From NCBI GenBank assembly GCA_023078555.1, contig CM041200.1, forward strand, positions 1,682,001-1,746,000: a stretch of DNA of 64,000 nucleotides. The letters are read 5' to 3'. Shown here piece after piece: positions 1 to 64,000 of this stretch. This stretch comes from Ulva prolifera (lineage: Eukaryota; Chlorophyta; Ulvophyceae; Ulvales; Ulvaceae). The stretch's first letter is position 1. Every line of letters begins with the position of its first letter. A program made the position numbers and the translations under genes. The notes beneath the pieces were generated by a model. The model was not told the origin of the DNA and searched no databases. It saw only the letters and a list, made by a program, of their open reading frames with translations.

Positions 1-1552
1 CGGTCACGTGCAGTTTAGCTCCGTGATCGATATGGAAGCATGCGCAATGTACACCGTACATACATGGGTCTGTTCTGTGCACTATTGTTCCTCATACCCG
101 AGAACGGCGCGAGGCTGCGTCTACGGACCGGTGTTTTGCGTTGGACAATGTTGTGCTTGTTGGAGGCATGTCCGGCTGTGCAGCTGCATGCATGTGAAGG
201 AACCGCCATGTGCGCCACCTGCGACGATATCCATTCTCAATCACCCGGTAGGCCCCACGGTCTCGGCATGTGGATATGCAGGACGAGTGAACAGCAATTA
301 GCTGTTGCAAACCACAGCAACAGCATAGGCTTGTGAAGTGTCTTACCAATACACGGTAGATCCTTTCTGCGCGCGTTACCCACCTTTTTCAATACACTAT
401 TCGAAGTGGACCATTGAATTTTTGTATCTTAGAATTGTAGACCAGAAGTTTTTTTTGTAGACCTCGGTCATTGGTGCTCCCTGATTACTATTGCGGGCCG
501 CGACCGACCACCATTGCGCGTGGAGGCCGACATACCCAACATTTTCCAACGTGAACTTCAACATACCTTTCTTAGGTTCGCGCCCTGTCACCCAAATGGT
601 TTCGTCTGTTGGTCGTCGAAAGCAAGGTCACTGGTCGTTTCGCCCATGCCTCAATCAATCAGCCTCAGAATATACAGTATAATAGCATGTTGCTCATGAA
701 ATTGATGATGGTCGGGTCCTGGGCTAAACGTCCCGCAATGGTACGTTGACGAATGACGCCTTCTTGAGCACTTGTGCAGGTAAGCATGGACCAGCTGGTG
801 TCGCGTCATCAATAAAAAAAAATAAATTTTAAGTTTCTCGTCATGTCAAGGATACCAGAATCGAGCATGGTTAAGAACTTGAACACAGGTACGTTGGATC
901 CAGCTTCCGTTGGTCACCCAACTTCTGGCACCGCCACAGATCAGGACGGCACTCAGGCAGATGGCGACACTTGTGGATCTAAACGCATCATGTGGACAAG
1001 GTTTGCATTTGATCTCAGGCGCCGTGTCGCTTTTTTGTCGCGGTGAGGGCGTTGTTCATGCGTCAGCGAGTGTGCTGAAAGCTTAGGGCGTATGCTTAGT
1101 TGCAGAGAACAGATGGTTTCAATAGCCCCGGATTGTACATCTTTGCCCGAAGGGCTGGGCATCATTGCGGAGGACATGGCAAGCTTGTTTGATGTCCGAC
1201 AGCCTACATGTTCCAGGCCTCGGGTAAAAGGTCGCGTAGGAGCTTCACTCGATACGGGTGGGCGTAAAAGAGTTGAAGACTCGGTCCGCAATGGCGAGGT
1301 GTCAAAATCAGCGTGGCGGAAGAAAGATCGGGTTCCAGGTGACACGTTGGATACGAATGAACGGTACGTCGACTGAGTTTGCAACTGAGTCTCACAACTA
1401 TTCCACGCGGAGCGCGTGTGTCGGCATGCACAAGCCCGCGTGGGCGACCGAAGGCCTTCCCCTGTCGTGTCAGCGAGTAGCCAGCAACCTTCCAGTTGTC
1501 ATCTCAGTGGAATCTGTACGACACTCGGCAGACATGTTGTGACGCCCTTGCA
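1..1552. other. Left flank, no assigned gene
   Basis: No reading frame here can be tied to a known family. Short open stretches occur on both strands, including one on the minus strand around 400-590, but none joins to a neighbour with consistent splice phase. Upstream exons of the PPGL-motif gene that begins to be readable at 1553 must lie in this stretch, because its first recognised exon opens right after a TTGCAG acceptor. Candidate coding pieces lie near 844-893 and 1190-1340, but I could not choose between them. Confidence 0.4.
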
Positions 1553-4122
1553 GTCATGTCGGACAGGGTCGTGGTGGGGCAGAAGCTGTGTGGAGATCTC
1601 GAAGGGAAACAAATGATGATGGATTATGGAATGCACCGTCGCCAAGTGCAGCCGGCGCAACCGACGGTTGGCTAATGCCTGATGCAGACGATTTGTACGA
1701 GCTGGGTGGGGATGGTAATAACGTGGAGGCGTTCGAAGCTATGAGACAGCAGGCCAGAGCCGAATGGGCACAGGCTCGAGATGTCAAGGTTTGCCGCACC
1801 TGCTCGCACTTCAAGTTCTTGTGCATGCCCCACATTCCCTAGGCTAGACAAGTCTGTGACAGCAAGTCATTAATGCATGTTGACTCAGCTATTTTGAGTT
1901 GAGCTGACGCTCGACTCAAATTTCCATCTCTACCGCAGGGTGTTGACCGAGAACCTCTGTCCATCTGACTGAATGTTGTTTTGCGCTGCAGCCTGTACAA
2001 GACAGTGCAACAGAGATTTTGATGAACGACTTGATGGCTGAAGCTAGAGATGATGCAGCCACACCGATTGGTGCCCCTCCCGGCCTGAAGGACATGCCCG
2101 CTTCGCCTGCAGTTCAGGGTGCTTCTGGTGCACCGCATAAAATTGATGTACAATCCCTTTTCAATGGAATTCCTGCAGCGCCTCCTGGCTTGAAACTCCC
2201 CGTCCGCCCACAACCTGCTGCCCGTGATCTAGCTGAGCAAGGGACTGTGGCACTTTTGCCATCCGAGAGTGACATGCGTAGCATGCTCCCGCCCGTCCCT
2301 GAAGTCAGCATTGAAGAATCTGTAGCACCTGACTGCGAGACTGAAATTATGAAAAGCCAGCTTGATGTTGCTCCTGAGGAGGGGCTTGATCAGGCTGCTG
2401 AAGATTTATTGTTATTGTCCAGCAGCCAATCCGGCCGGCCTTTAGGTGTAGGTAGTGTCTTAAATGATGGTGGAATCGATGATGCAGCGACTACCTTTCC
2501 TCTTGAGGACATGCCCCTGTCCCTGGAGGCGCAGGAGACGCCGCGGACATCATCCGCTCCACCATCTTCGCCCAGAGCCAGCATTTGGGGTCCAGGCCTT
2601 GATGCTGGTGCCACAGGTTCTACTATCACCAGCACAGACTGGACTCAGATGCAGGAAATCTGGAATCGTGAGCCTGTCTCCAAGTCCCAGGAGGCAGCGA
2701 AAAGGCGACCCATCAGTGAAGCCTTCAATCGTGAGCAATTGACCGGCTCCACATCAACACCAGCTACTGGAATGACCCATTCGCATGCGTCGCTTGGTGA
2801 CGCGCTCAGTTATGGTCGCCACTCCAATGTTGTCGAGGTCCCGGCTTATGCAGCTGCTCAAGGGACACAGCATGTAGGCGTTAGCGACTCCATGAGGGCT
2901 CTTGCGTCGATGTCTCTGCTGCCGGTGCCAAACACCCGTGCTGATAAGCAAATTCATCACGATAGCAGGCAACCCACTGTGGCTAGTCATGGCACACAAT
3001 TGCAGCATATTTACGGCCCTGGTAACGGCACACAAGTGCAGCCCAACTATGGCACTCCCAACATGACAAGGCGCCAGCCGCAGCCAGTTCAGCATCGACA
3101 AGCTGGGCATATGGTAGCTCAGCCTCAGGGTGCTTCTGAGGATCCACACTCTTTTGAAATATATTTGAAGCAGCTTGTGGCGAATGCCCAGCAACAGCAG
3201 CAACAACAGTTCAGTGAACAGCAGCGCGTGCAAGCAGCAATTGGACCGCGAGCCACTCATGCTAGCTCTGTGATGCATCCCAGAGGCCAACCATATCATC
3301 AAGCTCCTGTTAGCAATCAAGTATGCCACATGATTTGATCCTGTTCATTTATTTGCTAGCATATCTCATCATGCTCTGATCTGGCTTCTGATATGAGCAG
3401 GCAAGTATGGAGCAAATTCGCAAGCTAGCTCCTGCGTTGCAAATGGCCGGAGCCGCTATTCCTCAGCAGCGCCAAGTGGGACCCATGCCCACGGCAAGGC
3501 AGTTGCAGCCTCAAGCAAGTAATCCTTATGCCAATACCGCACAAGGTCAGAGGATGCAGGATCCATCCTGGATGCTACGTCAGCTGAAGGGCAGTGGGCA
3601 TCCGCAAGCACATGCTGGTAGTGGCAATCCGGCCTTGCAACAGTCCTGGGCAACGCCCACGCATATGCAAGTGTGGATCTCACCGCCCTCTTCAGCATGG
3701 ACTTTTTGCAGTGCTTTGTTTGCAGTCTGTAGAAATGGTTCTTTATGTCGTGATGTATGCAGGTTCACCATCCAGCGTCTACATATGACCGTCGAGGCCA
3801 ACAGGTAACCATGCAGCAGTACGGGGCTGCAGCCCACACAGCTCGTGCTGGCCTGCAGCAAACCCATGCGGCACTGCAGGGTCTGTATGCAGACCAGCTG
3901 GCACGGGCTGCGTTACAGTCTGCTCGCCAACCTCAACAGCAATCTGCTCTGTGGCTGCCTCAGTCAAGCTCACAGGGTTCTGTGTATCCTGCTCAAGTGA
4001 GGCCTATGCAAAGTCTCCAACAGGCCATGAATCGAGGTGGGCAGTATTCTGTGCAGAGCAGCCTCCCGCGATACTATCCGGATAACACGCAGCCGGGATA
4101 CACAACATTGTACCGGCAATGA
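1553..4122 (+). CDS. Q-rich disordered protein with PPGL motifs (5' end unresolved)
   Basis: Four exons chain in phase 0: 1553-1788, 1992-3320, 3401-3670 and 3763-4122, with TGA as the last codon. All introns are GT-AG. The protein of at least about 730 residues looks mostly disordered. It is rich in Q, P, S and A, has a glutamine run near 3190-3215 and ends in a Tyr/Gln-rich tail. Two copies of the motif A-P-P-G-L-K lie early in exon 2 (near 2070 and 2185). PPG-hydrophobic motifs are known ligands of SMY2-type GYF domains, as found in mRNA-repression proteins such as 4E-T partners, so a role in mRNA control is an inference only. The first exon carries a stretch of acidic residues and tryptophans (near 1610-1700). 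I do not recognise the family. The start codon and upstream exons are not identified. Confidence 0.6.
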
Positions 4123-5203
4123 TGTTCTTTTCAAGGCTGCTGAAGGTGCAATTTTTCATTTCATAGTCTGCAGTTGTGCATGGCATCGCACCACATCATC
4201 ATTCCTCTGTTGACATGTGGGCTGTAGGAGTAGTAGTAAATTGTGAAATTGGTCCCGTTTGCAAGTCCTATGCAATCTGTAGATTTGAGGAGGGATGATG
4301 CTCGACAAAAGGTTGAACATAGGCCACATACATTGAGAGGCCCGGACGCTATTGCATTGGGCTTCCTAGATGGAGTGCTTGTGTTCCCCACCTACTTTTC
4401 TATGCTCAAGTCGTAGAGGGTCAGTGGAACATTTGTTGTGAATTTGTGCAGTATGATGGGTAATTTTCTCCCTCCAGTATGGGTATTGTCAGCTATGACC
4501 GCCTGTCTCGCACATGCCTTTGGTCGGCTCGAGATCTGTGCCTGGACTGTTTCTGTGAGCGTATATCGGAGCAGAACAGGTGAATGCAGTTGGTGACAGC
4601 GATGTCTTGATTAGTGTCATGTAGCATACGTCAGATTTGCACAAAGTGAAATAGGCTGCTTATGTAAACACCTTGTATGTGACTTGTGAAGGTTGGCCAT
4701 CACTTATGATGATTTATGCAATATCATTCATCTGTGTACTGAAATATTAGATTGCTTGTGCGTATCGATATTCTGCGCACTGTTCTGTAAAGGTCAAGCA
4801 CCAGAGGATGTGAGGCAATTCCACCATGCTGCTTCATCATGGGACGGCTAATTGGATTTACATGGGCGATTCTGCATCAAGGCAGACATTCTCTTTCAGC
4901 AGATGGATGTTATGCGAAACGAAGCTTTCAATGTACTCAATTGGCTGTGGCACTGAGGTCCTTCACCCTGTGGGATCATGATGACACCAATGCGAGCGGG
5001 ATATTTTAGTCATGTTTCTCGAAATAAAGAGTTGCTTGACTACGTCGGAATTCGTAGCTAAACTGTGGCAGTAGCCTTACACCTTTTGTGCTCTGAAACA
5101 AAGCTGTCAATGCATGGCTGGCACACAACAGTGCAGCCCTGCAGTCTCGAGATGACGAGGTGTCTGTGTAGCAGCAGCGAATGGAATCAGACACAAACCA
5201 TAC
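4123..5203. other. Shared 3' region between convergent genes
   Basis: About 1.1 kb separates the stop codon of the PPGL-motif gene (+) from that of the hydroquinone reductase gene (-). It is AT-richer than the flanking exons and presumably holds both 3' untranslated regions. I see no gene, RNA or repeat in it. Confidence 0.5.
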
Positions 5204-7151
5204 TCACACAGGATGCTCTTCCCCCCTGTTGTGGTCGGGGTCTGCCCACCACTCATCGCATCCAACTGGAACGATACCATAGTAATTCAACTTCGCATGT
5301 GACGTGAAGTAATGAGTTTTGATGTGGTACATGTTAATGCTCTCAGTAATTCCTTCCATGTTGTAAAGCTCTTGCACGTAATTTTTCATGTTGGGATACT
5401 GGCGAATGAACTGTTTGTTGGTCTTGAAGTAGACTACGTATACCTGCATGTCCCATAAATACAGGATTGAATTGACAGACGATGTGAACAAAGCAGGTGT
5501 CAGCAAATTGCCCAAAGCAAAGCTGAAGCAACAGTCTAATTGTTAAAATATGGGTATATACCAAGTGGGACGCACTGCATCAAACCGAATCAAAGTCATG
5601 AAAAGGCGAATATCAGCTTCAGTGAGTTGATTGCCGGCAATGTATCGCTGCTTACTGAGGATGTCCTCAACTTTGTCAAGTGCATCAAATAGTTCTTTGA
5701 AAGCCTGCATGTATGCGTGCATACTCCCAAAGTGATACCTCTATGAACGTAGCCGACTCTATGACCAAATCACAGCAACACGTTGATGTTGGTCGTCTGC
5801 GGTGAACAGGCAGTGAAAAGCCACCATGGTCATTACATGTGCAGTGTCAAGATCACGGAGTCAAACTTCAAGTGACTGCATGCATATATTGGGGGAGTCA
5901 TACCTCTTCATATGGTTCCTGGGCTACAGCAAAGCCGCAACGGTACACACCGTTGTTGATTGAAGGATACACCCATGAATTGACTGACTCAATGTGCTCC
6001 TTCAAGCACTCAGGATACAGGTCTAGCTCAGGCTTTTTGGCAACAGAGTTGAACTTTGAGTTCAGCATGCGGATAATTTCTGCAGATTCGTTGTTCACAA
6101 TTGTGTTCTTGGTCTTGTCCCATAGGATGGGGACAGTATATTTGCCTGTATGCAGCAGCTGACATTAATAGCAGTTCTCGGGTACAATCGTGCTCATAGC
6201 AGCATGACCTTTGACGCTTGCATGCGACAAATGCTAGACATTTCATTGATGAGAACCCGATGCAAACTGTGGAATGCATGCACACCTGGGTCTACGCCTG
6301 TCAGCTCATACAGGTCCCGTACGAACTTTGCACCATTGACAGGATCTGGGATACATCCATGAGGAGGAAAGCTCCCGTAGCCGTTAGGATTGCTAAACGC
6401 TTCGTCATCTGGGCTGGCAAACGCCCAACCGTGGTGCTCATCCAATTCAGGTCTCGTACGTTTCCAGGTTGGGTGTACAATGGCGACATCGATGGCATCT
6501 TGCAAACCCTGCAGAGTCCAGCTGAGAGAGTTGGAGAACAGGCCAAGAGAAACATGCAGAAACGTGTGAAGAGGGGTAGGTGCACTTGGGAAGCAAATTA
6601 CCCAGCAATTACACGCAACGATTGCGCACCTTCAGGTTTCGTACAGCAAGGCATCTGTTCGCCCATGGACATGCATAGGAGATGTACAGCAGGTATCTGC
6701 CAGCTGCATAGACATACGACAAATTAGGGTTCGATGTATTGCTCGTCTAAGTACCCATACAGACCAACCTCGATAGTTTGTGTAGATGCGCTGTTCAATT
6801 GGATGTTGTACGCATCACAACGTCTGCTCCCGTCATGCCGACGATCAGATGATGTGTCCACGGTCGAGGTGATAGCACAGTGAAGCGCAGATGTGTGGAG
6901 TAATGTGTTGGTGCAGTTGCTTACGCTGACGTGACAATGCAGTGAAACGTGCCTTCGGGCTCGAATTCAGATCCAGGGCCAACTTGAGATCGAAAAGTCG
7001 CGTCGGTTCGCTTGAAAGCTCCATCTTTGTCAGCCTCTGCAAGTGCGTCCTTTGCCATGGCGATAACGGACCTTCTGCAAGTCGCAGCAGGATTTGGGCT
7101 AGCGCCTTTCATGGTGTATCGAACGCCTGACGGGGTGGCAAGAAGCAGCAT
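5204..7151 (-). CDS. Glutathionyl-hydroquinone reductase (ECM4/Xi-class GST)
   Basis: Six exons read on the minus strand: 7151-6953, 6703-6630, 6508-6286, 6145-5904, 5704-5576 and 5443-5204, giving 368 residues. The family reduces glutathionyl-hydroquinones using glutathione. Family hallmarks are all present: an N-terminal K-D-G-A-F-K-R block, the catalytic-cysteine motif C-P-W-A in exon 2, the H-P-T-W block and a long insert with G-Y-G-S-F-P-P in exon 3, T-V-P-I-L-W-D and N-N-E-S-A-E-I-I-R in exon 4, and [16 protein letters not shown] in exon 5. The last exon carries the C-terminal helix and H-I-K-T-H-Y segment. The residue after C-P-W-A is Asn where the family usually has His. About 30 residues precede the conserved start and look like an organelle transit peptide (hydroxylated/basic, few acidic residues). 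An in-frame stop lies just upstream of the first ATG. Intron 1 has a GC donor. Confidence 0.93.
6704..6952 (-). other. GC-AG intron in hydroquinone reductase gene
   Basis: The only junction that keeps the family sequence E-A-G-R-Y in frame joins exon 1 ending GAAG to exon 2 starting CTGGC. The intron then begins GCACGT and ends TGCAG. A GT donor a few bases further gives the wrong frame. The GC donor is therefore read directly from frame conservation. Confidence 0.75.
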
Positions 7152-7777
7152 TTGGCAGAATTATGGTACCTGATGGATGTATCCAGTTGCTGTGTACAAC
7201 TCGGATCAGGCGCCTGTCCGATAGGCTGATCACAAGGTGACAGGGAAATCTATTGTTCACAGTTGCCAGACGAACGCGGTGTGAATGGAGATGCGGGATG
7301 TTTGCGTCAGAATATGAAGGCCCTGCCTGACGAACCAATCGACATGTTAGCAGAGGTGCTCATGTCAGTGTGGCTCACGTCCGTTCCTCGTCATGCTCGT
7401 CATGATCATGCGCCACAGAACACGTTCGGCATACTTGATGCAGCACGCTGCACATTATCACAGAAATTCAGACAGACAGACAGAGGAATTATATTACCAA
7501 TTCAAGCTACCAGGAATTAGCATTGTAAGCTCAAACACTGCTTGGCACGTGCTCCAAATATATCTTTTGTTATAAGCATAACGGCGGGACAGAACACACA
7601 TTTGGAACACAGATCCATGTATTACATCAAGAAAGGCATCACCATAGGGCTCGCCCATCGTAGACCAACCTCCCCTACAACACCTCGACCTCATGCAGGT
7701 ACCCTGTCACATGCACACCCGCAGCGCCACTGCTACTGGCCAATGTACCAATGCTCTTGCTCAATCTCAATCCACCG

Positions 7778-7812
<35 letters not shown>

Positions 7813-9798
7813 ACGTGTTACGGCCCACTCTACTGAGCTGTAACACGACGACGCGCGATCTAGTGGGCATTCCGTCTGGTACCCTGTCAAACATGTGCTG
7901 CCACATGTGCCTAAGCAGTGGGGGTTCATGGGCAGTGGAGTTTCCACAAGGAGGCAGCCCCGAATCGGACATTTGGGCAATCTGCTTTGCCGGGTCCTGC
8001 AGCAACACTGGCAAATGGTTGAGCGGGAGCATAACCACGAAGGCGGCAGGGCGGACACTGCCGCATGTCTCAGCACGTGATGCAACTGCTGATGTCACAG
8101 ACTATCTTTGTAGAAAACGATTCCCGAAGTGTGCCTCGCTTTCCATTGCCGATGCACCATCGCGAAGCGACTGAGCCCTGACATCGAGGCTGTCAGTGGG
8201 CTGGGCACAATGGCGTTGCCAAGTGCTGGCGTGCCAGGCGGAGGGGCAATCTTGTTGGGCGCCCATGTGCAAGCAGGGCAGACTCCTGTCTCAAGGGGCA
8301 TGTCCGGGCATCTGCGGTGTACAGCGACTGTGAATGGCAAACAATATCATCCGTCCTGATATCCGTGGCCAGGGCCGCAAAGCGAGGGGCTCCAGAATCA
8401 CACGTGCCACAGCGCGCAGCTTAGCTTTGTGCCACAGGGTATTGTGGCGGCGGGATCATGGGACGTGGGGCCGACGATGGATTCTAAGCGACACAGAATC
8501 AATACCCTGGGCGTAGCCTGTATCGTGGGCCGATGTGGCAGTGCTGGTATTGATGATGCACATGGTGTCTATTGTTGCTACTCGCGAGCTTGAGCTGGCC
8601 TGAGTGTTGTTGCTTCCTGTGGCGCCAGCCTGACTTTGCAGCGGTGTTTGGCTTGTATGCTGCAATTTCTCCTTGTTTTGAGCATTGTCGGTGTTCTGGT
8701 TATTGTAATCATGTGTCATGCATGAACACCCTCGCATGGGGTAGGGTATGGGCGGGGTGCCATGAAAAGATTGGTCTTGGGGGACGCAGCAGCCGAAGAT
8801 AAGCCTCACATGTGGACATTGGAGGTTTGTGTACACTGTACTAACACGCTCGACAGTGTTGCAATTCCGTACGCAGCTTAGAGCTACCTCATGTCGCTCT
8901 GTCATCCAGGATCATGTTTGTGATAATGTCAACACATACACTTTTGCGACAGCTCAATAGACCCAATTGCTCAGACGAATTATGATGCATCGAACGGCAC
9001 CGTCGTACTGCCCGCACATGGAGATGCCTCAGTATTTTGCCATCCAGACCAGAGTTGCAAATCCGCTCCAGTGCTCCCAACACAAGATTAGCTGAGGAGC
9101 CCTAGATCCTCAAGGACCATGACAGAATTTTCTGGGCAACGCTATGGATGGATCCACAGGTCAGAGTATGTGGGGGTTCAGGAAAGTGTGTAATCTCCAT
9201 GAGCTCAGCTGCTGGCCCCGCCAGCCGAATTGATCACACCGGGTACTTCTGCTGCAGCTAGCAGCTCCCAGGTGCATGTGGCCTGAAATTGCATTTATGG
9301 CCAGCAGCACAATGTCATGAACAACGGTGACAGTGAAGACACGGTCCAGAATAGCCAAAAGCTTGCACACAGCCTGCCTATCAAAACGACAATATATATC
9401 CACCAGCTGAAGCCGTGCATCCGCCCAGACAGTTCCCGCTGCAAGGCATCGGATGTCTAGCAAACACAGCTTTCTGGGCATTGGAACCTGTTATGTGCAG
9501 CATGCACAGGCATTTAAACGTCGCCTCAGACTGCACTCTGCCATAGCTCTTTACATATGGCCACAATTGTGATCCCCGGGTTCCAATCACTGATCATAGA
9601 CATGACCAAGATTTTTTAGTTCCAAACGTAAAAGGCACCTTCGCTCGTATGACATGTCTGTTGGGCAGTGGTGCTGCACCCCAGCAGGTGTCAGTGCTGC
9701 TTGAGACACATAGCCTCGACTTGCAGCACTCTGATGACGTGGTCCTCAAACACGTGGCCATCTTCTTATACAGAACACTAACCACCTCCCAGGTTGAC
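7152..9798. other. Intergenic region, no recognised gene
   Basis: No frame on either strand resembles a family I know. Several open frames of 60-150 codons overlap each other on both strands, none with consistent splice-phase chaining. The stretch contains a 28-base C run at 7781-7808. It includes the upstream region of the hydroquinone reductase gene and the downstream region of DNAAF1. Confidence 0.4.
7781..7808. repeat. Poly-C tract (28 bp)
   Basis: An uninterrupted run of 28 C on the plus strand. It is one of six such runs in the host part of the window. Confidence 0.95.
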
Positions 9799-11378
9799 TT
9801 AGTCAAGATCGTAAAGGGATGGGCAGTCCACAATGTCCAATCTTTCTAGTGCAGGCATTGTAGCCTCCACTGCAGGATCTTCAAGTCTGTCCATGGCAGC
9901 ATCTTTGACTTTCTCCAGGGTTGCATTCAATTGTGCAGCAGCCACTGCCATACATGGATTCAATGTTTGCATATCCAGGCCTCCAGACCCAAGAAGACTT
10001 GTGTTGGCTAGAAGCTCTTGGTATTCCTCTGGGTCAGCCTCAGGAATTGACGGGATGGCCGGGATGCGCTCGCTGCCATCGGTAGAAATACCTTCAAAGG
10101 CTGCCTGTTCTGTTCATGACAGCCTGGCAGTGACAGGTACTCAATGCCCTGAGTCCAGCATCACGGATCATGATCAATCAGAATTCCAAGATGTCAGGCA
10201 CGCGTCACACCTTGACTCGCACACTTCATGTGCATATCTAGTTTTTCACGGGCTTCCTTAAGCTCTGGTGGGTCATCAGGTACATCCCACTCTGAATCGC
10301 TGAACTGTTCCAGGTAAGGGTCAGTGTCGCCAGGTGTTAATCCCATCCGTTCCCGTTTCTATGCACAGACTGACAAATATACGCTGTCGGAGTGTGTCAA
10401 GGTACCAAGGTAGCCCCAAGGAGTTGCAAACAAGACATTGTTGCAATGATTGTTGCATGGCAGCATGAATTGCAAGGACAGACCTCTCTGAACGCCTCTG
10501 CACGAATTGCTTGCATGAACTGATAGTTTCGGGCTTCACGCTGCTTTTTACGCTCAGCAATCTGCTCTCGAGCTGCTCTCTCCCCATCAAGGCCATCTCT
10601 TGCCCATGCTTGCACTACCTCGTGCTCATCCGGGAACACAGGGCGATCGTCCAAGTAAGTCAAGCTGGGAATTTTGGCAATCATGGTGTGCCTGTAACAG
10701 CTCTTAAGTTTTCCTCCTTCACATTTTAGTTTGTCGATCTTGGCCACGCGAAATTCGAGCGATCACCTGTACTGCTTCACCTTCGAGACAACTGGGTTGC
10801 CTTGTAGGTAGAGGCATTTGAGATTGGGAATCTTGGCAAACACATCTAAGACCTTGACGTCATCTATTTTGTTGTTTTGGAGGTCCACGGTCTGCAAGTC
10901 AGTGCACACGGCCAAGTGCTCCACTGAAGCTGCGTCCCGGAGGTAATTGTTTGTGCATATCAACGTTTCGAGAGGGCAGTTCGAGAGTCCATCAATACAT
11001 CGAAGCTCGTTATAGCTGATGTTCATCGTGTTCAAGTGCGGAAAGATCGACAAATCGCCGATCGAGCGGATCCTATTTTGCTGTAGGTACCTGTATTGTA
11101 TCGGCGTGCAGGTACGTAACGACACTGACCGCAGGATAGCAAGTACCTTTCATATTAGCTACTTACAAGCACTTCAGCTCATCCAACCTTGGCAGGCCCT
11201 CAAGTGTTGACAACGCATTCCCTTCAAGAAACAACGCCTTCACGCCTGTGTAAGATTCCAGATTCTCAATTTTCAGGAAGCCTTGGAAGTTCAGGTACAG
11301 CTTGTCGTTGAGGTGTGGTGTGCGGTAAAGTGAGTGCTGCTTGCACAGATCTTGCAACACTTTCTTGGACATCTCCAT
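9799..11378 (-). CDS. DNAAF1: Dynein axonemal assembly factor 1 (DNAAF1/LRRC50/ODA7)
   Basis: Five exons on the minus strand (11378-11167, 11090-10767, 10691-10484, 10358-10211, 10109-9799) give 400 residues. The order matches Chlamydomonas ODA7 and animal LRRC50. It opens with M-E-M-S-K-K-V-L and the L-Y-L-N-F-Q-G-F block. About six leucine-rich repeats follow (L-F-L-E-G-N, L-Q-Q-N, L-Q-N-N-K-I, L-Y-L-Q-G-N-P), then the LRR cap with [12 protein letters not shown] charged helix and an acidic C-terminal tail close the protein. The family acts in the cytoplasm to pre-assemble outer and inner dynein arms, so the host builds motile flagella. Introns are GT-AG and the splice phases agree throughout. 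The gene is divergent from the next gene at 12050. The exon 5 acceptor was chosen because the alternative four bases away breaks the frame. Confidence 0.93.
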
Positions 11379-11541
11379 GGTGACGAGAAGACGAGACGAG
11401 CTCCAAACGGTCCAAGTATGCAAAAGCTCACGCAGTATTTATCCGTTTATGTCAAATGTTAAGCACCAGCCTGGGGAATAAACAATCTGAGCTTTCTCAG
11501 CAAGAGCATGCAGACTAGAAAATGCATGCACTGCATGCACG

Positions 11542-11973
11542 TTATGCGCTAAGAGTCCTCTCGGCCCGGCATACGATCACCGCACGGACAGTACTGGCAC
11601 TCGCACAAAAGCAATAAAACAGAAACGAGCAGCACGTCCACGGTGGTGCTGCTGTGCTTCCCCTCAGAACCATTCTGAATCGGAAGCGAGCGCTGCCAAA
11701 AACATCAATCACTTTCGCCGTGTCCTGTGACTCACTTTGAGAGCTTGTAACTTTGGCTTGCGTGCTCCTGTATCGCCCCTGTTTCGCCATACGGGCGTTG
11801 AGCATGTGATCACACACAGAGCGATGCGCCATACCTGCACTGTGTGCTTGTCTCGAATTAGCTATTCCATCAATCACATCGTGTGCCGTATAGCAAGCCG
11901 CACCACTAGCCTGTAACAAGACATTCGTGAGATAGGGTCTCTCCTTCAATCGATTTTTGGCAGCATTCTCCAC
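11542..11973 (-). CDS. Possible exon, Mpv17-like N-terminal segment
   Basis: An open frame on the minus strand carries, near its start, R-L-K-E-R-P-Y-L-T-N followed by a D-V-I element. This loosely recalls the first segment of Mpv17/PMP22 membrane proteins. The upstream bases read in frame as R-W-V after a CTACAG acceptor. There is not enough room before DNAAF1 for the four membrane helices expected of that family, and the remainder of the frame is low in family signal. It may be a short exon, a gene remnant or chance. Confidence 0.2.
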   Translation of the reverse strand: MENAAKNRLKERPYLTNVLLQASGAACYTAHDVIDGIANSRQAHSAGMAHRSVCDHMLNARMAKQGRYRSTQAKVTSSQSESQDTAKVIDVFGSARFRFRMVLRGSTAAPPWTCCSFLFYCFCASASTVRAVIVCRAERTLSA

Positions 11974-12049
11974 CCAACGCTTCTGTAGACATCTGTGCTA
12001 GCTGTGCCAGGACACACCGCTGGTCACAAGCACCTGGTCGCAAGTGAGC

Positions 12050-13540
12050 ATGATGCCAGATGAGGGCTTCAGACGTGATGCAACGGACTATGAAGTGCTG
12101 CTCCGCTCGGCGAAGGTCGTCAAACTGGAGCGGCACTACATTGCTAAAGCCAAGAAACACAATCTGTCTCCACAGGATCTCCTTCATGTGCTACCTCATA
12201 GGTAAAAACTCGAGCCCATGGTCTCTCTCATGCAATTTGTCATGCTTTGAACGCCATCAACGCAGTTTTCAAGGGTGTTACGTTATGTGGCTGCATTCTT
12301 CTGGACTGGTACAGGAGCCTGGATAGCTTGAGGGGAGCTCTGAACGTGAAATCCACAGGGAGGTCACAAGCTAAAAAGGCAAGTAACGCTCGGGTAGTGG
12401 CAGCAAGTGCGCAGCAGGCTAAAGCAGCTCTCAACAGTGCATCGCCTGTGCAAGGTGTTGCTGCCTCTTTCACCCCAGTCCTTCGGGGAATCACAGCAGT
12501 CGGTGCGGCCACTTCTCCTTTCTGCTGTGAGAATGTGCGTGTTTGTATGCTCAGTCGCATACTATTTTGGCAAAGCGCATCTCTTCTGGTGTCCTTGCTG
12601 TGTTTCAATATCACATGGAATTTCTGAGGAATGCTCTAGAATGCGAAATGGGCAGGATGCAGATGGACAGTCGATTCAGGTCTTGCTTATTGAGCATTGC
12701 GCAGACCATGGTGACAATTCACAAGATCGTGTAAGAAAGTTCACTGAAATTCCTGCCAATGAGAAGACAAAGTGGATGAGAAATTTGACAATCACATTAG
12801 CACATGGGGAGGATGTGGCACAAAAGTGCACCTTGCTGTCCGCCATGAGTGTTGCCGACTCAGACGAATGCGACCGACTGTACTCTTTCTCATTATCAGG
12901 TGAGCTGTCAGCCCAGCATATCGGGAGGTAAAAGGCAGCATTCGGCCACATGGCCCAAGTTCTGATACTGTAACGATTCTCAAGGCATGCTTGGCTGTGT
13001 GCCTTGCAGAACCACACCACTGTCCTTGCTTCAGAATTGGAGTTGGCGGAGATGGCACCCCGTTATTGTCATGGTCTCGCCTCAAGGCAATGTACAGATT
13101 GCCAAATGGCCAAGTCTGGGCTGAACATGAAGACTTATGGGACACCGAGGATCTTCGATCACATGCGGCGTCGATTGGCAAGATCATCAACGGTGCGCCT
13201 GAATATATGGATTCAGCTTCCTTTCCTTGCAGGTAGCTGCGGATTGTCAACGTGCAGTGAGATCACTGCATTTCTCACAGAAGATATCCCGGATCTGAAT
13301 TGCAGGCTCAACGATGATGCATGTGCAGACAAGGAGCTGCAAGGCTTTGGGGAGGCAGAGCTTGTGCTGAGCAAGCGCAGGGTGCACAGCAGGGTCGCAA
13401 ACGTGGAGTACGAGTGCTTTGTGTATGATGGTGGACCGCCAGCCGGAGGTTTTATAGATTCGCACCATGAAAAGAATTCATACTTCTGGAAGCGAGCGGT
13501 TGATCCAATCACAATGGTGATGACACATGTGCATCAGTAG
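12050..13540 (+). CDS. Unrecognised 361-residue protein, five exons
   Basis: Five exons chain with matching phases: 12050-12201, 12315-12534, 12629-12899, 13010-13192 and 13281-13540. The choice of frame in exons 3 and 4 follows from these phases and gives protein-like sequence in every exon, whereas the overlapping frames do not chain. The N-terminal third is basic and helical (K-V-V-K-L-E-R-H-Y-I-A-K-A-K-K-H, then an Ala/Ser-rich linker). The middle has an acidic and charged block, and the C-terminal part is rich in Cys, Trp and Gly (G-Q-V-W-A-E-H-E-D-L-W near 13100; Y-E-C-F-V-Y-D-G-G-P-P near 13410). There is no signal peptide or membrane helix. I do not recognise the family. The start ATG is the first in frame of a doublet, and the gene is head to head with DNAAF1, 671 bp away. 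Confidence 0.65.
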
Positions 13541-16132
13541 CTTATACTTTCCAGTCACAGGCATGTTCATGATCAGACATTCATCTAGCTATTGTCTCTG
13601 ACTTGATGTATATCATACATGAACAGTGTGTCAGCAATGGGCTATGTAGGGCACCAGAATTCCTGTAGCAGAACTCTCGTTGCAAGGTGACCAGTTCAAC
13701 TTATGCTCTTGGTTTGCCCTAGAGAGGTTCTGTGCGTTACAGTTTGCTCTCCTGGCCGCCGCCTCACTGGGGTCATGCTGCCTGAAATCCCCGGTGTGCT
13801 GATGCATGCAACTCGTCAAGATGCGAGCAGATTGGTACCCATCTGACCTGAGCGATGGGTCCGAAGTCTCCCGGTTCTGAGACCAAACTCTCAACCGAAT
13901 AACCAATGATTCGGGCATCACGCCTGACCTGGATGGCCACCGGCCTCTGCACCTCAAGTTGGACAAGTCATACGCATGCACAACGCAGAAAACATCTGTC
14001 CTGACGAGGCGCAGTGCAGGCTTCGGGTGAGGAGGTGAGCTTGCTGCATTGCGAATTTGTCTGGGGGGTGTTGGCGGAATGCGCCCCGGTGCACTGACGC
14101 GATCCAGTGGTGCCTGGGCAGAATTTGTTGGCCGCCTCGTGCTTGGCTGCGTTGGTGTTTTGTGTGGGTGTGCGTGCGCGTGGTGGTGGGTGTATGGGGT
14201 ATGAGTGGATTTTTTTCCCGGGGGAGGGGGGGGGGGGGGGGGGGGGGGGAGGGAGGAGGTGCACAGAGTTCTACCAGTGCAGGATTGCTGGCATGGTCCT
14301 TGTTCGGAGCGGCTGTTCGTCCTGCTTGGGGTGTTGGCTGTGGCTTGGGTGTGCTGCGTTCCTGATCCTGTGTTCCCGCAGTACTGCATGCCGCACTGTC
14401 TTTGTCCATGTAGCACACACAAAACATCGACCACCGCACTACCAGCCGCATCGGCCTTCCGAGCAGCATTGCAGAGACGGATGCAACAGTGGCGCGGTCG
14501 CGCCCGCAGGAACATCAAGAGAGGGACGCACATCAGTCTAGTTCTACCTCAGCCTGGCGACGCACCCTCGACACGTCGCAGACGAAGGCCGCAACGAGGT
14601 GCGTACAGGTGTACTATACCCGGACTGACCCCATGGAGATAGGTAAGGAGGCTGGGTAGGTGCCACGGCCCGCAATGTCACCCGTACCACTCACCACTGA
14701 TAGTAGTTTCTCAGCAACCATGTGGCTCATGCATGTGGCATTGGAGATTCAGTCACCGGGAATCGAAGGCAACAGGGGCGACAGACGCCTGCTCTGCCAC
14801 ATTGACCAGCCATTCCGTCAATGTGCACATGGCTTCCACAGCTGCACTAATGCTACCGGAGCCGTGGCAATTCATATGTAACGAAGGCGTTCACTTTGAA
14901 TGGTGCAGCGAAAACGACCAATCGCGCGGCACTGTCCACAAAGTCGCGCTCTAGATCTGCCTTGCTCGGTAGTATACGTACCTCAGTATGTCTGCAGTAG
15001 GGTGATGTGTGCGCACAGCGCTGCACACGCTGACCTTTCACTTTAACATGACGTGTGCGCACACGATACTGGCCACCGACGCGTCGCGACGTGACTTGTG
15101 CGTGCACGTTGTCTAGCCTTCTTAATGCTTCACCAGCGTGATGTGTTCGTGCACGAGGGCGCCACGTATCGATCGTGCGTGAGAACCGTATGGTTCAGGA
15201 TCCATCATGTAGTGGGGAGAAGCTTCCATGTCATGCATCGTAAAAATATTATTATCGCCGAACTCGGAGCGCAATGTGTGATGTCAGCCCGTTGCAGTGC
15301 CGCGGCAGGGTTCAGAAGATTTAGAACTTCTTACACGGCAGCGCACGACTATCTCCTAGAGATAATCAGCATATGCCGCTGGCAATTCACGACGGACTGC
15401 AGCTGCAGAAGTCGCGCAGGAATTTCTTGCTCGACACGCAGGAGGTCATCCCACAGGAGCGGAGAACAGGCAGCATCTGGCAGCGTTGGCGGGGTCATGA
15501 GCTGGCAGCACAGCGGCGGCAAAAGTTCTATGCACTTGTGCTCAGCATGCTTGGCGCCATACATCGAGATCTGCTCGTGTCCGGAAGTTCCTGGGTTCTG
15601 TCCTCAGTCAAGTCTCGTGAAGCTTTCGCCTTCAGATATATTTTGTGAGGGCCGCAGTTCTGGTTTCAATGGCGGTCGGCAAAGTCACGGTGGGGGGTCG
15701 GGGTAGGCCGGTGCACCATATCGGGGGGCTCCTGCGCGCTGAAATGGTGCGCGGTGCGGATGTGCGTGCTACCTAATGTGCTGCCTGTGTCTCTTGTCGT
15801 CGTAGTGGCCACAAACCTTTGTACAGTGCTGTGCCGTTTGTGCCGTTTTCAGAGGCGATGTCTCGATGTATTGAGGTTTCTGAGTCACCCGCCCGTGCGC
15901 GAAACGCGATGATCAGGCTGTACCTGACAGTGGGTTCTGATCTCTGGCCAAAACATGCTCACATCGAACGGCTTGATATCTATTGAATTTAAAAGCGTTT
16001 GCACGGACATATCGTCCCGAAGTTCATGTGAGCGTGTCCCTCTACCACTATGGGCGTCTTCGTCGGCGTATCAGATGCAATTGGCTTGGAGGCAATTCGA
16101 GCTGACATATACAGTTGGGATGTGTATGGATC
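13541..16132. other. Intergenic region with poly-G tract
   Basis: No recognised gene. Open frames around 13.6-14.6 kb run through a G tract and give poly-proline or poly-glycine, so they are not trusted. Two GTGTGCGCAC-type palindromes lie near 15008-15017 and 15052-15065. The first exons of ATG16 are expected in the right-hand part of this stretch but were not pinned down. Confidence 0.4.
14226..14249. repeat. Poly-G tract (24 bp)
   Basis: A run of 24 G on the plus strand, followed by a purine-rich GGGA stretch. Confidence 0.95.
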
Positions 16133-19100
16133 TCGAGCGGATCTCGGATCAGCGATCATCGACTACTCCAAGCTGTTGTCACGTAATCGGAGCTGTGAGG
16201 CAAGTTCTGTCTTGCGGTTGGTTCAGCAAATTTCTACATCACCAGACCACACAAACAGACATATTTCTTATGGCACTTCGTCATCCTTTTGCTGCCATTG
16301 CAAAGAGCATGTCCTCTACAGTTGTCCTTGTGTTGCACCAAGCCTGCACTGAGCTGGGCACCACGCGCCCCGGGCAGCCGCGTTCAGACGCTGGTGGCCT
16401 TGCAGGAAAATGTTGGCCGACTTGAGGGTGTCAGTGTCAAACTAAGACAGGAGAAGACAGATTTGGTACACGAGATCAGTGAAATCAAGCAGGAGGCACA
16501 TCAAGAGATCATCAAAGTCGAAGCACGATTAAAATGTCGCATCCATGAATTAGAGACAGCAAATGCAAAATTAGCGAAACAGCTGGAAGATCTGCAACAA
16601 GACCACCAGTCATTGCAAGTGACTTACAACGATGCTCAAGTCACAATCACACAGCACGCGTCACGAATACACAAGGTATATTTTCACGTTGCTACTCTTC
16701 ACAGGACGGGGCGCATGGAAGTCTGCTGCGGTGTTGCAGTGGCCAGGTAGTGCCAAGATTTTCGAATTGGGTGCAGCTCGAAGCTCAAGTCGAGGACGCG
16801 GAGCGAGATAAACTCGACCTCAGAGATGCTCTGACTGGAGAAAAGGAAGCACGTATTGCTGCAGTTGAAGAACTGGAGGCGCGGCTGAAGGCGAAGGAGA
16901 AGGCTGAGGAGGAAAAAGAAGAGGCCGAGGCACAGTTTCGCGAGCTGAAAGGGCGTTACATTGAGCGAGCAGAAGACCTTGCCAAAGCACAAGATGATGC
17001 CAACGCTGAGGTGACTATCCCAGGTCTGTCATGCTTGATGCTTACACCTCCCCTGGCTGCTGCCGCTGTCACATAAACCAGCAGGGATTGCGCGCTGTGC
17101 AGTTTGCCAAGTTTCAAGAGATGCAGCGCTTGTTCAGACTGGAGAAAGCTGCCTGGGAAGAGCAGCATAACTATGGGTCACGCACATTCAACCCAGCTTC
17201 ATCCTTCACCCTGAATTCTGTCGTAGGGAGCGTGCGCAATGTGCTCCGAGGGACAGGCTCGTTCCTGCAGCAGCAGCAGTGTAGGAGCGCTTCCATGGAT
17301 GTTCAAGTGATGCCAGAAGATGGAGCAGATGTCATCGCAGTGCCCGATGTCGACATGTATATTCCACCTGTGTCTCCTATACCGGTATGGACCGAGTGAC
17401 TGTCATTCAAACTACGTCAGCACCACGCATTCAGTGACCACTGCTAGAGCATCAATCCGTATCAGCTTCAAGAATCACCATCAACTGGATCACCCATGTT
17501 TTGTCTCATCTTGTTTCTACTGGTTTGCAGCATTGGCTGGTGCTGGCACTTCATCACAGCGCGATACACCATCAAGGTTGCGTTTGCACCCGCACGTTGC
17601 AGAAGGAGTTTCATGCATTGATGGACTTCGATGTGAACCTGTTTGATCGCGCTTGTGGCAGGGATGTGTGGGGCAGTATCCTGTTTGCCCTGGCACTGTT
17701 TGAATGTATGGCACCTGCAGGCCCTTGTGATGCGCAAGCATGTGCAGAAGCATAGAGGTGGTTGCAGCTATGCAGCTTTCTCCCAGTCCGGAAACTATGT
17801 TGCAACTGGCGGCCAGGATGGCGTTGTGCGGATTTGGAATGCCAGTGATGGCAGCCTTATGACCGAGCTGACCCCACCGAACGCCCACACCGCAGCCAGC
17901 ATCAATTGTGTTCAGTTCTCAGAAGAAAGAGGCGTTGTGATGGCAGCCTCAAATGACAAGTCCATCGCAGTCTGGGACTTTCACACCATGCGTCAGAGAT
18001 TCCTGATGACAGGTATTCCTCTCTACACTCATTGCCAGAGTGGGTAGCATTGAATTGTGTACTCTACCTGATCTAGCAAGCATATTTGTCTCATCGTGGT
18101 ACGAAGTTGTCCACATAGCTACTTTATCTGGACCATACAGAATTTGACTGCTTGCTTGCTACAGGCCACACGAACGCTGTGCTTGGACTCTGTCAGCATC
18201 CAAGCCTGTCAAATGTAGTCCTCTCATGTGGAGCAGACCGGATGATCAAGGAGTGGTCCTTGGCAGATGGAATCTGTAAGCGAACAATTCCATGTCAGAG
18301 CAAACCGCTGGACCTGGCGTATTCTAGTGATGGTCAGTTTATTGTCTCGGCTCATTATGATGGATCGCTCCACGTCTTTGATGCCAGCACTGGGTCCAAC
18401 CTTCAGCATGTAGAGAGGGTCCATAGACGGGCTAGTGGACCAGGCATGTCCGTAATCGCAACAGCGCTGCCCTTCAACATGGTCACAGCGGGAAGGGACA
18501 GTGCCGTTTGCATCACGGATGTCTATCATGGAGAGGTGCGCCCTGCACCATGTCTCAAACATCACTCACACCCCACAATAACGGCTGGCAGCTGGCTCAT
18601 CTCAATCAAGGCGGTGCTGGACTGTAGCTCAGGGCTGATGCGGTCATGGCTACAGGCATCATCATCTGTTGTGTCATGGTGCTCCAGCTTGCTTGGTGCA
18701 TCAATCTTGCTCGAATCCTGAGCCTGCCTACACAATCACGGAGGATTTCAAGCCAGTTCTGTGTGTCGATGTGTCAACAGTACTGGCCATGAGTGCCGTC
18801 ACTTATCGCTGACAGGCGTCCGTGTGCAACCAGTCAGTTCAATGTGTGACAACCTTGATGTGCCCACAGGTTCGGCAAAAAATTGAGCACCCAGAAGTCT
18901 TATGCATCGGGTATCAGCACTGCACACCGGCTGTGGCCCCTGATGATGCTCTTATTGCTGTGGGCACATCATCTGGGGTGGTGCTCCTGCTGGATATGAA
19001 GACCGGGGACATTCACAGCAAACTGGTGAGCCACACAGACCCCGTGGTGTGCGTTGCATGGTCTCCAAGATCGGAAGATGATGCAGCGGTTGCCACAAGT

Positions 19101-19163
19101 GTGGACCGCGCTGGCAATGTCGTGTTTTGGCGACAAGATCATAACACACATGCTTCATCTTGA
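16133..19163 (+). CDS. ATG16: Autophagy protein 16 (ATG16) with WD40 propeller
   Basis: Six exons are firm: 16378-16675, 16777-17010, 17103-17384, 17721-18012, 18165-18535 and 18870-19163. The first two are coiled coil with heptad Leu/Glu/Lys. The third is a linker containing F-T-L-N-S-V-V-G-S-V-R, and the last three encode seven WD40 repeats (for example A-T-G-G-Q-D-G-V-V-R-I-W and S-C-G-A-D-R-M-I-K-E-W). Coiled coil plus C-terminal seven-blade propeller is the ATG16L1/plant ATG16 layout; yeast Atg16 lacks the propeller. The protein scaffolds ATG12-ATG5 for ATG8 lipidation on the autophagosome membrane. A short block near 16160-16185, D-Y-S-K-L-L-S-R-N, resembles the end of the ATG5-binding N-terminal helix of ATG16L1. 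The feature starts at that block, but the true initiation codon and the donor after it are uncertain. Confidence 0.85.
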
Positions 19164-19940
19164 TCCGTGGCCCAGGTCTCAGTGCCTAGATTTGATGGAC
19201 ACAGCGAAGCTGCTTCAGGCCATGCTGGTTGCTGCCTTGGCTTGGGCTGCTACGCGGGGGGGTTCTGTGCTCATGGAGTGTGGGGAAAGCAGCACTCTCC
19301 AGAAAATCGCAGGCCTTGTTGGATAGTGTTGCTTTTTACGGTGTCTGCGTTTACTCCCAGGGGATGGCCCCTAAGTATCGCAGATGGATGCAGTATGCAT
19401 GATGTATGTGTAGAGTTGATGTGATTTTTACGTTGCTCAAGTACACGCACACAGTGCCGTTGCTGGAAATCACTGGCAGCTACCCATCGACGTCGATCCG
19501 ATTACATGCCTTGTGCTTTCCAGTGTGGCCCGTTTCAACAGCAGCAAAAACCGCAATTCGATGTGCTGAAAGTCACTTGTGAACGACTGTACTTGACTTA
19601 CCACTAGACGGTGATTTGTTTGTGACCTGTCCGCCCCTTGGAGCTCTGAGGCCGGTGCCTACATGGCCTGATACCCGATTGCTCCATCCTTGGTTTGGTT
19701 GGATGTCTACTGGCGACTTCGTGCATGCATGCACTGTCCGTAAACAGGGCATGCCGGACATTCTGCAGATTGACTGCTTGGCGTTCGATGCAGGATTGGC
19801 ACGGACGGTCGATTGCAAATGGGCCTCAAGACATCGATGCACAATGTGCGATCGCCAAGTTGCTTGACTGCGCATATTTCTTTTTTGCACACGAGTGCTG
19901 ACGGCCAGGAATACAAAGAGGCGTCAAACATAATTAAAAT
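19164..19940. other. Intergenic, 3' region of ATG16 and promoter of RBM34-like gene
   Basis: No gene recognised. Both genes run left to right, so this stretch should hold the ATG16 3' untranslated region and the RBM34-like promoter. Confidence 0.4.
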
Positions 19941-21740
19941 ATGTCGCTTTTCTCCAACCTTTTTCAAGGCGCAAACACGACGAGCTCAACGCTGTTTTCG
20001 GAAGCCAATCAGTATCGGGCAGACGCTTCGGCGCGGCCGAAGCCAGCACGTACGATTCCAGCTTTCAAACAGTGAGAGAGCGAAACTCGCATCCTCACTG
20101 TGGTATCTTGGCATGCTATCATCGTGGACCGGAGCAAGCTGCATCGCCTCATGTAGGCCCGGCGGCACCTTTAAAGAAACGAAAAAAGAAGAAAGACAAC
20201 TCCGATATCGGCCAAGTAAGAAGGGTAGGTGCTGCCCCTGCAAGTCCTGAACAGCACAGCAAGGCCAGTCCATGTCACACCAAGGGGACTGGCACCACTG
20301 CTGCACAACCTACTGTACCGGACGGAGCAAAGATGGGTACTTGTCGGAACCATAGAACAGATCTCTCCGTAGAGGAAGCAGCCTTGGACGCTCATGCTAG
20401 CAGTGATCATGAAGACAGCAGTATGCCTAAGAATAGCCAGCCGAGAACCACAGATACCAAAACGTTAGATGATGAAGAAGCAACAAAGCGTACAGTTTTT
20501 GTCGGGAACATTCCAGCTGACACCAAGAAGTCCTCTTTGAAGGCAACTTTTTCGAGGTAAGCATGCACGTCAGCTTTACAGGGCCCATGAGCACATTTGC
20601 ACGGCGGAGTTGGATTTCAAGATGATTTCAAGATGACCGTGCAGGTATGGGTCAATAGAAGCGATACGCCTACGAAGCCTTCCAATTGACAATGAGAGCC
20701 GTATGCCTCGAAACCTTCAAATCAAAGCGGGCAAGGTGAATTCTGGTGGAGGCTCGGCTAATGCGTACATACGTTTTAAAGTTCGAGATGAAGCCATTGC
20801 CGCTTGTGCCGAGAACATGTCCATTTTCAGCGATCAGCACATCAGGGTTGATATGGCCGGTTGCAGGAACGCAAAGTCAGCTGTGGCACATTATCCTCCG
20901 GCACGCTCCATTTTCATCGGGAACTTGGCGTTGGACATCCAGGTGTGCATCAGCGCGCATGCAGGGGTGTTTTGCAGGCCATCCACATGCTGGCCATCGC
21001 CCAGCACTGATGTTTTCAGAGCGCGACTTGCAGGAAGAGGAACTTATCAGCGTGTTCAACAAGGGGGACCAGGCAATGCAACTTCAAGATTCGGTTGAGG
21101 CAGTCAGAGTTGTAAGAGACAGCAAAACACGAATCGGCAAGGGCATTGCTTACGTGCTCTTCAAGTCTAGAGTTGCTGCCCTAGCCGCATTGCAGCTTAA
21201 TGGTTCTGAATGCAAAGGTCGACAGATGAGGGTTGGCCGCGTGGACAATTCACATGCAAAAGTGAGCGCCAAAGGAGGCCCACAGGGTTCCAGGAAAGCA
21301 CGAGGTATGCCAAGACAACATCAGGAAAAGAGAACTGATGGTGCGTGACACTGCGCTTCTGTTTGCCTTGTAAATTTTGCAATGTATGTATATTAATGGG
21401 TCTTGATGGCATGGATGTACTGGTACAGAGGCGTTCCCCGAGACGAGGTACAATATGTTCTGATACCTGAAAAAGTGCAGAATATCTTGGCCAGAAACAT
21501 AGCAAGAGTGGGGTCAAGAAAAAGGTCAAGGATATGGCGACAGCGCAGACGAGTGGAGTAGGTACAGCAAAGAAAGCACAAAAGGGTGGATCACGCATTG
21601 TTAAAAGACCAGCTGTGGCTGCAAGGAAGGCCAAAGCATTGCTGGCAGCTGGCAAAGTTCCGCCTGCCAGTGCACTGGCTGCACTCAAGAAGAAACAGAA
21701 GCAGAAACCGCAAGGACGGTCGTCCAAACCCAATGAATGA
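19941..21740 (+). CDS. RBM34/Nop12-type nucleolar RNA-binding protein
   Basis: Exons: 19941-20049 (tentative end), about 20139-20556, 20645-20942, 21034-21340 and 21481-21740. After a short N-terminal exon comes a lysine-rich block (L-K-K-R-K-K-K-K-D) typical of nucleolar targeting and an acidic/Ser linker. Two RRM domains follow. RRM1 has RNP2 T-V-F-V-G-N-I and, after an insert, RNP1-like N-A-Y-I-R-F. RRM2 has I-F-I-G-N-L and K-G-I-A-Y-V-L-F. The C-terminal tail is Lys/Ala-rich. The long insert between RNP2 and RNP1 in RRM1 and the K-G-x-A-Y-V-L-F signature are specific to the RBM34/yeast Nop12 family, which acts in large-subunit rRNA processing. Exons 2-5 have consistent phases. The exon 1 donor and exon 2 acceptor were chosen as the pair that preserves frame and remain provisional. 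A near-perfect hairpin starts on the stop codon. Confidence 0.85.
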
Positions 21741-21766
21741 TATGCTCATGACCCATGAGCATATCA
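21738..21766. repeat. 13-bp stem, 3-base loop hairpin on stop codon of RBM34-like gene
   Basis: The bases TGATATGCTCATG and CATGAGCATATCA pair perfectly around the loop ACC. The first three bases of the stem are the TGA stop codon, so in the mRNA the hairpin would begin exactly at the end of translation. Confidence 0.9.
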
Positions 21767-21778
21767 TGGGCCATGAGT

Positions 21779-22094
21779 CATGGGGGAATACCAATTGCTA
21801 AGAGGGTATATGGAACCCGACTGTTTGTCCATGAAGGAGTATGACTTGATTGGATGGCAGCATCACTCCAATGTAGCGATGCAGACAGCAATTGAACGTG
21901 GTCGCATCGGATCCCACCCTGCGGTGATGGGTGCTGAAGCAGACGAAATGCAGCTTGCTGCACATGTCGATGATCAAGAAAGCGTACTGGTCACATATGT
22001 TGCAGCACAAATACAGCAGAATACTCCAAAAGGCTTGCACATGTGTTGTGCTGACGCGCTGAACCATGCTGCTGGAATGTTGGCAGCTGAATGA
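21779..22094 (+). CDS. Small open frame, about 104 residues, unrecognised
   Basis: An ATG-started frame without introns sits 38 bp after the preceding stop codon. It has an even amino acid composition with a His/Gln/Ala-rich second half. It might be a separate small gene, an alternative 3' exon of the RBM34-like gene, or chance. The minus strand is also open over most of the same span, which lowers confidence. Confidence 0.25.
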
Positions 22095-24006
22095 CTGTCG
22101 GACTGGATCGTATCAGGCACGCCTTCCTCCCATGTAACATGTAATATCGACATCTATCAAGCTATGAGCATAAAAACTACAGCCGAATCATGAGAACGCC
22201 GACACATTGAAGCCTAGTGCTGTCTCCGCAGTGGAAATGCGTGAAGATATCATGGCGCTATCAGACCTATTCATCGAGGTAGAGGCTGGGGACATACATC
22301 TCGAACCTCAGGACTTTTCCTGACTTTGTATCGTATGAAAGGTTTTGCTGGACAGCTAATTCATGCAAAGGTATTCTTGCTGCTTGCGTACGTGGTGAGG
22401 AAGTCAACGACACCCTCGCGTAAGCTGTGCTCCCTGAGGAATGCCGCGATAGGAAGGACCAAGAGTTTCCGCACTCATCATCGATGCTGTCTGATTCAAG
22501 GAGTGATCAGGGCAAACAGTGATCAGGGCCTTGCGTCACGTTGAGTTATGACGACATTACTGCGAACACACGGCAGGGCCTGCAGCGTGAAAAGCCCCGC
22601 TCCGCTATTGGAGAGTGGGCACATCATTTGAAAGTGCTTCTCTTTGTGTCGTGTGAGCATGGCTACGCTGGTCTTGTAGTAGGTACGTGTGACCAGAACG
22701 CTGATACCTGACGGTAATAAAGTCGCTGCACTGCGTCGGGACTGGGCCGACTTGGTCAAGAGAAGACGTCAGCGTTGATGCACACCGTGCTTGCATGCAG
22801 CTACCGGGGTCTACACGGTATGAATTTCAGACCCGCCTGTGCCAATTCGTTAGTGTTCCAAGCCTAGGCCCCCCAGGAGAATCGCTTTTTAACATAGACA
22901 CCGTTGCCGGCCGCCGCCACCGATCACCAGGAGCAAAGGCTTGACAGCAGCTATTCGTGCGGTCGTCTGTGTCAAAGCTTTCGCAGCCAATGTTTCCATC
23001 AAGCGCGCGACAGGCACATCTTCTGCACATTGACGAGCATATCGAAGCCTATCAAAAACAGCAGCCTTCCAGCTCGCGACACGGCGCTCATCTGTAGCAA
23101 TCGGTTGCGTCGGGCTTGGCTGCTTGGTGCTGCCATCCGAACATGTCGGGCTCGGTGACCGCTCGACGCCGCGGCACTGCATTTGATACGCAACCACAAT
23201 GACCACCAAGCTGTCCAATTCACCCGCTTCCAAGCCCAGATAGCATCAGCTCACCAATACCCATGTGCAACAGCTCACCGCCTGGCGCTCGCTCACCGCA
23301 TGCCAGCGAGAGGTGGCTGTTTTTGCCTCTGCTGATCCATGTGACCGTTGGCAATGGCGCGCAGCTGCAGCGAATTGCTGCCCTGATTTGTGCGTGCATG
23401 GGTCTGCTCTTGCTATACGCTGAATCGCAGCGAGCCGCGATTCGCTTGCAACGCACAATACATCCGGATCTGAATTTTCGTTCTAGGCTAGGAACACTTT
23501 CGTGCACCTACTGCCGCCCTCAGAATGTCACCGCGGCAGGTGGCGAGTTCTGATACGACGCCGCAGGTGTAATTAATCTCGCAGCTCTTTCTCGCAAAAC
23601 TACAGACAGCCAGAAACTTTGCATTCTGCTTATATGCTTGGCCCGACCCTGCTTGATACAATGGACTTGGCGGGCCTGGCTATTAGTGTTCCTGTCTCCC
23701 ATCTTCATGATCCCATGAGTCCCAATGATATTGAGGCCGACCTTTTCCCCATTCTTGCAGTTCAGAACTCCTCTTCTAGATTGGTCCGCTCCTGTGCAAT
23801 TGGTGGATTGTTGGGCGTGACAATATTGTGTCGGACCCTGCGACCGTGAAGAATGAAGATATGGCGTTGTGGTCATACATACACACATAATCAATAGTCA
23901 ACATAATCGATCAACACGCCACTGTCCGGCTTGGATAATGCAGGCATGTAAAGCATTCGACTTCACGCCACTCGGTTTTACAGCACTACATAGACCCGAA
24001 ATCATG
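22095..24006. other. Intergenic region, possible minus-strand exon at 22889-23233
   Basis: No family recognised. The minus strand holds a 114-codon ATG-started frame at 22889-23233 with a helical stretch (V-F-D-R-L-R-Y-A-R-Q-C-A-E-D-V) ending in a glycine run at a possible donor. I found no downstream exon that chains with it. The remainder shows nothing. Confidence 0.3.
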
Positions 24007-26744
24007 TTATTTGGGGAGTTTCAAATTCTCAACCCCATCAGTGATCTTCATGTAATTGATCTTGTCTCCTACCTTCATCTCGAGAAGGTCTTCTTGACCC
24101 TGAACATAGCATGCACGCATTTCAGATTATGATGGACTGTGCATGTCAAAAGCCGATGGTGCACGCCCGGGCACGGGATAGGGAGGCAGGCAAGTCGTAC
24201 CTCCACAATGTAGCCAAACACCGCATACCGGCCGTCCAGCAGATTGGCTCCCGATGGTGTCAGCTCGGACTCCTTCAGCAGCCAGAATATTTGTGACGAT
24301 GCAGAGTTGTTCTCGAACTCTGACCGTGCCCATGCCAGCGTACCAAAGGCGTTGAAAGGCAAAGCGGGCTGATCATTCGGCCGACCAATATCCTCAAACG
24401 AGTCCTCGTAGAGCGGAACCTTTTCACCCGCCGCTTTGATCTCCAACGGAATCCTGCACATGGCCGAAATTCGCCTGAGACGGGTGCATGTCATATCTCA
24501 ACCATACCAAGCCATGGACTGCCAGGATGAGCTGACAACACAACAGTTGGGTGTCAGGAGCCTTCAGCCATGATCCCCGCAACCAAGAAGCTGAGCTGTG
24601 TTCCATGCATGGCTGTATGATCCTGCCACACGCCCTGATGCTGCTGGATCGTTCGACCAACACAGTCGAGGGCGCGCTGTGGGATGCGCACACTGCGGTT
24701 TGTTGCACGATCACTGGTGCACACCTGCGCGTCGCGCCCGTTGCCGGGTCCACATACCCCTCCCCCTTCACGGGTTTTCCAGTCTGAACCACGAAGCCAT
24801 CTGCACGCTGGACCTCCATGTTGTCATACCACTGCTGTCGCACGAGGTCAGCAAAGCATCCAGCTGATACCGGCGCATTGAAACCGTCAAGCACCATCGT
24901 CAGGGTGTGCGTCACGGGGATAGGGCTGTCGCGGGACTCGTTGAGCACATAGCTCATCTCTACTGTGGCGCGCCCGAGCAGCTGCGGGTATCCTGCATAC
25001 TCCTTTGGCACCTGCACAAGAATGGATGTCGCGGCGTGGACAAGGCCGTGCGGGCCGACCGCTTCACCTGTGCGCACCAGGCGCCATGCACATGTCATGG
25101 ATCAGTCAGGCTGAGGCGTGAGTGGCACACCTCGAAGGGGAAGCCCTTAACCATCGCCTCCTGTATCTGGCCTACATACTGCAGGCACACCTGCTGTGCC
25201 GAAAAAATGTCCGACTTATCCTTGGCATCGACGGCAGCGTCGAGTATCTTGAATGCTGCCTTCAGCTGCTCGATGCCCTCCAGGCCGTCCTGCTTCTTGT
25301 CGTCCGCAAATGCCTTGGTGATCGTGGCCAGTTGGTTGAATAGTGTGCTCTCTGCACTCCGCACGGAGCGGGCTACCGGCCCGAAAGCCTTTGATCCGGG
25401 GATGCGCAACGCCTCCGAGATTGACTCGAGCTCCCGTGCCACCTTCCGAATTGGCTTGTTGTCGACCGGCAGGGCATTCCGCAGGATAGCACGCGCATTC
25501 TTGACTGGGTCGCCAGCTGTGAGGATGGCCTGTGCGCTTGGGGCGACCTGCAGTGGTCAACAGCGGTCAGTCCAACAAAGAGTCCATCTGCAGAGGAGTT
25601 GGGTGTGATTTCGTTCCCCCACCGCCCGGGCTAGATTTGGGGTGCATGGCCGGGCAACTGGCAAACATATGTGACCTTGACAGCCATTGCGACAGGACAG
25701 TGGCACTTGGTGGCAGAATCTTTGCCAGGCGTACGAGACGTGCACAGAATTTCCTGACATGTATGTACACGGTGAAAAAGTCCATCACGCGAGACCGTTG
25801 AATTACCATCGATAATTCAGTGTGGCTGCAGTAGCATGGTGAAGACTCGTACATGCACTCACGGAGGCAGGCGTCGGACATAGAGCATGTCAGACATGTG
25901 GGTGTCGGGTCGTTGAGAGCCATTTTATTCCGATCAATTCACCCGATTCTGAGATGGCAGGTTGTTGGAGGTGCTCAACAATGACATGCTGTATGGAAGC
26001 AACATGCTGCTGGCACAGGAGGTACGTCGAGACCTGAAGATGTTGTCTGCCAGTGCCCATGAATGTGTCGTAAGCTGCCGGGGAACACCAAAAAACCGCT
26101 GGCAAAGCTGCTGCTGCTTGTAAGCATGTCACCAGCAGCTGTAGTGCCGGGCATCTGCATTAGATCAAATCCTGGATGGACGCACCGGAGGGGGCGCAGC
26201 TGCTGGAGCGAATAGCAAAGCTCCAACAGCGGCAACGCTCAGCAGTCCATTGGTGAATGTCTTGGCGACATCGTCCTGCACGGACGCACTGTGTCGGTGG
26301 TGCAGCGGGAGTCACAGTGGCTTGGGTGCGGCCAGCAATTGCTTGTGAGACATCGCTTCATGCCGAAACATCAGAATCAGACACACGAGCGACTAAAACA
26401 TATCTACCATACTGCGTGCAGTTGCTCAAGATCCATCGACACGCGTTGATGACGGCATTAATACATATCCCGCTGAGCGTTGTTCGAAATGCCGCAAAGT
26501 CCTGATAGAGCGCAGTCATGAGAATGATGTCCCAGAGAGCATAAGGGTTCCATTCATGTTCACAACTAGGCGTAGTCAGAACAGCCGAGTGAACCGTTGT
26601 GGCATGTGCTGCGCAAGGATCCTGGTGACAACCCTGCAAGTTCAGACAAAGGCGCACCAGCTTCAAGGCCCTGCACGTTGTTTTCCTGGAAGCCAGACAG
26701 GGCAAAGGGCGACTAGAGGCAAGATGCTGCGAGGTGGCCCGCAT
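24007..26744 (-). CDS. CYP38: Thylakoid-lumen cyclophilin CYP38/TLP40
   Basis: Six exons on the minus strand (26744-26658, 26275-26186, 25547-25131, 25011-24725, 24453-24201, 24099-24007) give 408 residues with consistent phases. Exon 1 is a Ser/Arg/Leu-rich chloroplast transit peptide. Exon 2 supplies the thylakoid transfer signal, a hydrophobic stretch ending A-P-A-A-A. Exon 3 is the helical-bundle domain ([11 protein letters not shown], and [16 protein letters not shown]). Exons 4-6 are the divergent cyclophilin fold ([42 protein letters not shown]). The protein is needed for photosystem II assembly and, in plants, has little prolyl isomerase activity. This is the strongest evidence for a plastid. 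It shares a 486-bp divergent promoter with the ceramide synthase gene. Confidence 0.94.
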
Positions 26745-27230
26745 CCTTATCGAGATTCGATACCACGTGATGAATACACAGTGCACTGCGTCACGGATAC
26801 GAATTCAAGAGCCTCGCCAGCAGGTTTCAATACAAGCGTTCAGGACGTAGCATAGCTGATGCGTACAGTGTGGTGTCCCCATGCAGTGTGCCCGAAAGTG
26901 CTGGCTGGCGGTTCGTTTCAGCGCCGGTGCTCATTCAGCCACAATCTGACAGCCCATACATGCATGCGGCCAGAGCGCGCGCCAGCGTGTCTACCTGCGC
27001 GCTCGAGTGGCGTCATGTGTCAGGTGTCCACAGGAGCACTCCTCACTGAAAGCAAAATCAAGAGTCCAGAAAGCTCTCGGCGAAAGTCCGATCCAGCGTG
27101 GACGGTGTGAAAAACCCAACACTTCGTAAATTTGCTACATGTCGTTTGCGTTCGCGTGATCGTACGCGGTTTGGCAAACACCGTCCCATCGGCTTCGCAG
27201 AAAGTTTGCCCTTCCCAACACTTGCCCATC
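26745..27230. promoter_or_regulatory. Divergent promoter, CYP38 / ceramide synthase
   Basis: The start codons of two oppositely oriented genes are 486 bp apart, so both promoters must lie here or in the first exons. No clear TATA box was seen. The stretch has no trusted open frame. Confidence 0.5.
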
Positions 27231-28263
27231 ATGGACGACGACGTAAAAGTTGTTGATCTCGCGCGAGCAAGATCAAAATTGGACGGAACGGTATTACTGT
27301 CAGCCATTCTCGCGTCCGTAGTCATCCCCATAGTTCACAAGATTCTACACAATGCCGTTTTTACGGTGCGAGCCTTGAGCAACATTAAAAATGTGGTATT
27401 GGGGGACATACGTTTCCTTTCCTACATTGCAAGTGTAATACTACATTTTTTCTCTGCCTCCCGTGGCGTAGGGTCACCTGCGTTACCTCGCAGAGTGCGT
27501 GCAGCCTCTAGGTAAGCGATTGTTGAAGCTTCAGCACGTGAAGAAGACAGACGCACAGCCCAAAGGGTCTGATATCAAGAAGCTGGGAAAATTTCAAGAA
27601 TCCGCCTGGAAATGTATTGCATACATAGCCCTCACAGCTGGCTCGACATATGCAATGAGCAATGAGACGTTCTGGTGGGATGTGCCTGAACTCTGGACGC
27701 ACTGCAACGGGCTTCCCTGTCAATATGAAGCATCTGCGCGAATCAAATTTGCATATGCCTTAGATATGGCGTACTACATGTATGCGATCCCGTACTGCAT
27801 AATGTTCGAAACCAAGCGCAAGGATTTCTGGGCAACTATGCTCCACCATCTTGTGACGGTTACCTTGATAGGCTATTCTTATGCACTGGGATTCACCAAA
27901 GTGGGTGTGCTAATAATGTTCCTTCATGACATCTGTGATTCTCCCCTTGAGATGGCCAAGTTGGCCAAGTATGCTGGACAGGAGACATTGACAAACATTC
28001 TTTTCGTGCTGTTTACAATTATCTGGCTATCGATGAGAGTGATATATTTTCCAGTCTGGGTGATCTGGTCAGTGTACTGGGACTCGTTTACATCAGTAGT
28101 TGGTGACACAGGGCACACCAAGTTTCCTCATTGGGAACTGTTCACGGGAATGCTGACCACACTTTGGGTGCTGCACTTGTACTGGACATATGTCATTCTG
28201 CAAATTGCAGCTGCTGCGGTGATGCAAGGGTCTGCAAGTGACACGAGAGAAGATGATGATTGA
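27231..28263 (+). CDS. Ceramide synthase, LAG1/TLC family
   Basis: Two exons, 27231-27365 and 27505-28263, phase 0 at the junction, encode 297 residues. The enzyme N-acylates sphingoid bases in the endoplasmic reticulum. The TLC domain is clear: L-G-K-F-Q-E-S-A-W-K near the start of exon 2, the catalytic His-His pair in M-L-H-H-L-V-T-V-T-L-I-G-Y-S-Y, and the Lag1 motif H-D-I-C-D-S-P-L-E-M-A-K. Several hydrophobic helices follow, with a C-terminal T-x-L-W-x-L-H helix and an acidic D-T-R-E-D-D-D tail. No homeobox insert is present, as in plant LOH proteins. The start is the first ATG of an acidic N-terminus before the first helix. Confidence 0.93.
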
Positions 28264-28628
28264 TGGTTGAAATGGAACTGCATGTAACACCATCATGCAA
28301 ATCGCATTCGGTGTGTGTCTGGCGAACCCAGGTGGCAAACTTTTTCACTTTAACAAGGTCCTTGCTGCATCTCATGTTGCATTCTTTCCGAGCAACGGCG
28401 TAGGCCGAAGTGCACATAGATGTGCTATTGGGATTTATTGGTTCGAAAACAGAGTCATGCGCATTCCCGTCTGTGGTGGTTGTATGTTGCTGCTCAGGCG
28501 GAACAACGTCCGCAGGAGCAACGATTTCGTATGTGAAGTGTACATAGTCATTCACCTCTCATTGAATGCAATTATGAAACGTACTGGTTCGACAAATTGA
28601 CTTGCAATCCGCGAGCAGTCTGTCGAAC

Positions 28629-28695
28629 TTTGACCTGCATAGGGGCATGCAGGTCAAAACGGCTACTTATAATTTGACCTGCATTCTAAGTAGCC
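28629..28695. repeat. Nested inverted and direct repeats, alternative hairpins
   Basis: The 12-mer TTTGACCTGCAT occurs at 28629-28640 and 28673-28684, and its exact inverse complement at 28647-28658. The pair GGCTACTTA (28661-28669) and TAAGTAGCC (28687-28695) forms a 9-bp stem enclosing the second direct copy. It lies between two convergent genes, ceramide synthase and the ENOD93-like gene. Confidence 0.9.
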
Positions 28696-28939
28696 GGCAA
28701 GCGTGCTTGCACAACATGCTGTAATCCAAGTCAAGCCAAGAAAATGAGATTATGCACCATCAGACTTGATTGATTCGAGCCTTCACCTGCGATGAAAACC
28801 TCGCTAGGTACACGATGCTCACAAGGGACATGCTGATACGAATAGCACTGTTTGAGACTTGGTTCACAATCGACTACATCACTGTGTAAACAGTTTTTAA
28901 AAACCCTGCATCTTGCTTATTCATATACTGGACACTGGT

Positions 28940-29470
28940 TCAGGCATCTTTCTTCTTGTATTGCTGCTTAGTCTTTTTTCGCATGCATTCCACCAGCTTC
29001 TCCTCACCGCAGAATGCAAACAAGAAAGCTGCCGGAGAGATCGCCTGCATGACACAAGCAATATGCTTGTGTTACATGCCCTATGCTCGCCCCATGCACG
29101 TGTGATGCCCCTATGCTGCTGTTGTTGGTGTGAAATCATGGAGTTGGTGTCAAAATTTCCGAACAGATTGAGTTTTTGGTTCAGCTTGGGGCGAGTATGC
29201 TCGGGAACATCGCTTGACAACACACTGGTTGCCCAGGAGGGAAGGATCACCCTCTCCAGAGAACACCCGTAGGCAATGCACACGCACCAGCGCCGTTTTA
29301 GCGCTCGTGTTCAGCGCACGGAAGCCTGTTGAAAAATTACTACCGGCAAGCACGCCGAGCAATCCTGCGGCCAGCCCATACATCCCGTAGTGCGCCCCTT
29401 CCCATGTTGCTTGCCAGACACAATCTGACCGCGCGAGTTGACGCGTCTCAAAATCATCGCTATCAGACAT
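28940..29470 (-). CDS. Early nodulin 93-like small membrane protein
   Basis: Two exons, 29470-29288 and 29044-28940 on the minus strand, phase 0, give 95 residues. The N-terminus is charged (M-S-D-S-D-D-F). A Cys-x-x-x-A-x-x-E-G block leads into a glycine/alanine-rich hydrophobic segment (G-L-A-A-G-L-L-G-V-L-A-G-S), then L-N-T-S-A-K-T-A-L followed by a second hydrophobic segment and a Lys-rich tail (M-R-K-K-T-K-Q-Q-Y-K-K-K). This order matches the ENOD93 family of plants and green algae, related to HIG1-type respiratory-chain proteins. The assignment rests on layout and the L-N-x-S/T-A-x-x-A-L block only. The family is thought to act in mitochondria, and no function is shown by the sequence itself. 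Confidence 0.6.
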
Positions 29471-30446
29471 TCTATTTCAGCTTGACCAACGGTACAACGT
29501 CACGCCACGCTTGTGCTTCAACGAAAACGCTTTTCGGCACAAGCTACACGCGATGACGACACGCATTCAGGAAACTGCCGTCAGCAATGCAATACACATC
29601 TACAGGATGATGTCAACGTAAGGAAGTCGTGATTAGACACAGTTTTATGCACAGGACGATGGCCCGGGTTAGGTTCCCGCGATATCGTGGAACGTCTTCA
29701 GGTGTGAAGTGGGGTGGCGCAGGTGCAGCAGAGTTGTTCGCAGAGGACTCGCACAATAGCGACTCGAATGGCATTTTCAAAGTCGGAGAGGCAGGTATCT
29801 CCGAGATAGCACCGCAGGAGCTACGCGCACGACAAGGCAGGAACACCGCACACGCAAGCCGCGGCCGTCGCTCCACACAGAACAACATTCAGACAAGGCG
29901 ACTGGATTGGTGTGACCATGGCAATTTGTATCGTGCTACTGAGGGAACATGCATGGTGGTTCCGAACTATGCATATATGCTGCTAGCTTCTCAGGCACCG
30001 GAAGCTGTGCTAGCTGCACAGGCACCGTCGCAGCTAGCTTTGCGGCTTGTACACGTCAGCTCCTCCGTGGCGGTCACAAAGCAGCGCCAGCAAAGTGTTT
30101 CCCTTGCTCCCTAACTTGTCGGCAAAATGCAAGCAGGGCCTGCACATCCGGGGTATGCTGCTCTGCGACACGGTGGCAATGACCGGTGCCCCTCGCACGG
30201 GTGGGGGTAGACTTGTCTGAAGAATTCCAGCGAGCCAGGCTCGAGAGGGGACGAAGGCGCTTGCTGTGCTCAGCGCTCAACTTCAGGTTCCAAGGCTTGA
30301 TTTTTCCTCTGTATGGACGTGCCACGTGCAGACTATCTTCTTTCTATGGACTGGTTCCTTCACGTGCTTGTGTGTCTCAGCACCATAATGCCTGCTGCCG
30401 CAACGCCAACGAGTGGGCCATCCAGCAGGGGGTCAAGCCTCCGGCC

Positions 30447-30465
30447 GGGGGGGGGGGGGGGGGGG
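30447..30465. repeat. Poly-G tract (19 bp)
   Basis: An uninterrupted run of 19 G on the plus strand, about 610 bp upstream of the ERO1 start codon. Confidence 0.95.
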
Positions 30466-31021
30466 TCTGCCTCTTTTGCTTGGTCAAGGCTATCGAGCCT
30501 GATCCGCCTTGGCAGGCTCTGATTCCTGTTGGTGGCGGCGGGGCGCTCGCGCACCGGGGGGCGGCTCAGGATCATGATACCTGCCCGTGCAGGGACACAG
30601 ACTCGCGTAAAACACATTTGTGAGGCTAGTGGCGATGTGTGTTTGTATCAAACCACAGTGCTGTCCTTGGGGGATGGCGTCACGACTAATTGGTGTTTCT
30701 TTTTGTCTGGTTTCTTTTCATACAGTTCCGCGGAATTCCGGCATGCCGCGCTGCATTCTGGCACAAAGCCGCGAGGTCAGTCATGGCCACCAGGAACGCC
30801 GCGGTGTGCATGGGACCCCGGCTGTCCAGGGAGGCCCCTTTGCGCCCCACTCTCGCACTGCATCACCAGACCACGCGACGGTGCGAGTTCAGAACTCTGT
30901 CCCGAAGATGCGCCCATCACCGGAAAGTGACATCGAACATTGCCCTGTGACGCACAAATTTTGTTTCCTCTATCACGAGAATGCTTTAGATCAACGCAGC
31001 ATATGCTTTGCTATTGCGGTT

Positions 31022-31041
31022 GTGATCGATATATCGATCAC
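31022..31041. promoter_or_regulatory. 20-bp perfect palindrome upstream of ERO1
   Basis: GTGATCGATATATCGATCAC is self-complementary over all 20 bases. It ends 34 bp before the ERO1 start codon, in the proximal promoter or 5' untranslated region. A dimeric transcription-factor site is an inference. Confidence 0.6.
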
Positions 31042-31075
31042 GCATGCAGCTCTGTGTAGCCAGCGATTCGGGACG

Positions 31076-33397
31076 ATGTCTGCGGCGCTGATGCTTTCGG
31101 CAACTGTCGTCCTCTTGGCCGCAGGTATCCATATGTGGTCGCCGCGAATGTGGCACGAATCAATTCAAACATTTTGCTCTTGGGATCACGTTATGAAGGC
31201 CAGGTTCCCTGGGATTCCTGGGTTTTCACCTTTCAAGAGCATTTGCTATGTAAATTCCTACCTATTGATGCCGCAACTTGCGACGTTCGTGAAGTGTGTG
31301 GCCAGCTAAGTTAGTGTGCAGTGCTGTGAACGTGGCAGACCATGCCATAGGTGCAGGCCGAAGTGGCAAGGCAGGTTGGACACCCAGACCAGTGCCAAAC
31401 AAATGCAGGAATTGGTACTTTTCTCAAGCTGAACTACACATTGTAATACCGTGCATTGCGCCCTGGTGATCACACATGTGTGAATGTGTGTTGTGCATGG
31501 GTTGCTGGCGGTGAGTCACCGCAGTGCTGTTGTAGGTTGTCAATACGAACAGGTTGAAGCGAATAATCGAGATCTTTTGAGTCTGCTCAAGGATGTGACT
31601 CATACGGCGTATTTTCGGTATTTCAAGGTGAACTTGTTCTGCGATTGTCCGCACTGGCCAGATGACTCGATGTGCGCGCTGGAGGCATGCAGTGTCTGTG
31701 AGTGTGATGAGAGCGAAGTTCCTGCAGCTTGGAAAGAAGCTGAAGCCGAGGGCTGCCAGTCGCTCTGTGCGTACCCTGGAGCTTTTGGGATTCCACGGAG
31801 TGCAGCTTGTTCAGTACAAATGTGTCCGTTGGCCCTTGCCTGAAGGTGCCTGGCAGAGCGCATCATCCAGGTATGGCACCATGAAGTTGCATACCGTTTC
31901 TGACACGAGCCACTTCTGAGCAGTGGAGAAGGCCAGCGAGGAATCCACTGTCAACAGATCAATCAGCAATTCCACCGAAGCACAGTTGATGGCGCTAAGC
32001 TCGTGGAGAGGTCTGGATAATCCGTGGCTACCAGAGGCAGAGGAAGGCGTGGAGTATCTGTACATCAACCTGTTGGTTAATCCTGAGCGCTACACCGGAT
32101 ATACGGTACGCTTGCAGATCTTTCATTTCCTTGTCATGTTGCACAGCACAAGATTCAGATGACAACAGGTCGTCACACACATTCAGTTGTAGATAGTACC
32201 CTGCCATCTGAGAAGCATATGCATATTTGCCGGTTGTAGGTACCAGGCTCTCTGAAGGATATCATGCACGACCTTTCGCCTGTCAGTGTTTGTGTGTGGC
32301 CAGGTGAAATGGGATTCATGTGTGGGGATAACAAATGGTGTGGACCATCGAGTTTCGTTGCAGGGTGAGCATGCACACCGAATATGGGATGCAATCTACT
32401 CTCAGAACTGCTTTAAAGATATTCATTCAGAACATGGCTGCAACGAAGAGTCAATTGTGTTCTACCGTATCATTTCTGGAGTTCATACTTCGATCAGCAT
32501 GCACCTCATCCGAGACTACCTCTTGGATGAAAGTGCAAATATGTGGGGACCAAACCCAGCATTGTTTGTGAAGAGGATGGCAGACCCTGATAAGTGTGAT
32601 CATGTGAGGAATCTATACTTTTCATACCTGTTCGTACTCAAAGCATTTGCCCGTGCTGCACCTGCTCTGCAGCAGGTCCATTTCTATACTGGCATGCTGG
32701 AAGAAGACTCTCGTACACAGGTGGGCCTACTTGTAGTAAGCTTTGTGTGGCGAGTGGGTAGGTTGGTATCGGCGAACTGGGTATTGTTTCAGCTCAGCTC
32801 CTCGTTGGAGCTAGCATCCAACCATGCAAGCTTTCGGTCATCAATGGTTGCCGGTGGATTATGTTCACCTGTATCTTCAACTGAGATATCATGTATAGCA
32901 TCCGCACGACCATCACTCAAGTTCGAAAAACGGATGACGAGAATCACTCATGCTGGTTTTTGCAGGCTCTGATGAAGAGTATATTGCATAGCTCAGCCCT
33001 TGAAACAGCGTGTGATCTCCCGTTTGACGTTGGACGAATGTGGAAAGGAGAGTCCGGACCGCAGCTGAGACAGCAACTGCAAGTACATTTTCAAAATATC
33101 ACTTCGATCATGGATTGCGTGGGCTGCGAGAAATGCAAGCTATGGGGAAAGCTGCAGTTTCTTGGTGTCGCAACCGCGTTAAAGATTCTATTTGCTTCCG
33201 ACGATTGTTTCAAGAAAGGGCTTGCTCCAACCCAGGTGTTGGGGGCGTTGAACCTTGAGCGTAATGAGGTGATAGCATTGGTCAACTTACTGACCAAGCT
33301 GGCACATAGTGTAGAGACATACAGAGAAATGGCTCAGCAGTTGCACGTGGAGTCTGGTACAATGCCTTGTGTCCGAATAGGAGACTACATCTCATAG
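31076..33397 (+). CDS. ERO1: Endoplasmic reticulum oxidoreductin 1 (ERO1)
   Basis: Five exons (31076-31124, 31536-31766, 31921-32105, 32364-32720, 32966-33397) with matching phases give 417 residues. Exon 1 is a signal peptide (S-A-A-L-M-L-S-A-T-V-V-L-L-A-A). Exon 2 has the family block Y-F-R-Y-F-K-V-N-L followed by the cysteine-rich shuttle region (C-x-C-P-x-W, C-A-L-E-A-C-S-V-C-E-C). Exon 3 has Y-I-N-L-L-V-N-P-E-R-Y-T-G-Y. Exon 4 has I-W-D-A-I-Y-S-Q-N-C-F, the FAD-site helix (F-Y-R-I-I-S-G-V-H-T-S-I) and R-N-L-Y-F-S-Y-L-F-V-L. Exon 5 has the active-site pair in D-C-V-G-C-E-K-C and L-W-G-K-L-Q-F-L-G. ERO1 oxidises protein disulfide isomerase with O2 in the ER lumen. The gene converges on the next one with 87 bp between the stop codons. 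Confidence 0.95.
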
Positions 33398-33484
33398 ATA
33401 GCAGGCGCCATGATACACCAATTTTCAATACTCCGCCCACAGAGTTAGTGATGACAACGATTCCGTTGTTTTTTGGGGCAATAG

Positions 33485-35354
33485 TCACGGTGAAAGCTTT
33501 CTCAGCACATCTTCAGATTTAATCACACATTTCCATCGATGCTCCCGGAACTCAACTGCACCACGAGTGAGGAAGTGCCTCCACATCTTATTCTGGGGCA
33601 TAGTGGCCACATCAGGATTTTTCTTCTTGTAGTAGTCCCAGTCAAAGCATTCCTGGCCTTTGTACTCGGCGATGATCATGTCTTCTGCCTTGACTTGATC
33701 TCCATCGGTTGCAAACCAGTTCCCTGTGATGTTGCGTTTAGACACCTGGACATAGTTCTTGTATGATTCATTATGATGTGAAATGTGCCGCATGGTGAAC
33801 AGCCCACCAACGACCTTGTCCTGGTTTCACACATGTCCAAGCCAAGATGGAAATGCACACCGGCGTTGTTAGCCACTGTGACATCTTCAGTGCCTCAAAA
33901 TGTGACGGTAAGCCGCTCTCAAGCAGTGACCCCTTCAGTTTTGGAAATACAGCCTCAAATGCAGATAAAGTCAACCCATCAAATGTGCGTTTACCAATAG
34001 GTGACAGCGCGTGATTGCATTCCCAATTCACTTCGCCTCGCCAGTTGACACCCTGATAGCGTGTCAGGAAAGAGTCAATTGTGTATCCAGCCTCAAACAT
34101 GGAAAGGCTGGCTCCGATCTCCCCATAGTAAACCGCCTCAAATCGATCTTTGTGACACCGCAGGACATATCCAGAGTCTCTGAGAGTCCTCAGGCCAACC
34201 TGAATGACAGCAAACATATGCATAAATATGTACAGTAACTTTGCCAATGACTCCTGCATTCTAACACATTCCCGATTCCAGCTGGATGCCGCACACATCG
34301 CTCCGTTTTTTACACAGGCCTCTAACAGTGCGTCCGACACCCCCAAGATTCGTGACGTCCCTATCAGGAGGTGGGTCTGACAAAAACTGGTGAATTGATG
34401 AGATGGTGCTGGCAGGAGGGCGGTAATTCGTGCCTGGTCAGTGGCTACCGCTACCGACTGGACATGCGCATTCCTTCTGCACCCCCTCCTCTGCATTCCT
34501 GTCGGCGTCTGTTCCATCAAGCAGAAGTGCTCACAAGACACGGACGGCCCGACTAGCTTGACTTGATCATTGATCTTCTGCGTGAATATGCGCGTCCAGT
34601 GCTGACCTGACGCGTACCAAGGCAAAAGTGGTCCCCGCACAGAACTATTGATGAACAAGATGTCTGCACGGCAACATATTTCTACATAGCAAGATCTGTC
34701 TAATGGCCACCATTAGGCAATGCCGTCAGTGCAGATGATTCCATCAGGGAATGCAGCTGCCAGCGGCGAGAACGCACATTTGAAAACACTTGAATCGATA
34801 ACGGTGTCAAGAACCCATGCGTAAGTCCCCCAATCATAGCACTCGTTTTCATGCAGTACGTATCGGGCATTGGATGGTAGCTGTGGCAACCTGGCGTCGC
34901 TCAGGGTTCTCATGCCATTCAATACAACCACATACTGTGCGCCATCGCGTGGAGACATTGCGTGGTCCAAAAAAAAAACAAGGTTATCCCAACTGACCTC
35001 ATCTCCATCATAAAAGCTGTAGACCACGAGAGCGTTGTCGGCCACATGTAGATCATCCGCACATGCCGGCACTGCACCTGATGGACTCGACACTGATTTT
35101 GATCTGCGATCATGGCATACGTTCGAGCCCATTATGAAGCCAACAATGATTCCTATGCACATGACCGCAATTGTAGATCGGCATAATCTTGACAGCAGTT
35201 GCAACCATTCGCCTCTCCGATCTAGCCCTGCATGTTTCCTGGTCACCCACACAAACTGTAAAAGTTCAACAGTGTGCCGATGAATATGTTGCTCATTGAA
35301 TGGGGTGTCACCTCGAATTGGTCTCATATCTGCATGCCTATGAAATTTGAACAT
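33485..35354 (-). CDS. Type II membrane glycosyltransferase-like protein (F-I-N-S-S-V-R-G-P family)
   Basis: Four exons on the minus strand (35354-34778, 34663-34434, 34199-33861, 33820-33485) encode 493 residues with consistent phases. A single hydrophobic segment near residues 60-80 (I-A-V-M-C-I-G-I-I-V-G-F-I-M-G) looks like a type II Golgi anchor. The lumenal part has V-V-Y-S-F-Y-D-G-D, Y-V-L-H-E-N-E-C-Y-D-W-G-T-Y, F-I-N-S-S-V-R-G-P-L-L-P, H-V-Q-S-V-A-V-A-T-D-Q, Y-G-E-I-G-A-S and Y-Q-G-V-N-W-R. I know this pattern from uncharacterised algal, oomycete and fungal proteins annotated as nucleotide-sugar or glycosyltransferase-like; a sugar-transfer role is inference. The last exon adds about 110 residues with W-D-Y-Y-K-K-K-N-P-D-V and W-x-H-F-L, resembling a short repeat domain. 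Intron 2 has a GC donor after GACCAG, chosen because it alone restores the family join T-D-Q-V-G-L. Confidence 0.7.
34200..34433 (-). other. GC-AG intron in glycosyltransferase-like gene
   Basis: The intron begins GCACGA after GACCAG and ends ATTCAG. Joining these ends gives T-D-Q-V-G-L-R, as expected in the family. A GT donor 20 bases earlier would also keep frame but would drop the conserved A-T-D-Q. Confidence 0.55.
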
Positions 35355-36347
35355 TTCTTTGACCGAGTGCCCGATGGACTGCTACCACGCTTGATTCAGT
35401 TCGTCAATGTCTACGTGCATCTCAGCGCACTATCGCCCATGTTCTATGGTTGTACGACTTGCTGGTTGTAACTGGGCATGTTGTGATTCGAGTGTGTATA
35501 TCACCCGGCAGAACATGTGTCCCCGAGCTAAAATGCCCGAAACGAATCAGCATGCAGCGAAAGCCATGCCTGTATGCAGCCCCCTAGCACAAAAGATCTT
35601 TCCCGATCAGTTCAATAGGGGAGTTTGTTGGAGATCGCGCGCGAGCAAGCGGTTTGCCGATCATTGTGTCGGTCTTCTTTCACATGCATTTGCATTAGAG
35701 CAAGCTTCCAGCCATCATTGAAAACAAGCAGCACCGCAAGGTAAGTACTCACCTTCTAGCACCTGTACCCAATTCTTTATGACGTTGCTACAGCATTGTG
35801 CGGGATCAGCTTCGGGTGATCTAGCGTCACGCGCCTGTTTGATGTGCTGCGTAAGGCCGACGGTCCAGAATTCGCTAATGTGCGACCGGATTCAAGATTA
35901 GCGGTGATTGCGCCCACGGGCGGCTCACTCTGGCAAGACGCCCGTGGGCCCAGCTGGGATTGCAAAAAATGGGTGAGCGCTGAAGCACTACGCTGTTGCC
36001 CCAGCGTGTTGTTAGGTGGCCCGAAACGAACAATGTAGGAGATGCGCTGCCCCCGCAGACATCATTGTAGTTTCCTGGGAGATACGATACACGTAACGCC
36101 ATGCCCACAATCTTGACAGACACCGCTGCAAAGTGCCATGGCGGCGGGGCTCGTGCGTGCAGCGTTGAAGTCCACTAGGGACTGGACACCCTGCGGCAAT
36201 GCTCCGCAAGAAGCACTGGTGCCTAACGGAGCAAACGAGATCAACGCAAGATACCACGGACGCTTGAATAATTATAAGGCGAGAGCGGACTGGGAGTGCC
36301 GAAGATGAGACACCATTCACCTGTGCGGCCGTTTACAGCCGCATATG

Positions 36348-36419
36348 AAAAGTAAAGTAAACCTGAATTTCCTAAGCCATGTCCTGAAGCAGAAATTGAC
36401 AACTCCGGAGAAACGGGAC
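36348..36419. repeat. Copy 1 of a ~70-bp dispersed repeat
   Basis: This stretch matches 55719-55787 at roughly 80 percent by eye, from the shared GTAAAGTAAA start to the shared ACGGGAC end, with short gaps. The flanks are CATATG and CACATG, possibly a worn target duplication. Confidence 0.7.
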
Positions 36420-37389
36420 CACATGTGCCGTCTGGCTCGCTGCTCCTTGATCATGGTGAGCAACTGCCGCAACCACCCCGCGATGGCGTACACATGCCTA
36501 TCATAAGAGCCCCAAAGTTTGGTCGCAGCATTTCCCACATGGGCACCATGTCGATCCTGTTCGTTCTTACAGCTTCTCGGACTGGTACATGAAGAGGAAT
36601 ATATACACAGAGATCAGGAAGCACAACAAAGCGAACTGCGCGGATCATCAACATGGGGCACAGATTCCCAGCGTAACTGCATCGGCCATTCTGTGGCCCT
36701 AGCTCATGGTGCTGCGTGCTTGAAGACTCAGCCAGAAGAGGAGATTAATATGTCACAAGCCACTTCAACAGGATTTATCAACATGGGGCTGGTGCCACTT
36801 GCACAAAAGCGTCATGTGTGCCATTTTAAAACCCTGACGAGGCTGCCATACTGCCTGCAAGCCTCATCTGGGGGGAAGGATATTACGATCAGGCCTGTTT
36901 CGTGGTGGGGTCCGAGGATTGGCAATGGTATGTGGTGGTCCTGCAGGGCACTGCCAAATGATACCTTTGGCTGAAGCACGGGGCTGGGGAGCACGCCTGG
37001 GGGATGTCGAGCTGCCGGCATCTGATGCGGTGCCAGCTGCAAAATCAAATGATTCCACCGGGGCAGCTGCGCGGTGTGACCTGTAACCAGTAGTGAACAC
37101 CCCTCATGGGTGCCGTGCAGGATCCCGATAAGAGAGGGAAATTCTGTGAAGAACCCGGGGGCCGGCGCAGCCAACCACAGGGACTTCAACATGAGCTGTG
37201 TATGGCTCACTTGGGATTTCTCAATGACGAGCAGCCCTGCAGGCGACTCCAGACACGGATGACGACATGGGTGCGTCTGTTGAGGAGCTCAACATCTGCA
37301 GGCGGAGCGTGTGTAGGAGTTGGACTTGTAATGCTGCTTTGAATGTGCATGAAGCTTCCCTTCGCGGCACTTGCAGCGCAAAACTGTGA

Positions 37390-37415
37390 CCCCCCCCCCC
37401 CCCCCCCCCCCCCCC
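37390..37415. repeat. Poly-C tract (26 bp)
   Basis: An uninterrupted run of 26 C on the plus strand. Confidence 0.95.
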
Positions 37416-38264
37416 TCTGGCATTCAGCACACTACCGGGATTGCGATTTCAGTCGGGCAGAGCAATGGAGCGCAGTCTGATGAAAGCACGAGTTTATCGG
37501 GATTACCTTGGTGAAAGGGAGACCTGCACAAGACTGGAGCCGTGTCGTCTTTGCGGTGACCCTGCCCGAACGCGAACGCATAGAACCGCACCGTGGCCTG
37601 CGGTGGCATCAACTACCTGCTCATGAATGTGGAGGTGTCATAGCTGTGTCATGATCAGGTGAGGCCACATGTTCTTGCATGATTATTGATGCGGGAGTGG
37701 CGCCCGGTGGCGGGTGGCTGCGGACACCCGTGCTGTGGGCCGCAGGGGAGGGGCACGTGCTTGTGCAAGGGCATAGACATCCCACAAGCCGACGACCAGT
37801 GGCCTGGCTTGAGCCCCTACATCCATGCAACAGATACTGAAGCGCGCCCACACACTGCGTGCCCGTAACAGCACGTGCAACTGTACATGTCACCCTCGAG
37901 AAGTGCAGGCTTCGACACTGCCAATGCTCACACTGTGTTGATCGACCGGTCAGTGATGTGGCAGCGACATACTGGGACAGATCCACTAAACACAGAGCTC
38001 GCAGCAGCTGCACACATGATTTCCTGTGCAGGAGTACACAAGCTGAATCACAACCGCACCCTGTTATCGTTATCAGCGGAGTGATATCAAGCACTGGCTG
38101 CCTTGAATCATCCCGGACAACTTGCAATCACAATCAATAATGCGAGCAACTTTTCCCGGCATCGGTGCGGTAGTGTCACATAACACATTCCCAAGCACCG
38201 TTCCGTATCAATAATCTGATATACATGATGTGTTTGCATACATGAAATGTTCTCTCGTAGTGTC

Positions 38265-39832
38265 TCATGTGTCAACGGTGGATCCTTGCAGTACTTTGAG
38301 GAGCTTTTGCAATTCTGCGACAGGCAGAGGTATGAACAGCAGCTCTGTCCCATCTTGTGTCTTCCTCCGTTTCAACAGATCATGATCCTTGTACTCTGTA
38401 AGGTGAGCTTTCAATGTTTCGTCGCTGCTGACCAGCAGTCGCTCACGGCAAACACGGAACAGATGCTCATACGTGACGCCTGCAACCTCGTCGTCATCAC
38501 TTAGCAGCTCCCCTAGAAGAACTGCTATCAGGGTGCAGAACACCTGCAGTGTACAATGTCTCAACATATGACAAGTCTTAAGGTTATGTTTGCAACCCCT
38601 CATAGTCAGCATCAGTGATGTCAAAGCCTGAGACGTACGTGTTGCGAATTTTGTGTCAGAGTCTGCAGCACAGGCACAGCATCCACTTTTGCCTCACTTA
38701 CTGCCCGAGGCTTTAGGCATGGCTCTATCTCCCACGTTTCACTCCACAGCGGGAGTAGCGTCGGCACGTGGTGCCAGCACACTTGAAGCCTTTGGGAACT
38801 TGCAAAGTCATGCAGCAGACCGGTGTCAGGGTGGTCTGCAGTAGCAATCATGCGTACTGCTCGGCATCCAGCAAGCTGACACAGAACCGCGTGCTCTGCG
38901 TCATGCCGCAGAAGCCTTGCATCTAAGCTGTGAAAGACCAGATTTACCCACATGTCCACTCCACGCTCAGCTGCAATGCGCTTCAACATGGCTTCAGTTG
39001 ACATATTCCTGCATGGCAACTGCATGTAAGCTTTTCAGCTCTAGGGCGCATCTGCACAGCTCATGTGGGGCTCATGCAGGCGAATGTGACAATGCAATGT
39101 AAACAAGGAGCTTGCCTGAAGTTGACTGTGTCTATCCCACAGAGACAGCTCAAAACTGTAATTACTATTTGCTTTGCACTGAGCTTTCCGCGCCAGGCGT
39201 TAATCTCCACCAGCCCCCCTTCCGTCAGATACTGCTCAGCAAAATTTGCCAGCAGGTTCCTCTTGCTCCCAACGCCATACAGAATGACACTGAAGTTGGC
39301 CCTGAAATTCACACCAACTACATGTCATCAATGTATCGGCGCAGGTGCAGCATTTCCGGCCGATGTTTCTGTTGTACTGCCGTGCTTTCACGCCAAGTCA
39401 ATGAACACCCATTTGCTACTGGCGGAAGTGATCTGCAGGACTGAGGGCACATCTTGCTCAATATATGGGCATATTCATCATCCATCCTCAAGCGTGACTC
39501 CAACGCAACAGCAAGCGCACCTGAGCTCCATAATCCAATCTGCAAACTGATCATCATAGACAGCACAAGCAGATGGAACAGCTGTCTGAACCTCCTACAC
39601 AGTGGCTACCGCTTTGAGCACAATTCATGGTATTGAAGTGGAGCATGCAAGCTCCACGAGAACAGCACCTTGAGTTTGCCCGCGTATGAATCCGATTGAA
39701 TGAATGTTGAAGCCTCTGGTAGCAGGCTGGCCGTGCCTGATTCACAGCAGACCTTCTTCAGAGGTGCGAAGTATGAACTGTAACCCTCCATAGTGACAAG
39801 ATCAGGGGGGAAGCCTTTGACGGGAGCCACAA
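38265..39832 (-). CDS. ORC2: Origin recognition complex subunit 2 (N-terminus unresolved)
   Basis: Five exons on the minus strand, in coding order 39832-39669, 39594-39521, 39301-39166, 39019-38639 and 38543-38265, with matching phases, cover about 344 residues of the conserved C-terminal part. Diagnostic blocks are G-Y-S-S-Y-F (F-D-E-Y-F in human), Q-F-A-D-W-I-M-E-L-R, then V-I-L-Y-G-V-G-S-K-R-N-L-L at the P-loop-like turn of the degenerate AAA+ fold. Next come I-A-T-A-D-H-P-D-T-G-L-L and the winged-helix tail (C-R-E-R-L-L-V-S-S-D-E-T-L-K-A-H-L-T-E-Y-K-D-H-D-L-L). ORC2 is a core subunit that loads MCM at replication origins in the nucleus. The first recognised exon starts after a CTGTGCAG acceptor in phase 1, so at least one upstream exon with the divergent N-terminus remains unassigned in 39.84-41.0 kb. 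Confidence 0.9.
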
Positions 39833-41066
39833 CTGCACAGGGCAACTACAGCCTGTAAATGTCTTGATCAAATCAGCGACCTCTACCCGAATGAACACGA
39901 CCATACAAATATTGCATCCGTCAATCCGTCTTGTATGTGGTTTCACAGCTCAGGATGGCACTTAAACCGCTCGACAGACCTCGGCATCGTGCATCTGACG
40001 CGCCTGTTGTCGGATTTGAAAGTCAACTCTTTCCAACGCAGCAGCTTAGACCCCTCCATCAGAGAAGCAGAAAGACTGAAAGCAGCTCTGCATGTATGGA
40101 ACAAGGCCTCGGGGTTGCCGACGATCGAATGGGTTGTCTGCTCACATGCGATGATTCTCAGCAAGAATTGTGTATGCATGGTTGACACGGCCGGCTGGCT
40201 GCAGGAGAGACCGATCGGGCAGTAGCCCTGGGAGAGCTGTTGCGCGCGTGAATGTCTGCTTGACAGCAACGTAGGGCTGCGAACGCACGCTTCAGCACTC
40301 TTTCGGCTGGTTTGTCTTCACAACAATGCACATGCATCGGAGACGAGTGCACACACAATGCTACATCCCAACGAGGTACGTATTTCACCCACCGCCTACT
40401 GTGCACAGGTGCATCAGTACGTATGCGTGGCGTGTTCACTGATTCCGGGACAGGTAGACACACGCACACACAGATAGCATGCTCGCGGATATTATACCTA
40501 GACGTACATACTGTTTTAGAGATAGGACGGTGTACTAGTGCGGTAGGGACCTCGTTGATTTCACATGATCATCGGCTTCGGGGCAGCTTGTCGCTCTGAA
40601 CGTGAATGCCTAGATGGTGGTGTCTTGCCTCACACCACAACAAAACTTGCACAGTTAACCATACTGCCGAAAACCCCACCTCGTAGCAAGAGGTAGCATC
40701 CCCCTGCTTGAATAACCCGAGACCATCACAGTTTTAATAGTGGAAACTCCATCACGAAAGCCAAGGTGCGGCAGGGTGAAAGCCAACCACAAACCTATGA
40801 AGCAGCTTCGCTGGCATCACAGATCTTCGAGTTTTTAATCAATCACAATGGCATTTACGATTTGTTTGAACAACATAGTCGTCTGGCTTGCACTTGGCCA
40901 GCATGACGAGATCACCGTTTACAGACAGGTGAAAACCATCACATCTGTGCCATCCACGTCTCTCATAGCACCCCATCCGAATGCAGAAGGGAGAGTTTCG
41001 AACTACTGTGTGCATGGCTGAAGCGCTGCTCAACGCTTCCGCGAATAGGAGGCGGCATCGATCGGC
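39833..41066. other. Unassigned stretch between ORC2 and eS27
   Basis: The ORC2 N-terminal exon(s) should be here but were not identified, since that part of the family is poorly conserved. The rest is the 3' region of eS27. No other feature seen. Confidence 0.4.
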
Positions 41067-41977
41067 CTACTCGCTCTTTGCGCGGAAAGAGCAACCTGCA
41101 CACATATGCTCATTGTAGAACCGGGTTTGCCTGGCACATAAGTTGCACATAACAAGCACCTGTCACACCGGATTAACGACGCTACGTCAAAGCATTAGAC
41201 TGCGTAATGCCCGCGCAGGACTGCACACCTTCTGTCAGCCTGGCCTTCCCTCCCGTTGGTGTGCAGAGTGTGGTTGAACATGATCCACACATCACTACAC
41301 TCTGAGAGTGCGAGAAAACTGTTGTACTGCAAGACACAGTAGAGCGTCAACAGCTTGGCCTGATCAAACGACAGGTTGAACCGCCACGACCGTTTCGGAC
41401 CGACGAAGTACTCTACCATGATATTGCGGCCATGGCCGAAACATAAGCGCAAAGTACTATTGAAAGCGCAGCAGCTATCAGGACGGTATGCGGCTCAGAA
41501 CGTTGCCACTGCTACTCCGCGCCACGGTCTTGCTGAGCCCGCTGGATCAGCAAGACAGCCTATACAGTGTAGACTTCTATGAGAACTTTTGAAACGGCCA
41601 GAAACTATATGCCATTGGCAACAAAGCTGCAAGGACAGTCGACAGGCACCATGCACCTGCGAGGTAGCCACCCATTTCATGCAACGATCACTGCGTTATA
41701 GTCCATGGACCACACAGAAACGACTGGGCAGGAGATGAACACAAGGGCTACGCCGAGTGCGCACATCTGAAAGCAGCCTTGGCATTTGACGTCCATGAAG
41801 AAAGAATTTGGGCTCTGTACCAAACGCTTGAGCTTGTGCGAGCGCTTTTCCAACTCTGCCGGAGGATGCAGCAAGTCAATGTCAGATTGCAGCACCTGCA
41901 AAATGTGGAGAGCGTCACATGACAGTTTATGCACGGCAGAACGACTTCAACGGGCTCCACCAAAGGCAGCGAACCAT
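41067..41977 (-). CDS. RPS27: 40S ribosomal protein eS27
   Basis: Exons on the minus strand are 41977-41975 (start codon only, tentative), 41895-41765, 41326-41229 and 41095-41067, giving 86 residues, the usual family length. The sequence runs [32 protein letters not shown], then the zinc-binding C-Q-G-C and C-G-S-C pairs, then [14 protein letters not shown]. All splice phases agree, including a nine-codon last exon. The first exon is inferred because green algal eS27 starts M-V-L and the second exon opens with V-L-Q. An ATG followed by GT sits 79 bp upstream, but its donor (GTTCG) is weak. Reading straight through to an ATG at 41934 is the alternative. The gene is head to head with eL27. Confidence 0.9.
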
Positions 41978-42286
41978 CTTTCTTGTGCTTGCACGACCGC
42001 CAGAACTGCGAAAAGGGGATGAGTGGTTCTTGCGTGTCACATTATGGATTGAACCAGTGCTTGCGGGTGTTGTGCGGCATCGCAAGACAGGTTCCTGAGT
42101 TCTGCCGCCGCCCAGGGCCCCCCATGTTCAGGGCTTCCCCCCGGATATGTCGTCCAACAGCCCCCCCCCCCCCCCCCCCCCCCCGTTGATGCATGTCCGA
42201 CGACTCGATGCAGTGGATCCGACAGGTTGGCATTCTAAGTTCTCCCACAAGCACGTTTCGTCCCTTTTTGGTGTTTGGTAGGCAAT
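41978..42286. promoter_or_regulatory. Divergent promoter of eS27 and eL27 with poly-C tract
   Basis: The two ribosomal protein genes start about 309 bp apart on opposite strands, so they must share promoter space, which would fit balanced output for the two subunits. A 24-base C run (42161-42184) sits roughly in the middle. No TATA box is evident on either side. Confidence 0.6.
42161..42184. repeat. Poly-C tract (24 bp)
   Basis: A run of 24 C on the plus strand, inside the eS27/eL27 divergent promoter. Confidence 0.95.
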
Positions 42287-44065
42287 ATGGTGAAGTTCTT
42301 GAAGGTGCGCATGTTGATCGTGTGTGAATCATCGATCAATTCTACTTTCGCAGGTGCAATCTTGCAGAACTTATTTCATATATGCAGCTTGCATAATACG
42401 TGTTCATGTGCAGCCGGGCAAGGTCGTGATCGTCCTTCAAGGACGCCATGCCGGCAAGAAGGCTGTCATCGTCAAGAGCCACGACGAAGCTTCCGGTTCG
42501 CGGCGATACGGCCATGCCCTTATCTGTGGTCTGTCGAAGGAACCTAGAAAGGTCGGTGTCTTTGCAAATTATGTTTTTGGTGGTCTGTTTCGGACCAGCT
42601 GACTGCTGGTGTTCAACATGAACGACGGTCATGTGCATATTTTCTCCTGTACAGGTCATCAAGAAGCAGTCAGTTAAGAAGCAAAACCGAAGAACCTCAC
42701 TGAAGGTACGCTTTCAGGGTCTCTCCGGATGCGTGTTGTCGCTCACCGGTGGCATGTCCGACTCACCGCAACAATGATCACATACTTGCAACATGCTCAT
42801 TGCATCACGACAGAGAAACTCAGCTGTGAAATCAGCGGATCGCAAGTTGCCGGAGCGAATCCTTCATAGGCTGCACATGTCGACAGTGCACGCACACCAT
42901 CAGGAACCATTCCTGCACTCTTGGCAATGCTGCTCCACATAGGCAGTACACCCCAACATCCCAGCGTGTATGCTTCAAATTATTGTAGCATCAATCTCAC
43001 ATGTCGCAACATTTGCTATTTCCGCTGCTCAGGTCCTGCTTCGGTCTTGTCGTGGGCAGATGGCTGGATAATAATTCTCAGCGAGTGTGCCTGCAGCCAC
43101 ATTGTGGCTGCATGGAAACAGGAACGCATGTAAACTATAGGTTGTCCCCATGTCGTGACAAGTGTGACTCCTTCAGCATTGTGGTGGACGTGAAATTGCA
43201 CATGGGATGTCGTTGCACATGAGAGTGATGCCATTACACGTCCTGGTTGTAGAAGGGCTGCTGAGAGATTTTATGCAGAAGCTTGGCCTCACACCCTTCC
43301 GGTGCAGCTGTGTCATCCTGCTTCCGCAACATTCTGTCATCGACACAAATCGCAGCTGATTTTCCGAATGCACCGAAGCCTGTGCGTGTTGCACGGGGGT
43401 TTTCTTGACGCGCCATGGGAAGCTTCTGCACAGTCATTAGAACCTGATGTCTGACCACCTATCAATTGAATTGTGAATGGACATATTTCTTCATGTGTCA
43501 ACCAATAGTGTGGCACCTTCAAGTGCCAGCCTATAATGTGGCACCTGCAGCGGTTTGGACAGTTTCCAATTTAACGTAAGACGGGCAGTCAGCTGTGCCC
43601 GTATTATGCTGAATTTCAGCATAGGTCACCAATGTTCAGGGATGATGTGGTAGGTGCATGCAGACCTTCATCAAGGTGGCCAACTACACACACCTGATGC
43701 CCACCCGCTACAATCTAAGCGACGTGGACCTCAAGAAGGTGATCTCAACGGAAACAATGGACAATGCTGAGAAAAAGAAGGATGCCAACAAGGTATGCCT
43801 CATTCAGATCGAGGATGCCGCTTGCAAAGCATGCTGGCTTCTGGTTTGGGCTTGTTTATGGTATGGTGTGGAGTCTATGGCAGACCATGGAAGGTTTGTA
43901 CTGCATATCGTGGCCCGCGAACATCTGTGATTGTTCCTGAATCATCTGAAGGGCGGGAATGCTGTTTACAATATTTCTGAACATGTTCAGGCTGCCAAAT
44001 CGTTGTTAGAGGACAAGTTCAAGACTGGTAAGAACAGGTGGTTTTTCACCAAGCTGAGATTCTAG
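42287..44065 (+). CDS. RPL27: 60S ribosomal protein eL27
   Basis: Five exons: 42287-42304, 42414-42551, 42655-42705, 43664-43792 and 43991-44065, all phase 0, giving 136 residues, the normal family length. The first exon encodes only M-V-K-F-L-K. The KOW motif follows ([21 protein letters not shown]), then [10 protein letters not shown]. Later exons give [13 protein letters not shown] and the C-terminal [14 protein letters not shown], which is nearly invariant in the family. It is a structural protein of the cytosolic large subunit. Intron 3 (958 bp) is much longer than the others. I looked for C/D-box guide RNA signals in the introns and found none that were convincing. Confidence 0.96.
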
Positions 44066-46185
44066 ACGGTCTGTAATCCGGGCAACTGCTTTCCCCCACA
44101 TTCCCTAGCCTCTAGGCCTCTCATCCGTATATCTTCTGGCTACAATCCGCTCAGGGGATACTTGTTAAAACTGGGGCATAGCCCGTCTTGATATCAATGT
44201 CGCATGCAGCGACGGGGTCATGTCTGTCGTTTGTCAGGAGGCCAACGTGCATGTTATTGCCATCTTATCGTTTCGATGTCTTCGATCGTTGAATCACGAT
44301 GTCGACATGCCGGTTAGCATGCATTGTCGGAACCATAGGCATTGTGCATATTCGAAATTGTTTTGGTTTTTGCACGGGAGTACGCATGAATGACTCGTCA
44401 GTTTGCATTGCCCAATCAACAATGTCCTGTGCGGGAGTCAGTATGGCACTCTTCGCATGCACTGCCGTTCGAGGTCGGTAGTGCAAAACACTGGATTTCC
44501 ACCTGCTGTCGACGACTCTTTAACCCTCGACGCAACTTCGTCTCTATTAATTGTTTACGCCAGGTTTGGGTGGTGTTGGAGCGAAACCGATTGCTATGCA
44601 TATGCTACTGCACGCTGATACTGGCTGTCATCCGTGATGCAATGTAATCGGTACCCCGTTACCTCGATATACCTCGAATATTCAGCATGCCACAATAAGT
44701 ACGCAATTGTGTCCACTTGGGGCGATGATATGTTCCGGTATCAGATGTTTGGATTACATGTTGTAAATGGCTACAAATGGCGAACTACCCTGAAGTTGAC
44801 CATTCCTCTTATCTAAATACTCATCTAGCTTTCTCCTGTGAGAACATTAATCGGTGAACATACTGACTGTCAGTTCACTGGGTGGTGCTTCTCCCCAAGC
44901 TGCAGCTTGGCCCCCGTCCTGTACGCTTGCAGTCCGAGAAACGTCTTCTAGAAAGGTAAATCAGGTGGCCACGTTCGGTAGCTGCTGTCACACACAGTAC
45001 GGCTGGCTGGGCCGCATTGTATAGGCAGCTTGTCGACTGAGCTGCCACTCCGTCTTTCTATTCTTGAGCTGTGCCAGCAGTAGCAGGTGCGGCGTGAGAA
45101 GCATGAGCGAGCGCCCGTTCTTTGTCCTGGTACACAGCAGCTGCAACGGCAATGGCAGCCGCGTCATGCTTTTCTTAAGCTGTGGCTGGTCTTGCTTGAC
45201 GGGTGGTGGATGCGCAGATGATCGGGGTGATGCTTGCTCCATGATCTATGCGGCTGTGGCATCCAGGGTTTGGTGTACCCGTTCTCTACCGGACATGCTG
45301 ATGTCTTGATCGACAGCATCATTGTTCGGAAGAAGCATGAAGTGACCATCTGGTCGGGGAGCCTGCTATGGAAACGGATTGTGAACGAGATGGATGTATA
45401 TACCATGTGAAGCCGTTTCAAAATAAAACATAGAAACTGTATCCCAATCACAGGTTTCATGCTGATGCTGCTGAAGATCTGCTCAATGCCCCTGTTAGAT
45501 ACGGTCACTGTACGTGTTCAGATTTGTCTCACCTGCTGTAAATCTGTGTTTGAAAGGTCCTTGCTTTCGGGCGAAATTAATTCATTTGGACATCTGCGCG
45601 CATCATTGTTTGGTGGCCACACACTGTTATGACAATTGACATGCTAAGCAATGCGCACAGAGCATGACAACGCCAGGTTCAGGACTCAACGATCAATCAT
45701 ACTTGTGAAGCTGATCACTTCGGCAACGACGTCGTCAGTGTGTTGATGTATGAATGACAGGGTAAGGGAGACGCAGGCCCCACTCCAATCAGCAACCACA
45801 ACAGCGGGAAGGTAATTCAGTAAGAAGGACTACACAGAAGATGAAGGATGGGGGTATGCACGCCGAAAAGCTTAGGGGGATGCTGGATAGAGATAAACCT
45901 GCACCACAATCGCCAGGGCCACCGAGGCGAGGACACGCAATCCCTCAAGCGTTGCGCCAGGAGTCATGAACGGTTGCAGGTTCCCTCAGATGCTCCATTA
46001 GGGCAACGGACTAGATGTAGATGTTGCAGCCACACTGCTCACCACACTGAACATCAAGTGCCACCAGCCCTAGACCTCCTTCAGTTGGCAAGGCACACTT
46101 TGCAAGGCAGGCTCAAGTGATGCTCACAATCATACGCTGAGGAGCACCAGCATCGCATTCCACAACAACGGCCTGCAAATCACAG

Positions 46186-46221
<36 letters not shown>

Positions 46222-46723
46222 CCCCGGGGGTGTCGAGCAGGTGGTAATGCACGGTTGCGTCGCATCCCTGGGGGTGCATGCAGGATCCAGCCATGTTTAT
46301 TGCGAAGGCTGGGCTCCACCATCCACTGGACTGTACTGCAATGATGTTGTCTGGACTGCAGCATCGACATTGTTCAGAGTGCACAGCTTGGTCACTTGAC
46401 TGGCTGATGTGGGACTCATGCATTGCGGAACCAACACGGTGTGAGTGCTCAATGATCCCTTGCTGTTGCACTGATCTGCGCCGGAAGAGATTGACTACAC
46501 TATGTCATGTTTGAGATGCACACTTTCTATCTTCCATGATGCCGAAGTACTCATCACTACATGTGAATTCAGAGATATGTAATCCGCAACTAGTGTCGGG
46601 ACTGCACATACATCCCTTGGGTCATCGAATAGTACGCCCCCTGTGTGACCAGGACACGTGACACCAGTCAGCGATCGAGTAGTACAACAGAATACAAGGA
46701 CATCTCACCATCAAATGGACGTT
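44066..46723. other. Intergenic region, no recognised gene
   Basis: About 2.7 kb. The minus strand near 45060-45170 reads as an alanine/histidine-rich stretch ending in TAG (H-D-A-A-A-I-A-V-A-A-A-V-Y-Q-D-K-E-R-A-L) that looks like the C-terminus of some protein, with a Pro/Gln-rich possible exon just upstream at about 45180-45245. I could not extend it or name it. A 33-base C run is at 46186-46218. Confidence 0.35.
46186..46218. repeat. Poly-C tract (33 bp)
   Basis: The longest homopolymer in the window: 33 C, then T, six C and five G. Confidence 0.95.
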
Positions 46724-47509
46724 TTATGCTGCCTTTGGACGCTTCCGCACGGACTTGAGGGTTGATTTCTTCTCTGAAATGTACATGTGCAGGGCGCTCG
46801 CCATGGGTATACCAATCTGCACAGCGCATAACAAGGATTGGACACCTCTGTATGATTCACAAGTTCGTGTTGGAAAGAGCAGCCGTCCAGACGGATAGGC
46901 CCCAAGGTTTGCGCACCAGTAGCAGGCCTCCATCGACAGCCACATGTAGCGTTTCGACCACCTTCTGCACCACCTCTCTATGATTTGCTAAGTAAGCAAT
47001 GTTTGCCTCGAGGACCTCAGACAGGGCTGTGGCTTCCAATTCCGTATTTGTTGCTTTTGTGTTGATCACCAGGTTGAACAAACGGGCTGCATGCTGGAGA
47101 CCACCATCTGTGTCAGATAACTCACCAAGCAGGACCAATACACATGCAACAACATTGAACCAATCACTGCAAGGACTTGCAGAAGCTGACTTACCAGAAA
47201 TATAGTCACAACAGTGAACACGTTGAACGCCATGACAGCAGGGAAACGCTCTGATTTACCTCCTATTGCCGCCAGCATCCATGTGAACACAGAGATCAAA
47301 GCGGCAGCACCGAATGTCGTAAAAGAAATAGGGTCGCCAGCCTGAGGTGCGATACGCTCAGGCGCCCCAATGAAGCTGACTTTGAAAGCAAGCAAGAGGA
47401 ACCAGAAAGGACTTAGTGTTTTCACTGTACGCCGTAGCACTGGTAGAGTTTCATAGCGCTTGTCGACTGTCATTCGGTATGACCCGTCCTGGCCTTTCTG
47501 CACACGTCC
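46724..47509 (-). CDS. Unrecognised multi-pass membrane protein
   Basis: Three exons on the minus strand, 47509-47195, 47120-46917 and 46816-46724, join in phase 0. The first readable part is R-M-T-V-D-K-R-Y-E-T-L-P-V-L-R-R, followed by three hydrophobic segments (L-S-P-F-W-F-L-L-L-A-F-K-V; A-A-L-I-S-V-F-T-W-M-L-A-A-I; V-M-A-F-N-V-F-T-V-V-T-I-F-L). A soluble helical section follows, rich in Ala, Leu, Glu and Val (T-A-L-S-E-V-L-E-A-N-I-A-Y-L), then a Lys/Arg tail (S-E-K-K-S-T-L-K-S-V-R-K-R-P-K). The tail suggests ER or inner-face topology. I do not recognise the family. Translation could start at the ATG at 47473 or in an upstream exon. The acceptor of the second exon is the least secure join. 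Confidence 0.5.
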
Positions 47510-48686
47510 CTGCAGTCCAATGACATTGTACGAGCTACTGCATGAGCCAATGAATGAGCCACTGCATTGGAGATAACATGCACAGGCCACATAGAGAAAG
47601 GATACGTGACATTGTGGACCGATAACAGCTAGATGTGCTGAGATGTGCAGTTGGTGAAGGGCTAGCCAATCCCTCGCGTGGCATGCAGTGCGCCCATTCA
47701 CCTGGATATCACACCATGCGGGCCATCTTCGTCACGACAACTTGCACTGCTCGTTGATGACAGTGACAGCGTTGCGCCTTGTTTCGATCACGACGCCTTC
47801 TACTTGTTGGTGTAGCTGGCGATACCGGATCTGCGGTCCCACGTGCCGAGCCACGGCGATTATGAGCGTACGCCCTGGGAGACTACAGCAGCCTAAAGTC
47901 GGGAGCAACACCAGTGAACAGTGCAATGAAACTTAGGTTTCGGTGCGATCATATTTTTCGCAGGCTGAACCACAGTAGCAGGTGGCGTCCAATTCGGCTA
48001 AGGCGTGCCCGCTGAGACGTATTCATGTTTTAATGTCTGAGCTGACTTTGTGATGCGTCTGGCATGCATCCCTGGTGTAGGCTGCATCGCGAATCGCGCC
48101 AAACCGACAGAGGACCCCGCATTCGCAGGCCTAGCGCGCTATAGCGGTATCCCGACAAAAGACTGATGGCATGGTGGATCGAAAAATTCGACTTGTCGGG
48201 ACGACACACGAGACAGCGCTGTACAGAGTCTCGGAGATACCGGAGGGGACTGCGCACACGCCTCGCTGATGCCACTGCAAGTAGAGATGTTCGTGATGTG
48301 CAAGGAGCTGTCATGACTGCAATACAGGCCTTCTGATGTCCACAACCACTTGAGACTGCACTCCGTTACATTGGTTTCTGTGATCTCGCACGGGCACAAA
48401 AGACTCTTGTGGGTGTTTGTCTTTCTTTGGGCAGCCAACAAGCACTGAAAGTGTTGTACTTGGCTGACCAGAAAAAAGACAAAATGTAACCACCATTGCA
48501 TCACGTGATACGCATGAGGGCTTTGGCCAGAGCACTTTCGGCGTCATCACACACATGCTCAATGCTGACCAGAGCACAACTGTTAACAGCGTCAGGCTGT
48601 ACACAACACCAAGGACGGACCACACGCCACAACCTGCCGGCCGCACTAACGCATGCATGGCGTCACTCACCTGGAGCGCAAGCCCC
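47510..48686. other. Boundary stretch before the retrotransposon cluster
   Basis: Possible upstream exons of the membrane protein lie near 47.7-47.9 kb on the minus strand, but the phases do not join cleanly. No retroelement coding sequence is seen left of 48687. Confidence 0.35.
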
Positions 48687-49036
48687 TGTCACAATGCATG
48701 CGCCTGCGGGCAGCAGGGTGGTGACAGGTGCACCCATGCACGGATGATCCGCGGATCACGTGTAGGGGTAAGCCGCCAGCGGGATTGTCCCGGAGTAGTG
48801 AGGGAGATCCTGCGAGGATCTCCCGCCGTAATCTTGACTATTCAGTGTGCATATATGGCTGTGCACACAGAGAGCTGTAACCATTATTCTTACTGTTTCA
48901 CGGTACTAGCAGTATCACTCTCTCCTAGCATTCCTCGGTTATACCTCTGTGCGCAGCAGGTATGGAATGCTGGCTACCTGATTTGACCTGTGCATGACTG
49001 TGCGCCTGACCTGCATAATGGATAGCGTTTCGGACA
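48687..49036 (-). repeat. LTR, family 1, copy a (350 bp)
   Basis: It runs TGTCAC to GGACA on the plus strand and is clearly homologous along its length to 52153-52513, with many substitutions. Read on the minus strand it starts TGTC and ends GACA, has a TATA-like element and several CAGGTCA-type units near its start. No matching 5-bp flanks were found. It may be the terminal LTR of the minus-strand copia element or an independent insertion. Confidence 0.75.
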
Positions 49037-51138
49037 GCGGGCAGACCTGGCCTCAGACTGATGCACCTGACCAGCAACCCGAGGGGGAATTGCGATGTCA
49101 GGGTGCGCAGCAGCACGAGCAATCGCACGCGTGCGATGCATGGTGTGCCTGGCCACCTCCGGGGTGTCCTAAGGTGGGTCACGCTGGATTATCTCCGCAG
49201 AGGAACCAGCCCCGAACTGTGGGGTGTACACCTTGGTGTCAGGCAGTGCGTCCTGTCTGAAAGTCGTATCCATGACAGGAACTCTAACGTGACCCGGGGG
49301 GGTGTGCAGCTGGTCACGCAGACGGCGCAACACTCCCCCGTCGTGCGTGGCATCATCCATGAATGGGGGGACATCACTGTCAGTCACGCGGACACCCTCA
49401 TCATCCCTCTCAAAAGCAACCGTGTAGGAGCTCGCAAACTCCGCAGGCACTTGTCCACCATAGCGGACGCATCGTACTTTCGTACGTGACGGATCATCTG
49501 ATCCGTGGTGCACATAACCTGGCGCACCACCACAACCCCACCCCCAGTAACATCCCGAGCATACACACGCTGCATGCTGGGGCCCAGCCCAGCACCAACC
49601 CAGTATGCAACCATACCCCGCGCGGAGAGTTTCCGCAACTTGTCATCCCTAGGGTATGCATTCACCTCAACCCCCCACGAACGCTGCTAGCGCAACAGAT
49701 CTTGGAACACTTCCACGGAGGTGTCCCTGAAGAAAGACATATAGAGAATGATATCCCTGTCACAAGACCTGACGAAAAACTCATCTATTCCTGTCATGGC
49801 AAGCAAGTGCCACTTCCGTTTTTTCTCCTCCTTCAACTTATCGCGCTCAGCCTTTTTCATGCGCTTGTTGGCCCTCTCAGCCTGCTGAACATCCGCAGAT
49901 GTATTGGCAGCTCACTGGGCTTTCTGTGAACTCATCATTGTCGACAGTTTATCATGGCACATCGCAGTGCATGGCGTGAGGTTGTGACCATGGATACCGC
50001 TGGCGAGGCATTCAATCCACAGGAAAAGAGGAAGGCCGCTCGCAAGCAGCACAGCTCGGAGTGCCTCAAAGGCAATTCCGATCCTCCGCTCGATCATGCC
50101 ATTACAGCGATGATCAGCTGTGGGGGTAGTGCGGTGAGTGATGCCACGACGCTAGAGGTAGAGCAACAAGGCCTCGACCATGAACTCGTCTCCTTTGTCG
50201 GTGTGTAGGATGCGCACACCCGGTTCACCTGGCTTCACCACATGTACCCCAATGCGCTCAATGATGTAAGAGATCATGGCCGCAGCCTCACTCTTCTTGC
50301 GCACACCGACCACGAAAGAATAACGGGTGAAGGCACACATCACAAACACAACATATTTCACACCACCGATTCCTACTGGAGTAATGGCAACGGCTAAATC
50401 GGCATGCAGTTGCTCACCAAAGAACTTCGCCTGGCCTATGAGCTCACGATCATTGGCAGAGTAGTTGCTTGCAGGCACTTTGCCAATTCTGCATCCGTGA
50501 CAACGATTTCCCATTGGCTCAGGGTCAACTTTCAAATGCAAATCACAATAAAAATCAAAATTCGACTGCATTATTTTCAAACCCACGTTGACTGGTGAAA
50601 AGACAGATGTGCTAAGAAAGCAGGTTCCAGCAGGTAGGCGTCATGTGGGACAACAGCTCCCCCATCATTGGGGCGCTTGATGTCAATTGCCGCAGCAGCC
50701 ATATGCCACCACGTCTGCTGGTCCTCCACAACAGAAGTTGGGCTGCTCTGGTTGGACCAGATCACCCCCCTATTCACCGGGTGACCAACCAGAACAGGCT
50801 TTGTATCGACACTCAATGTAAACGCAAAGACGGTGTATCCATCTCGATCTAGCTCTTGATATTTGGACGCATCCTCAATATCAGTATCCATATCACCAAG
50901 ACCAGGGACATACAACACACTCCTACGCGTGTCTAAATTCATTTGCTCATGCCGAAGACCCATTGTACTCACTATATTGTATGGACACTCAGGGGCATAG
51001 TAAACACCAGAGATTTCCACATCCAGAGGATGCTTATTCCCACGCTTATCCACATAAGTGCCCAGGTTCACCTGAATGGTTCCCCTGCCCATGATGGGGA
51101 GCTTGCTTGGTCCCGCAGGATTGGCAGTCCTCTGGCAC

Positions 51139-51416
51139 TGTTGTGAAAGTGCCTCGTAGCGCACAAGGCATGTGCACATGCGAATGCACGCACGGGCTGA
51201 CACGTGGCAGTCACCAGCCCGCGAATGAGAAGACACATTCCAGCTCTCTGTATAGGTCGAACAAGGTCATGGCTCAAGTATTTGACTCAGATACTGACCA
51301 TGCAGATGTGATCCCAGATCTCAGGCGTCATGTGCTAAGTACTCCGCACACATACTTAACATTTCGCCCAACTAAACTTACGGTATGACGCTTCCACTCG
51401 CGCTTGCATTCGAACA
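51139..51416 (-). repeat. Solo LTR, family 2, copy a (278 bp) with TSD
   Basis: Reading on the minus strand it begins TGTTCGAATG and ends TCACAACA, with TGTT/AACA inverted ends. It is flanked by the 5-bp direct repeat GGCAC (51134-51138 and 51417-51421). It matches 61105-61382 with no length change and about ten substitutions. TG...CA ends with a 5-bp duplication are the mark of an integrase-made LTR insertion. It sits in the protease region of the minus-strand copia element. Confidence 0.9.
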
Positions 51417-52152
51417 GGCACGGACCGTACTCAGTGAAAATTTCGCGACTGCCCACGACATGCATGTCAGACCCAATGTCTATAATGAAATTCCAAGGCA
51501 ATGACGCATCAGGCGTTGGATATTCTTCAGGCATTTCTACAGCACAGACATCTTTGGCTGCAGCCTGTTTGCGCTGGGGGCAATTCGCACGTAAATTTAC
51601 ATTAATGTCCTTTGTTCTTGCAGAAGAAACAGTTCCTTATCTCCTCGCAAGGAGACTGGCCTACCGCGAGAGCGGCGACTCTAGGACTGTCGCCATGAGG
51701 ATGCTTGCGCCAGCCAGGGCCAAATTTGCCCGCAGGCGCACCAGACCTAGCCTGCAACCGATGTTGCTTGAGCAAGTCAGCATGTTCAGTCAAGCGTGCA
51801 ATGATTACGTGTGGGGAAGAGTGGAGAACTTCGCCGCGCACGGCGTTGACCTCCTCCCCCACTTCTAACAGATTCAATCGAAGCCATCGCTGGCCCACAT
51901 CGACACCTAGTGCCTCCAGTTGAGTGTACACATTCATGACATCACCACAGTAAGACCCCACGTCTCTGTTTTTCTGTGAGAATGCATTAAAACGACTCCA
52001 CTGTCTGTGGATCTCGGCTTTAGTGCTAGGCCTATACTTGGCAGTCAGATAGGCCCATGCTTCACACAGATGTGACATGCGATAGACAATTGTCCTGTCC
52101 GCGTCAGGCAAAGACATAAGGACTTGAGTTCTTGCTCTAGCATAGACACGCC

Positions 52153-52513
52153 TGTCACAATGCATGAGCCTGCGGGCAGCAGTGTGGTGACAGGTGCACC
52201 CATGCACGGACGATCCGCGGATCCAGTGCAGGGGTAAGCCGCCAGCCGGGATTGTCTCGATGTAGTGAGGGAGATCCTGCGAGGGTTTCCCGCCGTAACC
52301 GCCGTAATGTTTGAGTGTTCAGTGTGCATATAAGGATGTGCACACTGTGATCTGTAACCATTCTTCTTACTGTCTCACGGTATTAGCAACTTATCTCTCT
52401 AAGCGTTCCTCGGTTCTACCTCTGTGCGCAGCAGGTATGGAACGCTGGCTGACCTGATGTGACCTGAACTGAGACTGCGTGTCTGACCTGACAAGATGGA
52501 ACCGTTTCTGACA
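52153..52513 (-). repeat. Solo LTR, family 1, copy b (361 bp) with TSD
   Basis: The ends are TGTCAC and CTGACA on the plus strand, flanked by perfect 5-bp direct repeats ACGCC (52148-52152 and 52514-52518). Copia Gag coding sequence lies on both sides, so this is an LTR inserted into an older element and reduced to a solo copy. Its homologues are 48687-49036 and the shortened 53265-53409. Confidence 0.9.
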
Positions 52514-53264
52514 ACGCCGTTCGTCCGCGGACGGTGCATGCTGCAACAGATGGTCTAGCTCAAACTTACTTAACCACAAGAAGACTTTCTGCTCGTACGC
52601 GACGAAGCTTTCGGTCTTACAGTTCCACTCAGGCGGTTTTCCTTTCGACAAATCAGGCTCGTTACGCCCTTGAGATGCACGCTGCGCTTCGGTCAACGTT
52701 TCGAGTGTGAGGCGGGACTCAGTGTGACCGTGATCGTTCACTACATGAGAGGAAAAGGGCACCTGCTGGCTGCTCTGCCCAGTTTGGGAAGAGTGTCGTG
52801 GTCGGATGACTCGTCCGCCACGAAGTAACATGCCCGCGGGCTGTTCCTCGTCAGGGAGCTGCTGGTCAGCGTCCCTTTCGACGAGTGGCTGCTGATCAGC
52901 CGCACCTTGCCTTTCCTCGCGAGGAGAGTTGGCATTGGAAAGATCGAGATTGGACATCCTGCAGTAGGATAGACGATTCTTTGTTGCGCGCAGCAACTAA
53001 CCGATTGGTGGCTCGCAAGCCGACAGGTTGAGAAAGTAAGCGAACGCATTCGCTTTTCCCAACGCTGATCATTTGAAAGACAAGCGTCTCGAATTGTATC
53101 TAACAACAATATGCTAGGAGACCGCCCAATGATGCCTGCGCTTGTGACTGCGGTCTGAGCGCCGGCAGAACAGTGGAATGCCTGCCGTGACTGCGCGAAG
53201 ACTTTGGCCAACGGCTTCCTGAACAAGACCACAACAGACATGACGCAAACATTCACCGATACCA

Positions 53265-53409
53265 TGTCAGAAACGCTATCTTATGCAGGTCAGACGCGCA
53301 GTCCTCATGCAGGTCAGATCAGAACAGCCAGCATCTCATACCTGCTGTGCACAGAGGTAGAACCGAGAGATTCTAGGAGGAGATGCTAACAAGCTCATGC
53401 ATTGTGACA
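53265..53409 (+). repeat. LTR, family 1, copy c (145 bp, internally shortened)
   Basis: It begins TGTCAGAAACG and ends CATTGTGACA in the plus orientation, opposite to the other two copies. The first roughly 125 bases and the last 15 align with copy b; about 200 bases of the middle are absent. No flanking duplication was found. It could be the remains of the 5' LTR of an element or a separate insertion. Confidence 0.65.
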
Positions 53410-55718
53410 CTGCCATCACAGGACTCTGAATATGTGTTGTAATCCGGTGAACGAGTTGATCATAACGTTACACTGTTGTCCTAACAGACTGTTGATGATG
53501 CATATTATAGCTGTGCACGCACTATATATATGCTTCATGTGCATCAGCCACACTGTGTCGCATTGTCCAAGACAATCAAACACAGCACAGAGCATCACTG
53601 TGCCCTCAAACCTACAACCCACGCGGTGGGCTTACAATATACATGCATACCATCACGAACCTCTAACAGGTACCTTGTGATGCATACACGTCAGATGTGC
53701 ACTATTACTGATGCCCACTGCAGCAGGTACATACGTAACCTGCGCATGCATACAGTACAACACATAATATCTCGCGCCAGATACATAGGCAGCGTAGATA
53801 TTACAACAATATGTCCGTGTGTTTGTCTCCCGTGAGGATGTATGGAGTGCACTGCGTGCCAAGTATATGCCTAGCAAAGAGGCCGAGTTCAGGTCCCCGT
53901 GGGACAGGTTCTCCCGTGTTGTACTCAAAGTTCATAGAGCCACGCAGGTAGAAGAATACTGCACATATATTATGTCCTTAGTCAATCAGCTGACTGCTGT
54001 CTGTGCTCAGCCTGCTCAGTACCAGGTGAGCAACAAGCTGTTCGAGCCTCTCGGTAGGGAATTTGTATCATCGTGTAGTGAGCAAGGAGGTCGTGATTCC
54101 TGACTCAGATAGCTGCCATCACGACTCACGTGCGGGCATTAGATGCCTGTGGACCTCCCCACGGGGTAGGACGTGATCATGGCCCTGGAGGTAGAAACCC
54201 ACAACAGCCACAGCGCCCTGAAGTTGCTGCCGTTGCTGCCAATGAGACCCGCACATGCTACGTGTGCAAGAAGGCAGGCCATCTCCAGAAGGACTTCCCG
54301 GATATCCATCCGGAGGTCAGAAAGTTCCTCTCTGAGCATGCAGCTCAACCTCGCGGCAACAGCACCGGACGAGGACGCGGACGCGGACGCGGACGCGGAC
54401 GGGGAAGAGGTCCTTCCGTCGCTGCACTGGAGATTCTAGGTGACGGATTCAACATGGTTGATGTTGCCTGCTTGGGCAAGCTGTGCAATTTTCTCATAGA
54501 CAGCGGATCTCAGGCTCATGTGATCCGTAATCCTGAGATGTTCGTCTGCATGCGGAAATTGAGAATCCCGTGCATCCAGCCTGTCGGTGACGAGGATATC
54601 CCTGTCGTGGGCAAAGGAACAATTTGTTTCAAAGTAGATTCGTATGTGACTACGGGTGGTGATGTGACGGAATTAGTCCCAGAGATCCCGAGCTGTCTGT
54701 ATGTCCCTGCATGCCCCTTCAACATCTTGTCTACGGAGGAGTTGAAGCATGAGAATATTTTCCTGCAAACGCGTGCTGTCACGGAGCAAGGTGATATAGT
54801 CATCATTCCAGGCTTCTCCGACCAGGCCCTAGGCCACAAGGAGGGCAGGATTAACCGGTCCACAGACGCAAAGAATCGGCCTGTACTTTTCATTGAGACG
54901 GTTCAGGGCAAGCCCATCCTAAGGGGTGAGCAATTCAATAGTCCTAGTGCATGGTCCTCGAGCAATGCCTTGGCAAAGCTCGAGAGTGACGAGACCGATC
55001 TCTGCAGAGTAGCTGCATTGACTAGCAAGGCACAGCATGTTCTGGGTGCTGCCAAGCTGAATACAACATTTCTGACACATCTGAGTCTACAAACGGGCAC
55101 ATCCATTCTGCAAATGATGTCCAAAGCTGAGGTGTATCAAGGTCTAGGAATAAAACCTGATGTGGTGAAGGAGAATCTAGGTCGCTGCCATGGTTGTCGC
55201 CTAGCCTCCCATGATTCCGGCTCTAGTAATCAGCATGGCACGAGTGAAGAACATGAAGAGGCCCAATGGCCTGGTGCATGACTGCATGTTGATGTTATGG
55301 GTCCCATTTTGCCTGTAGGGTTAGGAAAAGCGTGGAACATTCTCATAGTCGATGAGCATTCACGTTACAGTTTTGCTGGTCCAATGGATGCGAAGTCTAG
55401 AGTGCCACAGCTGCTGGTTGAAACAACTGAGCACATACGGTCCAGTGTTCTTCCGCATGAGTTCGTTGGTGATGAGGGCGTGAAGATCACACCTAGAGTC
55501 ATGGGTGTACACGGAGATCGTGGTGGAGAGTTTCAGGGTCACAACATTCAAAATTATTTCTCAGAGAACGGGATATCGTGGGAAACATGTGCTCCTGGAC
55601 ACCATGAGGGCAATGGTGTAGCAGAGCGTACGTGTGGTGTCACCTCTGGCAAAATTCGTGCTGCAATTCTTCCCACGGATCTAACCCGCCAGCTATGGCC
55701 GGAAGGGGCGATGTGTGT

Positions 55719-55787
55719 AACGTAAAGTAAATCTGAATTTACTGAGCCGTATCCTATTGGACATTGACAACTCCGAATTAACGGGAC
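55719..55787. repeat. Copy 2 of the ~70-bp repeat, with 5-bp TSD
   Basis: It matches 36348-36419. It is flanked by the direct repeat TGTGT (55714-55718 and 55788-55792) and lies between the integrase core and the downstream part of the copia element, as expected for an insertion. Confidence 0.7.
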
Positions 55788-57155
55788 TGTGTCAACCATT
55801 GCACTAATCTTATGCCTAGCACTGCTTTAATGGCTAGTGAAAAGAGAAAGTTCCTGAAGAAGAATTTATCCGATGCGATTGTCAATCTCAGAAGAGCAAA
55901 AGGTGTAGAGTGCTCGCAGTGAAATCGAAAGGTGTGAGTAACAAGCCTGCTCCGGCTAAAGGTGATAAACTTATGACTGAAGATGAGATCACGGCAGAGG
56001 CTAAGCGTGGCGAGAGTGAGCGGTGCAATAGACTCTAGGAAAACACTAATTTCCGACTTGTGGTTCCGTATATGGTCTTCTACGGGAGATCATTGAATCT
56101 TGAACGATTCAAACTGCTTGTAGAGCAGATGCGCCCATGGGGTTTGACAGTGTATTTCTATCAGATAGGCCAGGATGTACGCAGACTAGACGCTAGGGGA
56201 GCAAACGCTGTGTGGGTAGGTCTGGGGCAAGGCCCACACATGAACACGGTTTACCTGTCCGTACCAGGGGGCGGCAAAGTGATTGAAGTGCGGCAAATGG
56301 TGTATAGCGCTGCAATGTTGCGCGAGTATATTAAGATTTTCGATAGCGTGGAGATAGGGCTCATGCCGTCAGCGAATAGGAGTGAAGTTGAAAAACTAGA
56401 ATTCAAGCCCAAGATGGCGGAAAAGGTGTACGCGCCCCCGTTGTCGGATGTCGATGATGTTGCTGCTCGCAAGCGGTACATGCAAGTGCACGGCGCTGCT
56501 GAGTATGATTTTGACGGGATGGCCATAGGCAAGAATCTTGTTGACCTGCATGATTCGGAGTACATTGACGATAGCCTAGCCGCAGAGTTTGAGCATGTAG
56601 TTCCGGAGTTGGGGGATGACCTCGGTTCAGGGGAACTACAACGGAAGACTAGACAGACAACTCCAGAGGTAGTGGAGAACGTCCATGCGGTAGTGCGTAG
56701 TCAGGAGCTACGCCGAGGTGCTGCTGATTTTCACCTCCAGCCAGGTGAGAACATCAAGCACGTCAACAATCACTCCAACGTCGACCGCGTTCGGGAACTT
56801 GAGCACTCCAACATCGACATGTCACCATCGGCCGCACACAACAGCCAAAGGGCGAAGAGCTTCACATCTCCGGGGAGATCTCTCGCCGGCGACTATGGCA
56901 GAGTAGATGAGGTGAGTGTCCGCGACATGGAGATACAACATCAACCCAGCTCTGCCGCAGCGGGATCAGCTGGCCCGCCGCGAGGGGCCATGGGAGATAT
57001 TGGGGGACCCATCCCCAGGGCTTCAGGCAAACGGGCTACGGCTCGCAGCTTGGAGCATGGGATGGACTACATGCGCGAGCATCTGGGTGGATTTATCTCC
57101 AGGGGAGAGGTAAGTCCGTGTTGTGGGATATCCATATCTGGGGATCCAAGAATAT

Positions 57156-57184
57156 AGATGACATAATAATAGGAGGAGTCATCT
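57156..57184. repeat. 7-bp inverted repeat
   Basis: AGATGAC at 57156-57162 and GTCATCT at 57178-57184 can pair around a 15-base AT- and purine-rich loop, 21 bp left of the tRNA-like sequence. Confidence 0.6.
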
Positions 57185-57205
57185 AGCACAGGACTCGTTG
57201 CTTCA

Positions 57206-57262
57206 GGTGAGCCCTAGTGGTAGAGCATGCCGTCTGTACTCATGAGGTCACCGGTTCAATTT
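57206..57262 (+). other. tRNA-like sequence with A- and B-box resemblance
   Basis: The stretch GCCCTAGTGGTAGAGC resembles the D-arm/A box of a tRNA, and 28 bases later GGTTCAAT resembles the B box/T loop. The anticodon stem does not pair well and no acceptor stem closes, so it is not a working tRNA. It could be a tRNA-derived SINE fragment or a decayed tRNA within the copia element. Confidence 0.35.
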
Positions 57263-58200
57263 TTACTTACATTTCTGCCGCGCGACTTCACGCGGTGGCA
57301 AGGTACGCTCCCCTCCACGTCGTCATGCACAGTTAGCATGCTTACCAGCTCAGGCACGCGCATTAACCCCTGTGCACACTCGATGAGACTAACACGCGTC
57401 TTGACAGTCCGGCCCTAAACTCACCTGTCGCTGGGGAGTCTATGCATCCTGCTAAAGAAGTTAGTTTTGATTTGCATGACACTGCTGCTGATGCCCAAGG
57501 GCAGGAAGCGCAGTCGGCCCAAGTTAGACACAAATGGAACCCGCTTGTACGCAAGCGCTTGATTCCACATGCAGATGTTGCTGTCGTAGAAGCTAGTGTT
57601 AATATAGAGCATAGCACAGTGAGTGAGCAGACAGTAGCACCAAAGGTAGCCGACAGATCAGGCATGCTGGCTAAGGCTGACAGTGCAGTGACTAGTGCAG
57701 AGGTGACCAAGGATTGAAGCAGGCTGCACGTGAATGGCACAAGGCCCTTGCACGTTTGCTAGTGAAATGGGTTTTGTGAGATCACATTCGGACCCAGCAC
57801 TGTATGTTAGAAAAACTGGTAGGTGTTTCATATTTCTGTGGGTTGATGACCTTTTAATTTTTGGACGGTCTACCGGCGTGAAGGAATTGATCGATCAGAT
57901 TCTCAAAGCATTTGAAGGTAGAGACCTTGGCGACTTGTCGTGGGCACTAGGTGCCTCAATCACCAGGCATAGGAAGCAAGCAGAAGACCATCTCTATCTC
58001 AACAACAGAAAGTAGTGAACCTGTTTGAGAAATGCAGCATGACAGATTGCAGAGCTAGTCCGACTCCGCTGGTGCCAAGGCAGCAGTTGAGGAGTGCTAA
58101 GTGTTGTGAGATACATCTCACTAGGCGCATGCTGGCGCGGCACACCTGTAGACACCTAAGGCTGCAGCGCATACAACAACAGGTATCCTCGTAATTTGGA

Positions 58201-61200
58201 CTGGCGTCTGTACATCGCCATTTACACATTATATACCACGTTAATTATTATCTTGCACATATGTGCACGCAATTTATGTACAGCGTCCTGTACACTCGAA
58301 TCACTATGATACGTGTATGCCAGACACCTTACTGGACGTGGCTACGAGGGCACCAACTCGGCCAGCTTACGCAGCCATGCTTAGTTGGCACTGTATTATA
58401 TCGGATTACCTGGACCAGCGCATTAGCGGTCATGTCCTACCCAAGCTTACTGGTATCTTACAAACCGGTTCGCATGCAGACCTCCCATGTGTATTTGTGA
58501 ACTCACGCATGTTACGCGGCAGCCTTGGGGCTTCGCATGCATGCCCGCTGTTAGCAGGCACGGCTCCCACATCGAACACGAAATCAGTGTGCGATCAGCC
58601 TTCAGGCTCCGAAGGCCACATGCTTACTTTCTCCCGCAGTTACTCGGGATCTGGGGTCTGCGCTCTGCGCGATCCGGCGAGGCCAGCTCTAACAGGGCGA
58701 TCGACCTGGGCGCACACACCATCGGTATTTATACCGAGCGCTTGCTGGGACTAGGCACGTTTTACAGTGATCTGGTTGGGGCGCCACCCATTCGAGCATC
58801 ACATTGTATTGACTTCTTGCCTCTTTTCGCATCTGTCTGTTCTATTTCTGTCTGCCTATACAGCCTTCGTGCTGCGGCGTTTAGCCCATTTTATTCAGCT
58901 GTCCTCGCGCAGTACCGTAGGTCCGTTCCGTCCCAGCGACTCAGAGACCTCAACAGGTATCGGTGACCTATAAGATCTCTGTCCTGATTATTCCTTTATT
59001 ACTTGCAGATGGCCAGCGAATTAGCTGCCCAAGCCATGGAGGACCCGGTTACGTGGGAATCCGCTCGTGAGTCGATCGTTACATGTGTTGATTCGATTTT
59101 TTCTTTAGAACAATGTCAGAATCCTGGCCTGGCTAGCTTCCCCCAGGAAGACTTAGACTTTATTCGACGTCTGTTTAGCATGCTGCTGTGGCTGCAAAAC
59201 GTTATGGTGAATTGTGCTGCTGACTTTGACAAGCCGGCGTTCATGGCTGTGTGCCGGGATGCCAGACAGATTTTCTTAGAGTCTGACCTACCGGATGACG
59301 AGGTACCCTTCCGACCTCTGGAGAAGAAGGTGTCTTCGGAAGCTGTTAAGCGTGCCCTTAAGGCGCCGGGTGGATTTTTATGCGCGGCTGATTGGGGCCC
59401 CGTGGACGGCCCCGTGCGCAACTTGCTTAGCTCGGCGGCCATGACATTGTTGGCCTGGCTCGGGCCTAGGTTCGCCAAGCCCCTGCTTGATCTGACTTTT
59501 GCTTTCTCCACCAATTACAAGTCGTTTACGCTTGCCATGTTGGCATGCCTTGTCCGTACCGACTTGTTAGGACTGCTTGGCGTCAGGGAGCGGACTACGA
59601 AGTTACGTACCACGCCCGCTGTTAACAGCCATGGCGCTGCACTAATTAAGCTTGTGAAGGCCTCTGAGCCAAAAGTTTTTAATATTGTGCATGCAGTATG
59701 GCATGCGTTTACTAGTGCACGTTATTGTCTCAAAAGCGTGTCTGAAGTGTTCCCAACGGTCCACGTTTCGGAGATTACCAAGGCGGAGGCACAGCAGTAT
59801 CGGGACTGCTCGGCAAGCGTCACCACCCAGGTGCAGTCAGTCTTACCCATCCATTCATCACTGCCTGAGAGTAACCCGAATTTTCTTGATGACAGCTCAA
59901 ATACGTGGTTTCGTAGTGCTCAATATACATTTTCGTCGGCTCACATGCCCACAGCAGCCGCGTTGCGCGGCGATCCCCTATCCGAATTACGTTGGCACAA
60001 GTACCAAAGCGACGTTTTGCATGCACGCGCGAATTGTTTGCAATTATCAGAGAAGCAAGTCATGCAACATCTGACCACCACTTTTTCTTGCACTGACCAA
60101 CATGTTACGGTTGCGCAAGAAGCTGCTCTGAACCCTGAATGCACTGTCCGACAGTGGTTAGAAGTGATCAGAGACTTTTACTTCACCAGCGGTCAGTTCA
60201 GACATAATATTGAACACGCGTGGCAGCGGTATGACGCGGCCGACTCTGCTGATTTTAATGAGCTTATGCACCACATCAAAACTTACTATCGATTAATTTT
60301 CCTAGATTACACGCACATGCAAAGCAAGCAGTGCAAAGTAGTTTTTGCTTGCATTTTGTTTACAAAACTGCAGCGTCTAATGCAGCCCACCTGCAAATCG
60401 ACATTAGCTGATACCTTGCGCATGTTCTTACCCATGTCAACTTTACTAGAGAAATTTAACTTAGAATTGAAGCCGTTAGTGGGCTTGAGTATTTCAAGCG
60501 GACGCGACCGCTGTTAAATTCATTACATGGGCTGTTACACAGCTTCAACAAGTCCGCGAGTCGGCCAACACGGTCAAATGTTACACGGGTGATGCACCTG
60601 ATAGCAGGATCGATTATGCTATGTTAGTCTCCAAGCGCAAATCACAGGCACCTGGCACGCACGAACCCAAGAAGCAAGCCGCGGCCGCGATCTTACCTGG
60701 CCCACCGGCTAACAACCGCAATGGTTTGCAGAAACGCGCGGCTCCCCCAGGTCCCCTATCAGGCACCAGGCAGCCACTTATCCCTCAACTTAAAGAGCAG
60801 GCTAACTCAACGGACGAGGCTACGTTCAGGCCATGGCTGCAAGAGTTTGTTCAAAACCCTGTGGTGCCGGCTGACCTGCGCAAGGCACTTAGCCTTGAGT
60901 TGCAAGGTGGCCCTACTTCGGTCCATGGCGCATTAGCTGCAGCAACGCACCCACTGCCTCCAGGAATTGAACCCACATTTATGTTTACGGCAACACGCAT
61001 GCTGCGCATGCATTATCTGTACCCGTTCAAGCAGTGTTGGTTATGCCCGTCGGCTAGGAACAATGCCAACCCCCAGGCTGGCCATCATCAGGTTGACCAC
61101 TGCCTGTTCGAATGCAAGCGCGAGTGGAAGCATCATACCGTAAGTTAAGTTGGGCGAAATGTTAAGTATGTGTGCGGAGTACTTAGCACATGACGCCTGA

Positions 61201-64000
61201 GATCTGGGATCACACCTGCATGATCAGTATCTGAGTCAGATACTTGAGCCATGACCTTGTTCGACCTATACAGAGAGCTGGAATGTGTCTTCTCATTCGC
61301 GGGCTGGTGTCTGCCACGTGTCACCCCGTGCGTGCATTCGCATGTGCACCTGCCTTGTGCGCTATGAGGCACTTTCACAACACTGCCCCACTTTTCTTTC
61401 ACTTGTACCGCAGGCGTCTCGTGACGCATTCTTCGGGGAGGCTTTTAACAGGCGGCGCAACCTCACCCCGCTGCCCCAGCGCTACAACCCGACCCGGCAC
61501 CGCGATCGCGACAACAAGAGGGACCGGTGCGAACCCAACCGAAGAGGCTCTGATACCCAGGCCAAACGGTCACGCCCCGAACATCATCACCATGTCCGCT
61601 GAGAAGCTGGCAAGCCATCCATTGCGTGCCCACAATGGGCGGCTGAGCCTTACAATCTGGCACGAAAGTTAATACCATTAAACGCGACTTGTTTCAACTC
61701 CGCATTTATGTCTGGGTCCCTGTCCTTGTTTGATCTACATGACCTTAAAGAAAATATTGTAGTGACTCTTCCATGCACAGAAGCGGCGCAGGCTGCAGTT
61801 CGCCACATGCACACCATCAACATGCATGACCACAACATTACCGTCGTTATCCCCGCACGAATTTTTGACTCGTCAGCATTTGTTCCGTTTTTACGTCAGC
61901 ACTCTCCGTCCATGGTTGACGAGGCACGGCATTTGCTGGAGTATATGTCAGGCAACCCTGTTCCAGGACACCAGAAGTACCACATATGCACAATGATCAC
62001 GAATCAGCGAGTGTCAATTTTGCCAACCAAGAAAGCTGCAGCGGCGGTTTTGGCACAGCAAGCGAGTTTCGTTGATCTTATATGCACGATGCCCACGCGC
62101 ATTCACAACCACTTCGCCAGGGCGTTGGTGGACACGGCAGCAAACCATAGCATGATCACTCGCGGTTTTTTGGAGCGCCATAACATCCCCTTTCTATCTA
62201 CACACAGCGTAACGGTTGGAATTTCAGCATCGGAGGCACCATGTTTAGGGACTGTCTTGTTAAGTGCGCGGGTAGGACGACGGGTCATTACAGTGAAATT
62301 CACAGTAGTGGATTCGCTGCCCGCGTGAGCGGATTCATTCCACCCAAACGAGGCACTATTTGCACTTGATGTGATATCAGCCGTCAACATGTCCATCACT
62401 TTTAAACATCCGCGCATTGTTATTCATGTCCCACCAGTAAAACATGGACGCAAGAAGACGGGACAGCCCTACTTCCATGTCATTCACGCCAGCCACGCAC
62501 AAGTCACAACGGAATCCAGTCCACAGGAAGATTTCTTAATATCGCAACGTGAACTGAAGAGTCTCACAAACAGGGCGAGGCGCGGTCAGCAGCCATTGTT
62601 TGTGGCACACATTAAATCCTCACATGCAGCAACAACAAATGTTAGTTGTGCCAGCACAAAACGAACCGGATACCTATCACGACAAAATGCTCCGGCAAAT
62701 GTCCCACAAGACACATCATGTATCCCTGCTTGCATTAAAGCGGTTGTGGACAAACATCAAGCGCCTGGAGGCACGTTAGGGCCACCACCCCCCAACACAT
62801 CTGCATCCGGATTTGAAATGGACATTGACTTGTTGCCAGGCGCTAGGCCCAGAGCGGCGCGCCAGTATAGATTAACACCGAGGGAACAACTGGAACTGGA
62901 AAAGCAGCTTAATCATCTAATCTCCATGGGGTGGGTGCAACCCTCTGTTTCTCCTTGGGCTAGCTGTGTCCTTTTTGCCCCCAAACCTGGCGGCAAGTTG
63001 AGACTTTGCATTGAATATCGGTATCTGAACGAGCACACAATTAAGAATACATACCCATTGCCACGTATCGACACGCTGCTAGACCAGCTGCAAGGGCACA
63101 AATACTTCTCAGCATTGGATTTGCAATCAGGCTACCACCAAATTCGTCTCTCGGAGTCAGCTGGCCCTAAAACTGCTTTTAGAACACCGGACGGCCTATA
63201 TGAGTGGAAGGTCATGCCGTTCGACTTGTCCAATGCGCCCTCGGTGTTTCAGAACGCAATGAATGTTGTCTTGAAAGGACTTATAGGTAAAATTTGTCTT
63301 GCTTATCTCGACGATATTGTGGTTTTGGCACGATCGGAATCTGAGCATGCGACGAACTTGAATCTAGTGTTAACACGATTAGCAGAGCATAACTTCTACT
63401 GCAACATGGATAAATGCCAATTTGCACTGCAAGAGATTAAGTACCTAGGACATGTTGTCACGGCGGACACAGTCCAGCCGGACCCATATAAAGTTCAGGT
63501 GCTACAAGATTGGCCGGTTACGGACTTGCAAAAATCGACAAACAATATTAGATCGTTTCTCGGATTAGCGGGTTACTTCAGGAGGTTTATTCCGAAGTTC
63601 CCAACCTTGGCCGCGCCTTTGTTGCAGCGTATCAGCTCCAAGGAGCAGTTACCTTGGACGCTACAATGCGAACAGGCATTTACAAACATTAAACAATCTC
63701 TGATCAACGCTACTGTTATGCGCCACCCGGATCTTAACAAATCATTCCACATCTATACTGACGCATCAGATTATGCTTATGGTGTTGTGCTGACTCAGGA
63801 ACATGAGGATACTCTCTGTCCTGTTGCGTGGATTGGCCGTAAATTGAATAAGGCTGAAGAAAATTATTATACACTAGAAAAAGAGCTTGGAGCGATTGTT
63901 TTTGCTTACCGCCAATGGCGATGTTATCTGGAAAACAATCACACAGTGTTTATTCACTCTGACCACAACCCCCTTAGATTTCTACAAACTCAAAAGAAGC
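58201..64000 (+). mobile_element. Ty3/gypsy element, runs off the right edge, broken
   Basis: The LTR and leader are probably within about 58.2-59.0 kb (exact ends not found). A long Gag-type open frame spans 59009-60517, followed by a basic and zinc-knuckle-like region around 60.6-61.1 kb, a solo-LTR insertion at 61105-61382, an Arg-rich tail to 61.6 kb, and an aspartic protease with A-L-V-D-T-A-A-N-H near 62.13 kb. A pol frame from 62389 stays open to the window end. It has reverse transcriptase (L-R-L-C-I-E-Y-R-Y-L-N; A-Y-L-D-D-I-V-V-L near 63.3 kb), connection and RNase H (I-Y-T-D-A-S-D-Y-A-Y-G near 63.75 kb). Order RT then RNase H with a Y-L-D-D core marks Ty3/gypsy. It is broken in a few places, yet pol looks well kept, so it seems younger than the two copia elements. 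Confidence 0.9.
61105..61382 (+). repeat. Solo LTR, family 2, copy b (278 bp) with TSD
   Basis: It begins TGTTCGAATG and ends TCACAACA, flanked by the 5-bp direct repeat CTGCC (61100-61104 and 61383-61387). Same length as the copy at 51139-51416 and about 96 percent identical by eye. It splits the Gag region of the gypsy element. Confidence 0.9.

Follow-up and report, generated by a model that had tools for sequence, protein, structure and literature searches.

The two 278-bp repeats analysed here, which interrupt retrotransposon sequences in a 64,000-nucleotide window of the Ulva prolifera genome (C5:1682001-1746000), are very probably solo LTRs of a 748-bp TRIM that would be moved by Ty3/gypsy proteins. 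TRIMs are an ordinary, already known kind of element, of which this family is a new member. According to the course of events that we propose, the TRIM RNA would be packaged by Ty3/gypsy proteins, its reverse transcription primed by initiator-Met tRNA (iMet), and its integration carried out by Ty3/gypsy proteins. Recombination between LTRs would then remove one LTR together with the internal part, leaving a solo LTR with its target duplication (TSD), and unequal exchange would give rise to tandem arrays; copy B would have landed in a gypsy element of the helper group. The primer site (PBS) may at times be rewritten from whichever iMet tRNA primed, a step of which we are less sure.

Two solo LTRs and their short parent

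Both copies are 278 bp long, with TGTT...AACA ends and exact 5-bp duplications (GGCAC and CTGCC; Table), all as described in the first-pass annotation, and the separate exact TSDs uphold its reading of one solo-LTR family inserted twice independently. About ten differences between the copies had been estimated, and 9 positions differ. The PBS and PPT of full copies define the element sense, relative to which the strands originally assigned (A minus, B plus) are reversed. As a solo LTR cannot be dated from its own pair, the proposed youth of both copies was judged on the scale of the family, on which it holds, given 4 (A) and 5 (B) differences from the nearest sampled LTR. No genuine flanking similarity extends beyond the ends: the repeat arms span 287 nt because the TSDs, in element sense GGCAC and GGCAG, have four bases in common. 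Other genomic copies have the same end points, with exact 5-bp TSDs at 42 of the 49 structurally complete copies among the fetched loci and no exact one at the remaining 7.

Table. Features of the window around the two TRIM solo LTRs
Feature	Position	Strand	Basis
TRIM solo LTR copy A, 278 bp	51139..51416	+ (element sense)	sequence comparison
Target duplication GGCAC left of copy A	51134..51138	.	sequence
Target duplication GGCAC right of copy A	51417..51421	.	sequence
TRIM solo LTR copy B, 278 bp	61105..61382	- (element sense)	sequence comparison
Target duplication CTGCC left of copy B	61100..61104	.	sequence
Target duplication CTGCC right of copy B	61383..61387	.	sequence
Copia ORF piece broken by copy A, first part inside LTR	50577..51236	-	weak Pol_BBD match, E 0.0006
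Copia gag-like ORF, same host as copy A	51602..52207	-	weak Retrotran_gag_2 match, E 0.00026
CTAAG left of gypsy-host LTR	58097..58101	.	same five bases after the LTR at C5:1755437-1756291 (L071)
5' LTR of gypsy host of copy B, TGTTGTGAGA...CTCAACA	58102..58955	+	97.8% over 855 bp to L071 LTR
Primer site GGTATCGGTGA of gypsy host	58956..58966	+	complementary to G-type iMet tRNA, 11 nt
Gypsy-host ORF broken by copy B	60621..61148	+	no Pfam match; gag by position
Aspartic-protease-like ORF of gypsy host	61708..62328	+	E 0.0001, below cut-off
RT + RNase H of gypsy host	62371..63999	+	RVT_1 E 2.1e-37, RT_RNaseH_2 E 1.9e-32

The placement of copy A in a copia element is borne out by flanks that match copia gag and Pol_BBD, weakly and below the curated Pfam cut-offs. 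For copy B, assigned to a gypsy Gag, the strong downstream RT and RNase H confirm the gypsy part, while 'Gag' is a positional label, since the interrupted ORF has no Pfam match. Once the empty sites of A and B are rejoined, one reading frame is open across each.

The parent element lies outside the window, as expected, but it is not the gag-pol element that had been envisaged: same-orientation LTR pairs in the fetched loci enclose a 192-bp non-coding stretch. In the genome searched (88.9 Mb, 44 contigs), several LTR matches among the best 40 of 285 candidates scored lie 470 bp apart, and the 30 loci read contain LTR pairs separated by 192 bp, which gives a parent of 748 bp (278-bp LTR, 192-bp non-coding internal part, 278-bp LTR). 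The internal part, for which a first search scored the best 40 of 47 candidates, opens with GGTATCG[A/G]TGAG directly after the LTR, closes with GTGAAGGGGGGAGG directly before the next one, and is nearly identical among the 12 full-length units read directly from 11 loci. At 22 LTR-internal-LTR (L-I-L) loci, direct 278-bp LTRs flank an internal part of 189-196 bp; a 12-nt iMet PBS adjoins the 5' LTR, and the PPT, GTGAAGGGGGGAGG, adjoins the 3' LTR exactly at 38 of 42 junctions and with one mismatch at the other four. Judged by its length, the 192-bp internal part is too short for gag-pol.

Plant and algal TRIMs are likewise described in the survey of Gao et al. (2016, PMC4717578) as having short LTRs, a short non-coding interior, a PBS, a PPT, solo copies and L3I2 arrays, and are reported there from Chlamydomonas, Volvox and Chondrus; TRIM-classified sequences are also reported from a haptophyte (PMC5963040). 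The family differs from Cassandra in that its LTRs are not 5S-like: locus L009, searched up to E 5, has no match to 5S rRNA. A search of one array locus for Rfam RNAs (5S, tRNA, other) yielded one weak match, outside the element.

Solo LTRs of large elements are common, and the two copies might instead descend from an ordinary autonomous gag-pol element, the 748-bp copies being its deletion derivatives. Two loci (L024 and L032) could be taken as remnants of such a parent, since the LTR there continues into the internal part for 45 or about 20 bp before other sequence takes over, but in the ORFs beside the L024 LTR nothing is recognisable by eye. Moreover, the genome-wide search for the LTR 3' end joined to the PBS (up to three mismatches), which could have exposed a partner, returned 46 matches, of which 44 are TRIM units and the other two (L069 and L070) have no LTR, and the 42 PPT/LTR junctions of the TRIM can be told apart from those of gypsy type. 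Although a rare or diverged parent could escape an LTR search in which the best 40 of 285 candidates were scored, we regard descent from a gag-pol element as very unlikely and a TRIM parent as strongly favoured.

The internal part has some further features. L069 and L070 (C2:3780641-3782241 and C2:3859669-3861269) carry TRIM internal bases 1-148 preceded by 7 bp resembling the LTR end, in two 1.6-kb stretches that are 99.75% identical. The G form of the primer site (see below) creates GTGAGT, and GTAAGC...CTCTAAC...CCACAG follow (L015:1874-1879 onwards, by eye); judging from these motifs, the TRIM internal part could be a candidate for splicing as an intron.

Copy number, insertion sites and arrays

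The genome contains 244 LTR 3' ends and 247 LTR 5' ends (up to three mismatches in 26 nt; positions were given for 100 matches of each pattern) against 0 in the reversed control, which excludes a chance origin of the matches. Comparing solo with paired copies, about 80 LTRs touch an internal part (6 LTRs inside arrays having been subtracted) and about 165 of the roughly 245 do not. As truncated pieces are counted in, about 165 is an upper bound, and the solo fraction is thus up to about two thirds. After merging of overlaps, the fetched loci, a non-random set taken as best scoring or chosen by PBS pattern, resolve into 72 distinct elements or fragments: 24 solo LTRs (19 with an exact TSD), 22 L-I-L loci (20 with an exact TSD), three L-I-L-I-L loci (all three with a TSD), one four-LTR array without a TSD, one truncated array, and 21 others that are truncated or nested pieces. 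The two LTRs of the 22 L-I-L elements differ at 0 (11 elements), 1 (7), 2 (2), 3 (1) or 4 (1) positions, with a mean of 0.29%. As for insertion targets, 8 of the 42 loci with a TSD have a stretch resembling a retrotransposon ORF no more than 1.4 kb away, a minimum given the few query ORFs and the 7 loci with less than 250 bp of flank on each side; we claim no target motif.

Four loci are LTR-internal tandem arrays. Cassandra elements likewise form such arrays, usually with about three LTRs, for which unequal crossing over and template switching have been proposed (PMC7215508). The array with three LTRs at C3:1859116 and the element with two at C3:1869405 have the same TSD, TGCGG, and, over 1 kb, flanks of 99.4% and 98.2% identity; the number of LTRs thus changed at a single insertion after its duplication. 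At C4:3721928, the middle LTR has 2 differences from an identical outer pair; mobility of a ready-made array would fit, in a single case.

Nested and clustered copies were also seen. Two solo LTRs with the same TSD, TTAGA, lie 939 bp apart at C2:10488841-10490057 (L074 and L035), within a tandem repeat of gypsy ORF and LTR pieces. At C3:1834924-1836426 (L022, with the TSD CCAGC) and C5:5954977-5956291 (L059), a TRIM is inserted into the LTR of another TRIM copy, and at C1:11639674-11642341 (L011) TRIM LTRs of opposite orientation lie 2.1 kb apart, with CGATC common at one end.

A candidate Ty3/gypsy helper lineage

A gypsy partner lineage was reached through the PPT pattern. Out of 115 PPT/LTR junctions, 42 belong to the TRIM and 73 do not; all 58 of these 73 that were listed read GTTAAGGGGGGAGG|TGTTGTGAGA or a near variant. 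The LTRs at these gypsy-type junctions are about 800 bp (L072, L073) or 855 bp (L071) long and end in ...CTCAACA. Within the window, the conserved PPT has 0 matches within two mismatches.

On the PBS side, we named three gypsy families by eye from their LTR ends. In family I, the LTR end is followed by GGTATCGATTCTGC in 16 of the 52 matches listed, the remainder being other flanks. The LTR/PBS junction 13-mer AACAGGTATCGAT, searched in any context with a pattern that excluded G at either outer position, occurs 46 times (29 in TRIM copies, 15 in family I, 2 elsewhere), and the G-form junction AACAGGTATCGGTGA 26 times (12 in TRIM copies and 14 in other contexts). A family I copy at C4:634900-640372 (L075) has one open ORF with RT, RNase H, an integrase zinc-binding domain and a Tf2-1-like SH3 domain, together with a protease (E 2e-5) and a Chromo domain (E 6e-7), the integrase core (rve) falling below the cut-off; protease, RT, RNase H, integrase and then chromodomain follow each other in the chromovirus order.

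Taken together, the TRIM is probably mobilised by Ty3/gypsy elements with which it has LTR termini, PBS and PPT in common. Similarity between the TRIM and the gypsy families goes no further, in the LTR or in the internal part, so that the helper would be a lineage and not a single element; the common PBS and PPT could also represent convergence on shared signals. A TRIM with helper-type elements of common termini, PBS and PPT is rare in the survey cited above, which gives larger related elements for 11 of 289 TRIM subfamilies (PMC4717578).

The host of copy B belongs to this picture. At C5:1754600-1756600, 8.6 kb from the window, L071 comprises the PPT GTTAAGGGGGGAGG and an LTR followed by CTAAG, and it would represent the 3' LTR of the gypsy element holding copy B. 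The two hosts had been called unrelated, which holds when one is compared with the other. The LTR terminus, PBS and PPT of the gypsy element around copy B are nevertheless those of the TRIM itself, so that copy B has probably inserted into a relative of its helper. By eye, the gypsy host is itself inserted beside copia-like sequence.

Primer site and initiator-Met tRNA

The TRIM primer site is complementary to iMet tRNA over 12 of 12 nt, as against 9 nt in family I and 11 nt in the gypsy element of the window. A separate iMet pattern matched 19 places, three in full and 16 incompletely. The full genes on C4 (L116) and C8 (L133; read by eye) end in CTCATCGATA and that on C10 (L118) in CTCACCGATA; with CCA added, these ends predict the PBS forms GGTATCGATGAG and GGTATCGGTGAG. 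Both forms occur in the TRIM: among 44 units, 30 have GGTATCGATGAG (A), 12 have GGTATCGGTGAG (G), and 2 have another change. Counted by locus, with L069 and L070 left out and two A loci being one duplicated insertion, 28 of 38 are A and 10 are G, close to the 2:1 ratio of the iMet genes (binomial p 0.40). Neither the TRIM nor families I-III have a T to pair with tRNA A76; in all of them the final A of the LTR precedes GG. An internal stretch, ATGGGCCCATCA, is complementary to iMet positions 24-35, with 1 of 500 shuffles as good; extra tRNA contact sites are known in Ty1 and Ty3 (PMC5371799). These yeast elements are likewise LTR retrotransposons primed from the 3' end of initiator-Met tRNA (PMC5371799).

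Among 40 tRNA genes, the best uninterrupted complement offered by another tRNA is 7 nt (60 matches listed; 1780 first-look candidates). The 16 incomplete iMet places match the 5' part of the tRNA up to the anticodon loop, mostly ending in ACCT, and two sampled from them (L117, L119) are not tRNAs by ARAGORN. They could be copia-type half-tRNA primer sites read on the other strand; in the window, a copia half-tRNA primer site has 0 matches.

Self-priming as in Tf1, with the RNA 5' end pairing with the primer site, is scarcely credible. The LTR stretch ACTCAGATAC could, by eye, pair with the site if a two-base bulge is allowed, but the longest uninterrupted LTR complement is 5 nt, a length reached by 1863 of 2000 shuffles, compared with the 12 of 12 nt matched by iMet.

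The two primer-site forms are scattered over the family. When a tree of 26 elements is computed with the first 12 internal bases excluded, the primer form requires 6 changes against a shuffled mean of 6.3-6.4, and 258 and 242 of 500 shuffles are as low, so that it behaves like shuffled labels. The starred branches force at least 3 changes, with the bootstrap unsettled; a single-clade test (p 1e-64) is not taken at face value, the data being short. In contrast, of 21 other common columns, 20 cluster on the tree, no more than 1 of 100 shuffles giving as low a value, and INT146 (23 of 100) is the unclustered exception; LTR columns are counted twice here, one LTR being a copy of the other. INT8, the primer-site variant, occurs in all four combinations with each of 6 markers, compared with 2 of 12 among other INT-INT and INT-LTR pairs. 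This scatter, and the recombination with all six markers, suggest that the primer site is copied from tRNA. We therefore put forward, tentatively, that in this genome the primer site of Ty3/gypsy-mobilised LTR elements is rewritten from the priming tRNA, TRIM copies recording the iMet form that was used.

Two other explanations compete with such copying. The variants could be old alleles that recombination among co-packaged RNAs, or gene conversion, has shuffled, an account that we consider somewhat unlikely. Some mixing or recurrent change is indicated by INT39, which forms four combinations with two LTR markers, and the poor clustering of INT146 points the same way. However, the INT8 markers include INT39, only 31 bp away, nearly all other common columns do cluster, and both forms recur within three other iMet-primed element groups with a two-base spacer and a full TGG (12 G/2 A, 11 G/1 A and 4 G/2 A; with 3 G/2 A among ungrouped elements, 37 elements over all groups, which were formed by eye). 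Ordinary mutation kept by selection for pairing with one iMet form is, in our view, unlikely. It would require a single base to have changed independently at least 3 times (6 on the best tree) in 26 young copies, whereas the remaining 11 positions of the primer site vary in only 2 of 44 units. On the other hand, the G form wobble-pairs with A-type tRNA, which makes switching forms cheap, and each of the three gypsy families seems to have a single form fixed: A in family I (16 of 16; 0 G), G in family II (6 of 6) and in family III (5 of 5), with none of the A-form 13-mer matches having a family II or III end.

The same families constrain the copying that we favour tentatively. With families I and II, the two tested, each showing a single form, random copying in each cycle from a 2:1 pool is unlikely, and the differing iMet match lengths (12, 9 and 11 nt) disfavour full copying of the tRNA end. 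Copying may hence be occasional or TRIM-specific, or the reading may be wrong. According to PMC5371799, retroviruses differ from yeast elements in whether primer tRNA sequence is inherited, and Ty1 and Ty3 are reported not to copy the site from the tRNA, whereas the TRIM pattern suggests that copying may occur. In the titles and opening abstract lines covered, among which subscription journals were few, we found no description of natural primer-site variants that follow tRNA gene forms.

A TRIM and a plausible helper lineage within one genome make a rare pairing. If the proposed reading of the primer site is true, the two natural tRNA forms would provide a tag for the inheritance of primer sequence in Ty3/gypsy-type reverse transcription, and the outcome would be contrary to the reports on yeast Ty1 and Ty3.
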